NCBI RefSeq assembly: GCF_014696385.1
Contig: NZ_JACJQB010000026.1
Span: 1 to 47,983 of the forward strand
Length of the DNA stretch: 47,983 nt
Direction: 5' to 3'
Source of the DNA: Pseudanabaena mucicola FACHB-723
GTDB taxonomy: Bacteria > Cyanobacteriota > Cyanobacteriia > Pseudanabaenales > Pseudanabaenaceae
In this document: in pieces, positions 1 through 47,983 of the stretch
Position numbering within the stretch: the first letter of the stretch is position 1
How the letters are laid out: the number at the start of each line of letters is the position of its first letter
Notes under the pieces: model-generated
Databases searched by the model: none
Told to the model about the DNA's origin: nothing
Seen by the model: the letters and a program-made list of their open reading frames with translations, nothing else
Translations under genes and position numbers: made by a program

Positions 1-23
1 GTGGCTCAATTAGTCTCACAGTA

Positions 24-73
24 ATTAGTTCGGATATGGTGATTCTTAGAATCTTCCCATTAGTTCGGATATG
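24..73. repeat. 15-bp direct repeat pair upstream of the Mrr gene
   Basis: The word ATTAGTTCGGATATG occurs exactly at 24-38 and again at 59-73, 35 bp apart start to start. The first 220 bases hold no gene that I can support. The pair could be an operator upstream of the restriction gene or the edge of something lying outside the window; the sequence does not decide. Confidence 0.5.
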
Positions 74-220
74 TGTAAATAATTCTGCATGGCTACTTAT
101 TGGCTTGGGTATCGCTCTTGATTGGGGTGATCACAAGAATGTCAAGAAAATTTTCACTTCTCTGATATACCCCGCAAAGATAGAATAAGTATCACAAGAA
201 GATAAGCAATCTATTTCTCA

Positions 221-1156
221 ATGGCAGTACCAGATTATCAAAGTCTCATGTTACCTCTGCTCAAGTATGCAGGAACTCATAATGGCGAGGTAACTACAAG
301 TGAGGCAGTTGAGGTTTTAGCGCAAGAATTAAATTTATCAGAGGAAGACCTGAGAGAAATGCTGCCTAGTGGTACTCAGTCCACCTTTGGTAACCGAGTC
401 GGTTGGGCTGCAACGCATATTAAAAAAGCTGGACTTCTAGAACCTACTCGCAGAGGGTACTACCAAATCACAACAAGAGGACGTGAACTTCTCGCCAAGC
501 AGCCCAAGGTCTTAAATGTCAAATTCCTTGAAAAATATCCTGAATTTCTTGAATTTAAGAAATTAAAAGGCACAAGGACGAGAAATGGCAAAGGCAATAC
601 TGAAAACAAATCAATACCTGACATCTCGGTTGCTACTCCCTCCGAAGCTTTAGAAGCCGCCTATGAAAATCTTCGGGATGAATTAGCAGATGAGTTACTT
701 GCCAAACTCAAGACAACCTCACCCGCATTTTTTGAGCGCGTAGTCGTCGAACTCTTGGTGAAAATGGGTTATGGCGGCTCTCGCACTGACGCTGGAAGAG
801 CGATCGGGAAAAGTGGAGATGGCGGTATCGACGGCATTATCAAAGAGGATAAGCTTGGTCTTGACGTTGTTTATATTCAGGCAAAGCGCTGGGGTAGCAC
901 GTCTGTAGGTAGACCTGACGTAATGCAATTTGCTGGCGCACTGCAAGCCCAGAGAGCTAATAAGGGGATTTTTATCACTACATCCCGATTTACGGAAGAG
1001 GCAAGAAATTATGTATCTCAAATTGGCAGCAAAATTGTCTTGATTGATGGTGAGCAGTTAACCAGTTTAATGATCGAAAACGACGTTGGCGTTTCAACGA
1101 TATCCCTCTATCCAGTTAAGAAGATAGACAGCGATTACTTTGATGAAAGCATCTAA
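221..1156 (+). CDS. mrr: Mrr-family restriction endonuclease
   Basis: This 311-residue protein is a DNA endonuclease of the Mrr type (type IV, usually aimed at methylated foreign DNA). The first 95 residues form the winged-helix Mrr N-terminal domain; residues about 160-290 form the Mrr catalytic domain of the PD-(D/E)xK fold. The catalytic core is visible: G-D-G-G-I-D with Asp204 on the second strand and Q220-A-K222, the Q-x-K form typical of Mrr. Length fits the family. No methyltransferase or specificity gene is adjacent, which agrees with a stand-alone modification-dependent enzyme. The ATG at 221 gives a complete N-terminal domain. The symbol is by family likeness to E. coli Mrr; target specificity cannot be read from sequence. 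Confidence 0.88.
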   Translation: MAVPDYQSLMLPLLKYAGTHNGEVTTSEAVEVLAQELNLSEEDLREMLPSGTQSTFGNRVGWAATHIKKAGLLEPTRRGYYQITTRGRELLAKQPKVLNVKFLEKYPEFLEFKKLKGTRTRNGKGNTENKSIPDISVATPSEALEAAYENLRDELADELLAKLKTTSPAFFERVVVELLVKMGYGGSRTDAGRAIGKSGDGGIDGIIKEDKLGLDVVYIQAKRWGSTSVGRPDVMQFAGALQAQRANKGIFITTSRFTEEARNYVSQIGSKIVLIDGEQLTSLMIENDVGVSTISLYPVKKIDSDYFDESI

Positions 1157-1262
1157 TCTCAAAAAGTGCCGCGCTACTTGCATCGCACAAAGCGCTGTAT
1201 TGGGAGAAGATACAATGTAAATCTATCGTCTTGTTGATGGCAAATATTAATAGGCTAAGCTC

Positions 1263-1721
1263 ATGACACAGACATTATTAGTTGAGCAACATTTATCCGA
1301 CCTGTACGATCGTGACTTTAATTTGTGGCTTGTCATGACCGTAGAATTACTACGCCAAGGCAGGCTTGCGGAATTGGATGTGGCGAATCTATTAGAAGAG
1401 ATTGAGACGATGGGTCGGAGTGAAAAATCAGCGCTAAAAAGCAACTTAGTTGTGGTTTTGTGGCATTTATTAAAGTGGAAATATCAACCAGAAAAGCGCT
1501 CAACCAGTTGGGAATTAACCATTGCCGAACATCGCCGTCGTCTCCGTGATGCCTTTGAGGACAGCCCTAGCCTTAAGCGATATTTTCATCAATATTTTGA
1601 GCAATGCTATCAAGACGCAAGGAGACAAGCCAAAATTGAAACACAATTGGCGATCGCCACATTTCCTGAAACTTCACCTTTTACCCCTGAACAATCCCTA
1701 GATCAAGATTTCTTGCCATAG
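1263..1721 (+). CDS. DUF29 family protein
   Basis: A complete 152-residue DUF29 protein, a family abundant in cyanobacteria with no settled function. The family pattern is seen in order: an N-terminal Y-D-R-D-F-x-L-W block (residues about 16-23), the L-L-E-E-I-E-x-M-G helix (about 42-50), and the C-terminal S-P-S-L-K-R, F-P-E-T-S-P-F and D-Q-D-F-L-P blocks. It stands alone, 106 bp after the mrr gene, and converges on dxr with a shared terminator. A second, broken DUF29 copy lies at 40325-40591, so the family is mobile or repeatedly duplicated here. Confidence 0.85.
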   Translation: MTQTLLVEQHLSDLYDRDFNLWLVMTVELLRQGRLAELDVANLLEEIETMGRSEKSALKSNLVVVLWHLLKWKYQPEKRSTSWELTIAEHRRRLRDAFEDSPSLKRYFHQYFEQCYQDARRQAKIETQLAIATFPETSPFTPEQSLDQDFLP

Positions 1722-1726
1722 ACAAA

Positions 1727-1764
1727 AAAGAGAATGGCAGCGCTCCCGCGCTGCCATTCTCTTT
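1727..1764. terminator. Bidirectional terminator between DUF29 gene and dxr
   Basis: A perfect 16-bp inverted repeat (arms 1727-1742 and 1749-1764, 6-nt loop), starting with AAA and ending with TTT, lies between two convergent genes. The right arm runs into the dxr stop codon (1763-1765). It reads as an intrinsic terminator in both directions. Confidence 0.8.
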
Positions 1765-2926
1765 AAACCTTAGCCACCACTTGCTCGACAACTGCATTTC
1801 TTGCCCATTTGTCAGCTTCGAGAATATCCTCAAGCTCTGGCTTAGACACACAATTGTGTCGATCGCAAACATGTTTAATCAAATCGGCAATCTGCACATA
1901 ACGAATCCGCTCTTGCAGAAATAGTTCTACCACCTGCTCATTAGCAGCATTCAACACCGCAGGCATTGTGCCACCTGCGCGACCTGCGGCATAGGCGAGA
2001 TCCATACAGGGATATTTCTGGTGGTCGGGTTCGCGGAAGGTGAGTGTGCCACATTTGACCAGATCGAGGCGCTCCCATTGGGTAGGGATGCGATCGGGAT
2101 AGGAGAGGGAATAGAGCAGAGGTAAACGCATATCAGGAATACCAAGTTGCGCTAATACGGAAGTATCCTCTAGTTCGATCAGGGAATGAATAATACTTTG
2201 GGGATGAATCACAATCTCGATCTTGTCGTAATCGACACCAAAGAGATAATGCGCTTCGATGACTTCTAATCCTTTGTTCATCAAAGTTGCTGAGTCAATC
2301 GTGATTTTGCGACCCATTGCCCAGTTTGGATGCTTGAGGGCATCAGCAACAGTGACGGATGCTAGCTCCTCGGTGGGGCGATCGCGAAATGCACCACCCG
2401 AAGCCGTGAGAATAATCCGCCGCAGTCCACCTTCAGGTACTCCTTGCAAGCATTGGAAAATTGCCGAATGTTCGGAGTCCGCAGGCAATAGTTTTACACC
2501 ATGTTTTTTGACCAATGGCACGACTACCTCGCCCCCTGCAATCAATGTCTCCTTATTGGCAAGGGCTATGTTTTTACCCGCCTTAATTGCCGCTATCGTC
2601 GGTAATAGTCCTGCACAACCCACGATTCCCGTTATCACTGCCTCAGAGTCTCCATAGGCTGCCACGGTTTCTACCCCTTCGGCTCCTGCTAGCAAAATTG
2701 GCTTCACGGCTAAATCTGCGATCGCATCCTTGAGTTCACTTAACCTAGACTCATTGGCAATTGCCACAATTTCGGGCTGAAACTGACGAATCTGTTGAGC
2801 GAATAGATCAATATTTCCTCCTGCGGTCATCCCCACTACTTGAAACTTTTCAGGGTATTCCGCCACGATGTCTAATGTTTGTGTGCCAATCGAGCCAGTG
2901 GAGCCAAGCAGGGTGATGCGTTTCAT
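1763..2926 (-). CDS. dxr: 1-deoxy-D-xylulose 5-phosphate reductoisomerase
   Basis: Dxr (IspC) converts 1-deoxy-D-xylulose 5-phosphate to 2-C-methyl-D-erythritol 4-phosphate with NADPH, the committed step of the plastid-type isoprenoid pathway that feeds carotenoids, phytol and quinones. The 387 residues match the usual length. The N-terminal NADPH motif G-S-T-G-S-I-G (residues 8-14), the A-N-K-E-T block and the metal-binding P-A-D-S-E-H-S-A segment are all present, as is the C-terminal helical domain. The ATG at 2926 places the Rossmann motif correctly at the N-terminus. Monocistronic by layout; nothing unusual seen. Confidence 0.97.
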
Positions 2927-3005
2927 AGGAAATTTCTTATTAACATTTGTTATTTAATTATTTAAAGTCTTGCATAGTTTTTTGAGCGATCGCTTTAAAA
3001 TCTGC

Positions 3006-3044
3006 AAAAAGGTGGGGCGGTGCTAAGCACCGCCCCACCTTTTT
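3006..3044. terminator. 18-bp perfect inverted repeat upstream of dxr and psaC
   Basis: Arms 3006-3023 and 3027-3044 are perfectly complementary around a TAA loop, with A-rich left and T-rich right ends. It has terminator form yet lies between two divergent genes (dxr minus, psaC plus), so it does not follow either of them. It may block read-through towards psaC or be a transcript-end element of unknown use. Confidence 0.6.
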
Positions 3045-3072
3045 ATAGCTATAGCCAAGCAAGTTAAGACCA

Positions 3073-3113
3073 AAACTCAAAATAGAGTAGCGCCGCAACT
3101 CTATTTTGGGTTT
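3073..3113. repeat. 16-bp inverted repeat in the dxr-psaC intergenic region
   Basis: Arms 3073-3088 and 3098-3113 pair with a single G-T wobble; the 9-nt loop AGCGCCGCA resembles the apex of the hairpin at 40641-40680. The 339-bp gap 2927-3265 contains only this, the hairpin at 3006-3044 and, beyond about 3115, an AT-rich stretch that must hold the psaC promoter, though I cannot place the promoter exactly. Confidence 0.55.
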
Positions 3114-3232
3114 AACCTCGATCACAGCCTCAAATATTAATTTGTTTTAAGTTATCTCACAATCTGAGCATTGAATGTAAACCTCTACGATAAACTTGGT
3201 TTTAAACATCCCGTGCCTATTTTTTATTTTGA

Positions 3233-3511
<279 letters not shown>

Positions 3512-3594
3512 TTTCATAATATTTTTATTAAGCTTAGTTAGTAAGATTCTGGTTTATTTTTCATTAAGTGCAATTATTCTTTATCCTGCATTTA

Positions 3595-3631
3595 AATTTA
3601 GGCGCACCAATTGGCACGCCTAAATTGTTTT
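3595..3631 (+). terminator. psaC: psaC terminator
   Basis: Outer arms 3595-3604 and 3617-3626 pair perfectly around an inner CCAATTGG palindrome (3607-3614), followed by TTGTTTTT. It is 84 bp after the psaC stop and has the form of an intrinsic terminator. Confidence 0.7.
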
Positions 3632-3634
3632 TAA

Positions 3635-3669
3635 AAAGCAAAAGGCACGCATAGCGTGCCTTTTGCTTT
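3635..3669. terminator. Second hairpin after psaC, 16-bp stem
   Basis: Perfect arms 3635-3650 and 3654-3669 around an ATA loop, with A-rich and T-rich outer ends. It stands 3 bp after the psaC terminator hairpin. Confidence 0.6.
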
Positions 3670-3670
3670 A

Positions 3671-3699
3671 ATAGAGACGGCGCTACGCGCCGTCTCTAT
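3671..3699. repeat. Third hairpin, abutting the next start codon
   Basis: Perfect 13-bp arms 3671-3683 and 3687-3699 around a TAC loop. The next ATG (3700) begins on the base right after the right arm, so the hairpin would cover any ribosome binding site used by that ATG; this favours starting at the ATG at 3715. Confidence 0.55.
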
Positions 3700-4731
3700 A
3701 TGAATATATTTTTTATGCTTGATATTTTTGATCGCATTCCTGACGGTTTACTAGAACTCGACTCGACTCAACTTTGGCAATTACTTGAGCGCCCCACATT
3801 GATTCACCTCGAAGGTGAACGCCAACCACCCTTATTTGTTTCGATTTTGTTACATGGCAATGAAACCACAAGCTGGCTAGCCATGCGCGAGTTATTACAC
3901 AAATATCAGCATCAAAAACTACCGCGATCGCTATCGTTATTTATCGGGAATATTGAGGGGGCAAGATATCGTCAAAGGCATTTAGTAAACCAGCCCGATT
4001 ACAATCGCATTTGGCAAATGAGCGATTGCCCATTGCCAGAGCAAATTATGGCGCAAAAGGTAATTGCGGAGATGCGATCGCAAGGTGTATTTGCCAGTAT
4101 CGACATTCACAACAATACGGGTAGAAATCCGCACTATGGCTGTATTACGCGCTTAGATAAACATTCTCGTCATTTGGCACGACTATTCGATAAAAATGTG
4201 GTGTATTACACCAATCCCAAAACCGTGCAGTCCTACGCCTTTGGTGAATTTTGTCCTGCGATTGTTTTGGAATGTGGACAGCCTGACAAAGCTGATGGCA
4301 CGGCACACGCTTTGGAATATGTGGAGACTTGTCTCAATCTTGATAGCTTTGATAGTTTGCCCGACGGTGCGATCGCGGATATTGACCTGTTTCACACGGT
4401 GGCGATCGTCAAAGTACCTGAAGAGATTAACTTTAGTTTTACGGGTACTCCTAATGATGACATTACTTTTCCTGACGAGATGGATTGCTTGAATTTTTGC
4501 GAGTTACCAGTGGGCGCAAAATTTGGCAAAGCCAAAACGGAGCAAGCTCGCTTAATCGCTGTTAGTGAAGATGGGCAGGAAAATTGCGATCGCTATTTCC
4601 AGATTGTCGATGGCGAAATTATCCTCAAAACTGCCGTGATGCCATCAATGCTGACCCTCAACACCGACATCGTGCGCCAAGATTGTCTTTGTTACCTCAT
4701 GGAAAGACTGACGGTTGAGCAAAAAAGATAA
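3700..4731 (+). CDS. Succinylglutamate desuccinylase/aspartoacylase-like zinc hydrolase
   Basis: A 343-residue M14-like amidohydrolase of the AstE/AspA family, enzymes that remove acyl groups from N-acylated amino acids. Two zinc-ligand regions are visible: S-I-L-L-H-G-N-E (His and Glu, residues about 49-56) and S-I-D-I-H-N-N-T-G (His, about 134-142). A later V-L-E-C-G segment fits the catalytic Glu region. Substrate cannot be told. Two ATGs are possible, 3700 and 3715; the first touches a hairpin, so 3715 is perhaps more likely. A GTG-less, single-gene layout; the next gene follows 34 bp later with its own strong ribosome binding site. Confidence 0.75.
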   Translation: MNIFFMLDIFDRIPDGLLELDSTQLWQLLERPTLIHLEGERQPPLFVSILLHGNETTSWLAMRELLHKYQHQKLPRSLSLFIGNIEGARYRQRHLVNQPDYNRIWQMSDCPLPEQIMAQKVIAEMRSQGVFASIDIHNNTGRNPHYGCITRLDKHSRHLARLFDKNVVYYTNPKTVQSYAFGEFCPAIVLECGQPDKADGTAHALEYVETCLNLDSFDSLPDGAIADIDLFHTVAIVKVPEEINFSFTGTPNDDITFPDEMDCLNFCELPVGAKFGKAKTEQARLIAVSEDGQENCDRYFQIVDGEIILKTAVMPSMLTLNTDIVRQDCLCYLMERLTVEQKR

Positions 4732-4753
4732 AGTATAAGTACCTTGCCACTAT

Positions 4754-4761
4754 GGAGGTGA
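4754..4761 (+). promoter_or_regulatory. Strong Shine-Dalgarno of the Uma2 gene
   Basis: GGAGGTGA ends 4 bp before the ATG at 4766. It is an unusually full match to the anti-Shine-Dalgarno; most genes in this window have weak or no such site. It fixes the start codon. Confidence 0.75.
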
Positions 4762-4765
4762 CAGT

Positions 4766-5338
4766 ATGACAGTTGCAGCACCAGTTAAAGTAATCTCTCC
4801 TGCAGAATATCTAAACTTGGAGGTCAAATCCACAAACCGCCATGAATATCGTCAAGGAGAAATTATTGAGATGACAGGCGGCACTCCTACCCATAATGAA
4901 ATTATTGGCGCACTCACAGTAATTCTGAGGGTATCTCTGAAAGGTAAACCCTTACAGGTCTTTGTGACCGATCAAAGACTATTTATTCCCGATCGCCAAG
5001 CCTATACGTACCCCGATGTGATGGTTGTATCGCGCCCAATCGCCTTGCAAGAAGGACGCAAAGACACCGTAACAGAGCCAATCTTGATTGTGGAAGTGCT
5101 ATCAAATTCCACCAAAAACTATGATCGCGGCGAAAAGTTTGCTGATTATCGCAGTATTCCCTCCTTTCAAGAATATTTACTGATTGACCAAACTAAGCCC
5201 CATGTTGAGCATTATCTGAAACAGGGGGCTAATCAATGGTTATTAAGGGAATATTCACAGTTAGAAAATCGACTTGAACTAACATCATTGGGTATTGAGA
5301 TTAGCCTGTCAGAAATTTACGAAAATGTAGAGTTCTAA
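4766..5338 (+). CDS. Uma2 family (DUF820) putative endonuclease
   Basis: A 190-residue protein of the Uma2 family, a PD-(D/E)xK nuclease fold greatly expanded in cyanobacteria; cellular role unknown. Seen in order: the N-terminal Y-R-Q-G-E-I-I-E-M segment (residues about 29-37), Y-P-D-V-M-V-V with the conserved Asp (about 86-92), I-L-I-V-E-V-L-S with the conserved Glu (about 107-114), then Y-L-L-I-D. Its last bases overlap the stop codon of the convergent gene by 4 bp, so neither can have a separate terminator there. A second family member lies at 31245-32030. Confidence 0.85.
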   Translation: MTVAAPVKVISPAEYLNLEVKSTNRHEYRQGEIIEMTGGTPTHNEIIGALTVILRVSLKGKPLQVFVTDQRLFIPDRQAYTYPDVMVVSRPIALQEGRKDTVTEPILIVEVLSNSTKNYDRGEKFADYRSIPSFQEYLLIDQTKPHVEHYLKQGANQWLLREYSQLENRLELTSLGIEISLSEIYENVEF

Positions 5339-6177
5339 CGTCCAAAGGGAAACTTAAAGGGCAAAGGCTTAACTAGTGACAACTCATCAATCATCTGTTG
5401 ATGCAAATGACCATTAGTTGCTAACAACCTTCCTGAGTTGGGAATATGGGCGCTGCCATCGTAAGCCGTCACCATACCGCCCGCCTCGCGCACAATCACC
5501 ACACCCGCCGCTAAGTCCCACAGCGACAGACCTCTTTCCCAATAACCATCTAAACGTCCACAAGCAACATAGGCTAAGTCCATCGCCGCCGATCCACCAC
5601 GTCTTACGCCTTGGGTGAGATGGGTGAAATGGCAAAATTCAGCGTAATTGTTATCTTCAACAAGGGTGCGATCGTAGGCAAAACCAGTGACTAAGAGACT
5701 GCGGCTGAGTTCTGAGGTGTTAGAAACATGAATTGGCAAACGATTACGGGTTGCGCCCAAACCTGTGGCGGCTCGGAAAATCTCATCACGAAATGGGTCA
5801 TAAATTGCCCCAACGGATGGCACTCCATCAATTAATAAAGCAATCGAAACCGAAGAAAAAGGATATTGGTGCGCGTAATTAGTTGTGCCATCAAGGGGAT
5901 CAATTGCCCATAAATATCGGCTTTCGGTATTGCCTAATACCCCTGATTCTTCCGCCAAAATTCCATGATCAGGAAAATGACGCTGCAAAATTGATAACAC
6001 CATGGCTTCCGATTGTTTATCGGCAATCGTCACCAAATCTCCAGGGCGTTTTTCTTCAATTTCCTGCAAATTTCCCCAGTAAGATTTTAAAATCGCTCCC
6101 CCCGCACAGGCAGCCTCAGTAGCAACATCTAAGCAGGTTTGTAGTAGCTCTTTACTAACAGAAGCCGAATTAGTCAT
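5335..6177 (-). CDS. Inositol monophosphatase family phosphatase
   Basis: A 280-residue Mg-dependent, Li-sensitive-type phosphatase (IMPase/SuhB family). The metal-site signatures are present: L-A-E-E-S-G, W-A-I-D-P-L-D-G-T-T-N-Y, and the C-terminal W-D-L-A-A-G with conserved Asp. In cyanobacteria members act on inositol phosphates, fructose-1,6-bisphosphate or histidinol phosphate; the substrate is not readable here. I take the ATG at 6177, which starts M-T-N-S-A-S; an earlier ATG at 6210 would add 11 residues. Convergent 4-bp overlap with the Uma2 gene. Confidence 0.88.
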   Translation of the reverse strand: MTNSASVSKELLQTCLDVATEAACAGGAILKSYWGNLQEIEEKRPGDLVTIADKQSEAMVLSILQRHFPDHGILAEESGVLGNTESRYLWAIDPLDGTTNYAHQYPFSSVSIALLIDGVPSVGAIYDPFRDEIFRAATGLGATRNRLPIHVSNTSELSRSLLVTGFAYDRTLVEDNNYAEFCHFTHLTQGVRRGGSAAMDLAYVACGRLDGYWERGLSLWDLAAGVVIVREAGGMVTAYDGSAHIPNSGRLLATNGHLHQQMIDELSLVKPLPFKFPFGR

Positions 6178-6320
6178 ATATTCCCAAATTTTATAGATCC
6201 TGTTTGTCAAGTTAGAACTTGACCCTCAAGACTGTCAAGCAAAATATGTACTGTGACGGCACAAATTACCGCCGCTCATTTCTTGGGTTTTACATCTTAA
6301 GCAAAACTTTAATTTCTATA

Positions 6321-6357
6321 CAAAGATGGGTCAGTGCCTAGCACTGCCCCATCTTTG
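6321..6357 (-). terminator. Terminator after mtnP
   Basis: Arms 6321-6337 and 6341-6357 pair over 17 bp with one mismatch (T31/C47 positions), loop CTA. It lies 9 bp beyond the mtnP stop on the minus strand, separating mtnP from the phosphatase gene. Confidence 0.7.
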
Positions 6358-6365
6358 TAAGTTTT

Positions 6366-7241
6366 TTAAATATACTTTTGCAAAATCACTTTCAGTCGTT
6401 CACGGCTTTCCGTGGAAATCTGGCTCAAATCTGTGAGGATAGAAGTCTTTAGCGCATGGTGTGCTTCAGATTTAGGCGGATTTGCCGCAATCTTGGCAAC
6501 TGCATTTTGAATTACCTGTTGGGCATTCACCGCGTTTTTATGTAAATTTTGAATGATCATATCGACAGTGACACTTTCATGATCATCATGCCAACAATCA
6601 TAGTCAGTAACTAAAGCAATCGTGGCATAGGCAATTTCAGCTTCACGGGCGAGCTTTGCTTCAGTGAGATTAGTCATGCCAATCACCTTTGCCCCCCAAC
6701 TGCGATATAGCACCGATTCGGCTTTAGTCGAAAAAGCTGGCCCCTCCATACATAGATAAATACCGCCTTTATGGACTTTATTACGACCAAGGTCAATCCC
6801 TTCAGCCGCCGCGGCAACAACCGATAGCAAAGACTTACAAATTGGCTCGCCAAAGGCAACGTGAGCAACTACCCCTTGACCAAAAAATGTCGAGGTGCGG
6901 CTCGTAGTGCGATCGATGAATTGATCGGGCAACACAATATCAAGGGGACGCGCATATTCCTGCAAAGAGCCAACTGCTGATGCAGAAATAATATATTCCA
7001 CACCAAGACTCTTGAGCGCATAGATATTGGCACGATAGGGAACTTCCGAAGGCAATAGGTGATGTGAGCGACCATGCCTTGCGAGAAATAACACAGGAGT
7101 TCCTGATAACTTGCCATAGATAAAGGCATCGGAGGTTTTGCCAAAGGGAGTATCGATATTAACTTCTTGAATATCAGTCAGGGCAGACATTTTGTAGAGT
7201 CCACTGCCACCGATGATGCCAATTTGTGCATTAACTGTCAT
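6366..7241 (-). CDS. mtnP: S-methyl-5'-thioadenosine phosphorylase
   Basis: MtnP cleaves methylthioadenosine, the by-product of polyamine synthesis, to adenine and methylthioribose 1-phosphate for methionine salvage. The 291-residue protein has the N-terminal phosphate loop G-I-I-G-G-S-G-L-Y, the A-R-H-G-R-S-H-H block, M-E-G-P-A-F-S-T-K, and the [14 protein letters not shown] motif of the MTAP subgroup, with D-Y-D-C-W near the base-binding site. T-N in M-T-N and the Asp of T-D-Y-D favour an adenine-specific MTAP over a guanosine phosphorylase. No other salvage genes are adjacent. Confidence 0.93.
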
Positions 7242-7335
7242 AGATTTGTAAATTATGCAAATTGTGATTAGAGACTGGGAGTCGGAATATCCGTAAATAT
7301 AGCTGTCTTCAAGTGTATTAAGTAGCTAAACATAA

Positions 7336-7394
7336 TTAAAACCCAAAATCGTGAGTCGCTCGCTTCGCGGGCGACTCACGATTTTGGGTTTTAA
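7336..7394. terminator. 24-bp perfect hairpin across the hslO stop codon
   Basis: Arms 7336-7359 and 7371-7394 are perfectly complementary (24 bp), loop 11 nt. The right arm contains the hslO stop codon (7391-7393). With A/T runs at both outer ends it has the form of an hslO terminator. It lies 94 bp upstream of mtnP. Confidence 0.8.
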
Positions 7395-8332
7395 GCAGTT
7401 GCTCCGACCTGTGCATCTGGCAGTAAAGACTGCAACTGCTCGGTAGTAGCGTGATAAACCTCGCTGCAAAAATGACAAGTTGCTTCAGCGCCATTTCCCT
7501 CAGCAATCATTGACTCTAGCTCTTCCTTACCAAACATCCTCATGGCGGCTAACATGCGTTCAAAACTACAAGGGCAATGGAATTTGACATCTTTAGTCAT
7601 TGGCAAAATATCTAAATTCATATCCGCAAATAACTCCGTCATTACCGCTTCGATTTCTTTGCCTTCAAGCAAGAGATCGGTAAGTTGTTGAGGATTATTT
7701 TTAGTTTCTAGTTGCGCCAATAGCTCCTCTTGCGATCGATTTTTAGCTTTGGCAGCCCGCAATGTTGCCTTAGGCATAATCTGCATTAAAATTCCTGCGG
7801 CAACCTTCACAGGCGACTGACTATCATTTTGATCGATTACTTCCGTTAGGATTAGCTTAGAAAAAGTTTGCTCCGAAGAAGCCAAATACCAAGCAACATC
7901 GTTGGCAATATCTCCTGTAATTAACTCAACGGTACTGCTATAGGGATCACCATAGCCAACATCACGCATTACTTTTAAGAGTCCTGTTTGACCGATACCC
8001 TGACTCACATTTTGCTGCCCATTCGCTAAGGGAGCTAAATCGTAATGGGCATTAGATACAAAGCCGCGTACCGTTCCATCAAAGCCAGCATCCGCATAAA
8101 CAAGCCCAAGACCACTATCATCTCCTGCGGCCCTAACATTAACTCTTGCTTGGGCTTGTTTCATATTTGAGGCAAGCAATAGACTGGCGCTCATGGTACG
8201 TCCGAGGGCTGCTGTGGCTAAGGGCGAGAGCTTGTGCCGACGATGAGCTTCGGCAAGAGATTGGGCAATATTTACCCCAATGACACGAACTCGACCATCA
8301 GCGGTGAGAGCGCGAACTAAGCGATCAGTCAT
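7391..8332 (-). CDS. hslO: Redox-regulated chaperone Hsp33
   Basis: Hsp33 is a cytosolic holdase that is switched on by oxidative unfolding, when its zinc-bound cysteines form disulfides. The 313-residue length is normal. The N-terminal substrate-binding domain shows L-G-R-T-M-S-A-S-L-L-L and G-D-D-S-G-L-G; the C-terminal redox switch has the four conserved cysteines as C-P-C (in H-C-P-C-S) and C-H-F-C. The ATG at 8332 opens M-T-D-R-L-V-R-A, the usual start. It is divergent from the hybrid kinase gene, with a palindrome and tandem repeat in the gap. Confidence 0.95.
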   Translation of the reverse strand: MTDRLVRALTADGRVRVIGVNIAQSLAEAHRRHKLSPLATAALGRTMSASLLLASNMKQAQARVNVRAAGDDSGLGLVYADAGFDGTVRGFVSNAHYDLAPLANGQQNVSQGIGQTGLLKVMRDVGYGDPYSSTVELITGDIANDVAWYLASSEQTFSKLILTEVIDQNDSQSPVKVAAGILMQIMPKATLRAAKAKNRSQEELLAQLETKNNPQQLTDLLLEGKEIEAVMTELFADMNLDILPMTKDVKFHCPCSFERMLAAMRMFGKEELESMIAEGNGAEATCHFCSEVYHATTEQLQSLLPDAQVGATA

Positions 8333-8390
8333 GAAATTTTCCTAACTTAATAAATAAGAAGCTAAATGTAAGAATAAACGTAAAACTCAA

Positions 8391-8453
8391 TGCCCTATAG
8401 GGCAGTCCAAGTATTAACTGATTTAACATCTATGTTAGCTTGATGTTAGCTTG
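8391..8453. promoter_or_regulatory. Palindrome and tandem repeat in the hslO / hybrid kinase divergent promoter region
   Basis: TGCCCTATAGGGCA (8391-8404) is a perfect 14-bp palindrome, and ATGTTAGCTTG is repeated head to tail exactly at 8432-8442 and 8443-8453, a spacing of 11 bp, about one helical turn. Both lie in the 213-bp gap between divergent genes. They look like protein-binding sites, but no regulator can be named. Confidence 0.45.
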
Positions 8454-8545
8454 AGTTTGCGTATGCAAAGATTGAGCGTAAGCATACAGATCAGGCTTTA
8501 GGATAGAAAAATAGCCACCTTTGTGGATGATGTGAATGATTTGCT

Positions 8546-11500
8546 ATGACCATAATTCCTCCTCCTTCTCAACCCAGTCGTCCAAACACATCTGTGGGAA
8601 TCGTCAATAGCAATAATGTCAATTGCCAGAATATTAAGGGGTTTAAAATTCCGTTAAGTCTGTTGATTATTGTCCCTTTTTTGGTAAGCACTTTTGGCAT
8701 TGTGGGGCTAATTGGCTGGCTATCTTTTCGGAATGGTCATGATGCCGTGACTCAACTCGCGGGGCAACTTCGCAGCAAGGTGACCGAGCAGGTCAAAAAT
8801 CGCCTGCATTCATATTTAGAACTGCCCTATATCCTCAATGATCTCAATGCCAACAGTATTGATGTCGAGAATATGGATGCGGAACAGGGAAGCAAAATCC
8901 AGAATCACTTTTCCAAGCAGTTACGCAGCTTTTCACAGATTAATAATATCTATGTGGCAAATACTTCAGGACAGTATTTTGGGGTAAGACGCATCCATCA
9001 AAATTTAGCGTTAGAGAGTTTATCTTCAACTTACATGGCTGATACTAAGGGCAATCCACAGATGCTTCTATTGCCTAGGGGAGGATTTAATCTTGTTGAG
9101 CGACCTTGGTATCAGGAATTAGTAAAAGCTAAAAAAAACACATGGTATGAAATTTACACTGATTTAATCACCGAGGAAATGGCAATCACGGCGATTAAGA
9201 CAATATATGAACCCACGGGGGAAATTCGAGGGGTGTTAGGGGTGTCGATGTTGTTGGGGGATATTAATCTATTTTTGCAAAACACTAAAGCTAGTGAACG
9301 TGGTCAGACTTTTATCATTGACCCATCAGGTAAGCTAGTGGCGACTTCTAGTTTTGACTTAATCAGAAATATCGCTATTTCTTGGAAAACTAAGCCTGAG
9401 CCGATTTTGGCAATTAACAGTCTAGATCCTTTAACAAGGGTAGCGGCGGCAAGTCTTGCGAGTGACTTTAAGCTCTCCAGTGTAAATTCTGATCAGATTC
9501 AACAGTCAAGTATTTATGTGGATGGAGAGAAATATTTTATTCAGGTGGGGAAACTCAATGATACCTATGGTCTGAATTGGCGAATTGTGGTGGTGGTTCC
9601 TGAATCTGAGTTTATGTCACAGATTTTCTTTAACACCCGATTTACGCTGGTATTGTGTGTGTTGGCATTGGGATTGACAACAGTTTGTGGGATTTTTGCC
9701 GCTCGGTGGATTAGCCGTCCGATTACGCAACTGAGCCTCGCCAGTCAATCGATTGCCAATGGGAATCTCGATCAAAAGGTGGAATATTCATGTTTGGTAA
9801 AGGAACTAGCAATATTGGCAACTTCTTTTAATCAGATGATTCGTCAAATGAAAAAAGATCACCTTCGTCAAGAGGAATATTCAGACCTATTGATGCAGAA
9901 GGTGGCGGAGCGAACGCAAGCTTTGCAACAGGAGATTTTGGAGCATGAAGTTACGGAAGCTGCCTTGAGGGCTTCGGAGGAAAAATTTGCGAAGGCTTTC
10001 CGCTCTAGCCCTGATGGAATGGCGTTACTATCGACGGAGACCCGCAAGCATATTGAGGTGAATGATAAGTGGAGCGAGATTACTGGCTATAGCCGCGAGG
10101 AGGCCATTGGTGCAAATCCCACAGAGTTAAATCTTTGGTTTGATTTGCAAGAACGCGATCGCATGTTGGAGATTTTAGAGCGCGAAAATCGGGTTGCGGA
10201 TTTTGAAGCTACCTTTGTGTCTAAGAGTGGTAAGAAAATTATTGGTTTGGTTTCTTCGGAATGTATTGAATTTGGCGAAAGATCCTTTGCAATTTATGCC
10301 CTTAAAGATATTAGCGATCGCAAATCTATTGAAGAAAGTATTAAGGAAAGTGAAAAGAAATATCGTGACCTTGTGGAATCGGCAAACTGCATCATTTTAC
10401 GCTGGGATGCCCAAGGGCATATTTGTTTTTTGAATGATTATGGCTTAAAGTTCTTTGGCTATCAATTAGAAGAGATCATCGGCACATATATATTAGATAC
10501 GATTGTCTCTGTCCAAGATGTATCGGGGGAAGATCTACGGGGCATGATTGCAGATATATGTTGTGCGCCCGAAAAATATCAACTCAATGAGAATGAAAAT
10601 ATCTGTAAAGACGGTCGCAGGGTATGGGTAACTTGGTCAAACAAAGCAATTTATAACGATCAAGGTGAACTGATTGAAATTTTATCAGTGGGAACTGATA
10701 TCACCGATCGCAAACGCGCTGAGAAGGAATTGCAGGCGGCTAAGGAAGTTGCGGATATGGCAAACCGTGCCAAGAGCGAATTTCTTGCCAACATGAGCCA
10801 TGAATTACGCACGCCGCTCAATGGCATTCTTGGCTATGCCCAAATCCTCAAACGTAATTACGATCCTGATAAACACAAGGCAGGTTTAGAGATTATTCAA
10901 CGCAGTGGTGAGCATTTGTTGACATTGCTTAATGATATTCTCGACCTTTCTAAAATTGAAGCTAAAAAATTGGAACTAAACCTCAGCGAGTTTGAGCTAT
11001 CCAAATTGATGCAAAGCATTACGGATATGTTCCAATTGCAAGTTTCAACACAGGATGTGCAGTTGGTCTATCAGCAACTCAGTGACTTGCCAAGGGTGAT
11101 GTATGGCGATGAAAAGCGGTTACGACAGGTATTAATCAATTTATTGGGCAATGCAGTGAAATTTACCGATCGTGGTACAGTTTCGCTGTCTGTGAGCGCT
11201 CAGCCCACGGGCAATGCCAATACTTATAAAGTATGTTTTGCGATCGCAGATACAGGTGTGGGAATTGCCCCCGATCGTTTGGAAGAGATCTTTTTGCCAT
11301 TTCAACAGGTGGGCGATCGGGCGCGGCGCTATTCTGGCACAGGTTTGGGCTTACCAATTTGTCAAAAAATTGTCGAGATGATGGGCGGTAAGTTACAAGT
11401 TGAGAGTCAACTCAATGTTGGCAGTAAATTCTGGTTTGAAATTGAACTGGCGGAAGTTTCCCACTCTACCCCCAATCCCAAAATGGATAGCCGCACGATT

Positions 11501-12190
11501 ACGGGTTATGTGGGTAAGCGGCGCAAAATCTTGATTGTGGATGACAAAGTTGAGAATCGGATGGTCTTGCAAGACTTGCTGAATCCCCTTGGTTTTATTT
11601 TGGCAGAAGCCGTTGATGGCGATGACTGCATTAGGCAAGCCCAGCAATTTCAGCCAGATCTGATCTTGCTTGATATGGTAATGCCCAATCTCGACGGGCA
11701 TGAGACGACCAAGCAATTACGTCAATTGCCGATGTTCCAGAACACAGCAATTGTGATGGTTTCCGCCAGTGTCTTTAATCAAGATCGCAGTCTGAGTATG
11801 GCGGTGGGCTGTGATGACTTCATCGCGAAACCGATTGATCCTGATTCTTTGTTCTACACTTTGCGATCGCTATTACATTTGGAATGGCAACAGGAAGAAT
11901 CAGGCCACAATTCTAACAATCAAAATAATCACTCGGAAATAAGTAACACTGCGATCACCCAACCCCTGATTTTTCCATCTGAGCCAACTATCGAGCAGCT
12001 ATTAAAACTAGCGCGGATGGGTGATGTTTTGGCAATTCAGGATGAAGTGACGATACTTAAAGAGCATGACAGTAACTTGATTCCCTTTGCCAATCAAGTT
12101 CTCCATTATGCTCGTGATTTTCAAATCAAAAAGATTCGCGAGCTTTTGGAATCTCAAACCCTAAAAATTGCGATCGCGCCAAAAAAATAA
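8546..12190 (+). CDS. Membrane hybrid sensor histidine kinase (Cache-HAMP-PAS-PAS-HisKA-HATPase-REC)
   Basis: A 1214-residue inner-membrane hybrid kinase. In order: a TM helix (about 34-56), a periplasmic double-Cache-like sensor (about 65-360), a second TM helix (about 368-390), HAMP, a coiled coil, two PAS domains (from about 478 and about 608), HisKA with phospho-acceptor His752 in [11 protein letters not shown], HATPase with the N box, D-T-G-V-G-I-A and G-T-G-L-G-L motifs, a receiver domain with Asp1043 in L-L-D-M-V-M-P-N, and a C-terminal helical region of about 80 residues common in cyanobacterial hybrids. No response regulator is adjacent, so the output partner is elsewhere. Ligand unknown. 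Confidence 0.93.
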
Positions 12191-12197
12191 CTGAGCA

Positions 12198-12234
12198 AAA
12201 AAAAGTGGCGGCGCTTAGCGCCGCCACTTTTTTT
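12198..12234. terminator. Bidirectional terminator between hybrid kinase and apcD
   Basis: Perfect 17-bp arms 12198-12214 and 12218-12234, TTA loop, seven A on the left and seven T on the right, between convergent genes. A textbook two-way intrinsic terminator. Confidence 0.88.
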
Positions 12235-12239
12235 ATTTT

Positions 12240-12725
12240 CTAGGACATTGCTTGAATGATGTAATCAAAATAAGGCTCAGTGGTCGCAGCATCATCTTTG
12301 CTCAGCAATGCTAGAGACGCATTTTTGAGGCAACGAACAGCATCTGCCATACCCACCAAAGGCACACCCAGAGAGTTGTACATTTCACGGACACCAATGA
12401 TGCCAATTTTTTCGATAGGATCTTTATCACCTGCCAATACGCCATAGGTGGTGAGGCGGATATACCATGTGAAATCTCTCAGACATTGATTGCGCTGTCT
12501 CTGACCATAGGCATTACCACCGGGGGCGATGTAGTCGGGATGGATTCTAAATAGTTCTTCGGTAGCCTTTTTGACGATTTTCTCTTCGCTTTCTGCCAAG
12601 ATTGTCGCAATACGTACTCTTTGAGCACCAGTGGCGAGGAAGTTCTGCACGCCTTGCAACTCAGAAATGGTGGGATAACGCAGTTCTTCGTCGGCTCTTT
12701 CTAAAACTTGACTAACTACACTCAT
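12240..12725 (-). CDS. apcD: Allophycocyanin alpha-B subunit
   Basis: ApcD is a minor alpha-type allophycocyanin in the phycobilisome core that acts as a terminal emitter, mainly towards photosystem I. The 161-residue protein starts M-S-V-V-S-Q-V and ends [10 protein letters not shown]. The phycocyanobilin ligand is Cys81 in N-Q-C-L-R-D; the G-G-N-A-Y-G-Q-R-Q stretch (69-77) and A-D-E-E-L-R-Y-P-T separate it from ApcA and ApcF. I use the ATG at 12725; the frame stays open 27 codons upstream but that part does not look like a phycobiliprotein. As usual, apcD is apart from apcABC. Confidence 0.93.
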
Positions 12726-12843
12726 GATTAAAATAAAAAATTTAATATATTCGCCATCTAGTCTACCAAAAGCGGTGAATGAGCCAAGATATTGTAATAA
12801 AATCACAAATCTTCATCTAAAAGTAGTCACTTCATCTACTGAC

Positions 12844-15156
12844 TTAGATCTTAGCTTTCAGTTGGTTCAGTAACATTTTTAGCTCTGTAGCTAGGTTATA
12901 GCCAATTTCCCGATCGCCATAGCGCCAGTCTTGATAGATCTGGGTGATTTTTGCGATCGCAGTTGCCTGTTGCTCAGATACGCGATTTCCAAGACTCGCC
13001 ACATATTCTTGGGGGGTTTGATAGGAGGATTTTGGTTTACCCTGCTCCGATAGCCACTGCAACATCTGTTGATAGGTACGCTGCGGAATTGGCATTTTTT
13101 GAAGCCGACGCAGTTGCCACCACCAAATCATTAATTGCCACAGCGCCCAGCCACCAATGCCGAAACCAAAGGCGATCGCCAGTCCAAAGGCAATCCCAAT
13201 CCAACCCATTTCGATCAACCAACTAATGATCCCGCCCACAAACTTGGCGATACTATTAAATAGATTTTCAAAAAAGTTATTGACAGGGCTAGGCAAAAAT
13301 TGAGCAACCCAATTCCAAAAGGTTTGAATTACCCCAAAAGTGCGATTATTTTCGATGGAGGGGGGAAAGAGTGGTCGGTTGGGGACAGGATCGAAAGAAA
13401 CCCAGCCATAAACGGGGAAAAATACTTCTACTAACGACTGCGTATCAATATTCTGGACTTCGTATAGTCCTGTAAATGGATTAAATTTTCCGGGAGCAAA
13501 CCCAACCACATAGCGACTGGGAATGCCAATAGCACGCAACATCACCGCCATTGTGGACACAAAATGACTCTCTTCACCGCCACCCTGCTCAATAAATTGA
13601 GAAACAAGATCACCCCTAGACTCATCAAAATTGAGGGTTTTGACAGCATAGTTTTGCTTCAACCCTTGGGCAATCTGAATCACCCGATCGTAATTATTAT
13701 TCAAAGCAATCGGCTTGCCAGACTGATCCTGAGCGCTCACTAGCAAACGTAGCGCCGCGTTCCTGACTTCAGGCGACAAATTGGCAGGAACATCCAAGTA
13801 ATGTTCACGAATTGAGCGGGGATATTCGTCAGGCATTTGTCGCAATTGCTGAGGATTGCGAGCAATAACATTGGAAATGACGGTGTAGGTTAAATTTTCA
13901 GGCAATGGGCCGGGGCCTCGAATCATGCCTTCAGCATCAATATCTAGCTCTTCGCTAGGAAAATAAACCTGATTGGGAACAGCCGCCGCAGGCACAAGAT
14001 TTGGAAAATTAGTTGAAGTAATTGTGTAGGTTTGCACCACCTCTCGGCGAGTGGGCGCTTGGATTTCTTTGTTTAAACCAATTGAGCTATGAATTGGCGA
14101 TGGGATAAAGAATTCGTAATTAAAAGGATTGCGCTTGATTGTGCGAAGTTGGGATGGCTCATTGCGAGAAATCCGCCAACCCTTGCCCGTATATTCATCG
14201 TATGCCATCACTCGCCAAAATAACTCCGCTTGCGATCGCACTCGCATCACCAATTCGGGTGGACGCTGCGAACCTTTACCCCCCGATGAAGCCGTATCAA
14301 TTTCAGGGGCAAATAAAGGTGGCAAAGTGTCCAATTCCCCACTTCCACCTGTGCCATCAGTGCCAGTTCCCGTGCCGTTATTACCCTGTTGCTGTTGATT
14401 TTGCTGTTGTTGTCTAGATAGGATTTCTCCACGCGGTACTTGGCGCTGTACCGAGAGATTCACACTGATAGGAAAGTTACGGAGCTGAAACCCTGGTAAA
14501 CGGGGCAGAAAGGCAAAAATCGTCAAGCCCAACACCAATACGATCGCCAGTAGCCCTGATAAGGGCAGCAGGGAAATTCCCATTTTTTCGGGCTGAAAGC
14601 TCTCGGTTTTCACCCCCAGTCGTGAACGGTGATCGAGTAATAAAATGGGGACACCCACACATAAAAAGGCAATCAACCATAGGGCAAACACCATGGTTTG
14701 GCTGAGAGTTGCCGCCAATGCCATCAGAATCAAGCCAATGATGATCGAATAGCCTAAATCTTTGCGGCGCGGTAGGTCAAAGCTATGCAAAACCTGCAAT
14801 TGGATCAGGAGTCTTGCCAGCAATAGCCTTGTTTCGTCAGTATTTCGCACCAAGTCATTCAGAAATATGACCAGCATCGCAATCATGGCGATCGCAATGA
14901 ATAGTTTCACAATTACATTACGCTTGCGTCGGGCATACCATGCCCAGACTGCGGCAATCGCACTGAGGGGAATTGCCCAAACACTGTTACTAGAACTGGC
15001 GATCGTGTCCATTGCGCCAATGCTAATAAATACAAAAACCTGTACCAGAACCCGCAATGGAATCGAATCTTCAACCCCCGACACTGTAAATTCCGAGGCT
15101 TTTCGCAATTTCTCAAAAGCACCAACCTTGGGATGAGGCTGTCGAATTGTATTCAT
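12844..15156 (-). CDS. TgpA-like membrane protein with degenerate transglutaminase domain
   Basis: A 770-residue membrane protein with the TgpA architecture: about six N-terminal TM helices (residues about 25-220), a Gln/Gly/Thr-rich low-complexity linker (about 245-275), a periplasmic transglutaminase-like domain (about 450-600), a TM helix (about 650-680) and a C-terminal cytosolic DUF4129-like segment. The family is thought to act in the envelope, but the substrate is unknown. Compared with the usual motif G-x-C-E-H-F-A, the sequence here is G-E-E-S-H-F-V, with Glu529 in place of the catalytic Cys; where D-A-H-A-W is expected it has D-T-Q-S-L with Gln573 for His. Only Asp589 (S-F-D-P) remains. 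It lies upstream of apcD, 118 bp apart. Confidence 0.82.
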   Translation of the reverse strand: MNTIRQPHPKVGAFEKLRKASEFTVSGVEDSIPLRVLVQVFVFISIGAMDTIASSSNSVWAIPLSAIAAVWAWYARRKRNVIVKLFIAIAMIAMLVIFLNDLVRNTDETRLLLARLLIQLQVLHSFDLPRRKDLGYSIIIGLILMALAATLSQTMVFALWLIAFLCVGVPILLLDHRSRLGVKTESFQPEKMGISLLPLSGLLAIVLVLGLTIFAFLPRLPGFQLRNFPISVNLSVQRQVPRGEILSRQQQQNQQQQGNNGTGTGTDGTGGSGELDTLPPLFAPEIDTASSGGKGSQRPPELVMRVRSQAELFWRVMAYDEYTGKGWRISRNEPSQLRTIKRNPFNYEFFIPSPIHSSIGLNKEIQAPTRREVVQTYTITSTNFPNLVPAAAVPNQVYFPSEELDIDAEGMIRGPGPLPENLTYTVISNVIARNPQQLRQMPDEYPRSIREHYLDVPANLSPEVRNAALRLLVSAQDQSGKPIALNNNYDRVIQIAQGLKQNYAVKTLNFDESRGDLVSQFIEQGGGEESHFVSTMAVMLRAIGIPSRYVVGFAPGKFNPFTGLYEVQNIDTQSLVEVFFPVYGWVSFDPVPNRPLFPPSIENNRTFGVIQTFWNWVAQFLPSPVNNFFENLFNSIAKFVGGIISWLIEMGWIGIAFGLAIAFGFGIGGWALWQLMIWWWQLRRLQKMPIPQRTYQQMLQWLSEQGKPKSSYQTPQEYVASLGNRVSEQQATAIAKITQIYQDWRYGDREIGYNLATELKMLLNQLKAKI

Positions 15157-15237
15157 ATTGGCTGAATTTCTTGACTATCAACAATCTTAGCGCCAGTTCT
15201 CAAGAACTGGCTGAATTTTGGCTCATGCTGCCATCAA

Positions 15238-15273
15238 AAAAGAGAGTTGCCTTGCACAAGGCAACTCTCTTTT
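15238..15273. terminator. Hairpin, 16-bp stem, between the TgpA-like and glycine-zipper genes
   Basis: Perfect arms 15238-15253 and 15258-15273, A/T-rich outer ends. First of two successive inverted repeats upstream of the TgpA-like gene. Confidence 0.65.
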
Positions 15274-15284
15274 CGTTACTTAAG

Positions 15285-15333
15285 ACCCGTAAATCTGTGG
15301 CGCACGCTGCGCGTGCGCCACAGATTTACGGGT
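15285..15333. terminator. 23-bp perfect hairpin after the glycine-zipper gene
   Basis: Perfect arms 15285-15307 and 15311-15333 around a TGC loop, 7 bp beyond the stop codon of the minus-strand gene at 15341-16027. It most likely ends that transcript. Confidence 0.72.
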
Positions 15334-15340
15334 TTTATAT

Positions 15341-16027
15341 TTAAAAATCATCTCGAACCGCAAAAGTGAGAGTCTGCTTAGTTACGACGTTAATAACTAG
15401 ACTTGGCTCAATCACCGTCACCTGTGGCGCGGTGACATTACCGATAATTGCACCTGCGGCTGCACCACCAAGAATATCTATGATCTGCACATTGCCACGC
15501 AAGACACCACCCAGCACTGCACCTGCGGCTCCCCCCAGTCCAGAGTCAACTAGGATTGCACCTGCATTAGTTTCACGCGGATCTTTTACGTCATTAATTA
15601 ATGCTGATTCAGCCTGCAAGGTGACAGTTGCGCCACGACTAGTAAATTTTTGCGCCACAAATTTAGAACCACCCTCAGCAGGGACAAACTGTCCCTCAAT
15701 CACTGCCCCTGATGGAATTAAAACCGTGCCATTATTGGCAACCACATCTTTGGCAACGACAAGATTCGCACTAACAGTTTCCCCCTTGGCAATATACAGA
15801 GTCTCTTGCCGATTGATTTTTGTGGCAATCTCTTGACCCACAGGTAGGCTGACCGTAGAGCGAAAAACTTGGGCGATTTGATAATTTGGCGATGTTTGGA
15901 ATATATCCGATTGGTTACGTGCAGCAGCAAAGATCGGACTCGCCATTAGTAAGGAAGTTGCAGCGAGGCTAATTGTCATACTTAGAGATGAAATGGCTGC
16001 AAACTTGATGTTTTGTGTAGCGCTCAT
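15341..16027 (-). CDS. Secreted protein with glycine-zipper-like segment
   Basis: A 228-residue protein of unknown function. An N-terminal signal peptide is clear (hydrophobic stretch about 10-35 ending S-P-I-F-A-A-A). The middle part (about 85-150) is beta-rich and resembles the TrbI-like fold often annotated in such cyanobacterial proteins (L-I-P-S-G-A-V-I-E-G). Near the C-terminus a Gly/Ala-rich stretch, G-L-G-G-A-A-G-A-V-L-G-G, followed by G-G-A-A-A-G-A-I-I-G, has the GxxxG spacing of glycine zippers that insert in or pack on membranes. I use the ATG at 16027; an upstream start at 16042 adds five residues. Confidence 0.7.
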   Translation of the reverse strand: MSATQNIKFAAISSLSMTISLAATSLLMASPIFAAARNQSDIFQTSPNYQIAQVFRSTVSLPVGQEIATKINRQETLYIAKGETVSANLVVAKDVVANNGTVLIPSGAVIEGQFVPAEGGSKFVAQKFTSRGATVTLQAESALINDVKDPRETNAGAILVDSGLGGAAGAVLGGVLRGNVQIIDILGGAAAGAIIGNVTAPQVTVIEPSLVINVVTKQTLTFAVRDDF

Positions 16028-16198
16028 ACGTGCCTCTGGCAATGTCCATAGAGTTGAGATCTACCTAGGTATGACTAGCTCTGGCTCATTTTTGTTCCGA
16101 TGCGATCGCAATTTAAATTATGTCAGCACTAACTTTTAGATTGATAATAATTCTTGCCAAGATACAATATTAAACAATTGAAGCAAACGCCCATACAG

Positions 16199-17620
16199 AT
16201 GCGTAAATATTCATCCTTATTATTTAGTATCTATATAGGTTCATTTCTACTGCTTTTACTGGGTTTAGTAGTTATTTTTGGCTGGTTGACAGGTTCAGTT
16301 AATTTAATTCAGATTAATCCACAATTTGTGCCGATGCAGTTTAATACGGCATTGGGGTTTGTATTGATTAGCATCGCCATTATTGGAGTTGCGGATAAAC
16401 TCAATAAACTAACTCGATATATTAGTATTGTTTTAATTTTGTTGGGTGGAAGTACCCTAATTCAACAAATATTTGGAATCAATCTTTTTATTGACGAATT
16501 ATTCATCAAGCATTACATTACAGTCGCTACCTCTCAAGCGGGACGAATGGCTCCGAATACCGCTTTAAATTTTGTATTAAGTGGAATTACTCTTTATACC
16601 CTATCCCAAAACAAAATTCACTTAAATCATCTTTTGGTTGGCAGTTTACTAGGTGCGGTCACGATGGGGTTAGGAACCGTTGCTTTTTTAGGGTATTTGT
16701 CGAATGTCGAAACAGCTTATGGGTGGGGGCAACTAACCCGTATGGCGATCCATACTTCATTTGGATTTATGGTGGTAGGACTGCTCTTAATTCTGGAAAC
16801 TAGGGAGTTGAGCCGACGCTTTCATCAGAAGATACCGACTTTAGTTTTGCCATTGACTTTAAATTTGGTAGGGATGACGATTACGGTCTGTCTATGGCAA
16901 GCCCTTTATAGTTCAGAAATGAACATCACCAATCGTTATGGCATTCAAACTACAACTTTGGTGATATCGGGCGTTTTAATTTTTGGATGTATATTTTCGG
17001 TGGTGATTGCGATCGCAACTTGGTTTGCGATGCGATCCCATGAGCAGTTACAAGCTTTAAGGTCAGCTCAGTCAGAGATTTTATTGCTTAATCAACAATT
17101 GGAAAAACTATCCTATCTCGATGGTCTAACGGAAATTGCCAACCGTCGTGCCTTTGATATTGCAATTCAGAAAGAATTAAGTCGTGCTTATCGTTATCAA
17201 TATTCGATCTCTTTAATCCTGCTCGATATTGATTATTTCAAAGCCTACAATGATTACTATGGGCATCAGTTAGGCGATGAATGTATCAAAAAAATTGCCC
17301 ATGCGCTGAATGTACTTGCCAAACGAACAACTGACATGGCAGCGCGTTATGGTGGCGAAGAATTTGTGCTGTTATTGCCTGAAGCTAAAGCTGAGGATGT
17401 CGAGAAAATTGTGGAGAAAACTTTAAATGCGATCGCAGATTTGAGGATTCCCCATGCCGTTTCCCCCATTAACTCCTTCGTGACAATTAGTGCGGGGATA
17501 GTGGCGCTAATTCCCGATGCGGATACCACCCCTGAAGTTTTAATTGAGCAGGCTGACCAAGCTCTATATCAAGCTAAAGCAAATGGGCGCAACTGTTTTG
17601 TGGCAGTTCGCAACCAATAA
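16199..17620 (+). CDS. Membrane-bound diguanylate cyclase (GGDEF)
   Basis: A 473-residue protein that should make the second messenger cyclic di-GMP. The N-terminal half (about 1-285) has some eight hydrophobic helices and would act as a membrane sensor; I do not recognise a named MASE family. A short coiled coil (about 290-310) leads into a complete GGDEF domain with active-site G385-G-E-E-F389 and the inhibitory I-site R376-x-x-D379 five residues before it. Both features predict an active, product-inhibited cyclase. No EAL domain is present. The ATG at 16199 is preferred; a TTG 45 bp upstream is in frame. Confidence 0.9.
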   Translation: MRKYSSLLFSIYIGSFLLLLLGLVVIFGWLTGSVNLIQINPQFVPMQFNTALGFVLISIAIIGVADKLNKLTRYISIVLILLGGSTLIQQIFGINLFIDELFIKHYITVATSQAGRMAPNTALNFVLSGITLYTLSQNKIHLNHLLVGSLLGAVTMGLGTVAFLGYLSNVETAYGWGQLTRMAIHTSFGFMVVGLLLILETRELSRRFHQKIPTLVLPLTLNLVGMTITVCLWQALYSSEMNITNRYGIQTTTLVISGVLIFGCIFSVVIAIATWFAMRSHEQLQALRSAQSEILLLNQQLEKLSYLDGLTEIANRRAFDIAIQKELSRAYRYQYSISLILLDIDYFKAYNDYYGHQLGDECIKKIAHALNVLAKRTTDMAARYGGEEFVLLLPEAKAEDVEKIVEKTLNAIADLRIPHAVSPINSFVTISAGIVALIPDADTTPEVLIEQADQALYQAKANGRNCFVAVRNQ

Positions 17621-17651
17621 AAAAGCGGCGCTTCGCGCCGCTTTTTTATTG
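17615..17651. terminator. Bidirectional terminator between cyclase gene and hemE
   Basis: Perfect 17-bp arms 17615-17631 and 17635-17651 around a TTC loop. The left arm contains the cyclase stop codon (17618-17620); hemE ends 5 bp beyond the right arm. Confidence 0.85.
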
Positions 17652-17655
17652 CATT

Positions 17656-18687
17656 CTAAAGACTCTTCACAGTCTCAAAGAAGAATCGAGCATTATCTTC
17701 AGGTGTGGTGGACAGGATGCCATGTCCAAGATTCATGATGTGGCCCTTCTTGCCAGCCTTCGCCACAACTTCCAGAATCCTCTCGCGAATGTAACTTTGA
17801 TCTGCAAAGAGAACACAGGGATCGAGGTTGCCTTGCACAGGAATATGACGACCAATACGATCGCGAGCTTCTGCCATATCCACAGTCCAGTCAACGCTAA
17901 CAATATCGACACCAGACTTGGGCATACGATCAAGAATGCCTGCACTGCCGCTAATGTAAAGAATCATTGGGGTATCAGGATACTTTGCCTTGACCTGATC
18001 CACGACCATCTTTTGATAGGGCAGAGCAAAAATTTCATAATCCGTTGGGCAGAGATGTCCAGCCCAAGAGTCAAACATCTGGACAACTTGAGCGCCACAC
18101 TCGATCTGATGGATGACATACGCGCCAATCATATTAGCGAGCTTGGTCAAGAAGCTATGAATGATCGCAGGTTCTCTGTATGCCATCGACTTGATTACGG
18201 AATAGTCCTTAGAGCCTTTACCTTCGACGGAGTAAGCCGCTAAAGTCCAAGGTGCACCGACAAATCCGAGAATAGTTGCTTGATCCTTAACTTCTTCTTT
18301 AATAGCGCTGAGGATCTTGCGAATGAAGGGAACAGCGGTATCAGGATCAAAATCTTGGAGCGCGTCAACTTGAGCTTGGGTACGAATTGGTGACTCAATA
18401 ATGGGGCCACGGCTTTCGATAATGTCAAAGTTAATACCAATGCCTGCGAGGGGAGTCAGGATATCGGAAAACATGATTACGCCATCGGGCTGGAAGGCGC
18501 GAAAGGGCTGTAAAGAAATTTCGGCGGCGAGTTCAGGGATCTCTGATCGCTCTCTAAATGTAGGATATTTTTCGCGCAAGTCACGATATACCTTCATGTA
18601 TCTTCCTGCTTGGCGCATCATCCAGACTGGTGGACGATCCAGTTCTTCACCTCTTGCTGCCCTTAGCAAGCGATCATTTCCTCCCAT
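17656..18687 (-). CDS. hemE: Uroporphyrinogen decarboxylase
   Basis: HemE decarboxylates the four acetate side chains of uroporphyrinogen III to give coproporphyrinogen III, a shared step for haem, chlorophyll and bilins. The 343 residues cover the full TIM barrel. Signature [12 protein letters not shown] near the N-terminus binds the substrate, F-S-D-I-L-T-P carries the catalytic Asp, and G-F-V-G-A-P-W-T-L and the C-terminal G-H-G-I motif are present. Single-gene unit in reverse orientation to its neighbours. Confidence 0.97.
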
Positions 18688-19005
18688 AATTAACTCTTTC
18701 CTATGTTTTTAAACTTTATTTATGATTGTGCTTTTGAATTATAGAACGTCACGTACCAGACACTAACGCTTTAGCGGCTAGGCTGAGTCATGATTTTGCG
18801 ATGTTATAGACTGTGATCACCTCACCAAATCTGAAGCTGAGACAACATTGGTCTAGAAAATTTAGGCTTTATTTAACCTCTAATTATGGTTTAGGTACTT
18901 ATACTTTCTTTAAGATATGTTATTAATACTTAAGCTACTAACTTTTAACGATGAAGTATAGGCTCAGTAAAAGTTTGAGCGAATCAATGCATAGGTTTAA
19001 AAACT
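18688..19005. other. 318-bp intergenic region between hemE and cytM
   Basis: A divergent promoter region with no open frame I can support. It holds a short palindrome GTGATCAC at 18813-18820, half of the kind of site that CRP-type regulators bind, but no full symmetrical site. The last 150 bp are AT-rich and should contain the cytM promoter. Confidence 0.4.
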
Positions 19006-19434
19006 GTGAGTAATGAAGGGGCAAATTTGACAAAGGAAGCTTGTGTGGTGGCAGATACAGCAGAGCAGGTAACGATATCTCCTAAAAAGTCGCCTTTCAA
19101 TTCAGGGATGGCGATCGCAGTGACTTGTTTGGTAGTTGTCGTTAGCATATTGCTATGGGTGATGCGCCCACCCCTAGATTTGTATACCCAGTCAGTCTTA
19201 AATCTATCGGGTGATCCCGTGCAGGGACGCTCTATTTTTGTGATGAATTGCGTTGCCTGTCATGGGCAATGGGCAAATGGCAAGGTTGGACCAAGTTTGC
19301 AGGGTGTATCCGATCGCAAATCTGACGCGAGACTGATTCAGCAGGTTGTTAGTGGCGAAACCCCACCAATGCCCCAGTTCCAGCCCAGTCCACAGGATAT
19401 GGCAGATTTATTAAGCTATCTCAAACAGCTTTAA
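19006..19434 (+). CDS. cytM: Cytochrome cM
   Basis: A 142-residue, membrane-anchored mono-haem c-type cytochrome. One TM helix (about 35-53) anchors it; the haem motif is C82-V-A-C-H86, and the Met ligand lies in T-P-P-M-P-Q-F. The stretch D-P-V-Q-G-R-S-I-F before the haem site and M-A-D-L-L-S-Y-L at the end match cyanobacterial CytM as I know it. CytM is associated with respiratory electron flow and with stress or mixotrophic growth. The start is GTG at 19006; the N-terminal 30 residues before the helix are longer than usual, so a later start is possible. Confidence 0.82.
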   Translation: MSNEGANLTKEACVVADTAEQVTISPKKSPFNSGMAIAVTCLVVVVSILLWVMRPPLDLYTQSVLNLSGDPVQGRSIFVMNCVACHGQWANGKVGPSLQGVSDRKSDARLIQQVVSGETPPMPQFQPSPQDMADLLSYLKQL

Positions 19435-19474
19435 ACCAAAAATCCTCGCAATGCGAGGATTTTTGGTTTAAAGC
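19428..19474. terminator. Bidirectional terminator between cytM and rph
   Basis: Perfect 22-bp arms 19428-19449 and 19453-19474, AAT loop, with the cytM stop codon (19432-19434) inside the left arm; rph ends 7 bp beyond the right arm. Confidence 0.85.
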
Positions 19475-19481
19475 ATAGCAA

Positions 19482-20192
19482 TCAGAGTTTTAACAACTCA
19501 CCGATTCCCTTTTCAGCAACATCAAGCATTTGGTTTAATTGCGATCGCGAAAATGTTTTGGATTCCGCAGTGCCTTGCACCTCGATCAGATTACCTGTGT
19601 CGTCCATCACCACATTTAGGTCAACACTAACCGCCAAGTCCTCTTTGTAGTTCAGATCTAAAATTGGCTGATCATCCCATAAACCCACAGATACTGCGGC
19701 TACGGCATTCCGAATTGGCGATCGCAGAATTTTGCCCTCTGCCAGTAAGCGATCGCAAGCAGCTTTTAGGGCGATAAATCCACCCGTGATCCCGCCTGTG
19801 CGTGTGCCGCCATCGGCTTGTAACACATCAATATCGACGGTGAAAGTATAATTTGCGATCGCAGTCATATCCAGAGCTGCCCGTAAGCTGCGCCCAATCA
19901 GTCGTTGAATTTCCTGAGTCCGCCCCGATAGTTTCGTAAACTCGCGCTGTTGCCGTGGAATCGTCGCCGCAGGGAGCATTCGATATTCTGCCGTCAGCCA
20001 GCCTTGATTGCTACCAGCCAAAAATTTGGGTACGCCTTCTTCGATGGAAACAGTGCAGATTAATTGGGTATCACCAAACTTTGCCAAGACTGAACCCGCA
20101 GGGGCTTGAGTAAATGGCATCTGTAACTGCACAGGGCGCAATTGATCCCAAGCTCTCCCATCAGGACGCTGGAGAATGGGTAAATCGCTCAT
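19482..20192 (-). CDS. rph: Ribonuclease PH
   Basis: RNase PH trims tRNA 3' ends phosphorolytically, releasing nucleoside diphosphates. The 236-residue length is standard. Family landmarks are seen: N-terminal [12 protein letters not shown], the R[13 protein letters not shown] block, and [12 protein letters not shown], the phosphate-binding G-G-T-R-T segment. The ATG at 20192 gives the expected M-S-D-L-P start. Monocistronic by layout. Confidence 0.96.
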
Positions 20193-20263
20193 GGGTCACT
20201 CTTCGTTAAGGTATGTCATCACAATCATATAGCAATGCAAGTTTTGCTTGCTTTTGCTTAGGT

Positions 20264-21766
20264 TTACTTTTTTTTGCCCTTTTTAGATGGCGGATCACGA
20301 AGGCGTGGAGGCGTAATTACTGGTTCGGTAGGAGCTATCTGTTCGGTAGGAGCAGTCTGTTCGGTAGGAGCTATCTGTTCTTGAGGACTAAGTTCTACTG
20401 CTTTTGCAAAGGCAGCGATCGCCTCCTCCTCCCGTCCTAGCCTTCTCAGTAATAACCCCTTCGCGCCCCAAATCTTTGGATTTGTTGGATCAATTTTTAG
20501 TGCTTCTTCTACTTTCGCCAAAGCTTCTTGAGGTTTATTGTTGCGATTAAGCACCAGTGCCTGAGCCAATAATTCTTCAACGGATAAAGGCGTTGGTGCA
20601 ACAGTCGGAGTTGGCGTTGGGCTAGATGATGGCGTTGTTATGGGACTTATCGATGGAGTAGTTGCGGTGGGACTACTGGTAACTTCCGTAATTGGTGATT
20701 TGTTACTAAATTTAGCGAACACAAAGCTGATAATTAACAGAATTAAAGCGCTACTTCCCGCAATCCATAGCCAAAGTGGAAGCCGACGAGTTGCCACACT
20801 TTGGAACGGGATGGTATGCAGTTGACTCGGATGCTCTTTTTGCAAATAGACATCTGGCGACTGCGGCGAGACAACCACGGTTTCAAGGTTACTAACAGTA
20901 TTGTTAGCATTGATTACAGTAGGTAAGTCATTGTCCTGAGCAATTGTGGCGATCGCTGCCAGTACCTGCTGGGCAGTTTGATAGCGCTGACGAAAATCAT
21001 AGCGAACCATCTTGTCGAGAATGTCAAGAAATTTTGCTGAGTAAACACCCTGCGGGACGAGATCGCGCCAAAGTAGCTCGGCAGTTTCAGGATGTTCATG
21101 AAAGCGACGCGGCTCTGCGCCAGTGATCGCTTGAATACCCATCATCCCCACTGCATAGATATCGCTACTAAAGCGAGGCTTACCATTCAGTTGTTCTGTC
21201 GGCATGTACCCAGGGGAGCCGATCGCAATCGTCAGATTGGTATTTCCCTGTGAATCTCCTGCCAGACCACCAATTTCTTTAACTGCGCCAAAATCGATTA
21301 ACACAATTTTTTGGTCAGACTTACGCCTGATTAAGTTCGCAGGCTTAATGTCACGGTGGACTACACCTTGACCATGGACAAAAACTAAAATTTCTAATAG
21401 CTCTTTTAGCAAGGTCAGCACTGTCGATTCAGGCAGGTGCTTGCCAGTCCCAATCTCTTTGCTGAGATCTGAACCATCAGCAAATTCTTGAACTAGATAA
21501 AATTCATTACCTTCTTGAAAATGGGCAAGTAAACGGGGAATGCGATCGTGATTGCCTAGGGCATAGAGAATTTCTGCTTCTTGATCAAACAAGCGCTTAG
21601 CAGTTTCCAAGACAAATGGCTCACTAGAGATCGGTTTGAGTTGCTTGACGACGCAAGTGGGCTGTGTTGGCAGATCAATGTCTTGGGCTAGATATGTTTG
21701 TCCAAAGCCACCACCACCAAGGTGACTCACGATTTTGTAATGCCCTCTAAGCGTTGTGTTTAGCAC
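20264..21766 (-). CDS. Ser/Thr protein kinase with TM helix and TPR tail
   Basis: A 500-residue membrane-tethered Hanks-type kinase. The kinase domain (about 10-270) has the Gly loop G-G-G-G-F-G (17-22), Lys41 for ATP, H-R-D-I-K-P-A-N with catalytic Asp139, and D-F-G-A-V, so it should be active. A TM helix follows (about 328-350), then a Ser/Thr/Pro-rich spacer and two TPR units (about 395-460). The last 40 residues are a short repeat of A-P-T-E-Q plus a Lys-rich end. The GTG start at 21766 lies 2 bp after the stop of the upstream two-TM gene, which implies translational coupling. Confidence 0.92.
   Translation of the reverse strand: MLNTTLRGHYKIVSHLGGGGFGQTYLAQDIDLPTQPTCVVKQLKPISSEPFVLETAKRLFDQEAEILYALGNHDRIPRLLAHFQEGNEFYLVQEFADGSDLSKEIGTGKHLPESTVLTLLKELLEILVFVHGQGVVHRDIKPANLIRRKSDQKIVLIDFGAVKEIGGLAGDSQGNTNLTIAIGSPGYMPTEQLNGKPRFSSDIYAVGMMGIQAITGAEPRRFHEHPETAELLWRDLVPQGVYSAKFLDILDKMVRYDFRQRYQTAQQVLAAIATIAQDNDLPTVINANNTVSNLETVVVSPQSPDVYLQKEHPSQLHTIPFQSVATRRLPLWLWIAGSSALILLIISFVFAKFSNKSPITEVTSSPTATTPSISPITTPSSSPTPTPTVAPTPLSVEELLAQALVLNRNNKPQEALAKVEEALKIDPTNPKIWGAKGLLLRRLGREEEAIAAFAKAVELSPQEQIAPTEQTAPTEQIAPTEPVITPPRLRDPPSKKGKKK
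20323..20376. repeat. Three 18-bp tandem repeats in the kinase C-terminus
   Basis: Units of 18 bp beginning GTTCGGTAGGAGC fill 20323-20340, 20341-20358 and 20359-20376; the first and third are identical. They encode the A-P-T-E-Q-(I/T) repeat of the kinase tail. Being a multiple of three, copy number can change without breaking the frame. Confidence 0.85.
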
Positions 21767-21768
21767 AA

Positions 21769-22197
21769 TTAATCTGCATTACCTCTAGATCCAAAGTAAA
21801 AACCAAGTGCTGTACCTATTAATCCAGTCTGGGCAGTCAATATGAATGTGATTAGATCTTTCGCTAACGTACTAGTTTTATCAAACGAACTATTCTTTTT
21901 CTCATCAACAATAAATCCTGACATTATTATCAGGGAAATGATCAGACAAAAGCTAGCCGCTATAGTGCCAGCAAGTGTATAAGTTAAAAAGGTGGCTAAC
22001 CATGAACGAGTTGTCTCTTGTCTAGCTGGAATATCAACTTCTTCGCCCTGTGTTGGAGTAATGTCTTTAAGACTAACTCCCTCAATATTTTTATTTGTCC
22101 GAATATAATCCCTATTTATTTCAACATCAGGTAAATTGGAAATCTTGTTTGTCTCCAAAGGTTGCGAAATAGGCGTATTTTTTTCTTCAGGATTCAT
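21769..22197 (-). CDS. Two-TM protein of unknown function, kinase-coupled
   Basis: I do not recognise the family. The 142-residue protein has a polar, probably cytosolic N-terminus of about 75 residues, then two hydrophobic helices (about 80-102 and about 118-137) and ends with T-G-L-I-G-T-A-L-G-F-Y-F-G-S-R, a motif I know from other small bacterial membrane proteins of unknown function. It sits immediately upstream of the kinase gene (2-bp gap), so the two are probably made together, and its N-terminal Ser/Thr-rich part could be a kinase substrate. I use the ATG at 22197; a TTG at 22224 is also in frame. Confidence 0.6.
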   Translation of the reverse strand: MNPEEKNTPISQPLETNKISNLPDVEINRDYIRTNKNIEGVSLKDITPTQGEEVDIPARQETTRSWLATFLTYTLAGTIAASFCLIISLIIMSGFIVDEKKNSSFDKTSTLAKDLITFILTAQTGLIGTALGFYFGSRGNAD

Positions 22198-22235
22198 GAC
22201 CACAATTGCTGGTTGATATTCCAAATATATTTCTC

Positions 22236-22559
22236 TTACTTTAAGTCAATCCTACGAACTGAATTATCTTTGTGCTGGACTAAAAGCTTACCGCCTTGCT
22301 TAGCCGTAAGATCGTGAATATATGCGGCAATAGCGATCGCTTTTTTGAGAGCAACTTCTGGACTGATACCTTGCTCTTCTGCAAGCCAATTAATTAGATT
22401 TACTGTTTCGTTATCAATTTTGCTAGGGGTTGGAGAATCAACTGTCAAATGAGTCTCGCCTTGAGAAATTGAATAAACATTTCGATTAGATAAATCATCA
22501 GACATAAAATACATTTTATCGTCTGCAATTCTAGTCCCAGACCTTGTATATTTTGGCAT
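22236..22559 (-). CDS. Small protein with possible ribbon-helix-helix-like C-terminus
   Basis: A 107-residue protein I cannot assign. Its C-terminal 60 residues (D-N-E-T-V-N-L-I-N-W-L-A-E-E-Q-G-I-S and onward, ending R-R-I-D-L-K) have the helix-turn-helix amphipathic pattern followed by a beta strand seen in CopG-like small proteins, but this is only pattern likeness. It precedes the two-TM gene by 38 bp on the same strand and may open a three-gene unit with the kinase. The ATG at 22559 is chosen over a TTG at 22616. Confidence 0.55.
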   Translation of the reverse strand: MPKYTRSGTRIADDKMYFMSDDLSNRNVYSISQGETHLTVDSPTPSKIDNETVNLINWLAEEQGISPEVALKKAIAIAAYIHDLTAKQGGKLLVQHKDNSVRRIDLK

Positions 22560-22644
22560 AGGTTTACAAATTACATTCTTTGTACTTTCAGTATAGCCTT
22601 GGGTAATTACCACCAAGATAGATCTCTGACTTGTATCTTAAAAC

Positions 22645-22681
22645 AAAAAATAGGAAAGCGTAAAACGCTTTCCTATTTTTT
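22645..22681. terminator. Terminator after frp
   Basis: Perfect 17-bp arms 22645-22661 and 22665-22681, AAA loop, A6 and T6 at the outer ends, 44 bp after the frp stop on the minus strand and upstream of the kinase cassette. Between the hairpin and frp, TTGAGGTTAG is repeated twice. Confidence 0.8.
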
Positions 22682-22725
22682 TGAGGTTAGTTTTTGAGGT
22701 TAGCTTTACAAAACACTTGCCAGCT

Positions 22726-23052
22726 TTACATAGAAGCAAGTGCGGCGATCTTAGAAATCTTGTCCGTGCTTAGCCCCTCTAGCTCATCAATGCTTAACCA
22801 CCCGTCTTTAACCAACCCCGCAAACACAAACACCAACATCGACAACTGATAGTCATAGCGTCCATCGACTTCATGGCGTTTAATGCTCAAAAAGTCATGT
22901 AAGCGCCACATGTCATCAATTTCATTGACAGAGCTAGCTCTGTGACGCACTGAGTCAATCAGAGCGCCAATTTCACGCTTGTAGGCAATATCAAACGCCT
23001 TTCTAGCTGCGGTTTCTTCAGTCGTTGTCCATTCGGCATTCATTACTTGCAT
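22726..23052 (-). CDS. frp: Fluorescence recovery protein
   Basis: FRP binds the active red form of orange carotenoid protein (OCP), detaches it from the phycobilisome and speeds its return to the orange form, ending photoprotective quenching. The 108-residue protein has the family core: A-Y-K-R-E-I (about 23-28), I-D-D-M-W-R-L-H-D-F-L (45-55) with the conserved Trp49, His52 and Asp53 of the OCP-contact and dimer surface, then K-R-H-E-V-D-G-R-Y-D. In cyanobacteria frp often lies near ocp; here no OCP gene lies in the window. Start ATG 23052 or 23043. Confidence 0.87.
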   Translation of the reverse strand: MQVMNAEWTTTEETAARKAFDIAYKREIGALIDSVRHRASSVNEIDDMWRLHDFLSIKRHEVDGRYDYQLSMLVFVFAGLVKDGWLSIDELEGLSTDKISKIAALASM

Positions 23053-23294
23053 TTTAAAGTTGGTCTAATAGAAAAGATTTATTTATATTAAGAATAATAA
23101 CAACTTATGCTTAGATCTTGCAATTACCACTAGATCTCTTTATTTTTTGCTGCCTTTTGGGGATCAATTTTAATTTTTGGGTTGTCCGCGTCTTTGGTGG
23201 AGAAAACCCCAAAATTTAGTTGCAACTTTTGTTATGTATTTGTGCAAACATTTGCTAGTATATAAATCGCTCTTTTGACGAACGAGCAAATTTA

Positions 23295-23366
23295 GGGTGA
23301 CTGGCGCAGTGGTAGCGCATCGGACTCTTAATCCGCTGGTCCTGGGTTCGAATCCCAGGTCACCCA
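23295..23366 (+). tRNA. tRNA-Lys (anticodon CUU)
   Basis: A 72-nt cloverleaf: acceptor arms GGGTGAC (23295-23301) and GTCACCC (23359-23365) pair perfectly, the T arm carries GGTTCGAATCC, the D arm GCGCAGTGGTAGCGC, and the anticodon loop CTCTTAA gives CUU (Lys, AAG codon). The discriminator base is A23366 and CCA is not encoded. One unpaired position lies at the top of the anticodon stem. The open frame on the opposite strand here is an artefact of the tRNA. Confidence 0.95.
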
Positions 23367-23476
23367 TATTTACGATTTAAGTTAGAGGAAGCGCTTCCTC
23401 TAACTTTTGGCGAAACACTACAAAAATCAAAGCGATCGCATACACTAGTAACAAATCTTTACGATTATTGCTAGCG

Positions 23477-26347
23477 ATGCCAGACCATACCCACATCCAT
23501 GTTAGAGGTGCAAAACAGCACAATCTTAAAAATGTTGACCTCACCATTCCTCGGGACAAATTAATTGTATTTACAGGGGTGTCTGGCTCTGGCAAATCGT
23601 CTTTAGCCTTCGATACGATTTTTGCGGAGGGGCAACGGCGTTACGTGGAATCGCTGAGTGCCTATGCACGACAATTTTTAGGACAAGTTGATAAGCCCGA
23701 TGTGGACTACATCGAGGGTTTGAGTCCTGCGATTTCGATTGACCAAAAATCGACTTCCCATAATCCCCGCTCTACGGTTGGCACGGTTACCGAGATTTAT
23801 GATTATTTACGATTGCTATTTGGGCGGGCAGGTTCGCCCCATTGCCCGATTTGCGATCGCAATATTGCACCGCAAACCATTGATTGGATGGTTGATGCAA
23901 TTATGGAAATTAGCGATCGCACTAAATTTCAACTACTTGCACCAGTTATTCGCGGTAAAAAGGGAACTCACAAAAAACTATTAGCCAGCCTTGCCTCTGA
24001 AGGATTTGGACGAGTGCGGATTGATGGCGAAGTGCGGGAACTCAGCGACAATATTGAACTTGATAAAAATAAGCTCCATGACATTGAAATTGTCGTTGAT
24101 CGCCTTGCGCGAAAAGATGGCATTCAAGAACGATTAACCGATTCCTTAGCAACTTGTTTGAAACGTGCCGAAGGGATTGCGATGGTGGAGATTATGTCTG
24201 CATCTCCAGAGAACGATGGGAGCAAGAATCATATTCTTACTTTCTCGGAAAACTTTGCCTGTCCCGAACATGGCGCAGTAATGGAAGAACTATCGCCACG
24301 AATGTTTTCCTTCAATTCTCCCTATGGAGCTTGCCCTGCCTGTCACGGTTTGGGAAGTATTAAAACCTTTAATCCCGAATTGATTGTGCCTGATCCGTCA
24401 CTACCCGTCTATGCCGCGATCGCGCCTTGGGCAGATAAGACCCATACCTATTACATTTCTTTGTTATCCAGTGTTGGCGAATATGCAGGTTTTGAGATTA
24501 ATACCCCTTGGCAAGATCTGTCACAGGCGCAGATTGACATCATTTTGCATGGCACTACCGAAAAGATTTTAATTAAACCCGACTCGTTATATCGCGATCG
24601 CAGTGAGGGATATTACAAACGCTATGAGGGTGCGATCGCAATTTTAGAGCAACAGTACAAAGAGGCAGGGGAATCACAAAGGCAGAAGTTAGAGAACTAC
24701 CTAATTGAGCAACCCTGCGCCACTTGTGAAGGCACGCGACTCAAGCCCGAATCCCTTGCAGTAAGGATTGGGGGCTATCATATTATTGATTTTGTCTCCG
24801 TTCCCATTGGCACTTGTTTAGAACGTCTACAAAATCTCAATCTTGATGCGCGAACAAGACAAATTGGCGATCGGGTATTACAGGAAATTGAAGCCAGACT
24901 GCAATTTCTCTTAGATGTTGGCTTAGACTATCTCACCCTCGATCGCTCCACGATGTCTCTCTCTGGCGGAGAAGCCCAACGGATTCGTCTCGCCACTCAG
25001 ATTGGGTCAGGGCTAACAGGTGTTCTTTATGTATTAGATGAGCCGAGCATTGGACTGCATCAGAGGGATAATTCCCGACTCCTCGCCACCTTAACGAAAC
25101 TACGCGATCTCGGTAACACCTTGATTGTGGTAGAACATGACGAGGAAACGATCCGTGCTGCCGACTATCTTGTCGATATTGGTCCTGGGGCAGGGGTGCA
25201 TGGTGGTCGCGTCATCGCCCAAGGCAATGTCAAAGATATTGAGGAACATCCCGAATCCCTCACAGGGGCTTATCTCTCGAAACGGAAGCAGATCCATACA
25301 CCCACAGAACGTCGTGAAGGAAATGGGAAGCACCTCGAAATTTGTAATGCCTACTTAAACAATCTCAAAAACATCAATGTCAAACTGCCTTTGGGAAAAC
25401 TGGTCTGCATCACAGGCGTATCAGGCTCTGGCAAATCAACACTCATCAATGACCTGCTGCACCATTCCCTTGATCACCATTTCTCTCGCAAAGTACCAGC
25501 ACCCAAAGGACTTGATGAGGTCAAAGGACTCCAAGCTCTTGATAAATTCATCGTCATTGATCAGTCCCCAATCGGACGGACTCCCCGTTCCAATCCTGCT
25601 ACCTATACAGGGCTATTTGATGTCATTCGGGAAACCTTCGCCCTCACAACGGCGGCAAAAACTAGAGGCTATAAAGCAGGGCAGTTCTCTTTTAATGTCA
25701 AAGGTGGACGCTGTGAAGCCTGTGCAGGACAGGGGGTGAATATCATTTCCATGAATTTTCTACCCGATGTCTATGTGCAGTGCGATGTTTGCAAAGGGGC
25801 AAGATATAACCGTGAAACTTTGCAAGTGAAGTATAAAGACAAGACGATCGCCGATGTTTTAGATATGACGATCGAAGAGGCGAGACAATTCTTTGAAAAT
25901 ATTCCCTCAGCACATACGAAATTGGGAATGTTAGTGGATGTGGGGCTAGGCTATGTGAGGTTGGGACAGTCTGCACCGACCCTCTCTGGTGGTGAGGCGC
26001 AACGGGTGAAGCTAGCCACAGAGCTATCCCGTCGAGCGACGGGTAAAACCCTCTATCTGATTGATGAACCCACGACGGGTTTAAGTTTCTACGATGTCCA
26101 TAAATTACTGGATGTGATGCAGCGCCTTGTTGATAAGGGCAATAGCATTATCACGATTGAGCATAATCTCGATGTGATTCGCTGTGCGGATTGGATTATT
26201 GATTTGGGGCCAGAGGGTGGCAATTTGGGTGGTGAAGTGATTGCTGAGGGAACACCTGAGCAGGTTGCCAAGGTGAAGAAATCCTATACAGGTAAATATC
26301 TAAAGCAAGTTTTAGCAGCATATCCACGCACAATATCCGCGACATGA
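23477..26347 (+). CDS. uvrA: Excinuclease ABC subunit A
   Basis: UvrA finds helix-distorting lesions and loads UvrB in nucleotide excision repair, a vital task in a light-exposed organism. The 956-residue protein has two ABC modules: Walker A G-V-S-G-S-G-K-S-S and G-V-S-G-S-G-K-S-T, two L-S-G-G-E-A-Q-R signatures, and Walker B L-D-E-P-S-I-G-L and I-D-E-P-T-T-G-L. Zinc modules show as C-P-I-C, C-x-x-C in Y-G-A-C-P-A-C-H-G and C-E-A-C with C-D-V-C. The ATG at 23477 is chosen over a TTG nine bases upstream. It ends at a two-way terminator. Confidence 0.98.
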   Translation: MPDHTHIHVRGAKQHNLKNVDLTIPRDKLIVFTGVSGSGKSSLAFDTIFAEGQRRYVESLSAYARQFLGQVDKPDVDYIEGLSPAISIDQKSTSHNPRSTVGTVTEIYDYLRLLFGRAGSPHCPICDRNIAPQTIDWMVDAIMEISDRTKFQLLAPVIRGKKGTHKKLLASLASEGFGRVRIDGEVRELSDNIELDKNKLHDIEIVVDRLARKDGIQERLTDSLATCLKRAEGIAMVEIMSASPENDGSKNHILTFSENFACPEHGAVMEELSPRMFSFNSPYGACPACHGLGSIKTFNPELIVPDPSLPVYAAIAPWADKTHTYYISLLSSVGEYAGFEINTPWQDLSQAQIDIILHGTTEKILIKPDSLYRDRSEGYYKRYEGAIAILEQQYKEAGESQRQKLENYLIEQPCATCEGTRLKPESLAVRIGGYHIIDFVSVPIGTCLERLQNLNLDARTRQIGDRVLQEIEARLQFLLDVGLDYLTLDRSTMSLSGGEAQRIRLATQIGSGLTGVLYVLDEPSIGLHQRDNSRLLATLTKLRDLGNTLIVVEHDEETIRAADYLVDIGPGAGVHGGRVIAQGNVKDIEEHPESLTGAYLSKRKQIHTPTERREGNGKHLEICNAYLNNLKNINVKLPLGKLVCITGVSGSGKSTLINDLLHHSLDHHFSRKVPAPKGLDEVKGLQALDKFIVIDQSPIGRTPRSNPATYTGLFDVIRETFALTTAAKTRGYKAGQFSFNVKGGRCEACAGQGVNIISMNFLPDVYVQCDVCKGARYNRETLQVKYKDKTIADVLDMTIEEARQFFENIPSAHTKLGMLVDVGLGYVRLGQSAPTLSGGEAQRVKLATELSRRATGKTLYLIDEPTTGLSFYDVHKLLDVMQRLVDKGNSIITIEHNLDVIRCADWIIDLGPEGGNLGGEVIAEGTPEQVAKVKKSYTGKYLKQVLAAYPRTISAT

Positions 26348-26354
26348 TGTCTTT

Positions 26355-26393
26355 ACCCAAATAGATAAAAGCATAGCTTTTATCTATTTGGGT
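26355..26393. terminator. Bidirectional terminator between uvrA and the Rrf2 gene
   Basis: Perfect 18-bp arms 26355-26372 and 26376-26393 around an ATA loop, 8 bp after the uvrA stop, between convergent genes. Confidence 0.82.
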
Positions 26394-26414
26394 TTGAGCT
26401 CAAAGCGCTGTGTT

Positions 26415-26855
26415 TTAGATGTAATACATAGTGGTGGCAATTTGGCGTTGCCGCTGCCGATCGCAGAGATCTTTGAGGGTACAGCTATCTAAAACATTAG
26501 AAGCAGCCTTTTGCGAAGCCTCCCATATTTCATGAATTACCGAAAGAGATGCACTTGTATGTGTCGATTTGTGGTTTTGTTCTGCGATCGCATCATACCC
26601 CTCAATACCTCGGACAACCTCTAATACACTGATTTCCCAAGGATCACGGGCTAGGATATATCCACCCTTAGCTCCGCGCTGACTTTTGACTAAACCTTGA
26701 CGCTTGAGGGTGGCAAGTAATTGCTCTAAATAGCGATCGGGAATATTTTGTTGGACGGCAATTTGACGAATCTGGAGAGGCTGATCGAGCGCAAAATGAT
26801 TAGCTAGCTCAAGCATAGCCAAGATTGCATATTCACTTTTAAGAGAAAGTTCCAC
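26415..26855 (-). CDS. Rrf2 family transcriptional regulator
   Basis: A 146-residue winged-helix regulator of the Rrf2 family (IscR/CymR/NsrR relatives), which control iron-sulfur, cysteine or nitric-oxide responses. The N-terminus S-L-K-S-E-Y-A-I-L-A-M-L-E-L-A and the recognition region I-P-D-R-Y-L-E-Q-L-L-A-T-L-K-R-Q-G-L-V-K are typical, as is the R-G-A-K-G-G-Y-I-L wing. IscR holds its cluster with three cysteines; here I see only two in the sensor loop (S-C-T-L-K-D-L-C), so cluster binding is uncertain. The regulon cannot be inferred from neighbours. Confidence 0.9.
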   Translation of the reverse strand: MELSLKSEYAILAMLELANHFALDQPLQIRQIAVQQNIPDRYLEQLLATLKRQGLVKSQRGAKGGYILARDPWEISVLEVVRGIEGYDAIAEQNHKSTHTSASLSVIHEIWEASQKAASNVLDSCTLKDLCDRQRQRQIATTMYYI

Positions 26856-26982
26856 AACAGACCGTAATTCTTGTTTAAAAACATTTTTCTGAACTGCATT
26901 CTATGATACTACGGTATGTCACTGTAAATTTAGAGCAAATATTCTCTAAAAATCCAAAAGACAAAACGCATTATTCTCCTTT

Positions 26983-27411
26983 TTACTTAACTACTGGTCG
27001 AATAAATCGGCTATTTGCTCTTACATAACATGCCTCTTCTGAGGAAGAGACATCACGAACTGGCATCCAAGGTCTACCATTTTGATCTCGAGGGTTTATG
27101 AAAACTTCGTCAGATCCACCTCGATAGATTTGTACTTCTAAAATATCATTGGCAAAATAAGTACGTTTTACAGGACTATCTATCCTTGGCTCTTGACGAC
27201 AATTGAGTCTATCAACAACAACTCGCCAGAGCGATCCTGTCCCAAATCTATCTCCTCTTGGAGATTGTACATTAGTTTCATTTCTGTGGTAGTTGCCCTG
27301 TTTATCTGGGACAGCAACCTGAGCTTGGATGGCGGTGGCTGACAATAATGTCACTGGCAAGACAACGAGCAGCAGCATAGAATGTTTCAGGGAGATAGAA
27401 ACAGTATTCAT
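26983..27411 (-). CDS. Secreted SH3-like protein of unknown function
   Basis: A 142-residue protein with a signal peptide (hydrophobic residues about 10-28, ending A-T-A-I-Q-A-Q-A) and a C-terminal part resembling a bacterial SH3 domain: L-W-R-V-V-V-D-R-L-N-C-R-Q-E-P, a Y-F-A-N-D-I-L-E-V strand, and P-W-M-P-V-R, then C-Y-V-R-A-N-S-R-F-I. Two cysteines could form a disulfide. Such domains bind cell-wall peptides or mediate contacts outside the membrane. The ATG at 27411 faces the xseA start 32 bp away, so the two genes share one very short divergent promoter region. Confidence 0.65.
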   Translation of the reverse strand: MNTVSISLKHSMLLLVVLPVTLLSATAIQAQVAVPDKQGNYHRNETNVQSPRGDRFGTGSLWRVVVDRLNCRQEPRIDSPVKRTYFANDILEVQIYRGGSDEVFINPRDQNGRPWMPVRDVSSSEEACYVRANSRFIRPVVK

Positions 27412-27443
27412 ATTATGAAGAGATCGCAGCATGGGCAGTGTAT

Positions 27444-28658
27444 ATGAACAGTTCTAAGGATGCGGTAACAGTAGCAGGGTTGACGCAGGCGATTACGCTT
27501 TTGTTGCGGGACGAAATTGGTATTGTCAAAGTCACGGGGGAAATATCAGGATTCACCACTGCCGCCTCTGGACATCGCTACTTTACGCTCAAGGATGAGT
27601 CTGCCCAGATCGACTGTGTGATGTGGGCAAGCCGCACTTTATCATTTCGTCCTAAAAGTGGAATGCAGGTGGTCGTGCAGGGGCGGCTGACAGTCTATGC
27701 CACCCGTGGCAAATATCAAATCGATTGCGATCGCATGACTGCCGCAGGACAGGGGGATCTATATCTAGCCTTTGCCGCTCTCAAGGAAGACCTTACTGAA
27801 CGGGGCTATTTCGCCCCAGAACGGAAACGCGAACTGCCCATATTACCGCTCAAAATTGGGGTGGTAACTTCATCAACGGGAGCTGTAGTTCAGGATATCC
27901 TCAGCACCCTGAATAGACGCTCGCCCCATTGTCACATTTATCTTTGCCCTGCTACGGTGCAAGGTGAAACTGCCCCCGAAGAGATTGCGGCGGCGATCAA
28001 TGCTTTACAAAATACAGATGCCGATGTGTTGATCGTCGGGCGTGGTGGTGGCTCCATTGAAGACCTATGGGCTTTTAATACCTTGGTGGTTGCTGAGGCG
28101 ATCTATAAATCGAGAATTCCGATTATTTCAGCAGTGGGGCATGAAACCGACTTTACGATCGCAGATTTTGTCGCCGATGTCCGCGCTGCCACCCCCACTG
28201 CCGCCGCCGAGCTAGTCTCCCAATGCGATCGCGATATGCTGTGGCAACAGGTCACAGCTTGGGAAAATCGGTTAACGCAGGTGGTGCATTTACAAATGCA
28301 GCAATATCAACAACGTCTTCAGGGAATTGTTAATAGCTATGCGTTGCAAAATTTTAGCGATCGCTTGCATGATCGCGCCCAACAGCTAGATGAAGCCGAT
28401 CGCGATATGCAAAAGTCTCTAGGGCGACATCTGCGCTTATCTAACACCAAGCTCGATAGTATCACTGCCCATTTGCGATCGCTATATCCCCTCTCACCAT
28501 TGCAGCGAGGATTTGCCCTGTTGCGTAGCGCTAATCGCACGCTCAGCAATGAGGATTCCCTAGCTGATTTTGATAAAGTAGAAATCGTGCGGCGATCGGA
28601 AATTGCCCAAGCCAAGATTGAGAAAGTAACTGAAAAAGCATATGACCGACCTGAATAA
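27444..28658 (+). CDS. xseA: Exodeoxyribonuclease VII large subunit
   Basis: XseA is the catalytic subunit of exonuclease VII, which degrades single-stranded DNA from both ends. The 404-residue protein has the N-terminal OB fold (V-T-G-E-I-S-G-F and Y-F-T-L-K-D), the catalytic core with G-V-V-T-S-S-T-G-A-V and G-R-G-G-G-S-I-E-D-L-W, and the A-V-G-H-E-T-D-F-T-I-A-D-F-V-A-D motif, followed by a long helical region. The ATG at 27444 is used; a GTG six bases upstream is in frame. It overlaps xseB by 17 bp, so the subunits are translationally coupled. Confidence 0.97.
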   Translation: MNSSKDAVTVAGLTQAITLLLRDEIGIVKVTGEISGFTTAASGHRYFTLKDESAQIDCVMWASRTLSFRPKSGMQVVVQGRLTVYATRGKYQIDCDRMTAAGQGDLYLAFAALKEDLTERGYFAPERKRELPILPLKIGVVTSSTGAVVQDILSTLNRRSPHCHIYLCPATVQGETAPEEIAAAINALQNTDADVLIVGRGGGSIEDLWAFNTLVVAEAIYKSRIPIISAVGHETDFTIADFVADVRAATPTAAAELVSQCDRDMLWQQVTAWENRLTQVVHLQMQQYQQRLQGIVNSYALQNFSDRLHDRAQQLDEADRDMQKSLGRHLRLSNTKLDSITAHLRSLYPLSPLQRGFALLRSANRTLSNEDSLADFDKVEIVRRSEIAQAKIEKVTEKAYDRPE

Positions 28659-28878
28659 ATCGTCCAAAAAATCTACTAAAAGTTCTCAAGAGTTGACCTT
28701 TGAAGAACAAATGCGACGACTTGAAGAAATTGTGGAAATTCTGGATGATGGGGAGGCTTCTCTGGATGAAATGTTGTTACTCTATGAAGAAGGTATGAAG
28801 CGATCGCAATATTGTCGTGAATATCTGGAAAGAGCAGAGCAAAAAATCACCCTCATTCAAAGTCAGAATAGTTTTTAA
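28642..28878 (+). CDS. xseB: Exodeoxyribonuclease VII small subunit
   Basis: The 78-residue small subunit binds the helical arms of XseA and is needed for a stable exonuclease VII. The conserved core F-E-E-Q-M-R-R-L-E-E-I-V-E-I-L-D-D-G-E-A-S-L is preceded by a Ser/Lys-rich tail. Its ATG lies inside the end of xseA (17-bp overlap), giving stoichiometric co-expression. Length is normal. Confidence 0.95.
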   Translation: MTDLNKSSKKSTKSSQELTFEEQMRRLEEIVEILDDGEASLDEMLLLYEEGMKRSQYCREYLERAEQKITLIQSQNSF

Positions 28879-28919
28879 AAGTCCATATTCAGCACAAATA
28901 CACTACTGGATCTATAACT

Positions 28920-29936
28920 ATGCCTCCTCAATTACCTCTCCATATCCAAATGATGCAGATGATTTCTGGATATTGGGTATCTCAATGTATTTATGTGGCA
29001 GCGAAACTTGCGATCGCGGATCATCTCACCAAGTCGCCTCAAACCTATCAATCTCTTGCCACTGCCACCCATAGCAATCCCAGCGCTCTCTACCGTGTTC
29101 TTCGCGCCCTAGCTAGTGTTGGTATTTTTACAGAAACAGAATCAGGCAACTTTGCGATGACTCCCCTTGCGGAGTTTTTACGCAGTGATAGTCCCCAATC
29201 GATGCAACCAACTGCAATTATGATGGGTGAACCAGAACATTATCAAGCTTGGGGAGACTTGCTGCACAGTGTCAAAACAGGTGAGCCAGCCTTTGATCAT
29301 CGCTTTGGTAAGGGGGTATTTGAATATTTTGGGACTAATCCTGAAGCTGCCCAAATCTTTGAACGCTCGATGAATAATTTCTCGGAGATTGAATTAAGGG
29401 CAATTGCCCCAGTCTATGATTTCTCAGATTTTAAAGTATTGATTGATGTGGGCGGTGGCTATGGGGAGTTACTCGCTGAGATTTTACAACAACACCCTGA
29501 CAGCAAAGGGATTCTCTTTGATGAAAAATATGTGATTGAAAACGCTGCCGCCACCCTTGCAAAACATGGTATTGCCGATCGTTGTGAATGTGTAAGTGGT
29601 AGCTTTTTTGACTCTATACCCAGTGGTGGCGATGCTTATCTACTTAAGCATATTGTCCATGACTGGGATGACGAAAGAGCGATCGCAATTCTCAAGACTT
29701 GTCAGCAGGCAATGGATGCTCACAGCAAAATTTTGGTCATTGAGCAGGTTGTCCCTCAAGGCAATGAACCCTCTGGCGCGAAGATGTTAGACATCAATAT
29801 GCTGGTCATGTGTCCTGGAGGCAAAGAGCGCACCGAGTCAGAGTTTAAATATATTTTTGAGCAAGCAGGCTTAAAATTGCTCCGCATTATCCCCACTGCT
29901 GAGGATATTCATATTATTGAAGGTTGCAAAGCTTAA
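28920..29936 (+). CDS. O-methyltransferase (plant/ASMT-like, family 2)
   Basis: A 338-residue SAM-dependent O-methyltransferase. The N-terminal 100 residues form the winged-helix dimerisation domain (L-Y-R-V-L-R-A-L-A-S-V-G-I-F); the C-terminal Rossmann domain has the SAM loop D-V-G-G-G-Y-G-E-L (about 176-184) and the catalytic region L-L-K-H-I-V-H-D-W-D-D-E, whose His is the usual base. The methyl acceptor, normally a small hydroxylated compound, cannot be told, and no other secondary-metabolite gene lies nearby. It follows xseB by 41 bp. Confidence 0.87.
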   Translation: MPPQLPLHIQMMQMISGYWVSQCIYVAAKLAIADHLTKSPQTYQSLATATHSNPSALYRVLRALASVGIFTETESGNFAMTPLAEFLRSDSPQSMQPTAIMMGEPEHYQAWGDLLHSVKTGEPAFDHRFGKGVFEYFGTNPEAAQIFERSMNNFSEIELRAIAPVYDFSDFKVLIDVGGGYGELLAEILQQHPDSKGILFDEKYVIENAAATLAKHGIADRCECVSGSFFDSIPSGGDAYLLKHIVHDWDDERAIAILKTCQQAMDAHSKILVIEQVVPQGNEPSGAKMLDINMLVMCPGGKERTESEFKYIFEQAGLKLLRIIPTAEDIHIIEGCKA

Positions 29937-29960
29937 ATTTAGTCCCAAAAATCCAAAAAT

Positions 29961-30101
29961 ATGGCTCACAAGGGTAATAAGTCTTTTTTACCGAGCAAAG
30001 ATTGCCTTGTCTGCGGCAAACCCTTTTCATGGCGCAAAAAATGGGAAAAGTGCTGGGATGAAGTCAAATACTGTAGCGATCGCTGTCGTAAGCAGAAATA
30101 A
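29961..30101 (+). CDS. DUF2256 small zinc-ribbon-like protein
   Basis: A 46-residue protein matching DUF2256, a family found in cyanobacteria and other bacteria and often linked to photolyase/cryptochrome genes. Residues 15-18 give C-L-V-C, followed by [10 protein letters not shown] and later C31, then Y-C38-S-D-R-C42, which together suggest a small metal site. ATG to TAA is fully open and follows the methyltransferase gene by 24 bp, so the two may be co-transcribed. Function unknown. Confidence 0.85.
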
Positions 30102-30118
30102 TCTCAGCTATAAAAACC

Positions 30119-30159
30119 GATTTCTTGAAAGACCGCCTCAGGCGATCTTTCAAGAAATC
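30119..30159. terminator. Terminator after the DUF2256 gene
   Basis: 19-bp stem with one C-A mismatch, arms 30119-30137 and 30141-30159, TCA loop, 17 bp after the DUF2256 stop and 26 bp before the next start. No long T run follows, so it may be a weak or RNA-end hairpin. Confidence 0.6.
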
Positions 30160-30185
30160 CGATCCGTTTTATCAATAAACAGCAC

Positions 30186-31250
30186 ATGATCAAAACCTAC
30201 ACACAATCCCCAAAAGCCCAAACTTGGCTCGAAAACTATCGTGGTAAACGCCCAGTCTTTGCCTGTGTGTTAGGTTTTACCGCCACGGGACTCATCCCCA
30301 ATATTTCCGCCGCAGGCGCAACACCCGAAGACCGCAAATACACAGCGATCGCTGACGCTGAGTTTTTAGCAACAGGAAAAAACCTCAACTTCCCTCTACC
30401 TCCCCTAATGGCGGGTGCATCGCCCGTACTGATTTCCCGCGCCGTCGTGGCGGCTCAAGACTTGCCCCTATATATTTTTGATGCAGGTTTAGCGATCGCA
30501 GCTACCCCTGAGACTAAGGCGATTGGCCTTGGTGGCAAGCCCGCCAATTGCTTAAGTACAGGTGAAGCATTACCCATGGAAACGGTAATACATTTATTCA
30601 AACAGGGCTTGCTGTGGGGAGAAAAACTAGCCCAAGCAGGAGCCTATGTGATCTTGAGTGAATGTGTTGTCGGTGGTACGACTACTGCTTTGGCTGTTCT
30701 GACTGCCTTGGGGATTAACGCGAAGGATAAAGTCAATAGCTCTCATCCCACCTGTAACCATGCCCAAAAATGGGAAATTGTGCAGTCAGGATTGCAACAT
30801 CTAGCACCATCGGCTAATCCCTTGGAAATCGTGGCAGCCGTGGGCGACCCCATGCAAATCGTGGTTGCAGGTATGGCGATCGCCGCCAGTTGTCATGGTG
30901 GCGCATTACTGGCTGGTGGTACACAGATGTTAGCGGTCTATGCCCTTGCCTTTGCGATCGCAAATTATCAAAATCGGCAATGGCATCCCGAAGCTATCGT
31001 CATCGGCACAACTCGATGGGTTGCGGAAGATCCCACAGGGAATACTGTTGATTTAGCCCTTGCCGTGGGCGATGTCCCCTTGATCGCTACTCAGTTAAGC
31101 TTTGCTCAGTCACAGTTTCCACAACTCCGTGCCTATGAGCAGGGCTTTGTCAAAGAAGGTGTTGGTGCTGGTGGTGCGGCGATCGCTGCTCATTTGTACC
31201 AAAATTGGACTCAAGAGAGATTGTTAACTGCGATCGAATCACAGTTATAG
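30186..31250 (+). CDS. cobT: CobT-family nicotinate-nucleotide:base phosphoribosyltransferase
   Basis: A 354-residue member of the cyanobacterial CobT branch (TIGR00303-type), enzymes that activate the lower-ligand base for cobamide synthesis by making its alpha-riboside phosphate. Family features: V-L-G-F-T-A-T-G-L near the N-terminus, V-L-S-E-C-V-V-G-G-T-T-T-A (about 156-168), G-D-P-M-Q and the C-terminal K-E-G-V-G-A-G-G-A-A, where the Glu aligns with the catalytic Glu of CobT. Cyanobacteria generally make pseudocobalamin, so the base is probably adenine; that is inference. The stop overlaps the convergent Uma2 gene by 6 bp. Confidence 0.72.
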   Translation: MIKTYTQSPKAQTWLENYRGKRPVFACVLGFTATGLIPNISAAGATPEDRKYTAIADAEFLATGKNLNFPLPPLMAGASPVLISRAVVAAQDLPLYIFDAGLAIAATPETKAIGLGGKPANCLSTGEALPMETVIHLFKQGLLWGEKLAQAGAYVILSECVVGGTTTALAVLTALGINAKDKVNSSHPTCNHAQKWEIVQSGLQHLAPSANPLEIVAAVGDPMQIVVAGMAIAASCHGGALLAGGTQMLAVYALAFAIANYQNRQWHPEAIVIGTTRWVAEDPTGNTVDLALAVGDVPLIATQLSFAQSQFPQLRAYEQGFVKEGVGAGGAAIAAHLYQNWTQERLLTAIESQL

Positions 31251-32030
31251 CTGGGGTTCAATTCCCGCCGCACGCAGTTGGGCAATCAAGATCTCATTTT
31301 TTTGACGCTCTTGCTCTGCCCGTTGACGCTCCTGCTCGGCAACTAACCTTTCCTGTTGCGCGATTAACTTTTCTTGCTCAGAAGTTTCCCAGCCTGTTAA
31401 CAGCAAATTGCCATCAGCATCCCACCAACGCAGCCAAGGCAGGTCAGAATTTTGATAAACACCTTTCCAAATACCAAGTTCTACACCTAATTCTGCGATC
31501 GGGAAATGTCCTCTTTCATTAGCTTCGACTAATTCAAAATGGTTGGTGACATGGCGATATAATTCAATGCTCGATTTCTGCACCTCATAAATGCCATAAA
31601 AAGCAGGACGAATCACCTGCTCATAAATAAAAAATTTACCTGTCCAAGGAGTGCGATCGCGCTCTTCTTTGCCAGTACCAGACACAAATTCTAAAATGAT
31701 CAGTGGGGCAATAAATTCTTGCCAAAGCACATAGGAGCGGCGAGACTGACCATCTAATGTCGGCGGTACATTCGGCACATAAAACCAATCAGGGGCTTCT
31801 GCACCTTTTTCGGGTGGTTCCGTCATCCGCCAATAGATGCCCGAATCTTGTCCAATCGCATACTGACCATCGGGATGATATTTTCGTAAAATCGGCTCAA
31901 TCGAATCTGTGAGCAGGATACTTTGGGGATGCTCTTGAAAATTTTTCACAAATGTACCATCAGATTCGGGTAGTTGCGTATGGTCGGGAAGTGTGATGCG
32001 ATCTCTAGATGGATCTAAGGTAAAAGTCAT
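31245..32030 (-). CDS. Uma2 family (DUF820) protein with C-terminal coiled coil
   Basis: A 261-residue member of the Uma2/DUF820 nuclease-fold family, longer than the gene at 4766-5338. The fold core includes D-W-F-Y-V-P-N-V-P, I-L-E-F-V-S-G-T-G-K-E-E-R-D and F-F-I-Y-E-Q-V. The usual lone Asp/Glu pair is less clear than in the first copy. After about residue 205 the chain is a Glu/Gln/Arg coiled coil ending with R-A-A-G-I-E-P-Q-L, a very common C-terminal form in this family in cyanobacteria. Function unknown. Confidence 0.82.
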   Translation of the reverse strand: MTFTLDPSRDRITLPDHTQLPESDGTFVKNFQEHPQSILLTDSIEPILRKYHPDGQYAIGQDSGIYWRMTEPPEKGAEAPDWFYVPNVPPTLDGQSRRSYVLWQEFIAPLIILEFVSGTGKEERDRTPWTGKFFIYEQVIRPAFYGIYEVQKSSIELYRHVTNHFELVEANERGHFPIAELGVELGIWKGVYQNSDLPWLRWWDADGNLLLTGWETSEQEKLIAQQERLVAEQERQRAEQERQKNEILIAQLRAAGIEPQL

Positions 32031-32161
32031 AGTTTTTCCTTTTGACGCATAGATAAATATTTCCCGCTATTTGTGCCGTGCTTTGATTGGTACAAATGGC
32101 ATAGTCGAACTCATGTAAAAGCATCATAACTCAATACAAATCAATACTTCTGATCGTGAGA

Positions 32162-33361
32162 TTACCTGAGAACTGAAGTATATATTTTCATTAATTGCTG
32201 ATAATTGGTGGAGCGGGTATAAAGTTTTTCATAGGTTTGAGATGCATTCTTCCCTAAAATTGATAATGCTTCAGGATTTGTACCGCACCAATGTAATTTT
32301 TCTACCCATGCGCTAATGCGATCGCAAGAAATTAAAAAGCCGTTATGTTCTGAGGTAATTAATTCGGATAAAGCTCCTATGTCTGAGGCAAGGACAGGTT
32401 TGCCACAGGCAAAAGACTCAACTACTACTCGCCCGAAAGTTTCATGCCATTGTGACGGCACGGCGATTGCGGTTGCCGATTGGATTACTTCCATAATTTT
32501 AGTGGGCGGCAAATATCCTAGAAATTTAACATTCTTTAATCCTAACTCAAGAACAAACTGCTCTAGTTTTGATTTTTCTGCACCATCGCCAAGGATTTTT
32601 AATTGCCAGTCTGGTCTATCTAGAGCCGCCCAAGCTTTTAGCAATGTAAGTACGCCTTTCTCTGGGGATAGTCTACCAACAAATAAAAAATTAGGTTGAT
32701 TAAAAATTTTTAATTCTAAGTCTTTCTGGACAGAGGAATTAATTACATTGGGTCTTACATGGAGGAGATTGCTATTAATGCCAATTTCTTTAAGTTTATC
32801 TGCGGCGAAGTGACTAGGTGTAATAAACCCACTGACATCTTTTTGCCAAGTGCGCCGCCAACGATTGAGGGTGATCATTGCCCAAACTGCTAAGGATGCG
32901 ATCGCGGAGTCACGGTAACAACCATAAATCACGCCGCGCCAAGGATTTTGGCTCACACAGGCTTCGCAAATTTTGCCATTTCTTAATAAGTAGCCATTCA
33001 AGCAACCCAGTCGGAAATTGTGTAAATGTTGAATTGTGGGAATATTTAGCGATCGCGCTGCTGCATGGACAGAGGGTGAGAATAGCGGAAAAAAATTCTG
33101 GACATGGACAATATCTGGTTTAAGCTTTTGAAAATGCGATCGCATTTCCCAATAAACCTTAAAGTTCCAAGCTGTCTCTGCAAATAACTTTAGTTTTTTA
33201 AATGGCGAATAGGCTTTAATAATATCATTATGAACTTCAATGAGCGTCACTTGATGACCATATTCGCGTAACAATTCTACATCTGCATCGGTCGAGACAT
33301 CTTCACCGCCAGCATATTGGTAGCGATTATGAATCATCACAATATGTAGAGGTTTAGACAT
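32162..33361 (-). CDS. Glycosyltransferase family 4
   Basis: A 399-residue GT-B fold glycosyltransferase, last gene of the minus-strand polysaccharide cluster. N-terminal domain: Y-Q-Y-A-G-G-E-D (sugar-acceptor loop) and I-V-H-V-Q-N-F-F-P. C-terminal GT4 domain: F-V-G-R-L-S-P-E-K-G-V-L, L-G-D-G-A-E, and the donor-binding motif H-E-T-F-G-R-V-V-V-E-S-F-A-C-G-K-P-V with the E-x7-E pattern. Retaining mechanism by family. The donor sugar is unknown. I use the ATG at 33361; a GTG at 33373 would overlap the upstream gene. Confidence 0.9.
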   Translation of the reverse strand: MSKPLHIVMIHNRYQYAGGEDVSTDADVELLREYGHQVTLIEVHNDIIKAYSPFKKLKLFAETAWNFKVYWEMRSHFQKLKPDIVHVQNFFPLFSPSVHAAARSLNIPTIQHLHNFRLGCLNGYLLRNGKICEACVSQNPWRGVIYGCYRDSAIASLAVWAMITLNRWRRTWQKDVSGFITPSHFAADKLKEIGINSNLLHVRPNVINSSVQKDLELKIFNQPNFLFVGRLSPEKGVLTLLKAWAALDRPDWQLKILGDGAEKSKLEQFVLELGLKNVKFLGYLPPTKIMEVIQSATAIAVPSQWHETFGRVVVESFACGKPVLASDIGALSELITSEHNGFLISCDRISAWVEKLHWCGTNPEALSILGKNASQTYEKLYTRSTNYQQLMKIYTSVLR

Positions 33362-33365
33362 AAAA

Positions 33366-34223
33366 TTAATCACTTATTTTTGGCGAAAACACGACAGCTT
33401 GTAACGCTGCGCCCATACCAAAAACAGGCATTATTTTGTAGATAGAGCTTGCAATTATTTTTAATAGTTTGTTCCAAGTTGAGATAACTTCAATCTTGTA
33501 AGGAGCATTTGTAAATATTTTGAATTTATCAAATCCTGAAATTGTCAAACTGCTAGCAAGTGACTTGGAACTATAGTAGTTAATATGTTCAGGAGGGATA
33601 ATATTTGACCAGTTTTTACCTCTAATTTTTGCTCCCAAACTATCTAAGTTCGGAGTTTCAATAAATAAGATTCCTTCAGGGCTGAGAAGTTTTTGTAGTT
33701 TTTTGAGAGTGGCAATAGGGTCGATTACATGTTCAATCACATGGTAGATCGTAATTAAATCAAAATGAGCTTCTGGTAGATCCAAGGATAAAATATCCCC
33801 AACTAAAATTTGCTCACGAATATTTATCTGAGCTTGCAGGACAGCTTTAGGAGAAATTTCAGTTCCATAGACCTGCCATCTGTCTGCGATCGCAAATTGC
33901 AATAGATCTCCTAAACCACAGCCAATGTCAAGAAATGTTTTATGTGGTTTATTGAATAAATTAGGTTGATGCTTAGAGACTATTTTCTTCAATTCTTGAT
34001 ATCTATTTTTCGTAAAGTCTTGACTAGACATGACACTTTGAGAGTAGTCCTGTCGATAGGATTGTTGATCGTAAAAATTGGCTAGTTCATCTTGTGTAGG
34101 TCGTGGCACATAAAACACTAATTGGCAATTTTGGCAAGTTAAGAGTTTTCCTTGGTCAATTGTATAAAGGTGTTTATGGTGGGTATGTTCACATACTGGG
34201 CATATATACATAGTTGAATCCAT
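33366..34223 (-). CDS. SAM-dependent methyltransferase with N-terminal zinc ribbon
   Basis: A 285-residue class I methyltransferase. The start has a zinc-ribbon pattern C-P-V-C (residues about 8-11) with C-Q-N-C (about 30-33); the Rossmann core has F-L-D-I-G-C-G-L-G-D-L-L for SAM, and Y-H-V-I-E-H-V typical of the Methyltransf_23 group. Enzymes of this layout methylate sugars or nucleotide sugars in polysaccharide clusters, which suits its place between glycosyltransferases; the acceptor is inferred only. It lies 2 bp after the upstream glycosyltransferase and 4 bp before the next gene. Confidence 0.88.
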   Translation of the reverse strand: MDSTMYICPVCEHTHHKHLYTIDQGKLLTCQNCQLVFYVPRPTQDELANFYDQQSYRQDYSQSVMSSQDFTKNRYQELKKIVSKHQPNLFNKPHKTFLDIGCGLGDLLQFAIADRWQVYGTEISPKAVLQAQINIREQILVGDILSLDLPEAHFDLITIYHVIEHVIDPIATLKKLQKLLSPEGILFIETPNLDSLGAKIRGKNWSNIIPPEHINYYSSKSLASSLTISGFDKFKIFTNAPYKIEVISTWNKLLKIIASSIYKIMPVFGMGAALQAVVFSPKISD

Positions 34224-34225
34224 GT

Positions 34226-35125
34226 CTACAAATATTCTCTTAGCCTATTCTTAACTCGAGACCAGAGACTAAATAATTTTTTATGGGTAAAGTCATCAGC
34301 TTGGCGATCGCGCACGACAAATGGCGGATGTCTTAAGGGAAACTGCATAGTTTCTGTGGGCATATTTGCAAAAGGACTGTTTTTATTTTTTGTATGTGTA
34401 CTTGATTCACGATCAAAACCAATATTAGAAACTAAGTTTTGATTTGGCAGAATAGTTAATCCACTTTGCATCCAGCAGCTTAATGTCCAAGGATAGCCCC
34501 AGTCATCAAACTTCCCTTTATGAGTCTGCTGAAGTTTATATTTCCAATACTTTACCGATGCATCATTTTGTAAAATATCATTCAGCCAACCCTCATCGCG
34601 AGCAGTTTCCCATAATTTCATTTCACCATCGTAATGTTGCCAAGCTCGCCGCCATGTAGCCCAACCCCAGACATGGGGATACAAAGAGTAATAATAGCTA
34701 TAATCATTGCGCTTTCTGCCATCTTGAAAGTTATCACCTGATATGGCAAAAATACGCTGATCATCTCGATATTTTTCCAATAATTCTTCGCAAAATGGAA
34801 AGAAAGAGTGATCGGGTAAGCAATCATCATCAAAAATAATCGCTGAATCCACTTGACTAAATACCCAGTCTAGCCCTGTCGATGTTCTTATTTTGCATCC
34901 TAAATTAGTCTCTGAATAGTTCCTAAATACTTGGCAATTCCAATTAGTTTGTTCGAGAAATTGAATAACCGACTGACATTTGGCATGATCATCGTGCTTG
35001 AAATTTTTAGGGCCATCAGCAACCAAAAAAACTTGTGATGGTTTAGATTCTAAAATTCTAGAAACTACCATTTGAGTTTGCTTTAAGCGATTATAGACAA
35101 TGAGAACGATGGGTGTATTAGTCAT
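34226..35125 (-). CDS. GT-A type glycosyltransferase (HlpA-like)
   Basis: A 299-residue single-domain transferase of the nucleotide-diphospho-sugar fold, like proteins often labelled hemolysin HlpA-like. Landmarks: P-I-V-L-I-V-Y-N-R at the N-terminus, F-L-V-A-D-G-P-K, the metal-binding A-I-I-F-D-D-D-C-L-P (DxD), and P-H-V-W-G-W-A-T-W-R-R-A-W. It is in the polysaccharide unit; the sugar it adds is not known. The last exact HIP1 octamer before a long gap lies inside this gene (34304-34311). Confidence 0.82.
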   Translation of the reverse strand: MTNTPIVLIVYNRLKQTQMVVSRILESKPSQVFLVADGPKNFKHDDHAKCQSVIQFLEQTNWNCQVFRNYSETNLGCKIRTSTGLDWVFSQVDSAIIFDDDCLPDHSFFPFCEELLEKYRDDQRIFAISGDNFQDGRKRNDYSYYYSLYPHVWGWATWRRAWQHYDGEMKLWETARDEGWLNDILQNDASVKYWKYKLQQTHKGKFDDWGYPWTLSCWMQSGLTILPNQNLVSNIGFDRESSTHTKNKNSPFANMPTETMQFPLRHPPFVVRDRQADDFTHKKLFSLWSRVKNRLREYL

Positions 35126-35311
35126 TTATCAAAATGTTTAAAATATTTATGATATAAATGTTTAAGAAATTTCAAAAAAAAGGTAGAGCGTAAACACGAA
35201 TTATCTTTTCTGTAAACAAATTAAAATTTTCTCTGGCTTATATCTGTACCAAGGTGTTAGAGCTAAATATTTATAATATTCTTGCTTATAAGGATGATTG
35301 TCAACATAGTC

Positions 35312-36439
35312 TCAAGATTTCTCAAGAATCTTATGGTATAGGGCTAGAAAACTCTGTGATTGATTTAGTTCTGAAAAATATTCAGTTACCCTTTGCTTTC
35401 CCGCATCCCCCATGTGCTTCATTAAAGTTGTATTTTCTAGCAAGGTAAATAGCTTAGACACAAATTCATCAACATTTTGACTAGAACAAATGAATCCAGT
35501 TTTGCCATCTATAACTGATTCTGACAATCCGCCTACGTCAGAAACAACGCAGGGTAAACCGTAGCTCATAGCTTCCAAAACTGCAATCCCTTGACTTTCC
35601 ACTAAACTAGGCTGAAGGTATATACAAGCTTCAACATAATACGAGTTAACGTCTTCACAACTACCTTTAAATAATATTTGATGACATAAACCAAGGTTAT
35701 CAACCTCCTCTTTCATCTTATCCAATAGATCGCCCGTCCCTAACCAAATAAATTTTAGTGACGGCTTTCTCTGAATTGATTTTTGTGCTATCTTTAACCA
35801 AATATCAGGATTTTTGTACCACATAACATGACCTACAGTTAAAATCGTTTGTGAAGTTAGATTTGAGTAATTATCAGAATACGGCACTCCATTAGGTATA
35901 ACGTCGATCAATTGACGAGGAATCTTAAAATATTTACTAATAATGACCGCTGAGGATTGAGACACAGTAACAAATTGCTTATTAAAACTCTTATTTTGTT
36001 TTGCAAAATGCGAAATTAAGTGATAGATTCCCACTAACAGAATTGATAGCTTACTAATAAACAATTTTGAGATGGGATAAGTATGCATGGTAAACACTAC
36101 CGAACAAGGAAATAGAAGTACTCCCAACATCAATCCTGGAGTTCCGTTAGAAACATGGATGATATCTGGCTTAAATGTACTAAAGCAATTCCAGACAGTA
36201 AAAATATCAAAAGCTAGTGATAAGTAAGGAAGTTTAAATAACTTACTTCTATTAGATACTTCAAATATTTTAATATTCTGATCTTCTAATTGTTGAACTG
36301 GAGCAAAGCTTAATTGATATTTTTCTAGAATAACAGTCGTTTCAATTCCATCATTAATGTGGGTCTTTATTAGTGTCTTAAAAAAACGAAACGTCCCAGA
36401 TTGTTGGGTACTAAATTCAGGAATAATTAGTACTTTCAT
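35312..36439 (-). CDS. Glycosyltransferase family 4
   Basis: A 375-residue GT-B retaining glycosyltransferase. The acceptor domain contains F-K-P-D-I-I-H-V-S-N-G-T-P-G; the donor domain has I-P-N-G-V-P, W-L-G-T-G-D, and V-E-S-Q-G-I-A-V-L-E-A-M-S-Y-G-L-P-C-V, the E-x7-E donor motif. Part of the AT-rich middle of the cluster. The 186 bp between this gene's stop and the next gene downstream (35126-35311) contain no frame I can support. Confidence 0.88.
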   Translation of the reverse strand: MKVLIIPEFSTQQSGTFRFFKTLIKTHINDGIETTVILEKYQLSFAPVQQLEDQNIKIFEVSNRSKLFKLPYLSLAFDIFTVWNCFSTFKPDIIHVSNGTPGLMLGVLLFPCSVVFTMHTYPISKLFISKLSILLVGIYHLISHFAKQNKSFNKQFVTVSQSSAVIISKYFKIPRQLIDVIPNGVPYSDNYSNLTSQTILTVGHVMWYKNPDIWLKIAQKSIQRKPSLKFIWLGTGDLLDKMKEEVDNLGLCHQILFKGSCEDVNSYYVEACIYLQPSLVESQGIAVLEAMSYGLPCVVSDVGGLSESVIDGKTGFICSSQNVDEFVSKLFTLLENTTLMKHMGDAGKQRVTEYFSELNQSQSFLALYHKILEKS

Positions 36440-36461
36440 TTTCTAAATCTTTGTTTAATCA

Positions 36462-37400
36462 TTAAAATATCTTCTTGGATTTGAGCTTTATCCATGCTCG
36501 AAAATACCCATATGCTTCACCGATGTTAATAACTATCCATGACATCAGGTATATTTTGATTTTTGTGGCTAAAGATATTTGCTGATGAGGAAATGGCAAC
36601 AGTTTCCAGTTTGGTTTACGAGGCGAGACTAGTATTTTAATGCATCTTAGTGGATGTTTCCATCCGTATTTACCAGCCCATTTGGAATTATGTTCACACA
36701 AGATAAAAGTTCCTTTCCCATTTCTTTTGGACTTATGCCACATTTCCTTAAAAGTTTGGCGAGGGGGATGCCAGACGATCGCCTTATCAGCATAGGCTAG
36801 AGTGATCCCCAATCGAGTCGCTCTCATCCCAAATTCCATGTCTTCAACTGATGCTTCAGGAAAAGTTTCGTTAAATGTACCAACCTTCTCAAAAACATCT
36901 CGTTTCACAAACAAGTTAGGTGTGATACAAGCACCTACACCATTTATTGCACTTTCTTGATCGTAGCAAAGTAGAGCCTCAATCAAAGAATAAATTGAAC
37001 TGTTACAGGTAAGAGATCTAATATTAATTCGCCCACCTACTCTATCTACCTTGTTGTCTTGCATACATTGAATACCTTGTCGTAACCAGTCAGATTCTGG
37101 AATACAATCACCATCAATAAAAGCAAGTATATTTCCCGTAGCAATCTCAATACCTTTATTGCGAGTGGCGGCAACACTTTGGATTTGGATTTGATTAACG
37201 ACTGTAATGTTAGAGAAATACGTGAATTTTTTAGCGATTTCTAATGAGTTATCGATTGAATTATTATCAACAATAATAATTTCTATTCTCTGTTCATTAT
37301 CTGGATTATCTTGAGATTGTAATGCTAAAATAAGATCTACAATATTAAATGAACAATTATATATAGGTGTGATAATGCTGACCGTAGGGTATTGATCCAT
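36462..37400 (-). CDS. Glycosyltransferase family 2
   Basis: A 312-residue inverting GT-A glycosyltransferase. N-terminal V-S-I-I-T-P-I-Y-N-C, V-D-N-N-S-I-D-N-S, the A-T-R-N-K-G-I-E block and the metal motif L-A-F-I-D-G-D-C-I-P are clear; F-P-E-A-S-V-E-D-M-E-F-G-M-R carries the catalytic E-D. A C-terminal hydrophobic helix (about 285-303) may tie it to the membrane. Spacing to its neighbours is 22 and 15 bp, so it belongs to the same unit. Donor unknown. Confidence 0.9.
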   Translation of the reverse strand: MDQYPTVSIITPIYNCSFNIVDLILALQSQDNPDNEQRIEIIIVDNNSIDNSLEIAKKFTYFSNITVVNQIQIQSVAATRNKGIEIATGNILAFIDGDCIPESDWLRQGIQCMQDNKVDRVGGRINIRSLTCNSSIYSLIEALLCYDQESAINGVGACITPNLFVKRDVFEKVGTFNETFPEASVEDMEFGMRATRLGITLAYADKAIVWHPPRQTFKEMWHKSKRNGKGTFILCEHNSKWAGKYGWKHPLRCIKILVSPRKPNWKLLPFPHQQISLATKIKIYLMSWIVINIGEAYGYFRAWIKLKSKKIF

Positions 37401-37415
37401 GTTGTTTAATTCTGC

Positions 37416-38366
37416 CTAAAAATATGTGATAAATCTGCGTTTGAACTCTGATACTCGCAATCGAAAAGACTGCGAGAAAAATCGCAGAAATGTTATAAAT
37501 ACAATTGGAACAAAATATTGACATCCGTAATATTTGATAAAACTTATGAGCCCTTTAAAATATGAGTATTCTGTTAAATGATAAACCAACCATACACGCC
37601 AAGATAAGAGAGATTGATGCGTAAACATTAGTCTAAAAATATCAAGAGTTTTCCCTTCTTGAATCAGCCAATTCTGAGGATTTAAATTAGAAAATCCTGA
37701 CAACATATTAAGGATTAAATACTGGTTGCTTACATATATTTTAAATCTCTGCTTCTGAACTTGAGTAATATAAATAAAGTCTCCAAGATAGTGAGGATAT
37801 AAGTTAGATTTTGGATATCCAGTTGTATCAATAACACTTCTGGGTAAGCATACAAAATTACCGTTCAACATATCACATTCCTCAATTTCATTCTGTGAAC
37901 AATTGATGGGTTCAAATAGGGGTTTACTTGGATATTTTAAAATTTGTTTGTTTTTTCGATGTCCTCCAAAAGCAATTTGCTGATAGTTTGTAGATTGATA
38001 ACCTTGATAGCCAATGATCGTCTTAGTATTTTGTTTGCAAAAAACAATTAGATTATTGATTGATTCTTTTGCTACTAAACAATCATCATTTAGCCAAATA
38101 AAATATTCTGCACCTTTTTCATAAGCATATTCCATCCCCTTTTTAATTGCACCTGTCCACCACAAATTACCATCTCCTTCTAATATAACCACTTCTGGAT
38201 AAAGAGATTTGATAGCTTCACTAGTGCCATCTGTTGAACCATCATCAACAACAATCACATAATACTTTGCAAGATCACCGTTATGCTCTAAGGTATTTAA
38301 GCAATTCAGAGTAATATCCTTACGGTTATGGACGGGAATGATAATGTGGATATTTTCTTTGATCAT
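37416..38366 (-). CDS. Glycosyltransferase family 2
   Basis: A 316-residue GT2 protein of the rhamnosyltransferase-like branch. Seen: I-H-I-I-I-P-V-H-N-R, V-V-D-D-G-S-T-D-G-T, G-D-G-N-L-W-W-T-G-A-I, the DxD-like W-L-N-D-D-C-L, and D-F-I-Y-I-T-Q-V. G-N-L-W-W-T-G is typical of this subgroup. It is the first full gene of the cluster on the minus strand and follows the broken ABC ATPase fragment by 52 bp, so the export ATPase that would serve this cluster in cis is missing in the window. Confidence 0.88.
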   Translation of the reverse strand: MIKENIHIIIPVHNRKDITLNCLNTLEHNGDLAKYYVIVVDDGSTDGTSEAIKSLYPEVVILEGDGNLWWTGAIKKGMEYAYEKGAEYFIWLNDDCLVAKESINNLIVFCKQNTKTIIGYQGYQSTNYQQIAFGGHRKNKQILKYPSKPLFEPINCSQNEIEECDMLNGNFVCLPRSVIDTTGYPKSNLYPHYLGDFIYITQVQKQRFKIYVSNQYLILNMLSGFSNLNPQNWLIQEGKTLDIFRLMFTHQSLLSWRVWLVYHLTEYSYFKGLISFIKYYGCQYFVPIVFITFLRFFSQSFRLRVSEFKRRFITYF

Positions 38367-38418
38367 ACTTAAGATTTGTTATTAATTAGATATCTTTAAT
38401 AATTTTATGAGTGGTATC

Positions 38419-38772
38419 TCAAACAAAAAATTTCCCAAGTTTTTTAAAATACTCTTGACGAAACAATAAATCTCTAATGACTAAAAAATATTTTCTCATC
38501 ACAGCATCAGGTAAAGTCAATTTCCCCACCCCATTGTGCCCAATAATGCCAACCCTGTCCCCCTGCTTGATCTCAAAAGACACATCCTTCAGCGCCCAAA
38601 ACTCCTCATGGGTAGGATTTGCAACCTTTTGATTAAAGTTAAAAATTCTTTGTGTTAAAGACCTTGCTCCATTTGCGATCGCATCCCGTAAAGTCACATT
38701 ACTATTCTGCGCCTGATGTCCAATCACATAGCGCTTACTCAAATTTTCGACCTTGATCACAGTATCGGACAT
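38419..38772 (-). pseudogene. 5' fragment of a Wzt-type polysaccharide ABC ATPase, copy 1
   Basis: Residues 1-84 are the N-terminus of a polysaccharide/O-antigen export ATPase: [10 protein letters not shown], the [13 protein letters not shown] block and G-D-R-V-G-I-I-G. The P-loop is damaged, G-H-N-G-V-G-K-L-T where G-x-x-G-x-G-K-S-T is expected. From about residue 88 the protein leaves the family and ends after some 30 unrelated residues ([12 protein letters not shown]). No Q loop, signature or Walker B. It begins 2 bp after the HTH gene stop. Compare copy 2. Confidence 0.85.
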
Positions 38773-38774
38773 AT

Positions 38775-39110
38775 TTAACTTAAAACCGCCAAAACTTGTT
38801 CAGGAAACCGATCTAATACCTTTAAAAGTGCCTTAGCCGTACCAACAGGATAGCGCTTGCCATGCTCCCAGTTATTTACAGTATCCACCGAAACACTAAT
38901 CAACCGAGAAAATTCTATTTGACTTAACCCCAATCGAGATCGCACTCGACGCACAAATTTCGCCATTTCCTGCATCGTTTCCGCATCATCTAGAGCCTGT
39001 TGCAACGCAATCTCTTCATCCGTAGTTGCATCAACCCGCACAGGATCAATACGTCCGATTTCAAAAAAAGCAGTATCAGTAGGATCAATCCTTAGCCTTG
39101 TCATTTTCAT
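38775..39110 (-). CDS. XRE-type HTH antitoxin partner of BrnT
   Basis: A 111-residue protein with a helix-turn-helix of the XRE class in its second half ([18 protein letters not shown] and N-W-E-H-G-K-R-Y-P). It overlaps the BrnT-like toxin gene by 26 bp, the usual coupling of a toxin-antitoxin pair. Classic BrnA antitoxins have a ribbon-helix-helix, so this would be a BrnT with an HTH partner; the protein probably both neutralises the toxin and represses its own promoter. That role is inferred from family and layout. Confidence 0.8.
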
Positions 39111-39366
39111 ATAGTTTGACCTCTCTAGAGTTGGCTTTACGGGCTGAAATAATCCGAATCACATCCTTACGGTAAGTATAGATCACAACAAACAAGCGAT
39201 TATCGATCATCCCCATTAGTTGATAACGGTTTTCTCCATAGCTATACCTCCTATCAAGATGAATAATGCGATCGCGATCAAAAAATGCTCTTACTGCATA
39301 GGCAAAATCAAAACCCCTATCTCTGAAGCATCTTTCGTTCTTAAAATCGTCCCACTCGAAATCCAT
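39085..39366 (-). CDS. BrnT family toxin
   Basis: A 93-residue protein of the BrnT type, RelE-fold ribonuclease toxins. The family string is visible: F-E-W-D-D-F-K-N-E near the N-terminus, F-F-D-R-D-R-I, Y-G-E-N-R-Y-Q-L-M-G and the C-terminal I-R-I-I-S-A-R-K-A-N-S-R-E, with Y-E-N at the end. All the conserved blocks are there, so it is probably functional. It starts 6 bp after the end of the second ATPase fragment and overlaps its HTH antitoxin by 26 bp. Toxin first, antitoxin second, as in brnTA. Confidence 0.85.
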   Translation of the reverse strand: MDFEWDDFKNERCFRDRGFDFAYAVRAFFDRDRIIHLDRRYSYGENRYQLMGMIDNRLFVVIYTYRKDVIRIISARKANSREVKLYENDKAKD

Positions 39367-39372
39367 AGATCC

Positions 39373-39591
39373 CTATGTCAAATTAACATCGCATTTCAGT
39401 ACATCCTTCAGCGCCCAAAACTCCTCATGGGTAGGATCTTCAAACTTTTGACTAGGGTTGAAAGACCTTTTTTTTAAAGACCTTGCACTATCTGCGATCG
39501 CATACCGCAAAGTCACATTACTATTCTGCGCCTGATGCCCAATCACATAGCGCTTACTCAGATTTTCAACCTTGATTACCGTATCCGACAT
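39373..39591 (-). pseudogene. 5' fragment of the same ABC ATPase, copy 2, fused to a DUF29 tail
   Basis: The first 64 residues repeat the N-terminus of copy 1 ([15 protein letters not shown] and E-E-F-W-A-L-K-D-V) with close DNA identity over about 185 bp. After L-K-D-V the frame continues L-K-C-D-V-N-L-T and stops. Bases 39373-39407 align with the last 35 bases of the DUF29 remnant at 40325-40359 (D-V-L-E-R-D-I-N-L-T), including the same TAG stop. The P-loop is absent. So this is a fusion of an ATPase 5' end and a DUF29 3' end. It starts 6 bp after the HEPN gene stop. Confidence 0.85.
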
Positions 39592-39597
39592 ATTTAG

Positions 39598-39993
39598 CTA
39601 GAAATTTTTTGGTAATAACTTAATCACAAAACTTAAAACCGAATCAGCCATTATCAAAGTCTCTTCTGCCTCAGATATATCAGGCGCAACTATATCACTA
39701 GGATATCGGAACTCTGTTGCATAGGGGGTAAGAACTTCTGCTGAAGTCCGTAATATCTCAAAACTAGGATCAAAATCAAGGCAACTTTCTAACAACACAA
39801 CAAGATTATGTGTTTTTTACAAGGTAACTTGTTGATACACCAAATAAGCCTTTAACGCTTTCTCCGCAGATTGTTGGCAATGATAAACGACAACATCGAA
39901 AAATTCATGGTCAAACAATACTTTAGCTGATTCTAAATCTCGCTGACTTTTGAACAACCAATCTTGTATTTCCTGATAAAGCTCATCATCCAT
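39598..39993 (-). pseudogene. HEPN domain gene with in-frame premature stop
   Basis: A 132-codon HEPN frame (MNT partner, potential RNase toxin) is cut by TAA at codon 59 (39817-39819). The frame is the same on both sides: L58, stop, then K-T-H-N-L-V-V-L-L-E-S-C, the family K-T-H-(D/N)-L motif. Codon 59 reads as a single-base change of CAA (Gln). The upstream 58 residues end at Y-Q-Q-V-T-L and lack the conserved His of the active motif. The ATG at 39993 overlaps the MNT stop by 8 bp. The downstream piece could restart at a GTG (39798). Confidence 0.82.
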
Positions 39994-40312
39994 AGAGAAT
40001 CTTCCCATCATGAATAACTCGACTTATCAAGGAACTTTTCACCTTGATCTTCCTTGTTACCTCCTCTCGCGTTACGACAATCACATCAGTAGGTATTCTA
40101 AGTCCACGCAAAGCCCTATAAGCTGAACGCGATCGCCGATAGCGTGGCTCATCAGAATGCGACACAATCACCATCAAGTCAATGTCGCTATCCTCATTAG
40201 GTTCACCATAGGCATAGGAGCCAAACAAAATTATCTGCTCTGGGTTCAGAGTTGCCGCCAGCTTTTGAGTAATCTGCCCTAATAACTCACTGGTTACTTG
40301 TTGCATCATCAA
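39986..40312 (-). CDS. MNT-type nucleotidyltransferase (HEPN partner)
   Basis: A 108-residue minimal nucleotidyltransferase. The signature G31-S-Y-A-Y-G36 followed by S42-D-I-D-L, the G-S-x10-D-x-D metal and nucleotide site, is complete. In MNT/HEPN modules this enzyme AMPylates or otherwise silences the HEPN toxin, so it acts as the antitoxin. The HEPN gene downstream overlaps it by 8 bp, as expected for the pair, but is broken here, so this gene may be a left-over. DUF29 remnant 12 bp upstream. Confidence 0.88.
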   Translation of the reverse strand: MMMQQVTSELLGQITQKLAATLNPEQIILFGSYAYGEPNEDSDIDLMVIVSHSDEPRYRRSRSAYRALRGLRIPTDVIVVTREEVTRKIKVKSSLISRVIHDGKILYG

Positions 40313-40324
40313 ATCACTTTATAA

Positions 40325-40591
40325 CTAAGTCAAATTAATATCACGTTCCAACACATCGGCGATCGCATAAGGACAAACCACAGGCATATCTAAATCTGTG
40401 TCAATGATTGCATCCAATCGAGCAATTTTGTACACATCGCACAAATATTCATCAGTTAAATATCGCTTTAAGCTGGGACTATCCCTTAGATAATCATCAA
40501 TATGCAGTCTCTCTATTTGAATCGTTCCCAACCAACTCGGCACTGAACCGTTAAAGAATGATCGACGTATTTGCGTCTTTTTCGTTTGCAT
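40325..40591 (-). pseudogene. DUF29 C-terminal fragment
   Basis: An 88-residue frame whose residues about 28-88 match the second half of DUF29: D-S-P-S-L-K-R-Y-L, I-A-R-L-D-A-I, and C-P-Y-A-I-A-D-V-L-E-R-D-I. The first half of the family (Y-x-x-D-F-x-L-W and L-L-E-E-I blocks, see the gene at 1263) is missing and the first 25 residues look unrelated. Either a truncated gene or a divergent short form; truncation is more likely. Its last 35 bases recur at 39373-39407. Confidence 0.7.
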
Positions 40592-40640
40592 GAAATGGAC
40601 GTTTCAGAACCCATCCCCGATTAGCTGACCAGTGCCCCTA

Positions 40641-40680
40641 AGAAGCGAGTTGCGGCGCAAAGCGCCGCAACTCATCTTCT
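40641..40680. terminator. Hairpin between the DUF29 remnant and the acidic HTH gene
   Basis: Core arms 40647-40658 and 40662-40673 pair perfectly over 12 bp around an AAA loop; with a small internal bulge the stem extends to 40641-40680. It lies in the 221-bp divergent gap 40592-40812; the rest of the gap, towards 40812, should contain the promoter of the HTH gene. Otherwise nothing found there. Confidence 0.5.
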
Positions 40681-40812
40681 GGTTTTGTGTCCTAATAAGA
40701 TTGGCAACAGCTATAGCTTTACAAATAGTTGCGTACTAAAACTCTAACCCATACGCTCAAGCGTTAAGATAGTCATTGGTTCGTAGATGCGGTTTCGGGA
40801 TATCCCAACTCA

Positions 40813-41652
40813 ATGGCTGTTAAACTTGCGCTGAATGATAAACAAGAAATACTTCGCCTCTATCGTGAGTCTGATGCGACCACGACCCAGTTGGCGAAGC
40901 AGTTTGGCATTAGTACGAGTACAGTCTTGCGACTGCTACAAGAGCTAATTCCTGCTGAGGAGTATCGACAATTGGTCAGTCAGAAGAAGGCTGAAGGTAA
41001 AAGAGGATCGCGGATTAGTCATGAAGTGGTAAGTTTTCAGGTAAATCAACTGGCGTTGATTCCTGACGATTTGTCAATGGCTGCCGACGATCGCAATCAT
41101 AATTTTGACCAAGGTGATGAAACGGCGATCGCAATGGATGACTTAGATGAGACCCTAGATATAACAGATAGCGACATCGAAGAAGAGTTAGATGATGATG
41201 ACGATGAAGCTGAGGATGATTTAGTCGATGAAGATAACCTAGAAGATCTGGGTGAAGATGAGCTAGAAGACTTTGCCGACGAAGATAGCGAGTCTAGCTT
41301 GCCGATGTTTGCAGAGCTAAGTGGTGGTCATAGCCTCACCGAAAGCCTTGAAATACTGCCGCTCGATCGGGCAGATCTGCCATTGATTTGCTATATCGTT
41401 GTTGATCGCATTGCCGAGATTATTACCCGTCCACTCAAAGACTTTAAGGATCTTGGTGCAATTCCACCTGAAGAGTCCATGTCAAAGACGATTCCTATTT
41501 TTGACAATCATCGGGTGGCCAGAAGATTTTCGTATCACAATCAGCGTGTGATCAAGTTTCCTAGCAATTTGATTCATATTACCCGTCCCCAACTTGTGCA
41601 GAAGGGCATCACCCGCATTTTATTTAGCGGTCAAGTGTATACATTGAACTAG
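40813..41652 (+). CDS. HTH protein with long acidic linker, cyanobacterial conserved
   Basis: A 279-residue protein. Residues about 8-45 form a helix-turn-helix of the transposase/regulator kind (T-Q-L-A-K-Q-F-G-I-S-T-S-T-V-L-R-L-L). Residues about 112-165 are almost only Asp and Glu. The C-terminal 110 residues (about 170-279) form a separate, well-ordered-looking domain: L-P-L-I-C-Y-I-V-V-D-R-I-A-E, R-V-A-R-R-F-S-Y and L-F-S-G-Q-V-Y. I know similar proteins as uncharacterised in cyanobacteria. The HTH suggests DNA binding; the acidic middle could mimic DNA or attract basic partners. Ends 36 bp before the next gene. Confidence 0.65.
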   Translation: MAVKLALNDKQEILRLYRESDATTTQLAKQFGISTSTVLRLLQELIPAEEYRQLVSQKKAEGKRGSRISHEVVSFQVNQLALIPDDLSMAADDRNHNFDQGDETAIAMDDLDETLDITDSDIEEELDDDDDEAEDDLVDEDNLEDLGEDELEDFADEDSESSLPMFAELSGGHSLTESLEILPLDRADLPLICYIVVDRIAEIITRPLKDFKDLGAIPPEESMSKTIPIFDNHRVARRFSYHNQRVIKFPSNLIHITRPQLVQKGITRILFSGQVYTLN

Positions 41653-41661
41653 CGTTATCGC

Positions 41662-41691
41662 CACAAGTCCCACTTAATCGCGGGACTTGTG
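41662..41691. repeat. 10-bp inverted repeat that contains the SirB1 gene start
   Basis: Perfect arms 41662-41671 and 41682-41691 (CACAAGTCCC paired with GGGACTTGTG), 10-nt loop. The GTG start assigned to the next gene (41689-41691) is the end of the right arm. Without a T run it is unlikely to be a classic terminator and could hide the start from ribosomes. Confidence 0.6.
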
Positions 41692-42558
41692 ACAACAAGT
41701 ATTGATAAGGATCTTGATAAGAATACTGTGTTAACTCTTTCGCCAGCGAGGCAGAAATTTTGGCAAATTGCCCATACGCCTGATTCCCAAATGACGGTTG
41801 ACCATTTGCTCGAAGGGGCTTTGGCGATCGCATGGGAAGAATATCCACGTATGGATTTAGGGCATTATCGAGAAATTTGCGATCGCATGGTGGCGGATTT
41901 ACAACCCCGCATTGCCAAAATCCCTTACCCGCTCAAGGTGGTACAGGAAATTAATCAATACCTATTTGTGGAGCTGGGCTTTAGGGGCAATGACCATGAC
42001 TATTACGAGCCTCGCAATAGCTTTATTAATGATGTATTAGATCGGCGGTTGGGGATTCCCCTATCGCTATCATTGATTTACATATTGGTGGGCGATCGAT
42101 TGGGTTTTCCCATGGATGGCGTGAGTTTCCCCGGCCATTTTATTATTCGTCCGCAACATCCTGACCTAGAGATTTTTATTGATCCTTACAATAAAGGCGA
42201 AATCCTTTTTCCTGAAGATTGTGCGGCAAAGCTGACGCAGCTCTATGGCTACGAAATTCCGTTGCAGCCTGAATATTTGCAGCCTGTTACGGTGCGCCGC
42301 ATCCTCGATCGCATGTTGAATAACCTCAAGCTGATCTACTTGCGCCGCCGTGACCCTGCTAAAGCATTGGCAGCTATTGAACGATCGCTAATGCTTAATC
42401 CTGATGTGCCTACCCAGTGGCGCGATCGTGGCTTAATTTGCTATCAACTTGACCGCCACACTGAGGCAAGAATTGATCTGGAAAACTATTTGCAGCATGT
42501 CCCCTATGCCGAGGATAGCCGCATCATTTTGCAGCTAATTGCGGAAATGAAGGGTTAG
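41689..42558 (+). CDS. SirB1 family protein (transglutaminase-like plus TPR)
   Basis: A 289-residue protein of the SirB1/YchA type. The transglutaminase-like domain covers about 40-190 (Y-Y-E-P-R-N-S-F-I-N-D-V-L-D-R-R-L-G-I-P-L-S-L-S, F-P-G-H-F-I-I-R); the S-L-S-L position stands where a catalytic residue would be, and I see no Cys there. TPR-like repeats follow (about 215-285, A-L-A-A-I-E-R-S-L-M-L-N-P). Family function is not settled. GTG at 41689 is used; another GTG at 41728 and an ATG at 41791 are in frame. Confidence 0.83.
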   Translation: MTTSIDKDLDKNTVLTLSPARQKFWQIAHTPDSQMTVDHLLEGALAIAWEEYPRMDLGHYREICDRMVADLQPRIAKIPYPLKVVQEINQYLFVELGFRGNDHDYYEPRNSFINDVLDRRLGIPLSLSLIYILVGDRLGFPMDGVSFPGHFIIRPQHPDLEIFIDPYNKGEILFPEDCAAKLTQLYGYEIPLQPEYLQPVTVRRILDRMLNNLKLIYLRRRDPAKALAAIERSLMLNPDVPTQWRDRGLICYQLDRHTEARIDLENYLQHVPYAEDSRIILQLIAEMKG

Positions 42559-42563
42559 ACACT

Positions 42564-43460
42564 TTACTTTAATAAGTCTTGAAGTGCGATCGCAAATTTA
42601 GCGCGATCTTGCCAACCCGTATAGGCACTGTAAACACAGCGCTCATCAACGCTGATGAAAACATGAACTATTTGCAGAGGATTTGTCCATGTCCAGAGCT
42701 TGATTCCCTCTGGATAGGTTTTGAGCAACTTTGCCTTTTTAAAATTTTGATTATGCGTTTCCGTTAAATCTTGCGATCGCAATTTAGCGATTAGCTGTGA
42801 GGCAAGGTCATTCGCCATCGGTGCGATCGTCGGATTTGCCCAAAACTGACGGATTGCGGCGGCGACTCGCGGATGATTTTTGAGGGTGGCATGACGAATC
42901 CCATCCAGATAGACCATGCTGGCATGGGTAAACTGCGAACAACCCACTGGCACAGTACCATCGGTATGATTGCCAATATCGCCAACGATCGAAAGGGTGG
43001 GGACTTGGGCAGCAACTGCCTCCGCAATCAGGCGACGATTTGTGCCGAGGTCGCGGGCAATCAGGGGAAATAGGCGCAAAGGGTCGTAAAGTCGTCCTAG
43101 ATCGGAGCCGCCCACAGGTGAACCGACCACAACGAGGCTATGGACTTGGGGCAACCATTCAGGATGCCGATGCAAAAGCTCTAGCCAGATCAGTCCGCCC
43201 ATGGAATGCCCCACAATCCGCCATGGCAAATCGGGATGTTTAAGCAGCACCGACCGCGCCACTTGTTCCACCTTTGTGATTAACGGCTCAATCATCAACC
43301 AAGTATCGATGATGCCAAGATCGGGGGCATAGATCAGGGTGTTTTCCCGTGATAGGGCGCGAGCCAAGTTGGTAATGTCTTTGGGAATATCTGCCCAGCC
43401 ATGCTGAGCAAATAACACAAAGGGCTGACTTGAATTGTGGGTTGACAAATTCGCAGACAT
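42564..43460 (-). CDS. Alpha/beta hydrolase
   Basis: A 298-residue serine hydrolase. The nucleophile elbow is G-H-S-M-G-G (about residues 86-91), preceded by an oxyanion-hole region Q-H-G-W-A-D, and a plausible catalytic Asp lies in I-V-G-D-I-G-N-H-T-D-G-T. The C-terminal 90 residues are not typical of the fold and look like a separate small domain. Substrate unknown. It is 6 bp downstream of the peroxiredoxin gene's stop, suggesting an operon with it. Confidence 0.82.
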   Translation of the reverse strand: MSANLSTHNSSQPFVLFAQHGWADIPKDITNLARALSRENTLIYAPDLGIIDTWLMIEPLITKVEQVARSVLLKHPDLPWRIVGHSMGGLIWLELLHRHPEWLPQVHSLVVVGSPVGGSDLGRLYDPLRLFPLIARDLGTNRRLIAEAVAAQVPTLSIVGDIGNHTDGTVPVGCSQFTHASMVYLDGIRHATLKNHPRVAAAIRQFWANPTIAPMANDLASQLIAKLRSQDLTETHNQNFKKAKLLKTYPEGIKLWTWTNPLQIVHVFISVDERCVYSAYTGWQDRAKFAIALQDLLK

Positions 43461-43465
43461 AAATT

Positions 43466-44032
43466 TTAGCTAAATTTAATCGTTGCCATGCCCTCTTGCC
43501 AATCGGCGGGGCAGACTTCATTTTGATGACGCTGTGTGTGCTGAATGGCTTTAAGGGTGCGGATAGTTTCATCAATGCTGCGTCCAAAGGCAAGATTATT
43601 AATCGTTGCATGTTGAACGATCCCTGATTTATCAATGATAAACAAACCCCGCAGAGCCACACCTGCCACGGGATCAAGTACGTTAAAGGAAGTTGCGATC
43701 GCCTTTGTTAAATCGGAAACCAATGGACATTTAATATCGCCGCCCAAACCGCCATCGGCAAGAGATGTCTGAATCCAAGCCAGATGGGCGTATTGACTAT
43801 CCACAGAAATACCAATTACCTCAGTATTGAGTCTCGCAAATTCGTCGTAGCGATCGCTAAAGGCAATTACTTCTGTGGGGCAGACGAAGGTAAAGTCGAG
43901 GGGATAAAAAAACAGCACCACATACTTTTGCTGTTGATAACTAGACAGCCGAATTTTTGTAAATTCCTGATCGACAACCGCATCCGCCTCAAAATCTGGA
44001 GCAGGATTGCCCACACGCAAAAATTCTGCCAT
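43466..44032 (-). CDS. 2-Cys peroxiredoxin
   Basis: A 188-residue typical 2-Cys peroxiredoxin (AhpC/Prx1 type), which reduces H2O2 and organic peroxides with electrons from thioredoxin. The peroxidatic Cys51 is in F-T-F-V-C-P-T-E and the resolving Cys is in E-V-C-P-A-D-W near the C-terminus. The A-F-S-D-R-Y-D-E-F and [12 protein letters not shown] segments agree. I start at the ATG 44032 (M-A-E-F-L-R-V-G); 23 more open codons upstream run into a hairpin and are not Prx-like. Confidence 0.94.
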
Positions 44033-44071
44033 AACGCATTTAATCTCAACAAACTGATCTAGATTTTCGCA

Positions 44072-44102
44072 TTTGCAAGCCTGCCTGCGGTGGGCTTGCA
44101 AA
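44072..44102. repeat. Hairpin in the peroxiredoxin leader
   Basis: Arms 44072-44081 and 44093-44102 pair over 10 bp, extendable by G-T pairs towards the loop. It lies 40 bp upstream of the peroxiredoxin start, in its presumed 5' untranslated region, and could affect expression. Confidence 0.5.
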
Positions 44103-44220
44103 AAACTGATTTTGGGATTTTTGCACCCAAGGCAATACTTCCCTAAACTTCCCTAAAATTATGGCGATATTTTGTCTTGGTGCTATCCTATAAATCAATC
44201 AGCTTTCTACAATTGCCGCT

Positions 44221-44646
44221 ATGTCACCAGTACAAGAAGCTACTTCTGCGATCGCAACCATGGTCAGTCTTGGTGGCGAAAGCACTCACCATATCCACAA
44301 CACTGTCGAACGCCCTTGGGGTACATTTACGACCTTAGAAGAAGGTCGCGGCTACAAAATTAAGCGGATCGAGGTGAAATCAGGGCATCGTCTCAGTTTA
44401 CAAATGCACCATCACCGCAGTGAGCATTGGATCGTAGTTTCAGGAACAGCGAAAGTTACCTGCGGCGACAAAGAAATGATGATTAGCTCCAATCAATCCA
44501 CCTATGTCCCCAAATGTACTGCCCATCGCCTCGAAAATCCGGGAGTAATTCCGTTGATCTTGATCGAGGTGCAGAATGGTGAATATTTAGGTGAAGACGA
44601 TATTATTCGCTTCCAAGATGACTATGCTCGTCACGAAAAGGGCTAA
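44221..44646 (+). CDS. Mannose-6-phosphate isomerase type II-like cupin
   Basis: A 141-residue single-domain cupin, like the isomerase (PMI) C-terminal domain of type II phosphomannose isomerase/GDP-mannose pyrophosphorylase. The motif R-P-W-G-T-F (about 37-42), Q-M-H-H-H-R-S-E-H-W-I-V with metal-binding His and Glu, and the C-terminal H-R-L-E-N-P-G and E-V-Q-N-G-E are clear. It should interconvert fructose-6-P and mannose-6-P, giving GDP-mannose precursors. No pyrophosphorylase half is attached. Next to a sugar aminotransferase gene, so sugar-nucleotide supply is a fair guess. Confidence 0.85.
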   Translation: MSPVQEATSAIATMVSLGGESTHHIHNTVERPWGTFTTLEEGRGYKIKRIEVKSGHRLSLQMHHHRSEHWIVVSGTAKVTCGDKEMMISSNQSTYVPKCTAHRLENPGVIPLILIEVQNGEYLGEDDIIRFQDDYARHEKG

Positions 44647-44697
44647 TTCGCGATAATCGCGTTTAAAATAGTTGAGGCAACCTAGAATCGTTTCAAC

Positions 44698-45810
44698 GTG
44701 AATAAAATCCCTCCCTTTGATGCATCGCAACAGTATCAGCAAATTGGTGACCAACTAAACAAAGCCGCTTTAGATGTACTAGCATCGGGACAATATATTG
44801 GCGGACAGGCGGTAAGCCAGTTTGAGGATGAATTTGCTCAATATATTGGCTCCAATTATGGTATTGGCTGCAATTCAGGTACTGACGCTCTGTATCTGGC
44901 ACTGCGTGCCTTAGACATTGGCGAGGGCGATGAGGTGATTACATCACCATTCACATTTTTTGCCAGTGCCGAAACGATTAGTATGACGGGGGCAAAGCCA
45001 GTATTTGTCGATATTGAGGCGCATAGCTTCAATATGAATATGGACTTGCTAGAGGCAGCCATTACCGATCGCACTAAGGCGATTATGCCCGTACATTTGT
45101 TTGGTCGCGCCGCCGATATGACCAAGTTAATGGCAATCGCTAGCAAAGATGATCTCTATGTGATCGAAGACTGCGCTCAGGCAACAGGTACAACCTTTGC
45201 AGGTAAAACCGTTGGTGATATTGGTGATGTAGGCTGTTTTAGTTTTTATCCCACCAAAAATTTGGGCGGTTGTGGCGATGGTGGCATGATGACCGTAAAT
45301 AGCGCCCAAATTGCCGAAAAATTAAAAATTTTGCGCGAACATGGTAGCCCCAAGCGCTATTACCACGAATACATCGGCATGAACTCACGGCTTGATGCGA
45401 TCCAAGCAGCGCTGTTGCGAGTAAAACTGCCCTATCTCGATCAATGGAATCAGCAACGTCGCCAAATTAGCGATCGCTACACGCAGTTACTCAAGGATGC
45501 AAATATTCCCCACCTTGTCACACCACACCATTGTCCCGGAAGTGTCTGGAATCAGTACACAGTCTGTATCGGCGATGGCAAGCGCGACTATGTGCAGGCG
45601 CAACTCCGCGAACAAAATATCATCACGATGATTTACTATCCTTTGCCCTTGCATTTGCAATCGGTTTATCGCCATCTTGGCTATCAGAAGGGTGATTTTC
45701 CTGTGACTGAAGATATTTGCGATCGCGTTTTGTCGTTGCCCATGTTCCCAGAATTAACCGAGGAACAACAACAGCGTGTCGTCAGCACTTTAGCAAATAT
45801 TCTTAAATAA
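44698..45810 (+). CDS. DegT/DnrJ/EryC1/StrS family aminotransferase
   Basis: A 370-residue PLP-dependent sugar aminotransferase. The family blocks are complete: C-N-S-G-T-D-A-L-Y-L-A-L, F-T-F-F-A-S-A-E, the E-D-C-A-Q-A segment, and the PLP lysine in F-S-F-Y-P-T-K-N-L-G; G-D-G-G-M and L-R-E-H-G follow. It would aminate a keto-sugar nucleotide for surface polysaccharides. The GTG at 44698 is the likely start, 51 bp after the cupin gene on the same strand, so the two may work together. The exact sugar is unknown. Confidence 0.92.
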   Translation: MNKIPPFDASQQYQQIGDQLNKAALDVLASGQYIGGQAVSQFEDEFAQYIGSNYGIGCNSGTDALYLALRALDIGEGDEVITSPFTFFASAETISMTGAKPVFVDIEAHSFNMNMDLLEAAITDRTKAIMPVHLFGRAADMTKLMAIASKDDLYVIEDCAQATGTTFAGKTVGDIGDVGCFSFYPTKNLGGCGDGGMMTVNSAQIAEKLKILREHGSPKRYYHEYIGMNSRLDAIQAALLRVKLPYLDQWNQQRRQISDRYTQLLKDANIPHLVTPHHCPGSVWNQYTVCIGDGKRDYVQAQLREQNIITMIYYPLPLHLQSVYRHLGYQKGDFPVTEDICDRVLSLPMFPELTEEQQQRVVSTLANILK

Positions 45811-45812
45811 AT

Positions 45813-45853
45813 TAAGCCCTGTGACACACTCTGCACGTGCGGCACAGGGCTTA
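45813..45853. terminator. Hairpin after the aminotransferase gene
   Basis: Perfect 11-bp arms 45813-45823 and 45843-45853, with an inner GCACGTGC palindrome (45833-45840) in the loop region. It starts 2 bp after the aminotransferase stop and lies 28 bp upstream of the next start. No T run. Confidence 0.55.
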
Positions 45854-45881
45854 GATCTGGTTTTGAATTCAGGATCAACCC

Positions 45882-47828
45882 ATGACCAAATTTGACTTTC
45901 TATCGGATATCCAAAAATCTTGGCATTCCATGGGTGTGGAACAAGTGTTAGCGGCTTTGGAATCTTCGGTAGAAGGCTTGTCCTATGTAAATGCAAGGCA
46001 AAGACTCAGGCAACTGGGAACGAATAAATTGCCGCGATCGCGCCCCCTTAGCAAAATTCTCTTACAGCCTTGGCGTAGCCCTTTAACCTATATGCTGCTG
46101 GGCGCAGCAGCATATTTACAATGGCAAGGGGCAGAGGGTTGGGCAATTATTTTTGTGGGTGGATTCCATAGTGCGATCGGTATTGGCATCTCGCTGTGGT
46201 CTGCAAAAACTAGAGAGAAAGTCAGTCGAGATCGTCCGCAACGTCGCCAAAATGAGCCATCTACTTCAGTGATAGTCTTGCGCGATCGCGAGGAAATAGA
46301 ACTACCCGCGAGGGATTTGGTGTTGGGGGATGTGTTGGTGCTGCGAGAAGGGGAGCGCCCCAATGTGGATTTGCGGGTGATTGAAACCTCAGAGGATCTA
46401 CGGGTCAATCAGACTAATTTGGGCGGCGAGGCAATTTGCTATAAACAAGCTGATCTTACCTTCGAGGAAAAAACGCCACCCCTTGAATGCAGCAATATGA
46501 TCTATGCAGGGACAGAAATTTCCGCAGGCATGGCAAAGGGGGTTGTAATTGCGACGAGTCGCTTTACCCAAGAACAGTCCGCCTTAAATCACGAAAAGCC
46601 TTTTTCGGTAATTCATGCTGAACTCCAAAAGCTACGCCAAGTCTGGCTAGGGGTGTTATTGTTGGTGATCACGGCTGCGATCGCATTTTCATGGCAAAAG
46701 GGGATCGTAATCAATGCAATGATGGCGGCAGTGCTGATGGTGAGTACCTATCCGCAAAATCTGTTACGCATCGCCACTCAGGTACAATTGTCGGGAATGC
46801 TTGATCTCGCCAAACAGCGGCTATGGGCAAGATTTCCTTCAGTTTTAGATGCGATCGCCAGAACAACAACCATTGTGCCGATCGTTGAGTCGGATGTGGT
46901 GCTGAGCTTTGATAATTTGAGTCGCGCAGGCATCGAATGGAAAGGGCTAATTAGAGCTTCGGCGGATGATGCGGAAGCCTTTGGGCTGGCGATTGGAATT
47001 GCCACCTATAGCTATTTTGATGCCCCGCAAGAACGGATTCGGCAATGGCAAGGCAATTACTCAACTTCCAATCATGCTGTAGCGATTATTGGTAGCGATG
47101 TTGAAGATATTCCTCTATTGAGAACTGCGGATGTCGGAATTTGTGATCGCACCTGTCGCAAAGAATTACAAGATAGTGCGGGGCTAATTTTGCCCAAAGA
47201 AGACTTCCATTATTTACCGATCGCAATTCTCGAAAGTCGCGCCACCTTTGATCGGTTGCAACGCACAGCTCTAATGACAGCCGCAAGTTCTTTTACGCTG
47301 GCGAGCCTGACCCTGATTGATGCCGCAGCGGGTTTCTCCGCAGTACCCTTACAGTTACTTTGGATTGGAGCGATCGCCACACCGCTTGTTGCCTTCCCCC
47401 TCGTGCTAGAGCCAACCCATGAAAGTCTCTTAGGTCAACCAGCCCATCGCTTTCAAACGATGCTGCGCCCCAGCAATTATCTCCGCATCTTGTTGGCTGT
47501 CACCGCAACTGTCACCGCAGTTTCTCTAGTTTTTTGGATGAAATATCAAGGACAACCGTCATTACTATCTCAGGCAAGGTCAATGGCATTTGTCACCCTT
47601 GGCTTTAGCCAAATTTTTCACGCCTGTGCGATCGCTCGTCAAAGTGTCCTTGGCAATTTACCGTTACTACTCAGCATTTCCTTTGTCAGCACTTGTCAAA
47701 TTGCCTTTGTCCAAGTGCCTTGGTTTAGTGACTGGATGGTGACAGTGCCTCTCAATGGTATCGAATGGACGATCGCTATTCTTAGTGCTACATCTGTATT
47801 TTGGGTGCAAGAGTTGATTAAAAACTAA
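45882..47828 (+). CDS. P-type ATPase-like membrane protein lacking phosphorylation site and N domain
   Basis: A 648-residue intact frame related to P2-type cation ATPases (usual length about 900). Recognisable: the N-terminal cytosolic region (G-L-S-Y-V-N-A-R-Q-R-L-R-Q-L-G-T-N), M1-M2 (about 68-110), an actuator domain with V-L-G-D-V-L-V-L-R-E-G-E-R and G181-G-E-A184 where T-G-E-S is normal, M3-M4 (about 255-300), and a C-terminal M5-M10 block (L-Q-L-L-W-I-G). At the phosphorylation site S337-D-V-V-L-S replaces S-D-K-T-G-T-L-T; only about 65 residues separate it from G404-S-D-V-E-D where T-G-D-G-V-N-D is expected. So pumping by the usual cycle is not possible. Role unknown. Confidence 0.85.
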   Translation: MTKFDFLSDIQKSWHSMGVEQVLAALESSVEGLSYVNARQRLRQLGTNKLPRSRPLSKILLQPWRSPLTYMLLGAAAYLQWQGAEGWAIIFVGGFHSAIGIGISLWSAKTREKVSRDRPQRRQNEPSTSVIVLRDREEIELPARDLVLGDVLVLREGERPNVDLRVIETSEDLRVNQTNLGGEAICYKQADLTFEEKTPPLECSNMIYAGTEISAGMAKGVVIATSRFTQEQSALNHEKPFSVIHAELQKLRQVWLGVLLLVITAAIAFSWQKGIVINAMMAAVLMVSTYPQNLLRIATQVQLSGMLDLAKQRLWARFPSVLDAIARTTTIVPIVESDVVLSFDNLSRAGIEWKGLIRASADDAEAFGLAIGIATYSYFDAPQERIRQWQGNYSTSNHAVAIIGSDVEDIPLLRTADVGICDRTCRKELQDSAGLILPKEDFHYLPIAILESRATFDRLQRTALMTAASSFTLASLTLIDAAAGFSAVPLQLLWIGAIATPLVAFPLVLEPTHESLLGQPAHRFQTMLRPSNYLRILLAVTATVTAVSLVFWMKYQGQPSLLSQARSMAFVTLGFSQIFHACAIARQSVLGNLPLLLSISFVSTCQIAFVQVPWFSDWMVTVPLNGIEWTIAILSATSVFWVQELIKN

Positions 47829-47983
47829 GCCATCAAAAATCTTGGCAACTGTCAAATTTAAATCCACTCCACTGAGAAAGGGTATAGAACCCATTTGGTA
47901 TCTTAGGAAGCTTTGGCAAGGCGCTTAAGCATAAGCCTAATAAAGCAAAGATGAATTCTCGCATTAGCGTTGTCTAAAGTTCT
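47829..47983. other. Window end, no gene seen
   Basis: The last 155 bases after the ATPase-like gene show no open frame or hairpin that I can support. Confidence 0.5.

Follow-up and report, generated by a model that had tools for sequence, protein, structure and literature searches.

The question raised by this locus is what a P-type ATPase gene encodes, and does, when the catalytic motifs expected of a pump are not in it. The window, a 47,983-nucleotide stretch of Pseudanabaena mucicola FACHB-723 consisting of one whole contig (NZ_JACJQB010000026.1), contains an uninterrupted ORF of 648 codons plus stop at positions 45882–47828 of the plus strand, on which all the gene parts given below lie. 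Three families matched its product above the Pfam cut-offs, PF00690 (Cation_ATPase_N, residues 14–77), PF00122 (E1-E2_ATPase, residues 128–312), and PF00689 (Cation_ATPase_C, residues 489–647), bearing out the claim of a sequence-only reading that the frame is intact and carries the membrane and actuator parts of a P2 pump. No further family was found in the 648-residue protein at E values up to 1, so neither the catalytic P domain nor the N domain was matched by a Pfam model. Among the NCBIfam models, TIGR01522 (PMR1/SPCA-type Ca pumps) scored best, with 101.2 bits against a cut-off of 798.3, followed by TIGR01524 (MgtA-type; 99.7 bits, cut-off 610.75); TIGR01116 reached 91.7 bits (cut-off 703.4). 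TIGR01522 also ranked first for four members of the family from other genera. Together with its orthologues and a structure model, these data indicate a genuine gene whose product has the frame of a type-II (P2) P-type ATPase and keeps the N-terminal segment, all ten membrane helices, an actuator domain, and half a P domain. As set out below, it is almost certainly a conserved, catalytically dead P2 pump, and is referred to here as a pseudo-pump.

The structure model (pLDDT 78.9, pTM 0.75) showed ten membrane helices and an actuator domain, along with a P remnant in which strands alternate with helices. It is guided by the 21 real P2 pumps in its input alignment; one built from 17 rows 70–82% identical to the window protein, without P2 pumps, had a pLDDT of 37.3. 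The N-terminal segment (residues 1–57; 45882–46052), placed by Pfam and alignment at the start of Cation_ATPase_N, contains Y35, R39, and Q40, which are invariant in 29 aligned members of the family and rare in P2 pumps. It is followed by membrane helices M1–M2 (58–110; 46053–46211), delimited from the model helices with borders drawn by us, by the actuator (A) domain (111–246; 46212–46619), identified by Pfam (E1-E2_ATPase) and the model, and by M3–M4 (247–300; 46620–46781), taken from the model. The P-domain remnant, which lacks the catalytic residues (319–454; 46836–47243), was delimited by alignments and the model, M5–M6 (455–512; 47244–47417) by the model and alignment, and M7–M10 (513–648; 47418–47825), most of Cation_ATPase_C, by Pfam and the model. 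Residues 182–187 and 189–202, the old TGES loop, had pLDDT values below 50. In structure comparisons, 622 of the 648 residues aligned with SPCA1 (Z 40.1, rmsd 8.5), and Ca- or Mn-bound E1 states ranked top, a ranking that the real pumps in the alignment may steer. On this model, membership in the P2-type ATPase fold is well supported.

The catalytic core was examined in a main alignment of the 29 pseudo-pump members with 45 ordinary P2 pumps, 23 of them from the own and related genomes and 22 from viral_contigs. Residues 375–507 and 511–593 of L096, a pump of the window's own genome, had no counterpart in any of the 29 members. The missing block, about 216 residues relative to L096, comprises DKTGT, the whole nucleotide-binding (N) domain, and a DPPR-like motif, and two alignments place its junction at residues 332–336 of the window protein (46875–46889). 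The DKTGT columns were gaps in 29 of 29 members, so that the phospho-Asp is absent; in a separate alignment, the DKTGT of all 21 P2 rows stood opposite gaps in the window protein, and DKTGT was also looked for, and found absent, in the copy of genome G277. The sequence-only reading had described DKTGT as replaced by D338-V-V-L-S-F, which these gaps contradict. Since D338 sits in the helix following the N domain (the DPxRxEV..AI..C..AGI stretch), the phospho-Asp motif is, as the alignments have it, deleted rather than substituted, and D338 is not a mutated phospho-Asp.

The two other substituted motifs of that reading stood, as did the collapsed spacing between the P-domain motifs. TGES is replaced by GGEA in the window protein (181–184; 46422–46433, by alignment and model) and by GGEA or variants of it in the other members; its Thr is Gly in 27 of 29, Ser in one, and Thr in one, and its Glu (E183) is still Glu in 23 of 29. 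In place of TGDGVND, the window protein has I-I-G404-S-D-V-E-D409, with GSDVED (404–409; 47091–47108) aligned to the GDGVND of pumps. In SERCA numbering, used here as a set of names for aligned columns, G626 is Arg and D627 is Ala or Thr in all 29 members, the Mg-site Asp703 is Asp in none, and K684 is kept in 7 and lost in 22. D707, which is Asp in 27 members and otherwise Glu, is the sole survivor of these P-domain residues. All 45 P2 pumps keep G626, D627, D703, K684, and D707, although their rows were partly chosen by DKTGT and GDGxND. The features of a working P-type ATPase, namely the phospho-Asp, the N domain, TGD/K684/GDGxND, and TGES, were thus found missing or altered.

A deletion this clean at the P/N boundary would suit a split pump, in which a separate gene encodes the missing phosphorylation and nucleotide-binding cassette and complements the pseudo-pump in trans. 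When the DKTGT-to-TGD segment of a P2 pump was searched against 10 genomes, however, matches occurred only in ORFs of at least 654 residues, the lone exception being a weak match in a 436-residue ORF of the fragmented genome G032. The P domain that remains has also lost TGD and D703, and K684 in 22 of 29 members, and we regard a split pump as scarcely credible.

The changes extend to the membrane ion site. The M4 residue E309 is Gln or Lys in all 29 members and kept in 37 of the 45 P2 pumps; E771 is Glu in no member (kept in 22 of 45 pumps), the M6 residue N796 is Gly in all 29 (kept in 32 of 45), and D800, also in M6, is Thr in 28 and Met in one (kept in 37 of 45). Because the 45 P2 pumps are of mixed specificity and their ligands vary, these changes carry less weight than those in the P domain. 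In the window protein, the alignment places YPQNLLR at the M4 break (290–296; 46749–46769), where Ca pumps have PEGLP, and WIGAIAT in M6 (494–500; 47361–47381), where L096 has WMNLVTD. One residue next to the M4 break, R296, is Arg in every one of the 29 members, and M4 and M6 as delimited contain no acidic residue. Altogether, 103 positions are invariant in the 29 members, and 35 of these residues occur in no more than 10% of the 45 P2 pumps; W315, W353, R358, and W389 are invariant in the members and absent or rare in the pumps. By alignment, then, the usual membrane ion-site ligands appear to be lost as well as the ATP-using part, a change that the sequence-only reading had overlooked, as it had the gene's place in a conserved family. 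With DKTGT, the N domain, the other catalytic residues, and the ion ligands gone, ATP-driven pumping is excluded on sequence grounds, and the protein very probably cannot pump. The view that it keeps the transport scaffold without ATP turnover is supported, and the protein must do some job other than pumping.

One such job would be that of a passive conduit or carrier, in which the ten-helix bundle passes an ion or small solute down its gradient without ATP. All ten helices are retained in the model, and M3–M4, which lines the ion path in real pumps, is the most constrained of the stretches computed, with a median dN/dS of 0.038; the overall median is 0.082, both values coming from the 36 of 300 within-genus pairs with pS ≤0.55 and dS ≥0.05. 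On the other side, the acid and amide ligands of the Ca-pump site are gone, M4 and M6 offer no acidic residue in their place, and the invariant Arg at the M4 break would repel cations. The changed ligands make a cation pathway of the Ca-pump type less likely, and we consider a conduit unlikely; because of the lost ligands and the Arg, it is less likely than a role as a membrane partner or scaffold.

Of the 388 genomes of the class, 31 contained an orthologue; none of these copies had an internal stop, and all fell within one taxonomic family of 38 genomes. Within the same genus, 25 of 26 genomes carried one, the single miss being an incomplete genome (82%). The other genera of the taxonomic family gave 6 of 12, one of them just a frameshifted fragment in genome G303, and the gene was not found in genera g2 and g3; the remaining 350 genomes of the class gave none. 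The match spanned nearly the whole protein in 30 genomes and covered residues 58–473 only in G303, where the N-terminus of the copy (L093, G303:C149) lies in another frame and the C-terminus runs to the contig end. Decay or an assembly error is possible there, G303 being an 83% complete draft. A profile of the deletion junction, run against the 388 genomes, recovered the pseudo-pump family at E values from 1e-42 to 1e-90, and the best non-family match among those listed (168 matching genomes) was at 2.9e-14. Eight listed non-family ORFs shorter than 650 residues were considered as relatives and rejected, as TGD and GDGxND were present in all eight. DKTGT lies in the same frame in four of these and in another frame of the locus in three, and the eighth, L197, starts at a contig start, after the DKTGT region; judged by these motifs, they are ordinary or broken pumps. 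In a draw from the phylum, 4 of 386 genomes matched at 1e-13, all of the same genus, and the viral contigs searched contained no relative of the family.

Purifying selection on the pseudo-pump within the genus was evident. NG86 dN/dS against the window ranged from 0.064 to 0.098 over 24 genomes, at dS values of 1.4–2.4 that are near saturation. On six genome pairs, dN/dS was 0.070–0.115 for the pseudo-pump vs 0.062–0.071 for a true P2 pump on the same pairs, a ratio between the two genes of 1.0 to 1.9, so that the pseudo-pump is constrained nearly as much as a real P2 pump. The sequence-only reading had argued for selection and not fresh decay, and it is upheld by these values and by the orthologues in 31 of 388 genomes; its own counter-case, a deleted pseudogene with close homologues of normal length carrying DKTGT and a dN/dS near 1, fails. 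A lone pseudogene was rejected on the orthologues, the low dN/dS, and the P2-pump control, and neither neutral evolution nor broken frames were found, with the exception of the frameshifted G303 copy.

A slowly decaying pump remnant with no present function is a different proposal, which draws on the faster change of this protein compared with real pumps, on its absence from g2 and g3 as searched, and on the G303 frameshift. The stem of the pseudo-pumps measures 1.61 changes per site, and this long stem and the frameshifted copy do count against a tight function. Decay is nonetheless hard to reconcile with the lack of internal stops in 31 matches, with a dN/dS of about 0.08 within the genus although dS against the window reaches 1.4–2.4, and with an identical deletion junction in 29 aligned members from five genera, and we hold it to be very improbable.

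The gene tree splits {g1, g7} from {g4, g5, g8} with support of 100/98. In an rpoB tree, made without G303 and G035, g1 grouped with g7 (98/99), and g4, g5, and g8 grouped with g3 (92/93), the genus without the pseudo-pump gene. The simplest reading, consistent with the trees though not proved by them, would be that the dead state predates these genera and was passed on vertically, with a loss in g3. In a tree with the 45 P2 pumps, the pseudo-pumps formed one branch (support 100) whose placement is unreliable and carries a long-branch warning. Among the nearest branches, with the placement unsure, were L106 and a P2-pump clade of the same taxonomic family (L142, L153, L154, and L156). This clade has PEGLP in M4, and in L154 and L156 M6 reads WLNM(L/I)NS instead of WxNLVTD.

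Elsewhere in the window, a large hybrid sensor kinase is encoded at 8546–12190, its domains being Cache, HAMP, PAS, HisKA, HATPase, and receiver, and glycosyltransferases account for three of four tested ORFs in a minus-strand cluster at 32162–38366. Upstream of the pseudo-pump is a gene for a DegT/DnrJ/EryC1 aminotransferase, which is among the first three upstream ORFs in 18 of 21 loci of the genus (the window, L038–L053, and L088–L091; L092, a second copy of the L043 locus, was dropped). A protein of 442–455 residues is the next ORF upstream in 13 of the 21 and is absent in the window; its copy at L042:6583-7908 gave no match in Pfam (E 1e-5) or NCBIfam (E 0.001). In the spacer that separates the aminotransferase gene from the pseudo-pump, a repeat search found a 17-nt inverted repeat at 45813–45853 (88% complementary, 7-nt loop), which may be a terminator; a terminator scan did not report it, and the promoter and terminator scans gave no more than shuffles did. 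In the other genera, the aminotransferase and the 442–455-residue protein were both absent from 4 of 4 loci; some neighbours are common to the two g7 loci among these, including a DnaJ-type gene upstream. An obligate operon partner was rejected, since the neighbours are not conserved outside the genus. The flanks covered 27 stretches with 415 ORFs, and none of the 389 other ORFs of at least 80 residues matched a P-type ATPase at E 1e-5; the check set by the sequence-only reading, a conserved neighbour that is a true P-type ATPase, came out negative.

These neighbourhoods bear on whether the protein is a sensor or receptor, in which ligand or lipid binding in the membrane would move the actuator domain and P remnant and so signal to a cytoplasmic partner. 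Both cytoplasmic domains are kept and constrained, and the invariant W315, W353, R358, and W389, lacking or rare in P2 pumps, would be in keeping with it. Pfam gave no output domain, however, and no neighbour is conserved between the compared genera, except within g7, and we rate a sensor as unlikely.

We infer that the protein most likely serves as a membrane partner or scaffold without catalysis of its own, perhaps for a P2 Ca-ATPase. An ancestral P2-type cation ATPase would have lost the DKTGT loop and its entire nucleotide-binding domain, which form a single missing internal block, together with its remaining catalytic residues and its usual membrane ion-site ligands, and would have retained the ten-helix membrane fold, the actuator domain, and what is left of the P domain, the invariant M4 Arg presumably filling the old cation site. 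By binding to a second membrane protein, plausibly a real P2 pump (a SERCA/PacL-like Ca-ATPase, for example), the resulting pseudo-pump would set the activity, stability, or location of this partner. The whole statement, an ancient pseudo-pump now working as a non-catalytic membrane partner or scaffold, is one about which our doubt slightly outweighs our belief. The narrower proposal of a standalone P-type pseudo-pump family, retained across several genera and dedicated to regulating or scaffolding a working P2 pump or some other membrane protein, is put forward more tentatively still.

No partner was found, and the neighbours differ between genera. Relatives of a pump of 924–945 residues, which from its motifs we take to be SERCA/PacL-like, occurred with 55–100% identity over the catalytic segment in 8 of 10 genomes searched, all with the pseudo-pump; identity was just 49% for the best match to this candidate in G031 and G277. 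G007, G011, G028, and G032 each have just one other PF00690 protein, this 924–945-residue pump, and a P2 partner in those four genomes could therefore only be that pump. A pump of the same clade is also present in G027, a genome without the pseudo-pump, so the co-occurrence is not specific and is no proof. A separate locus of G027, L137 (G027:C3:2632500-2638500), encodes an ordinary P2 ATPase with DKTGT that is split over two frames (547 and 358 residues), either a frameshifted pump or a misassembly; no pseudo-pump was found in the genus concerned.

The P-type ATPase superfamily is conventionally defined by its phospho-Asp. If the present reading is true, a family kept under strong selection without the phospho-Asp, the ATP-binding domain, and the ion ligands would mean that a pump scaffold can be useful apart from pumping, and it could provide a case of a pump subunit derived from a pump, as well as a natural experiment on what the actuator-plus-membrane part does alone. 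It would also be a warning for annotation, as such a gene would probably be labelled a cation-transporting ATPase on its Pfam domains. The full-text literature covered, with most subscription papers outside its scope, described no standalone dead P-type ATPase family, and the passages covered of a 2023 review of open P-type ATPase questions contain no such case (PMC10654040).

Among known systems, the SPCA1/PMR1-type (TIGR01522) and SERCA-type P2A Ca/Mn pumps are the best sequence and structure matches of the pseudo-pump and have in common with it the fold, the ten helices, the actuator, and half of the P domain. In contrast to them, the pseudo-pump is without DKTGT, the N domain, TGD, D703, PEGLP, and WxNxxTD; its scores fall below the NCBIfam equivalog cut-offs, and its M4, M5, and M6 ligands are changed, which sets it apart from the P2A Ca pumps. 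The MgtA-type pump (TIGR01524), alignable with the model over 612–614 residues (Z 34.5), is a full pump, unlike the pseudo-pump; MgtA dimers appear among PDB entry titles, and we counted this in favor of a partner role. In FUPA family 24 (CtpH/CtpI of mycobacteria), the N-terminal segment, which we take to be a dead P-type ATPase, is fused to a working type-II pump in a single long protein, and a survey of prokaryotic P-type ATPases is said to have called one half of these proteins non-functional. The pseudo-pump stands alone, its gene ending at 648 residues with no P-type ATPase nearby, and is itself of type II. It resembles pseudoenzymes in general in being a catalytically dead member of its superfamily that is kept by selection.
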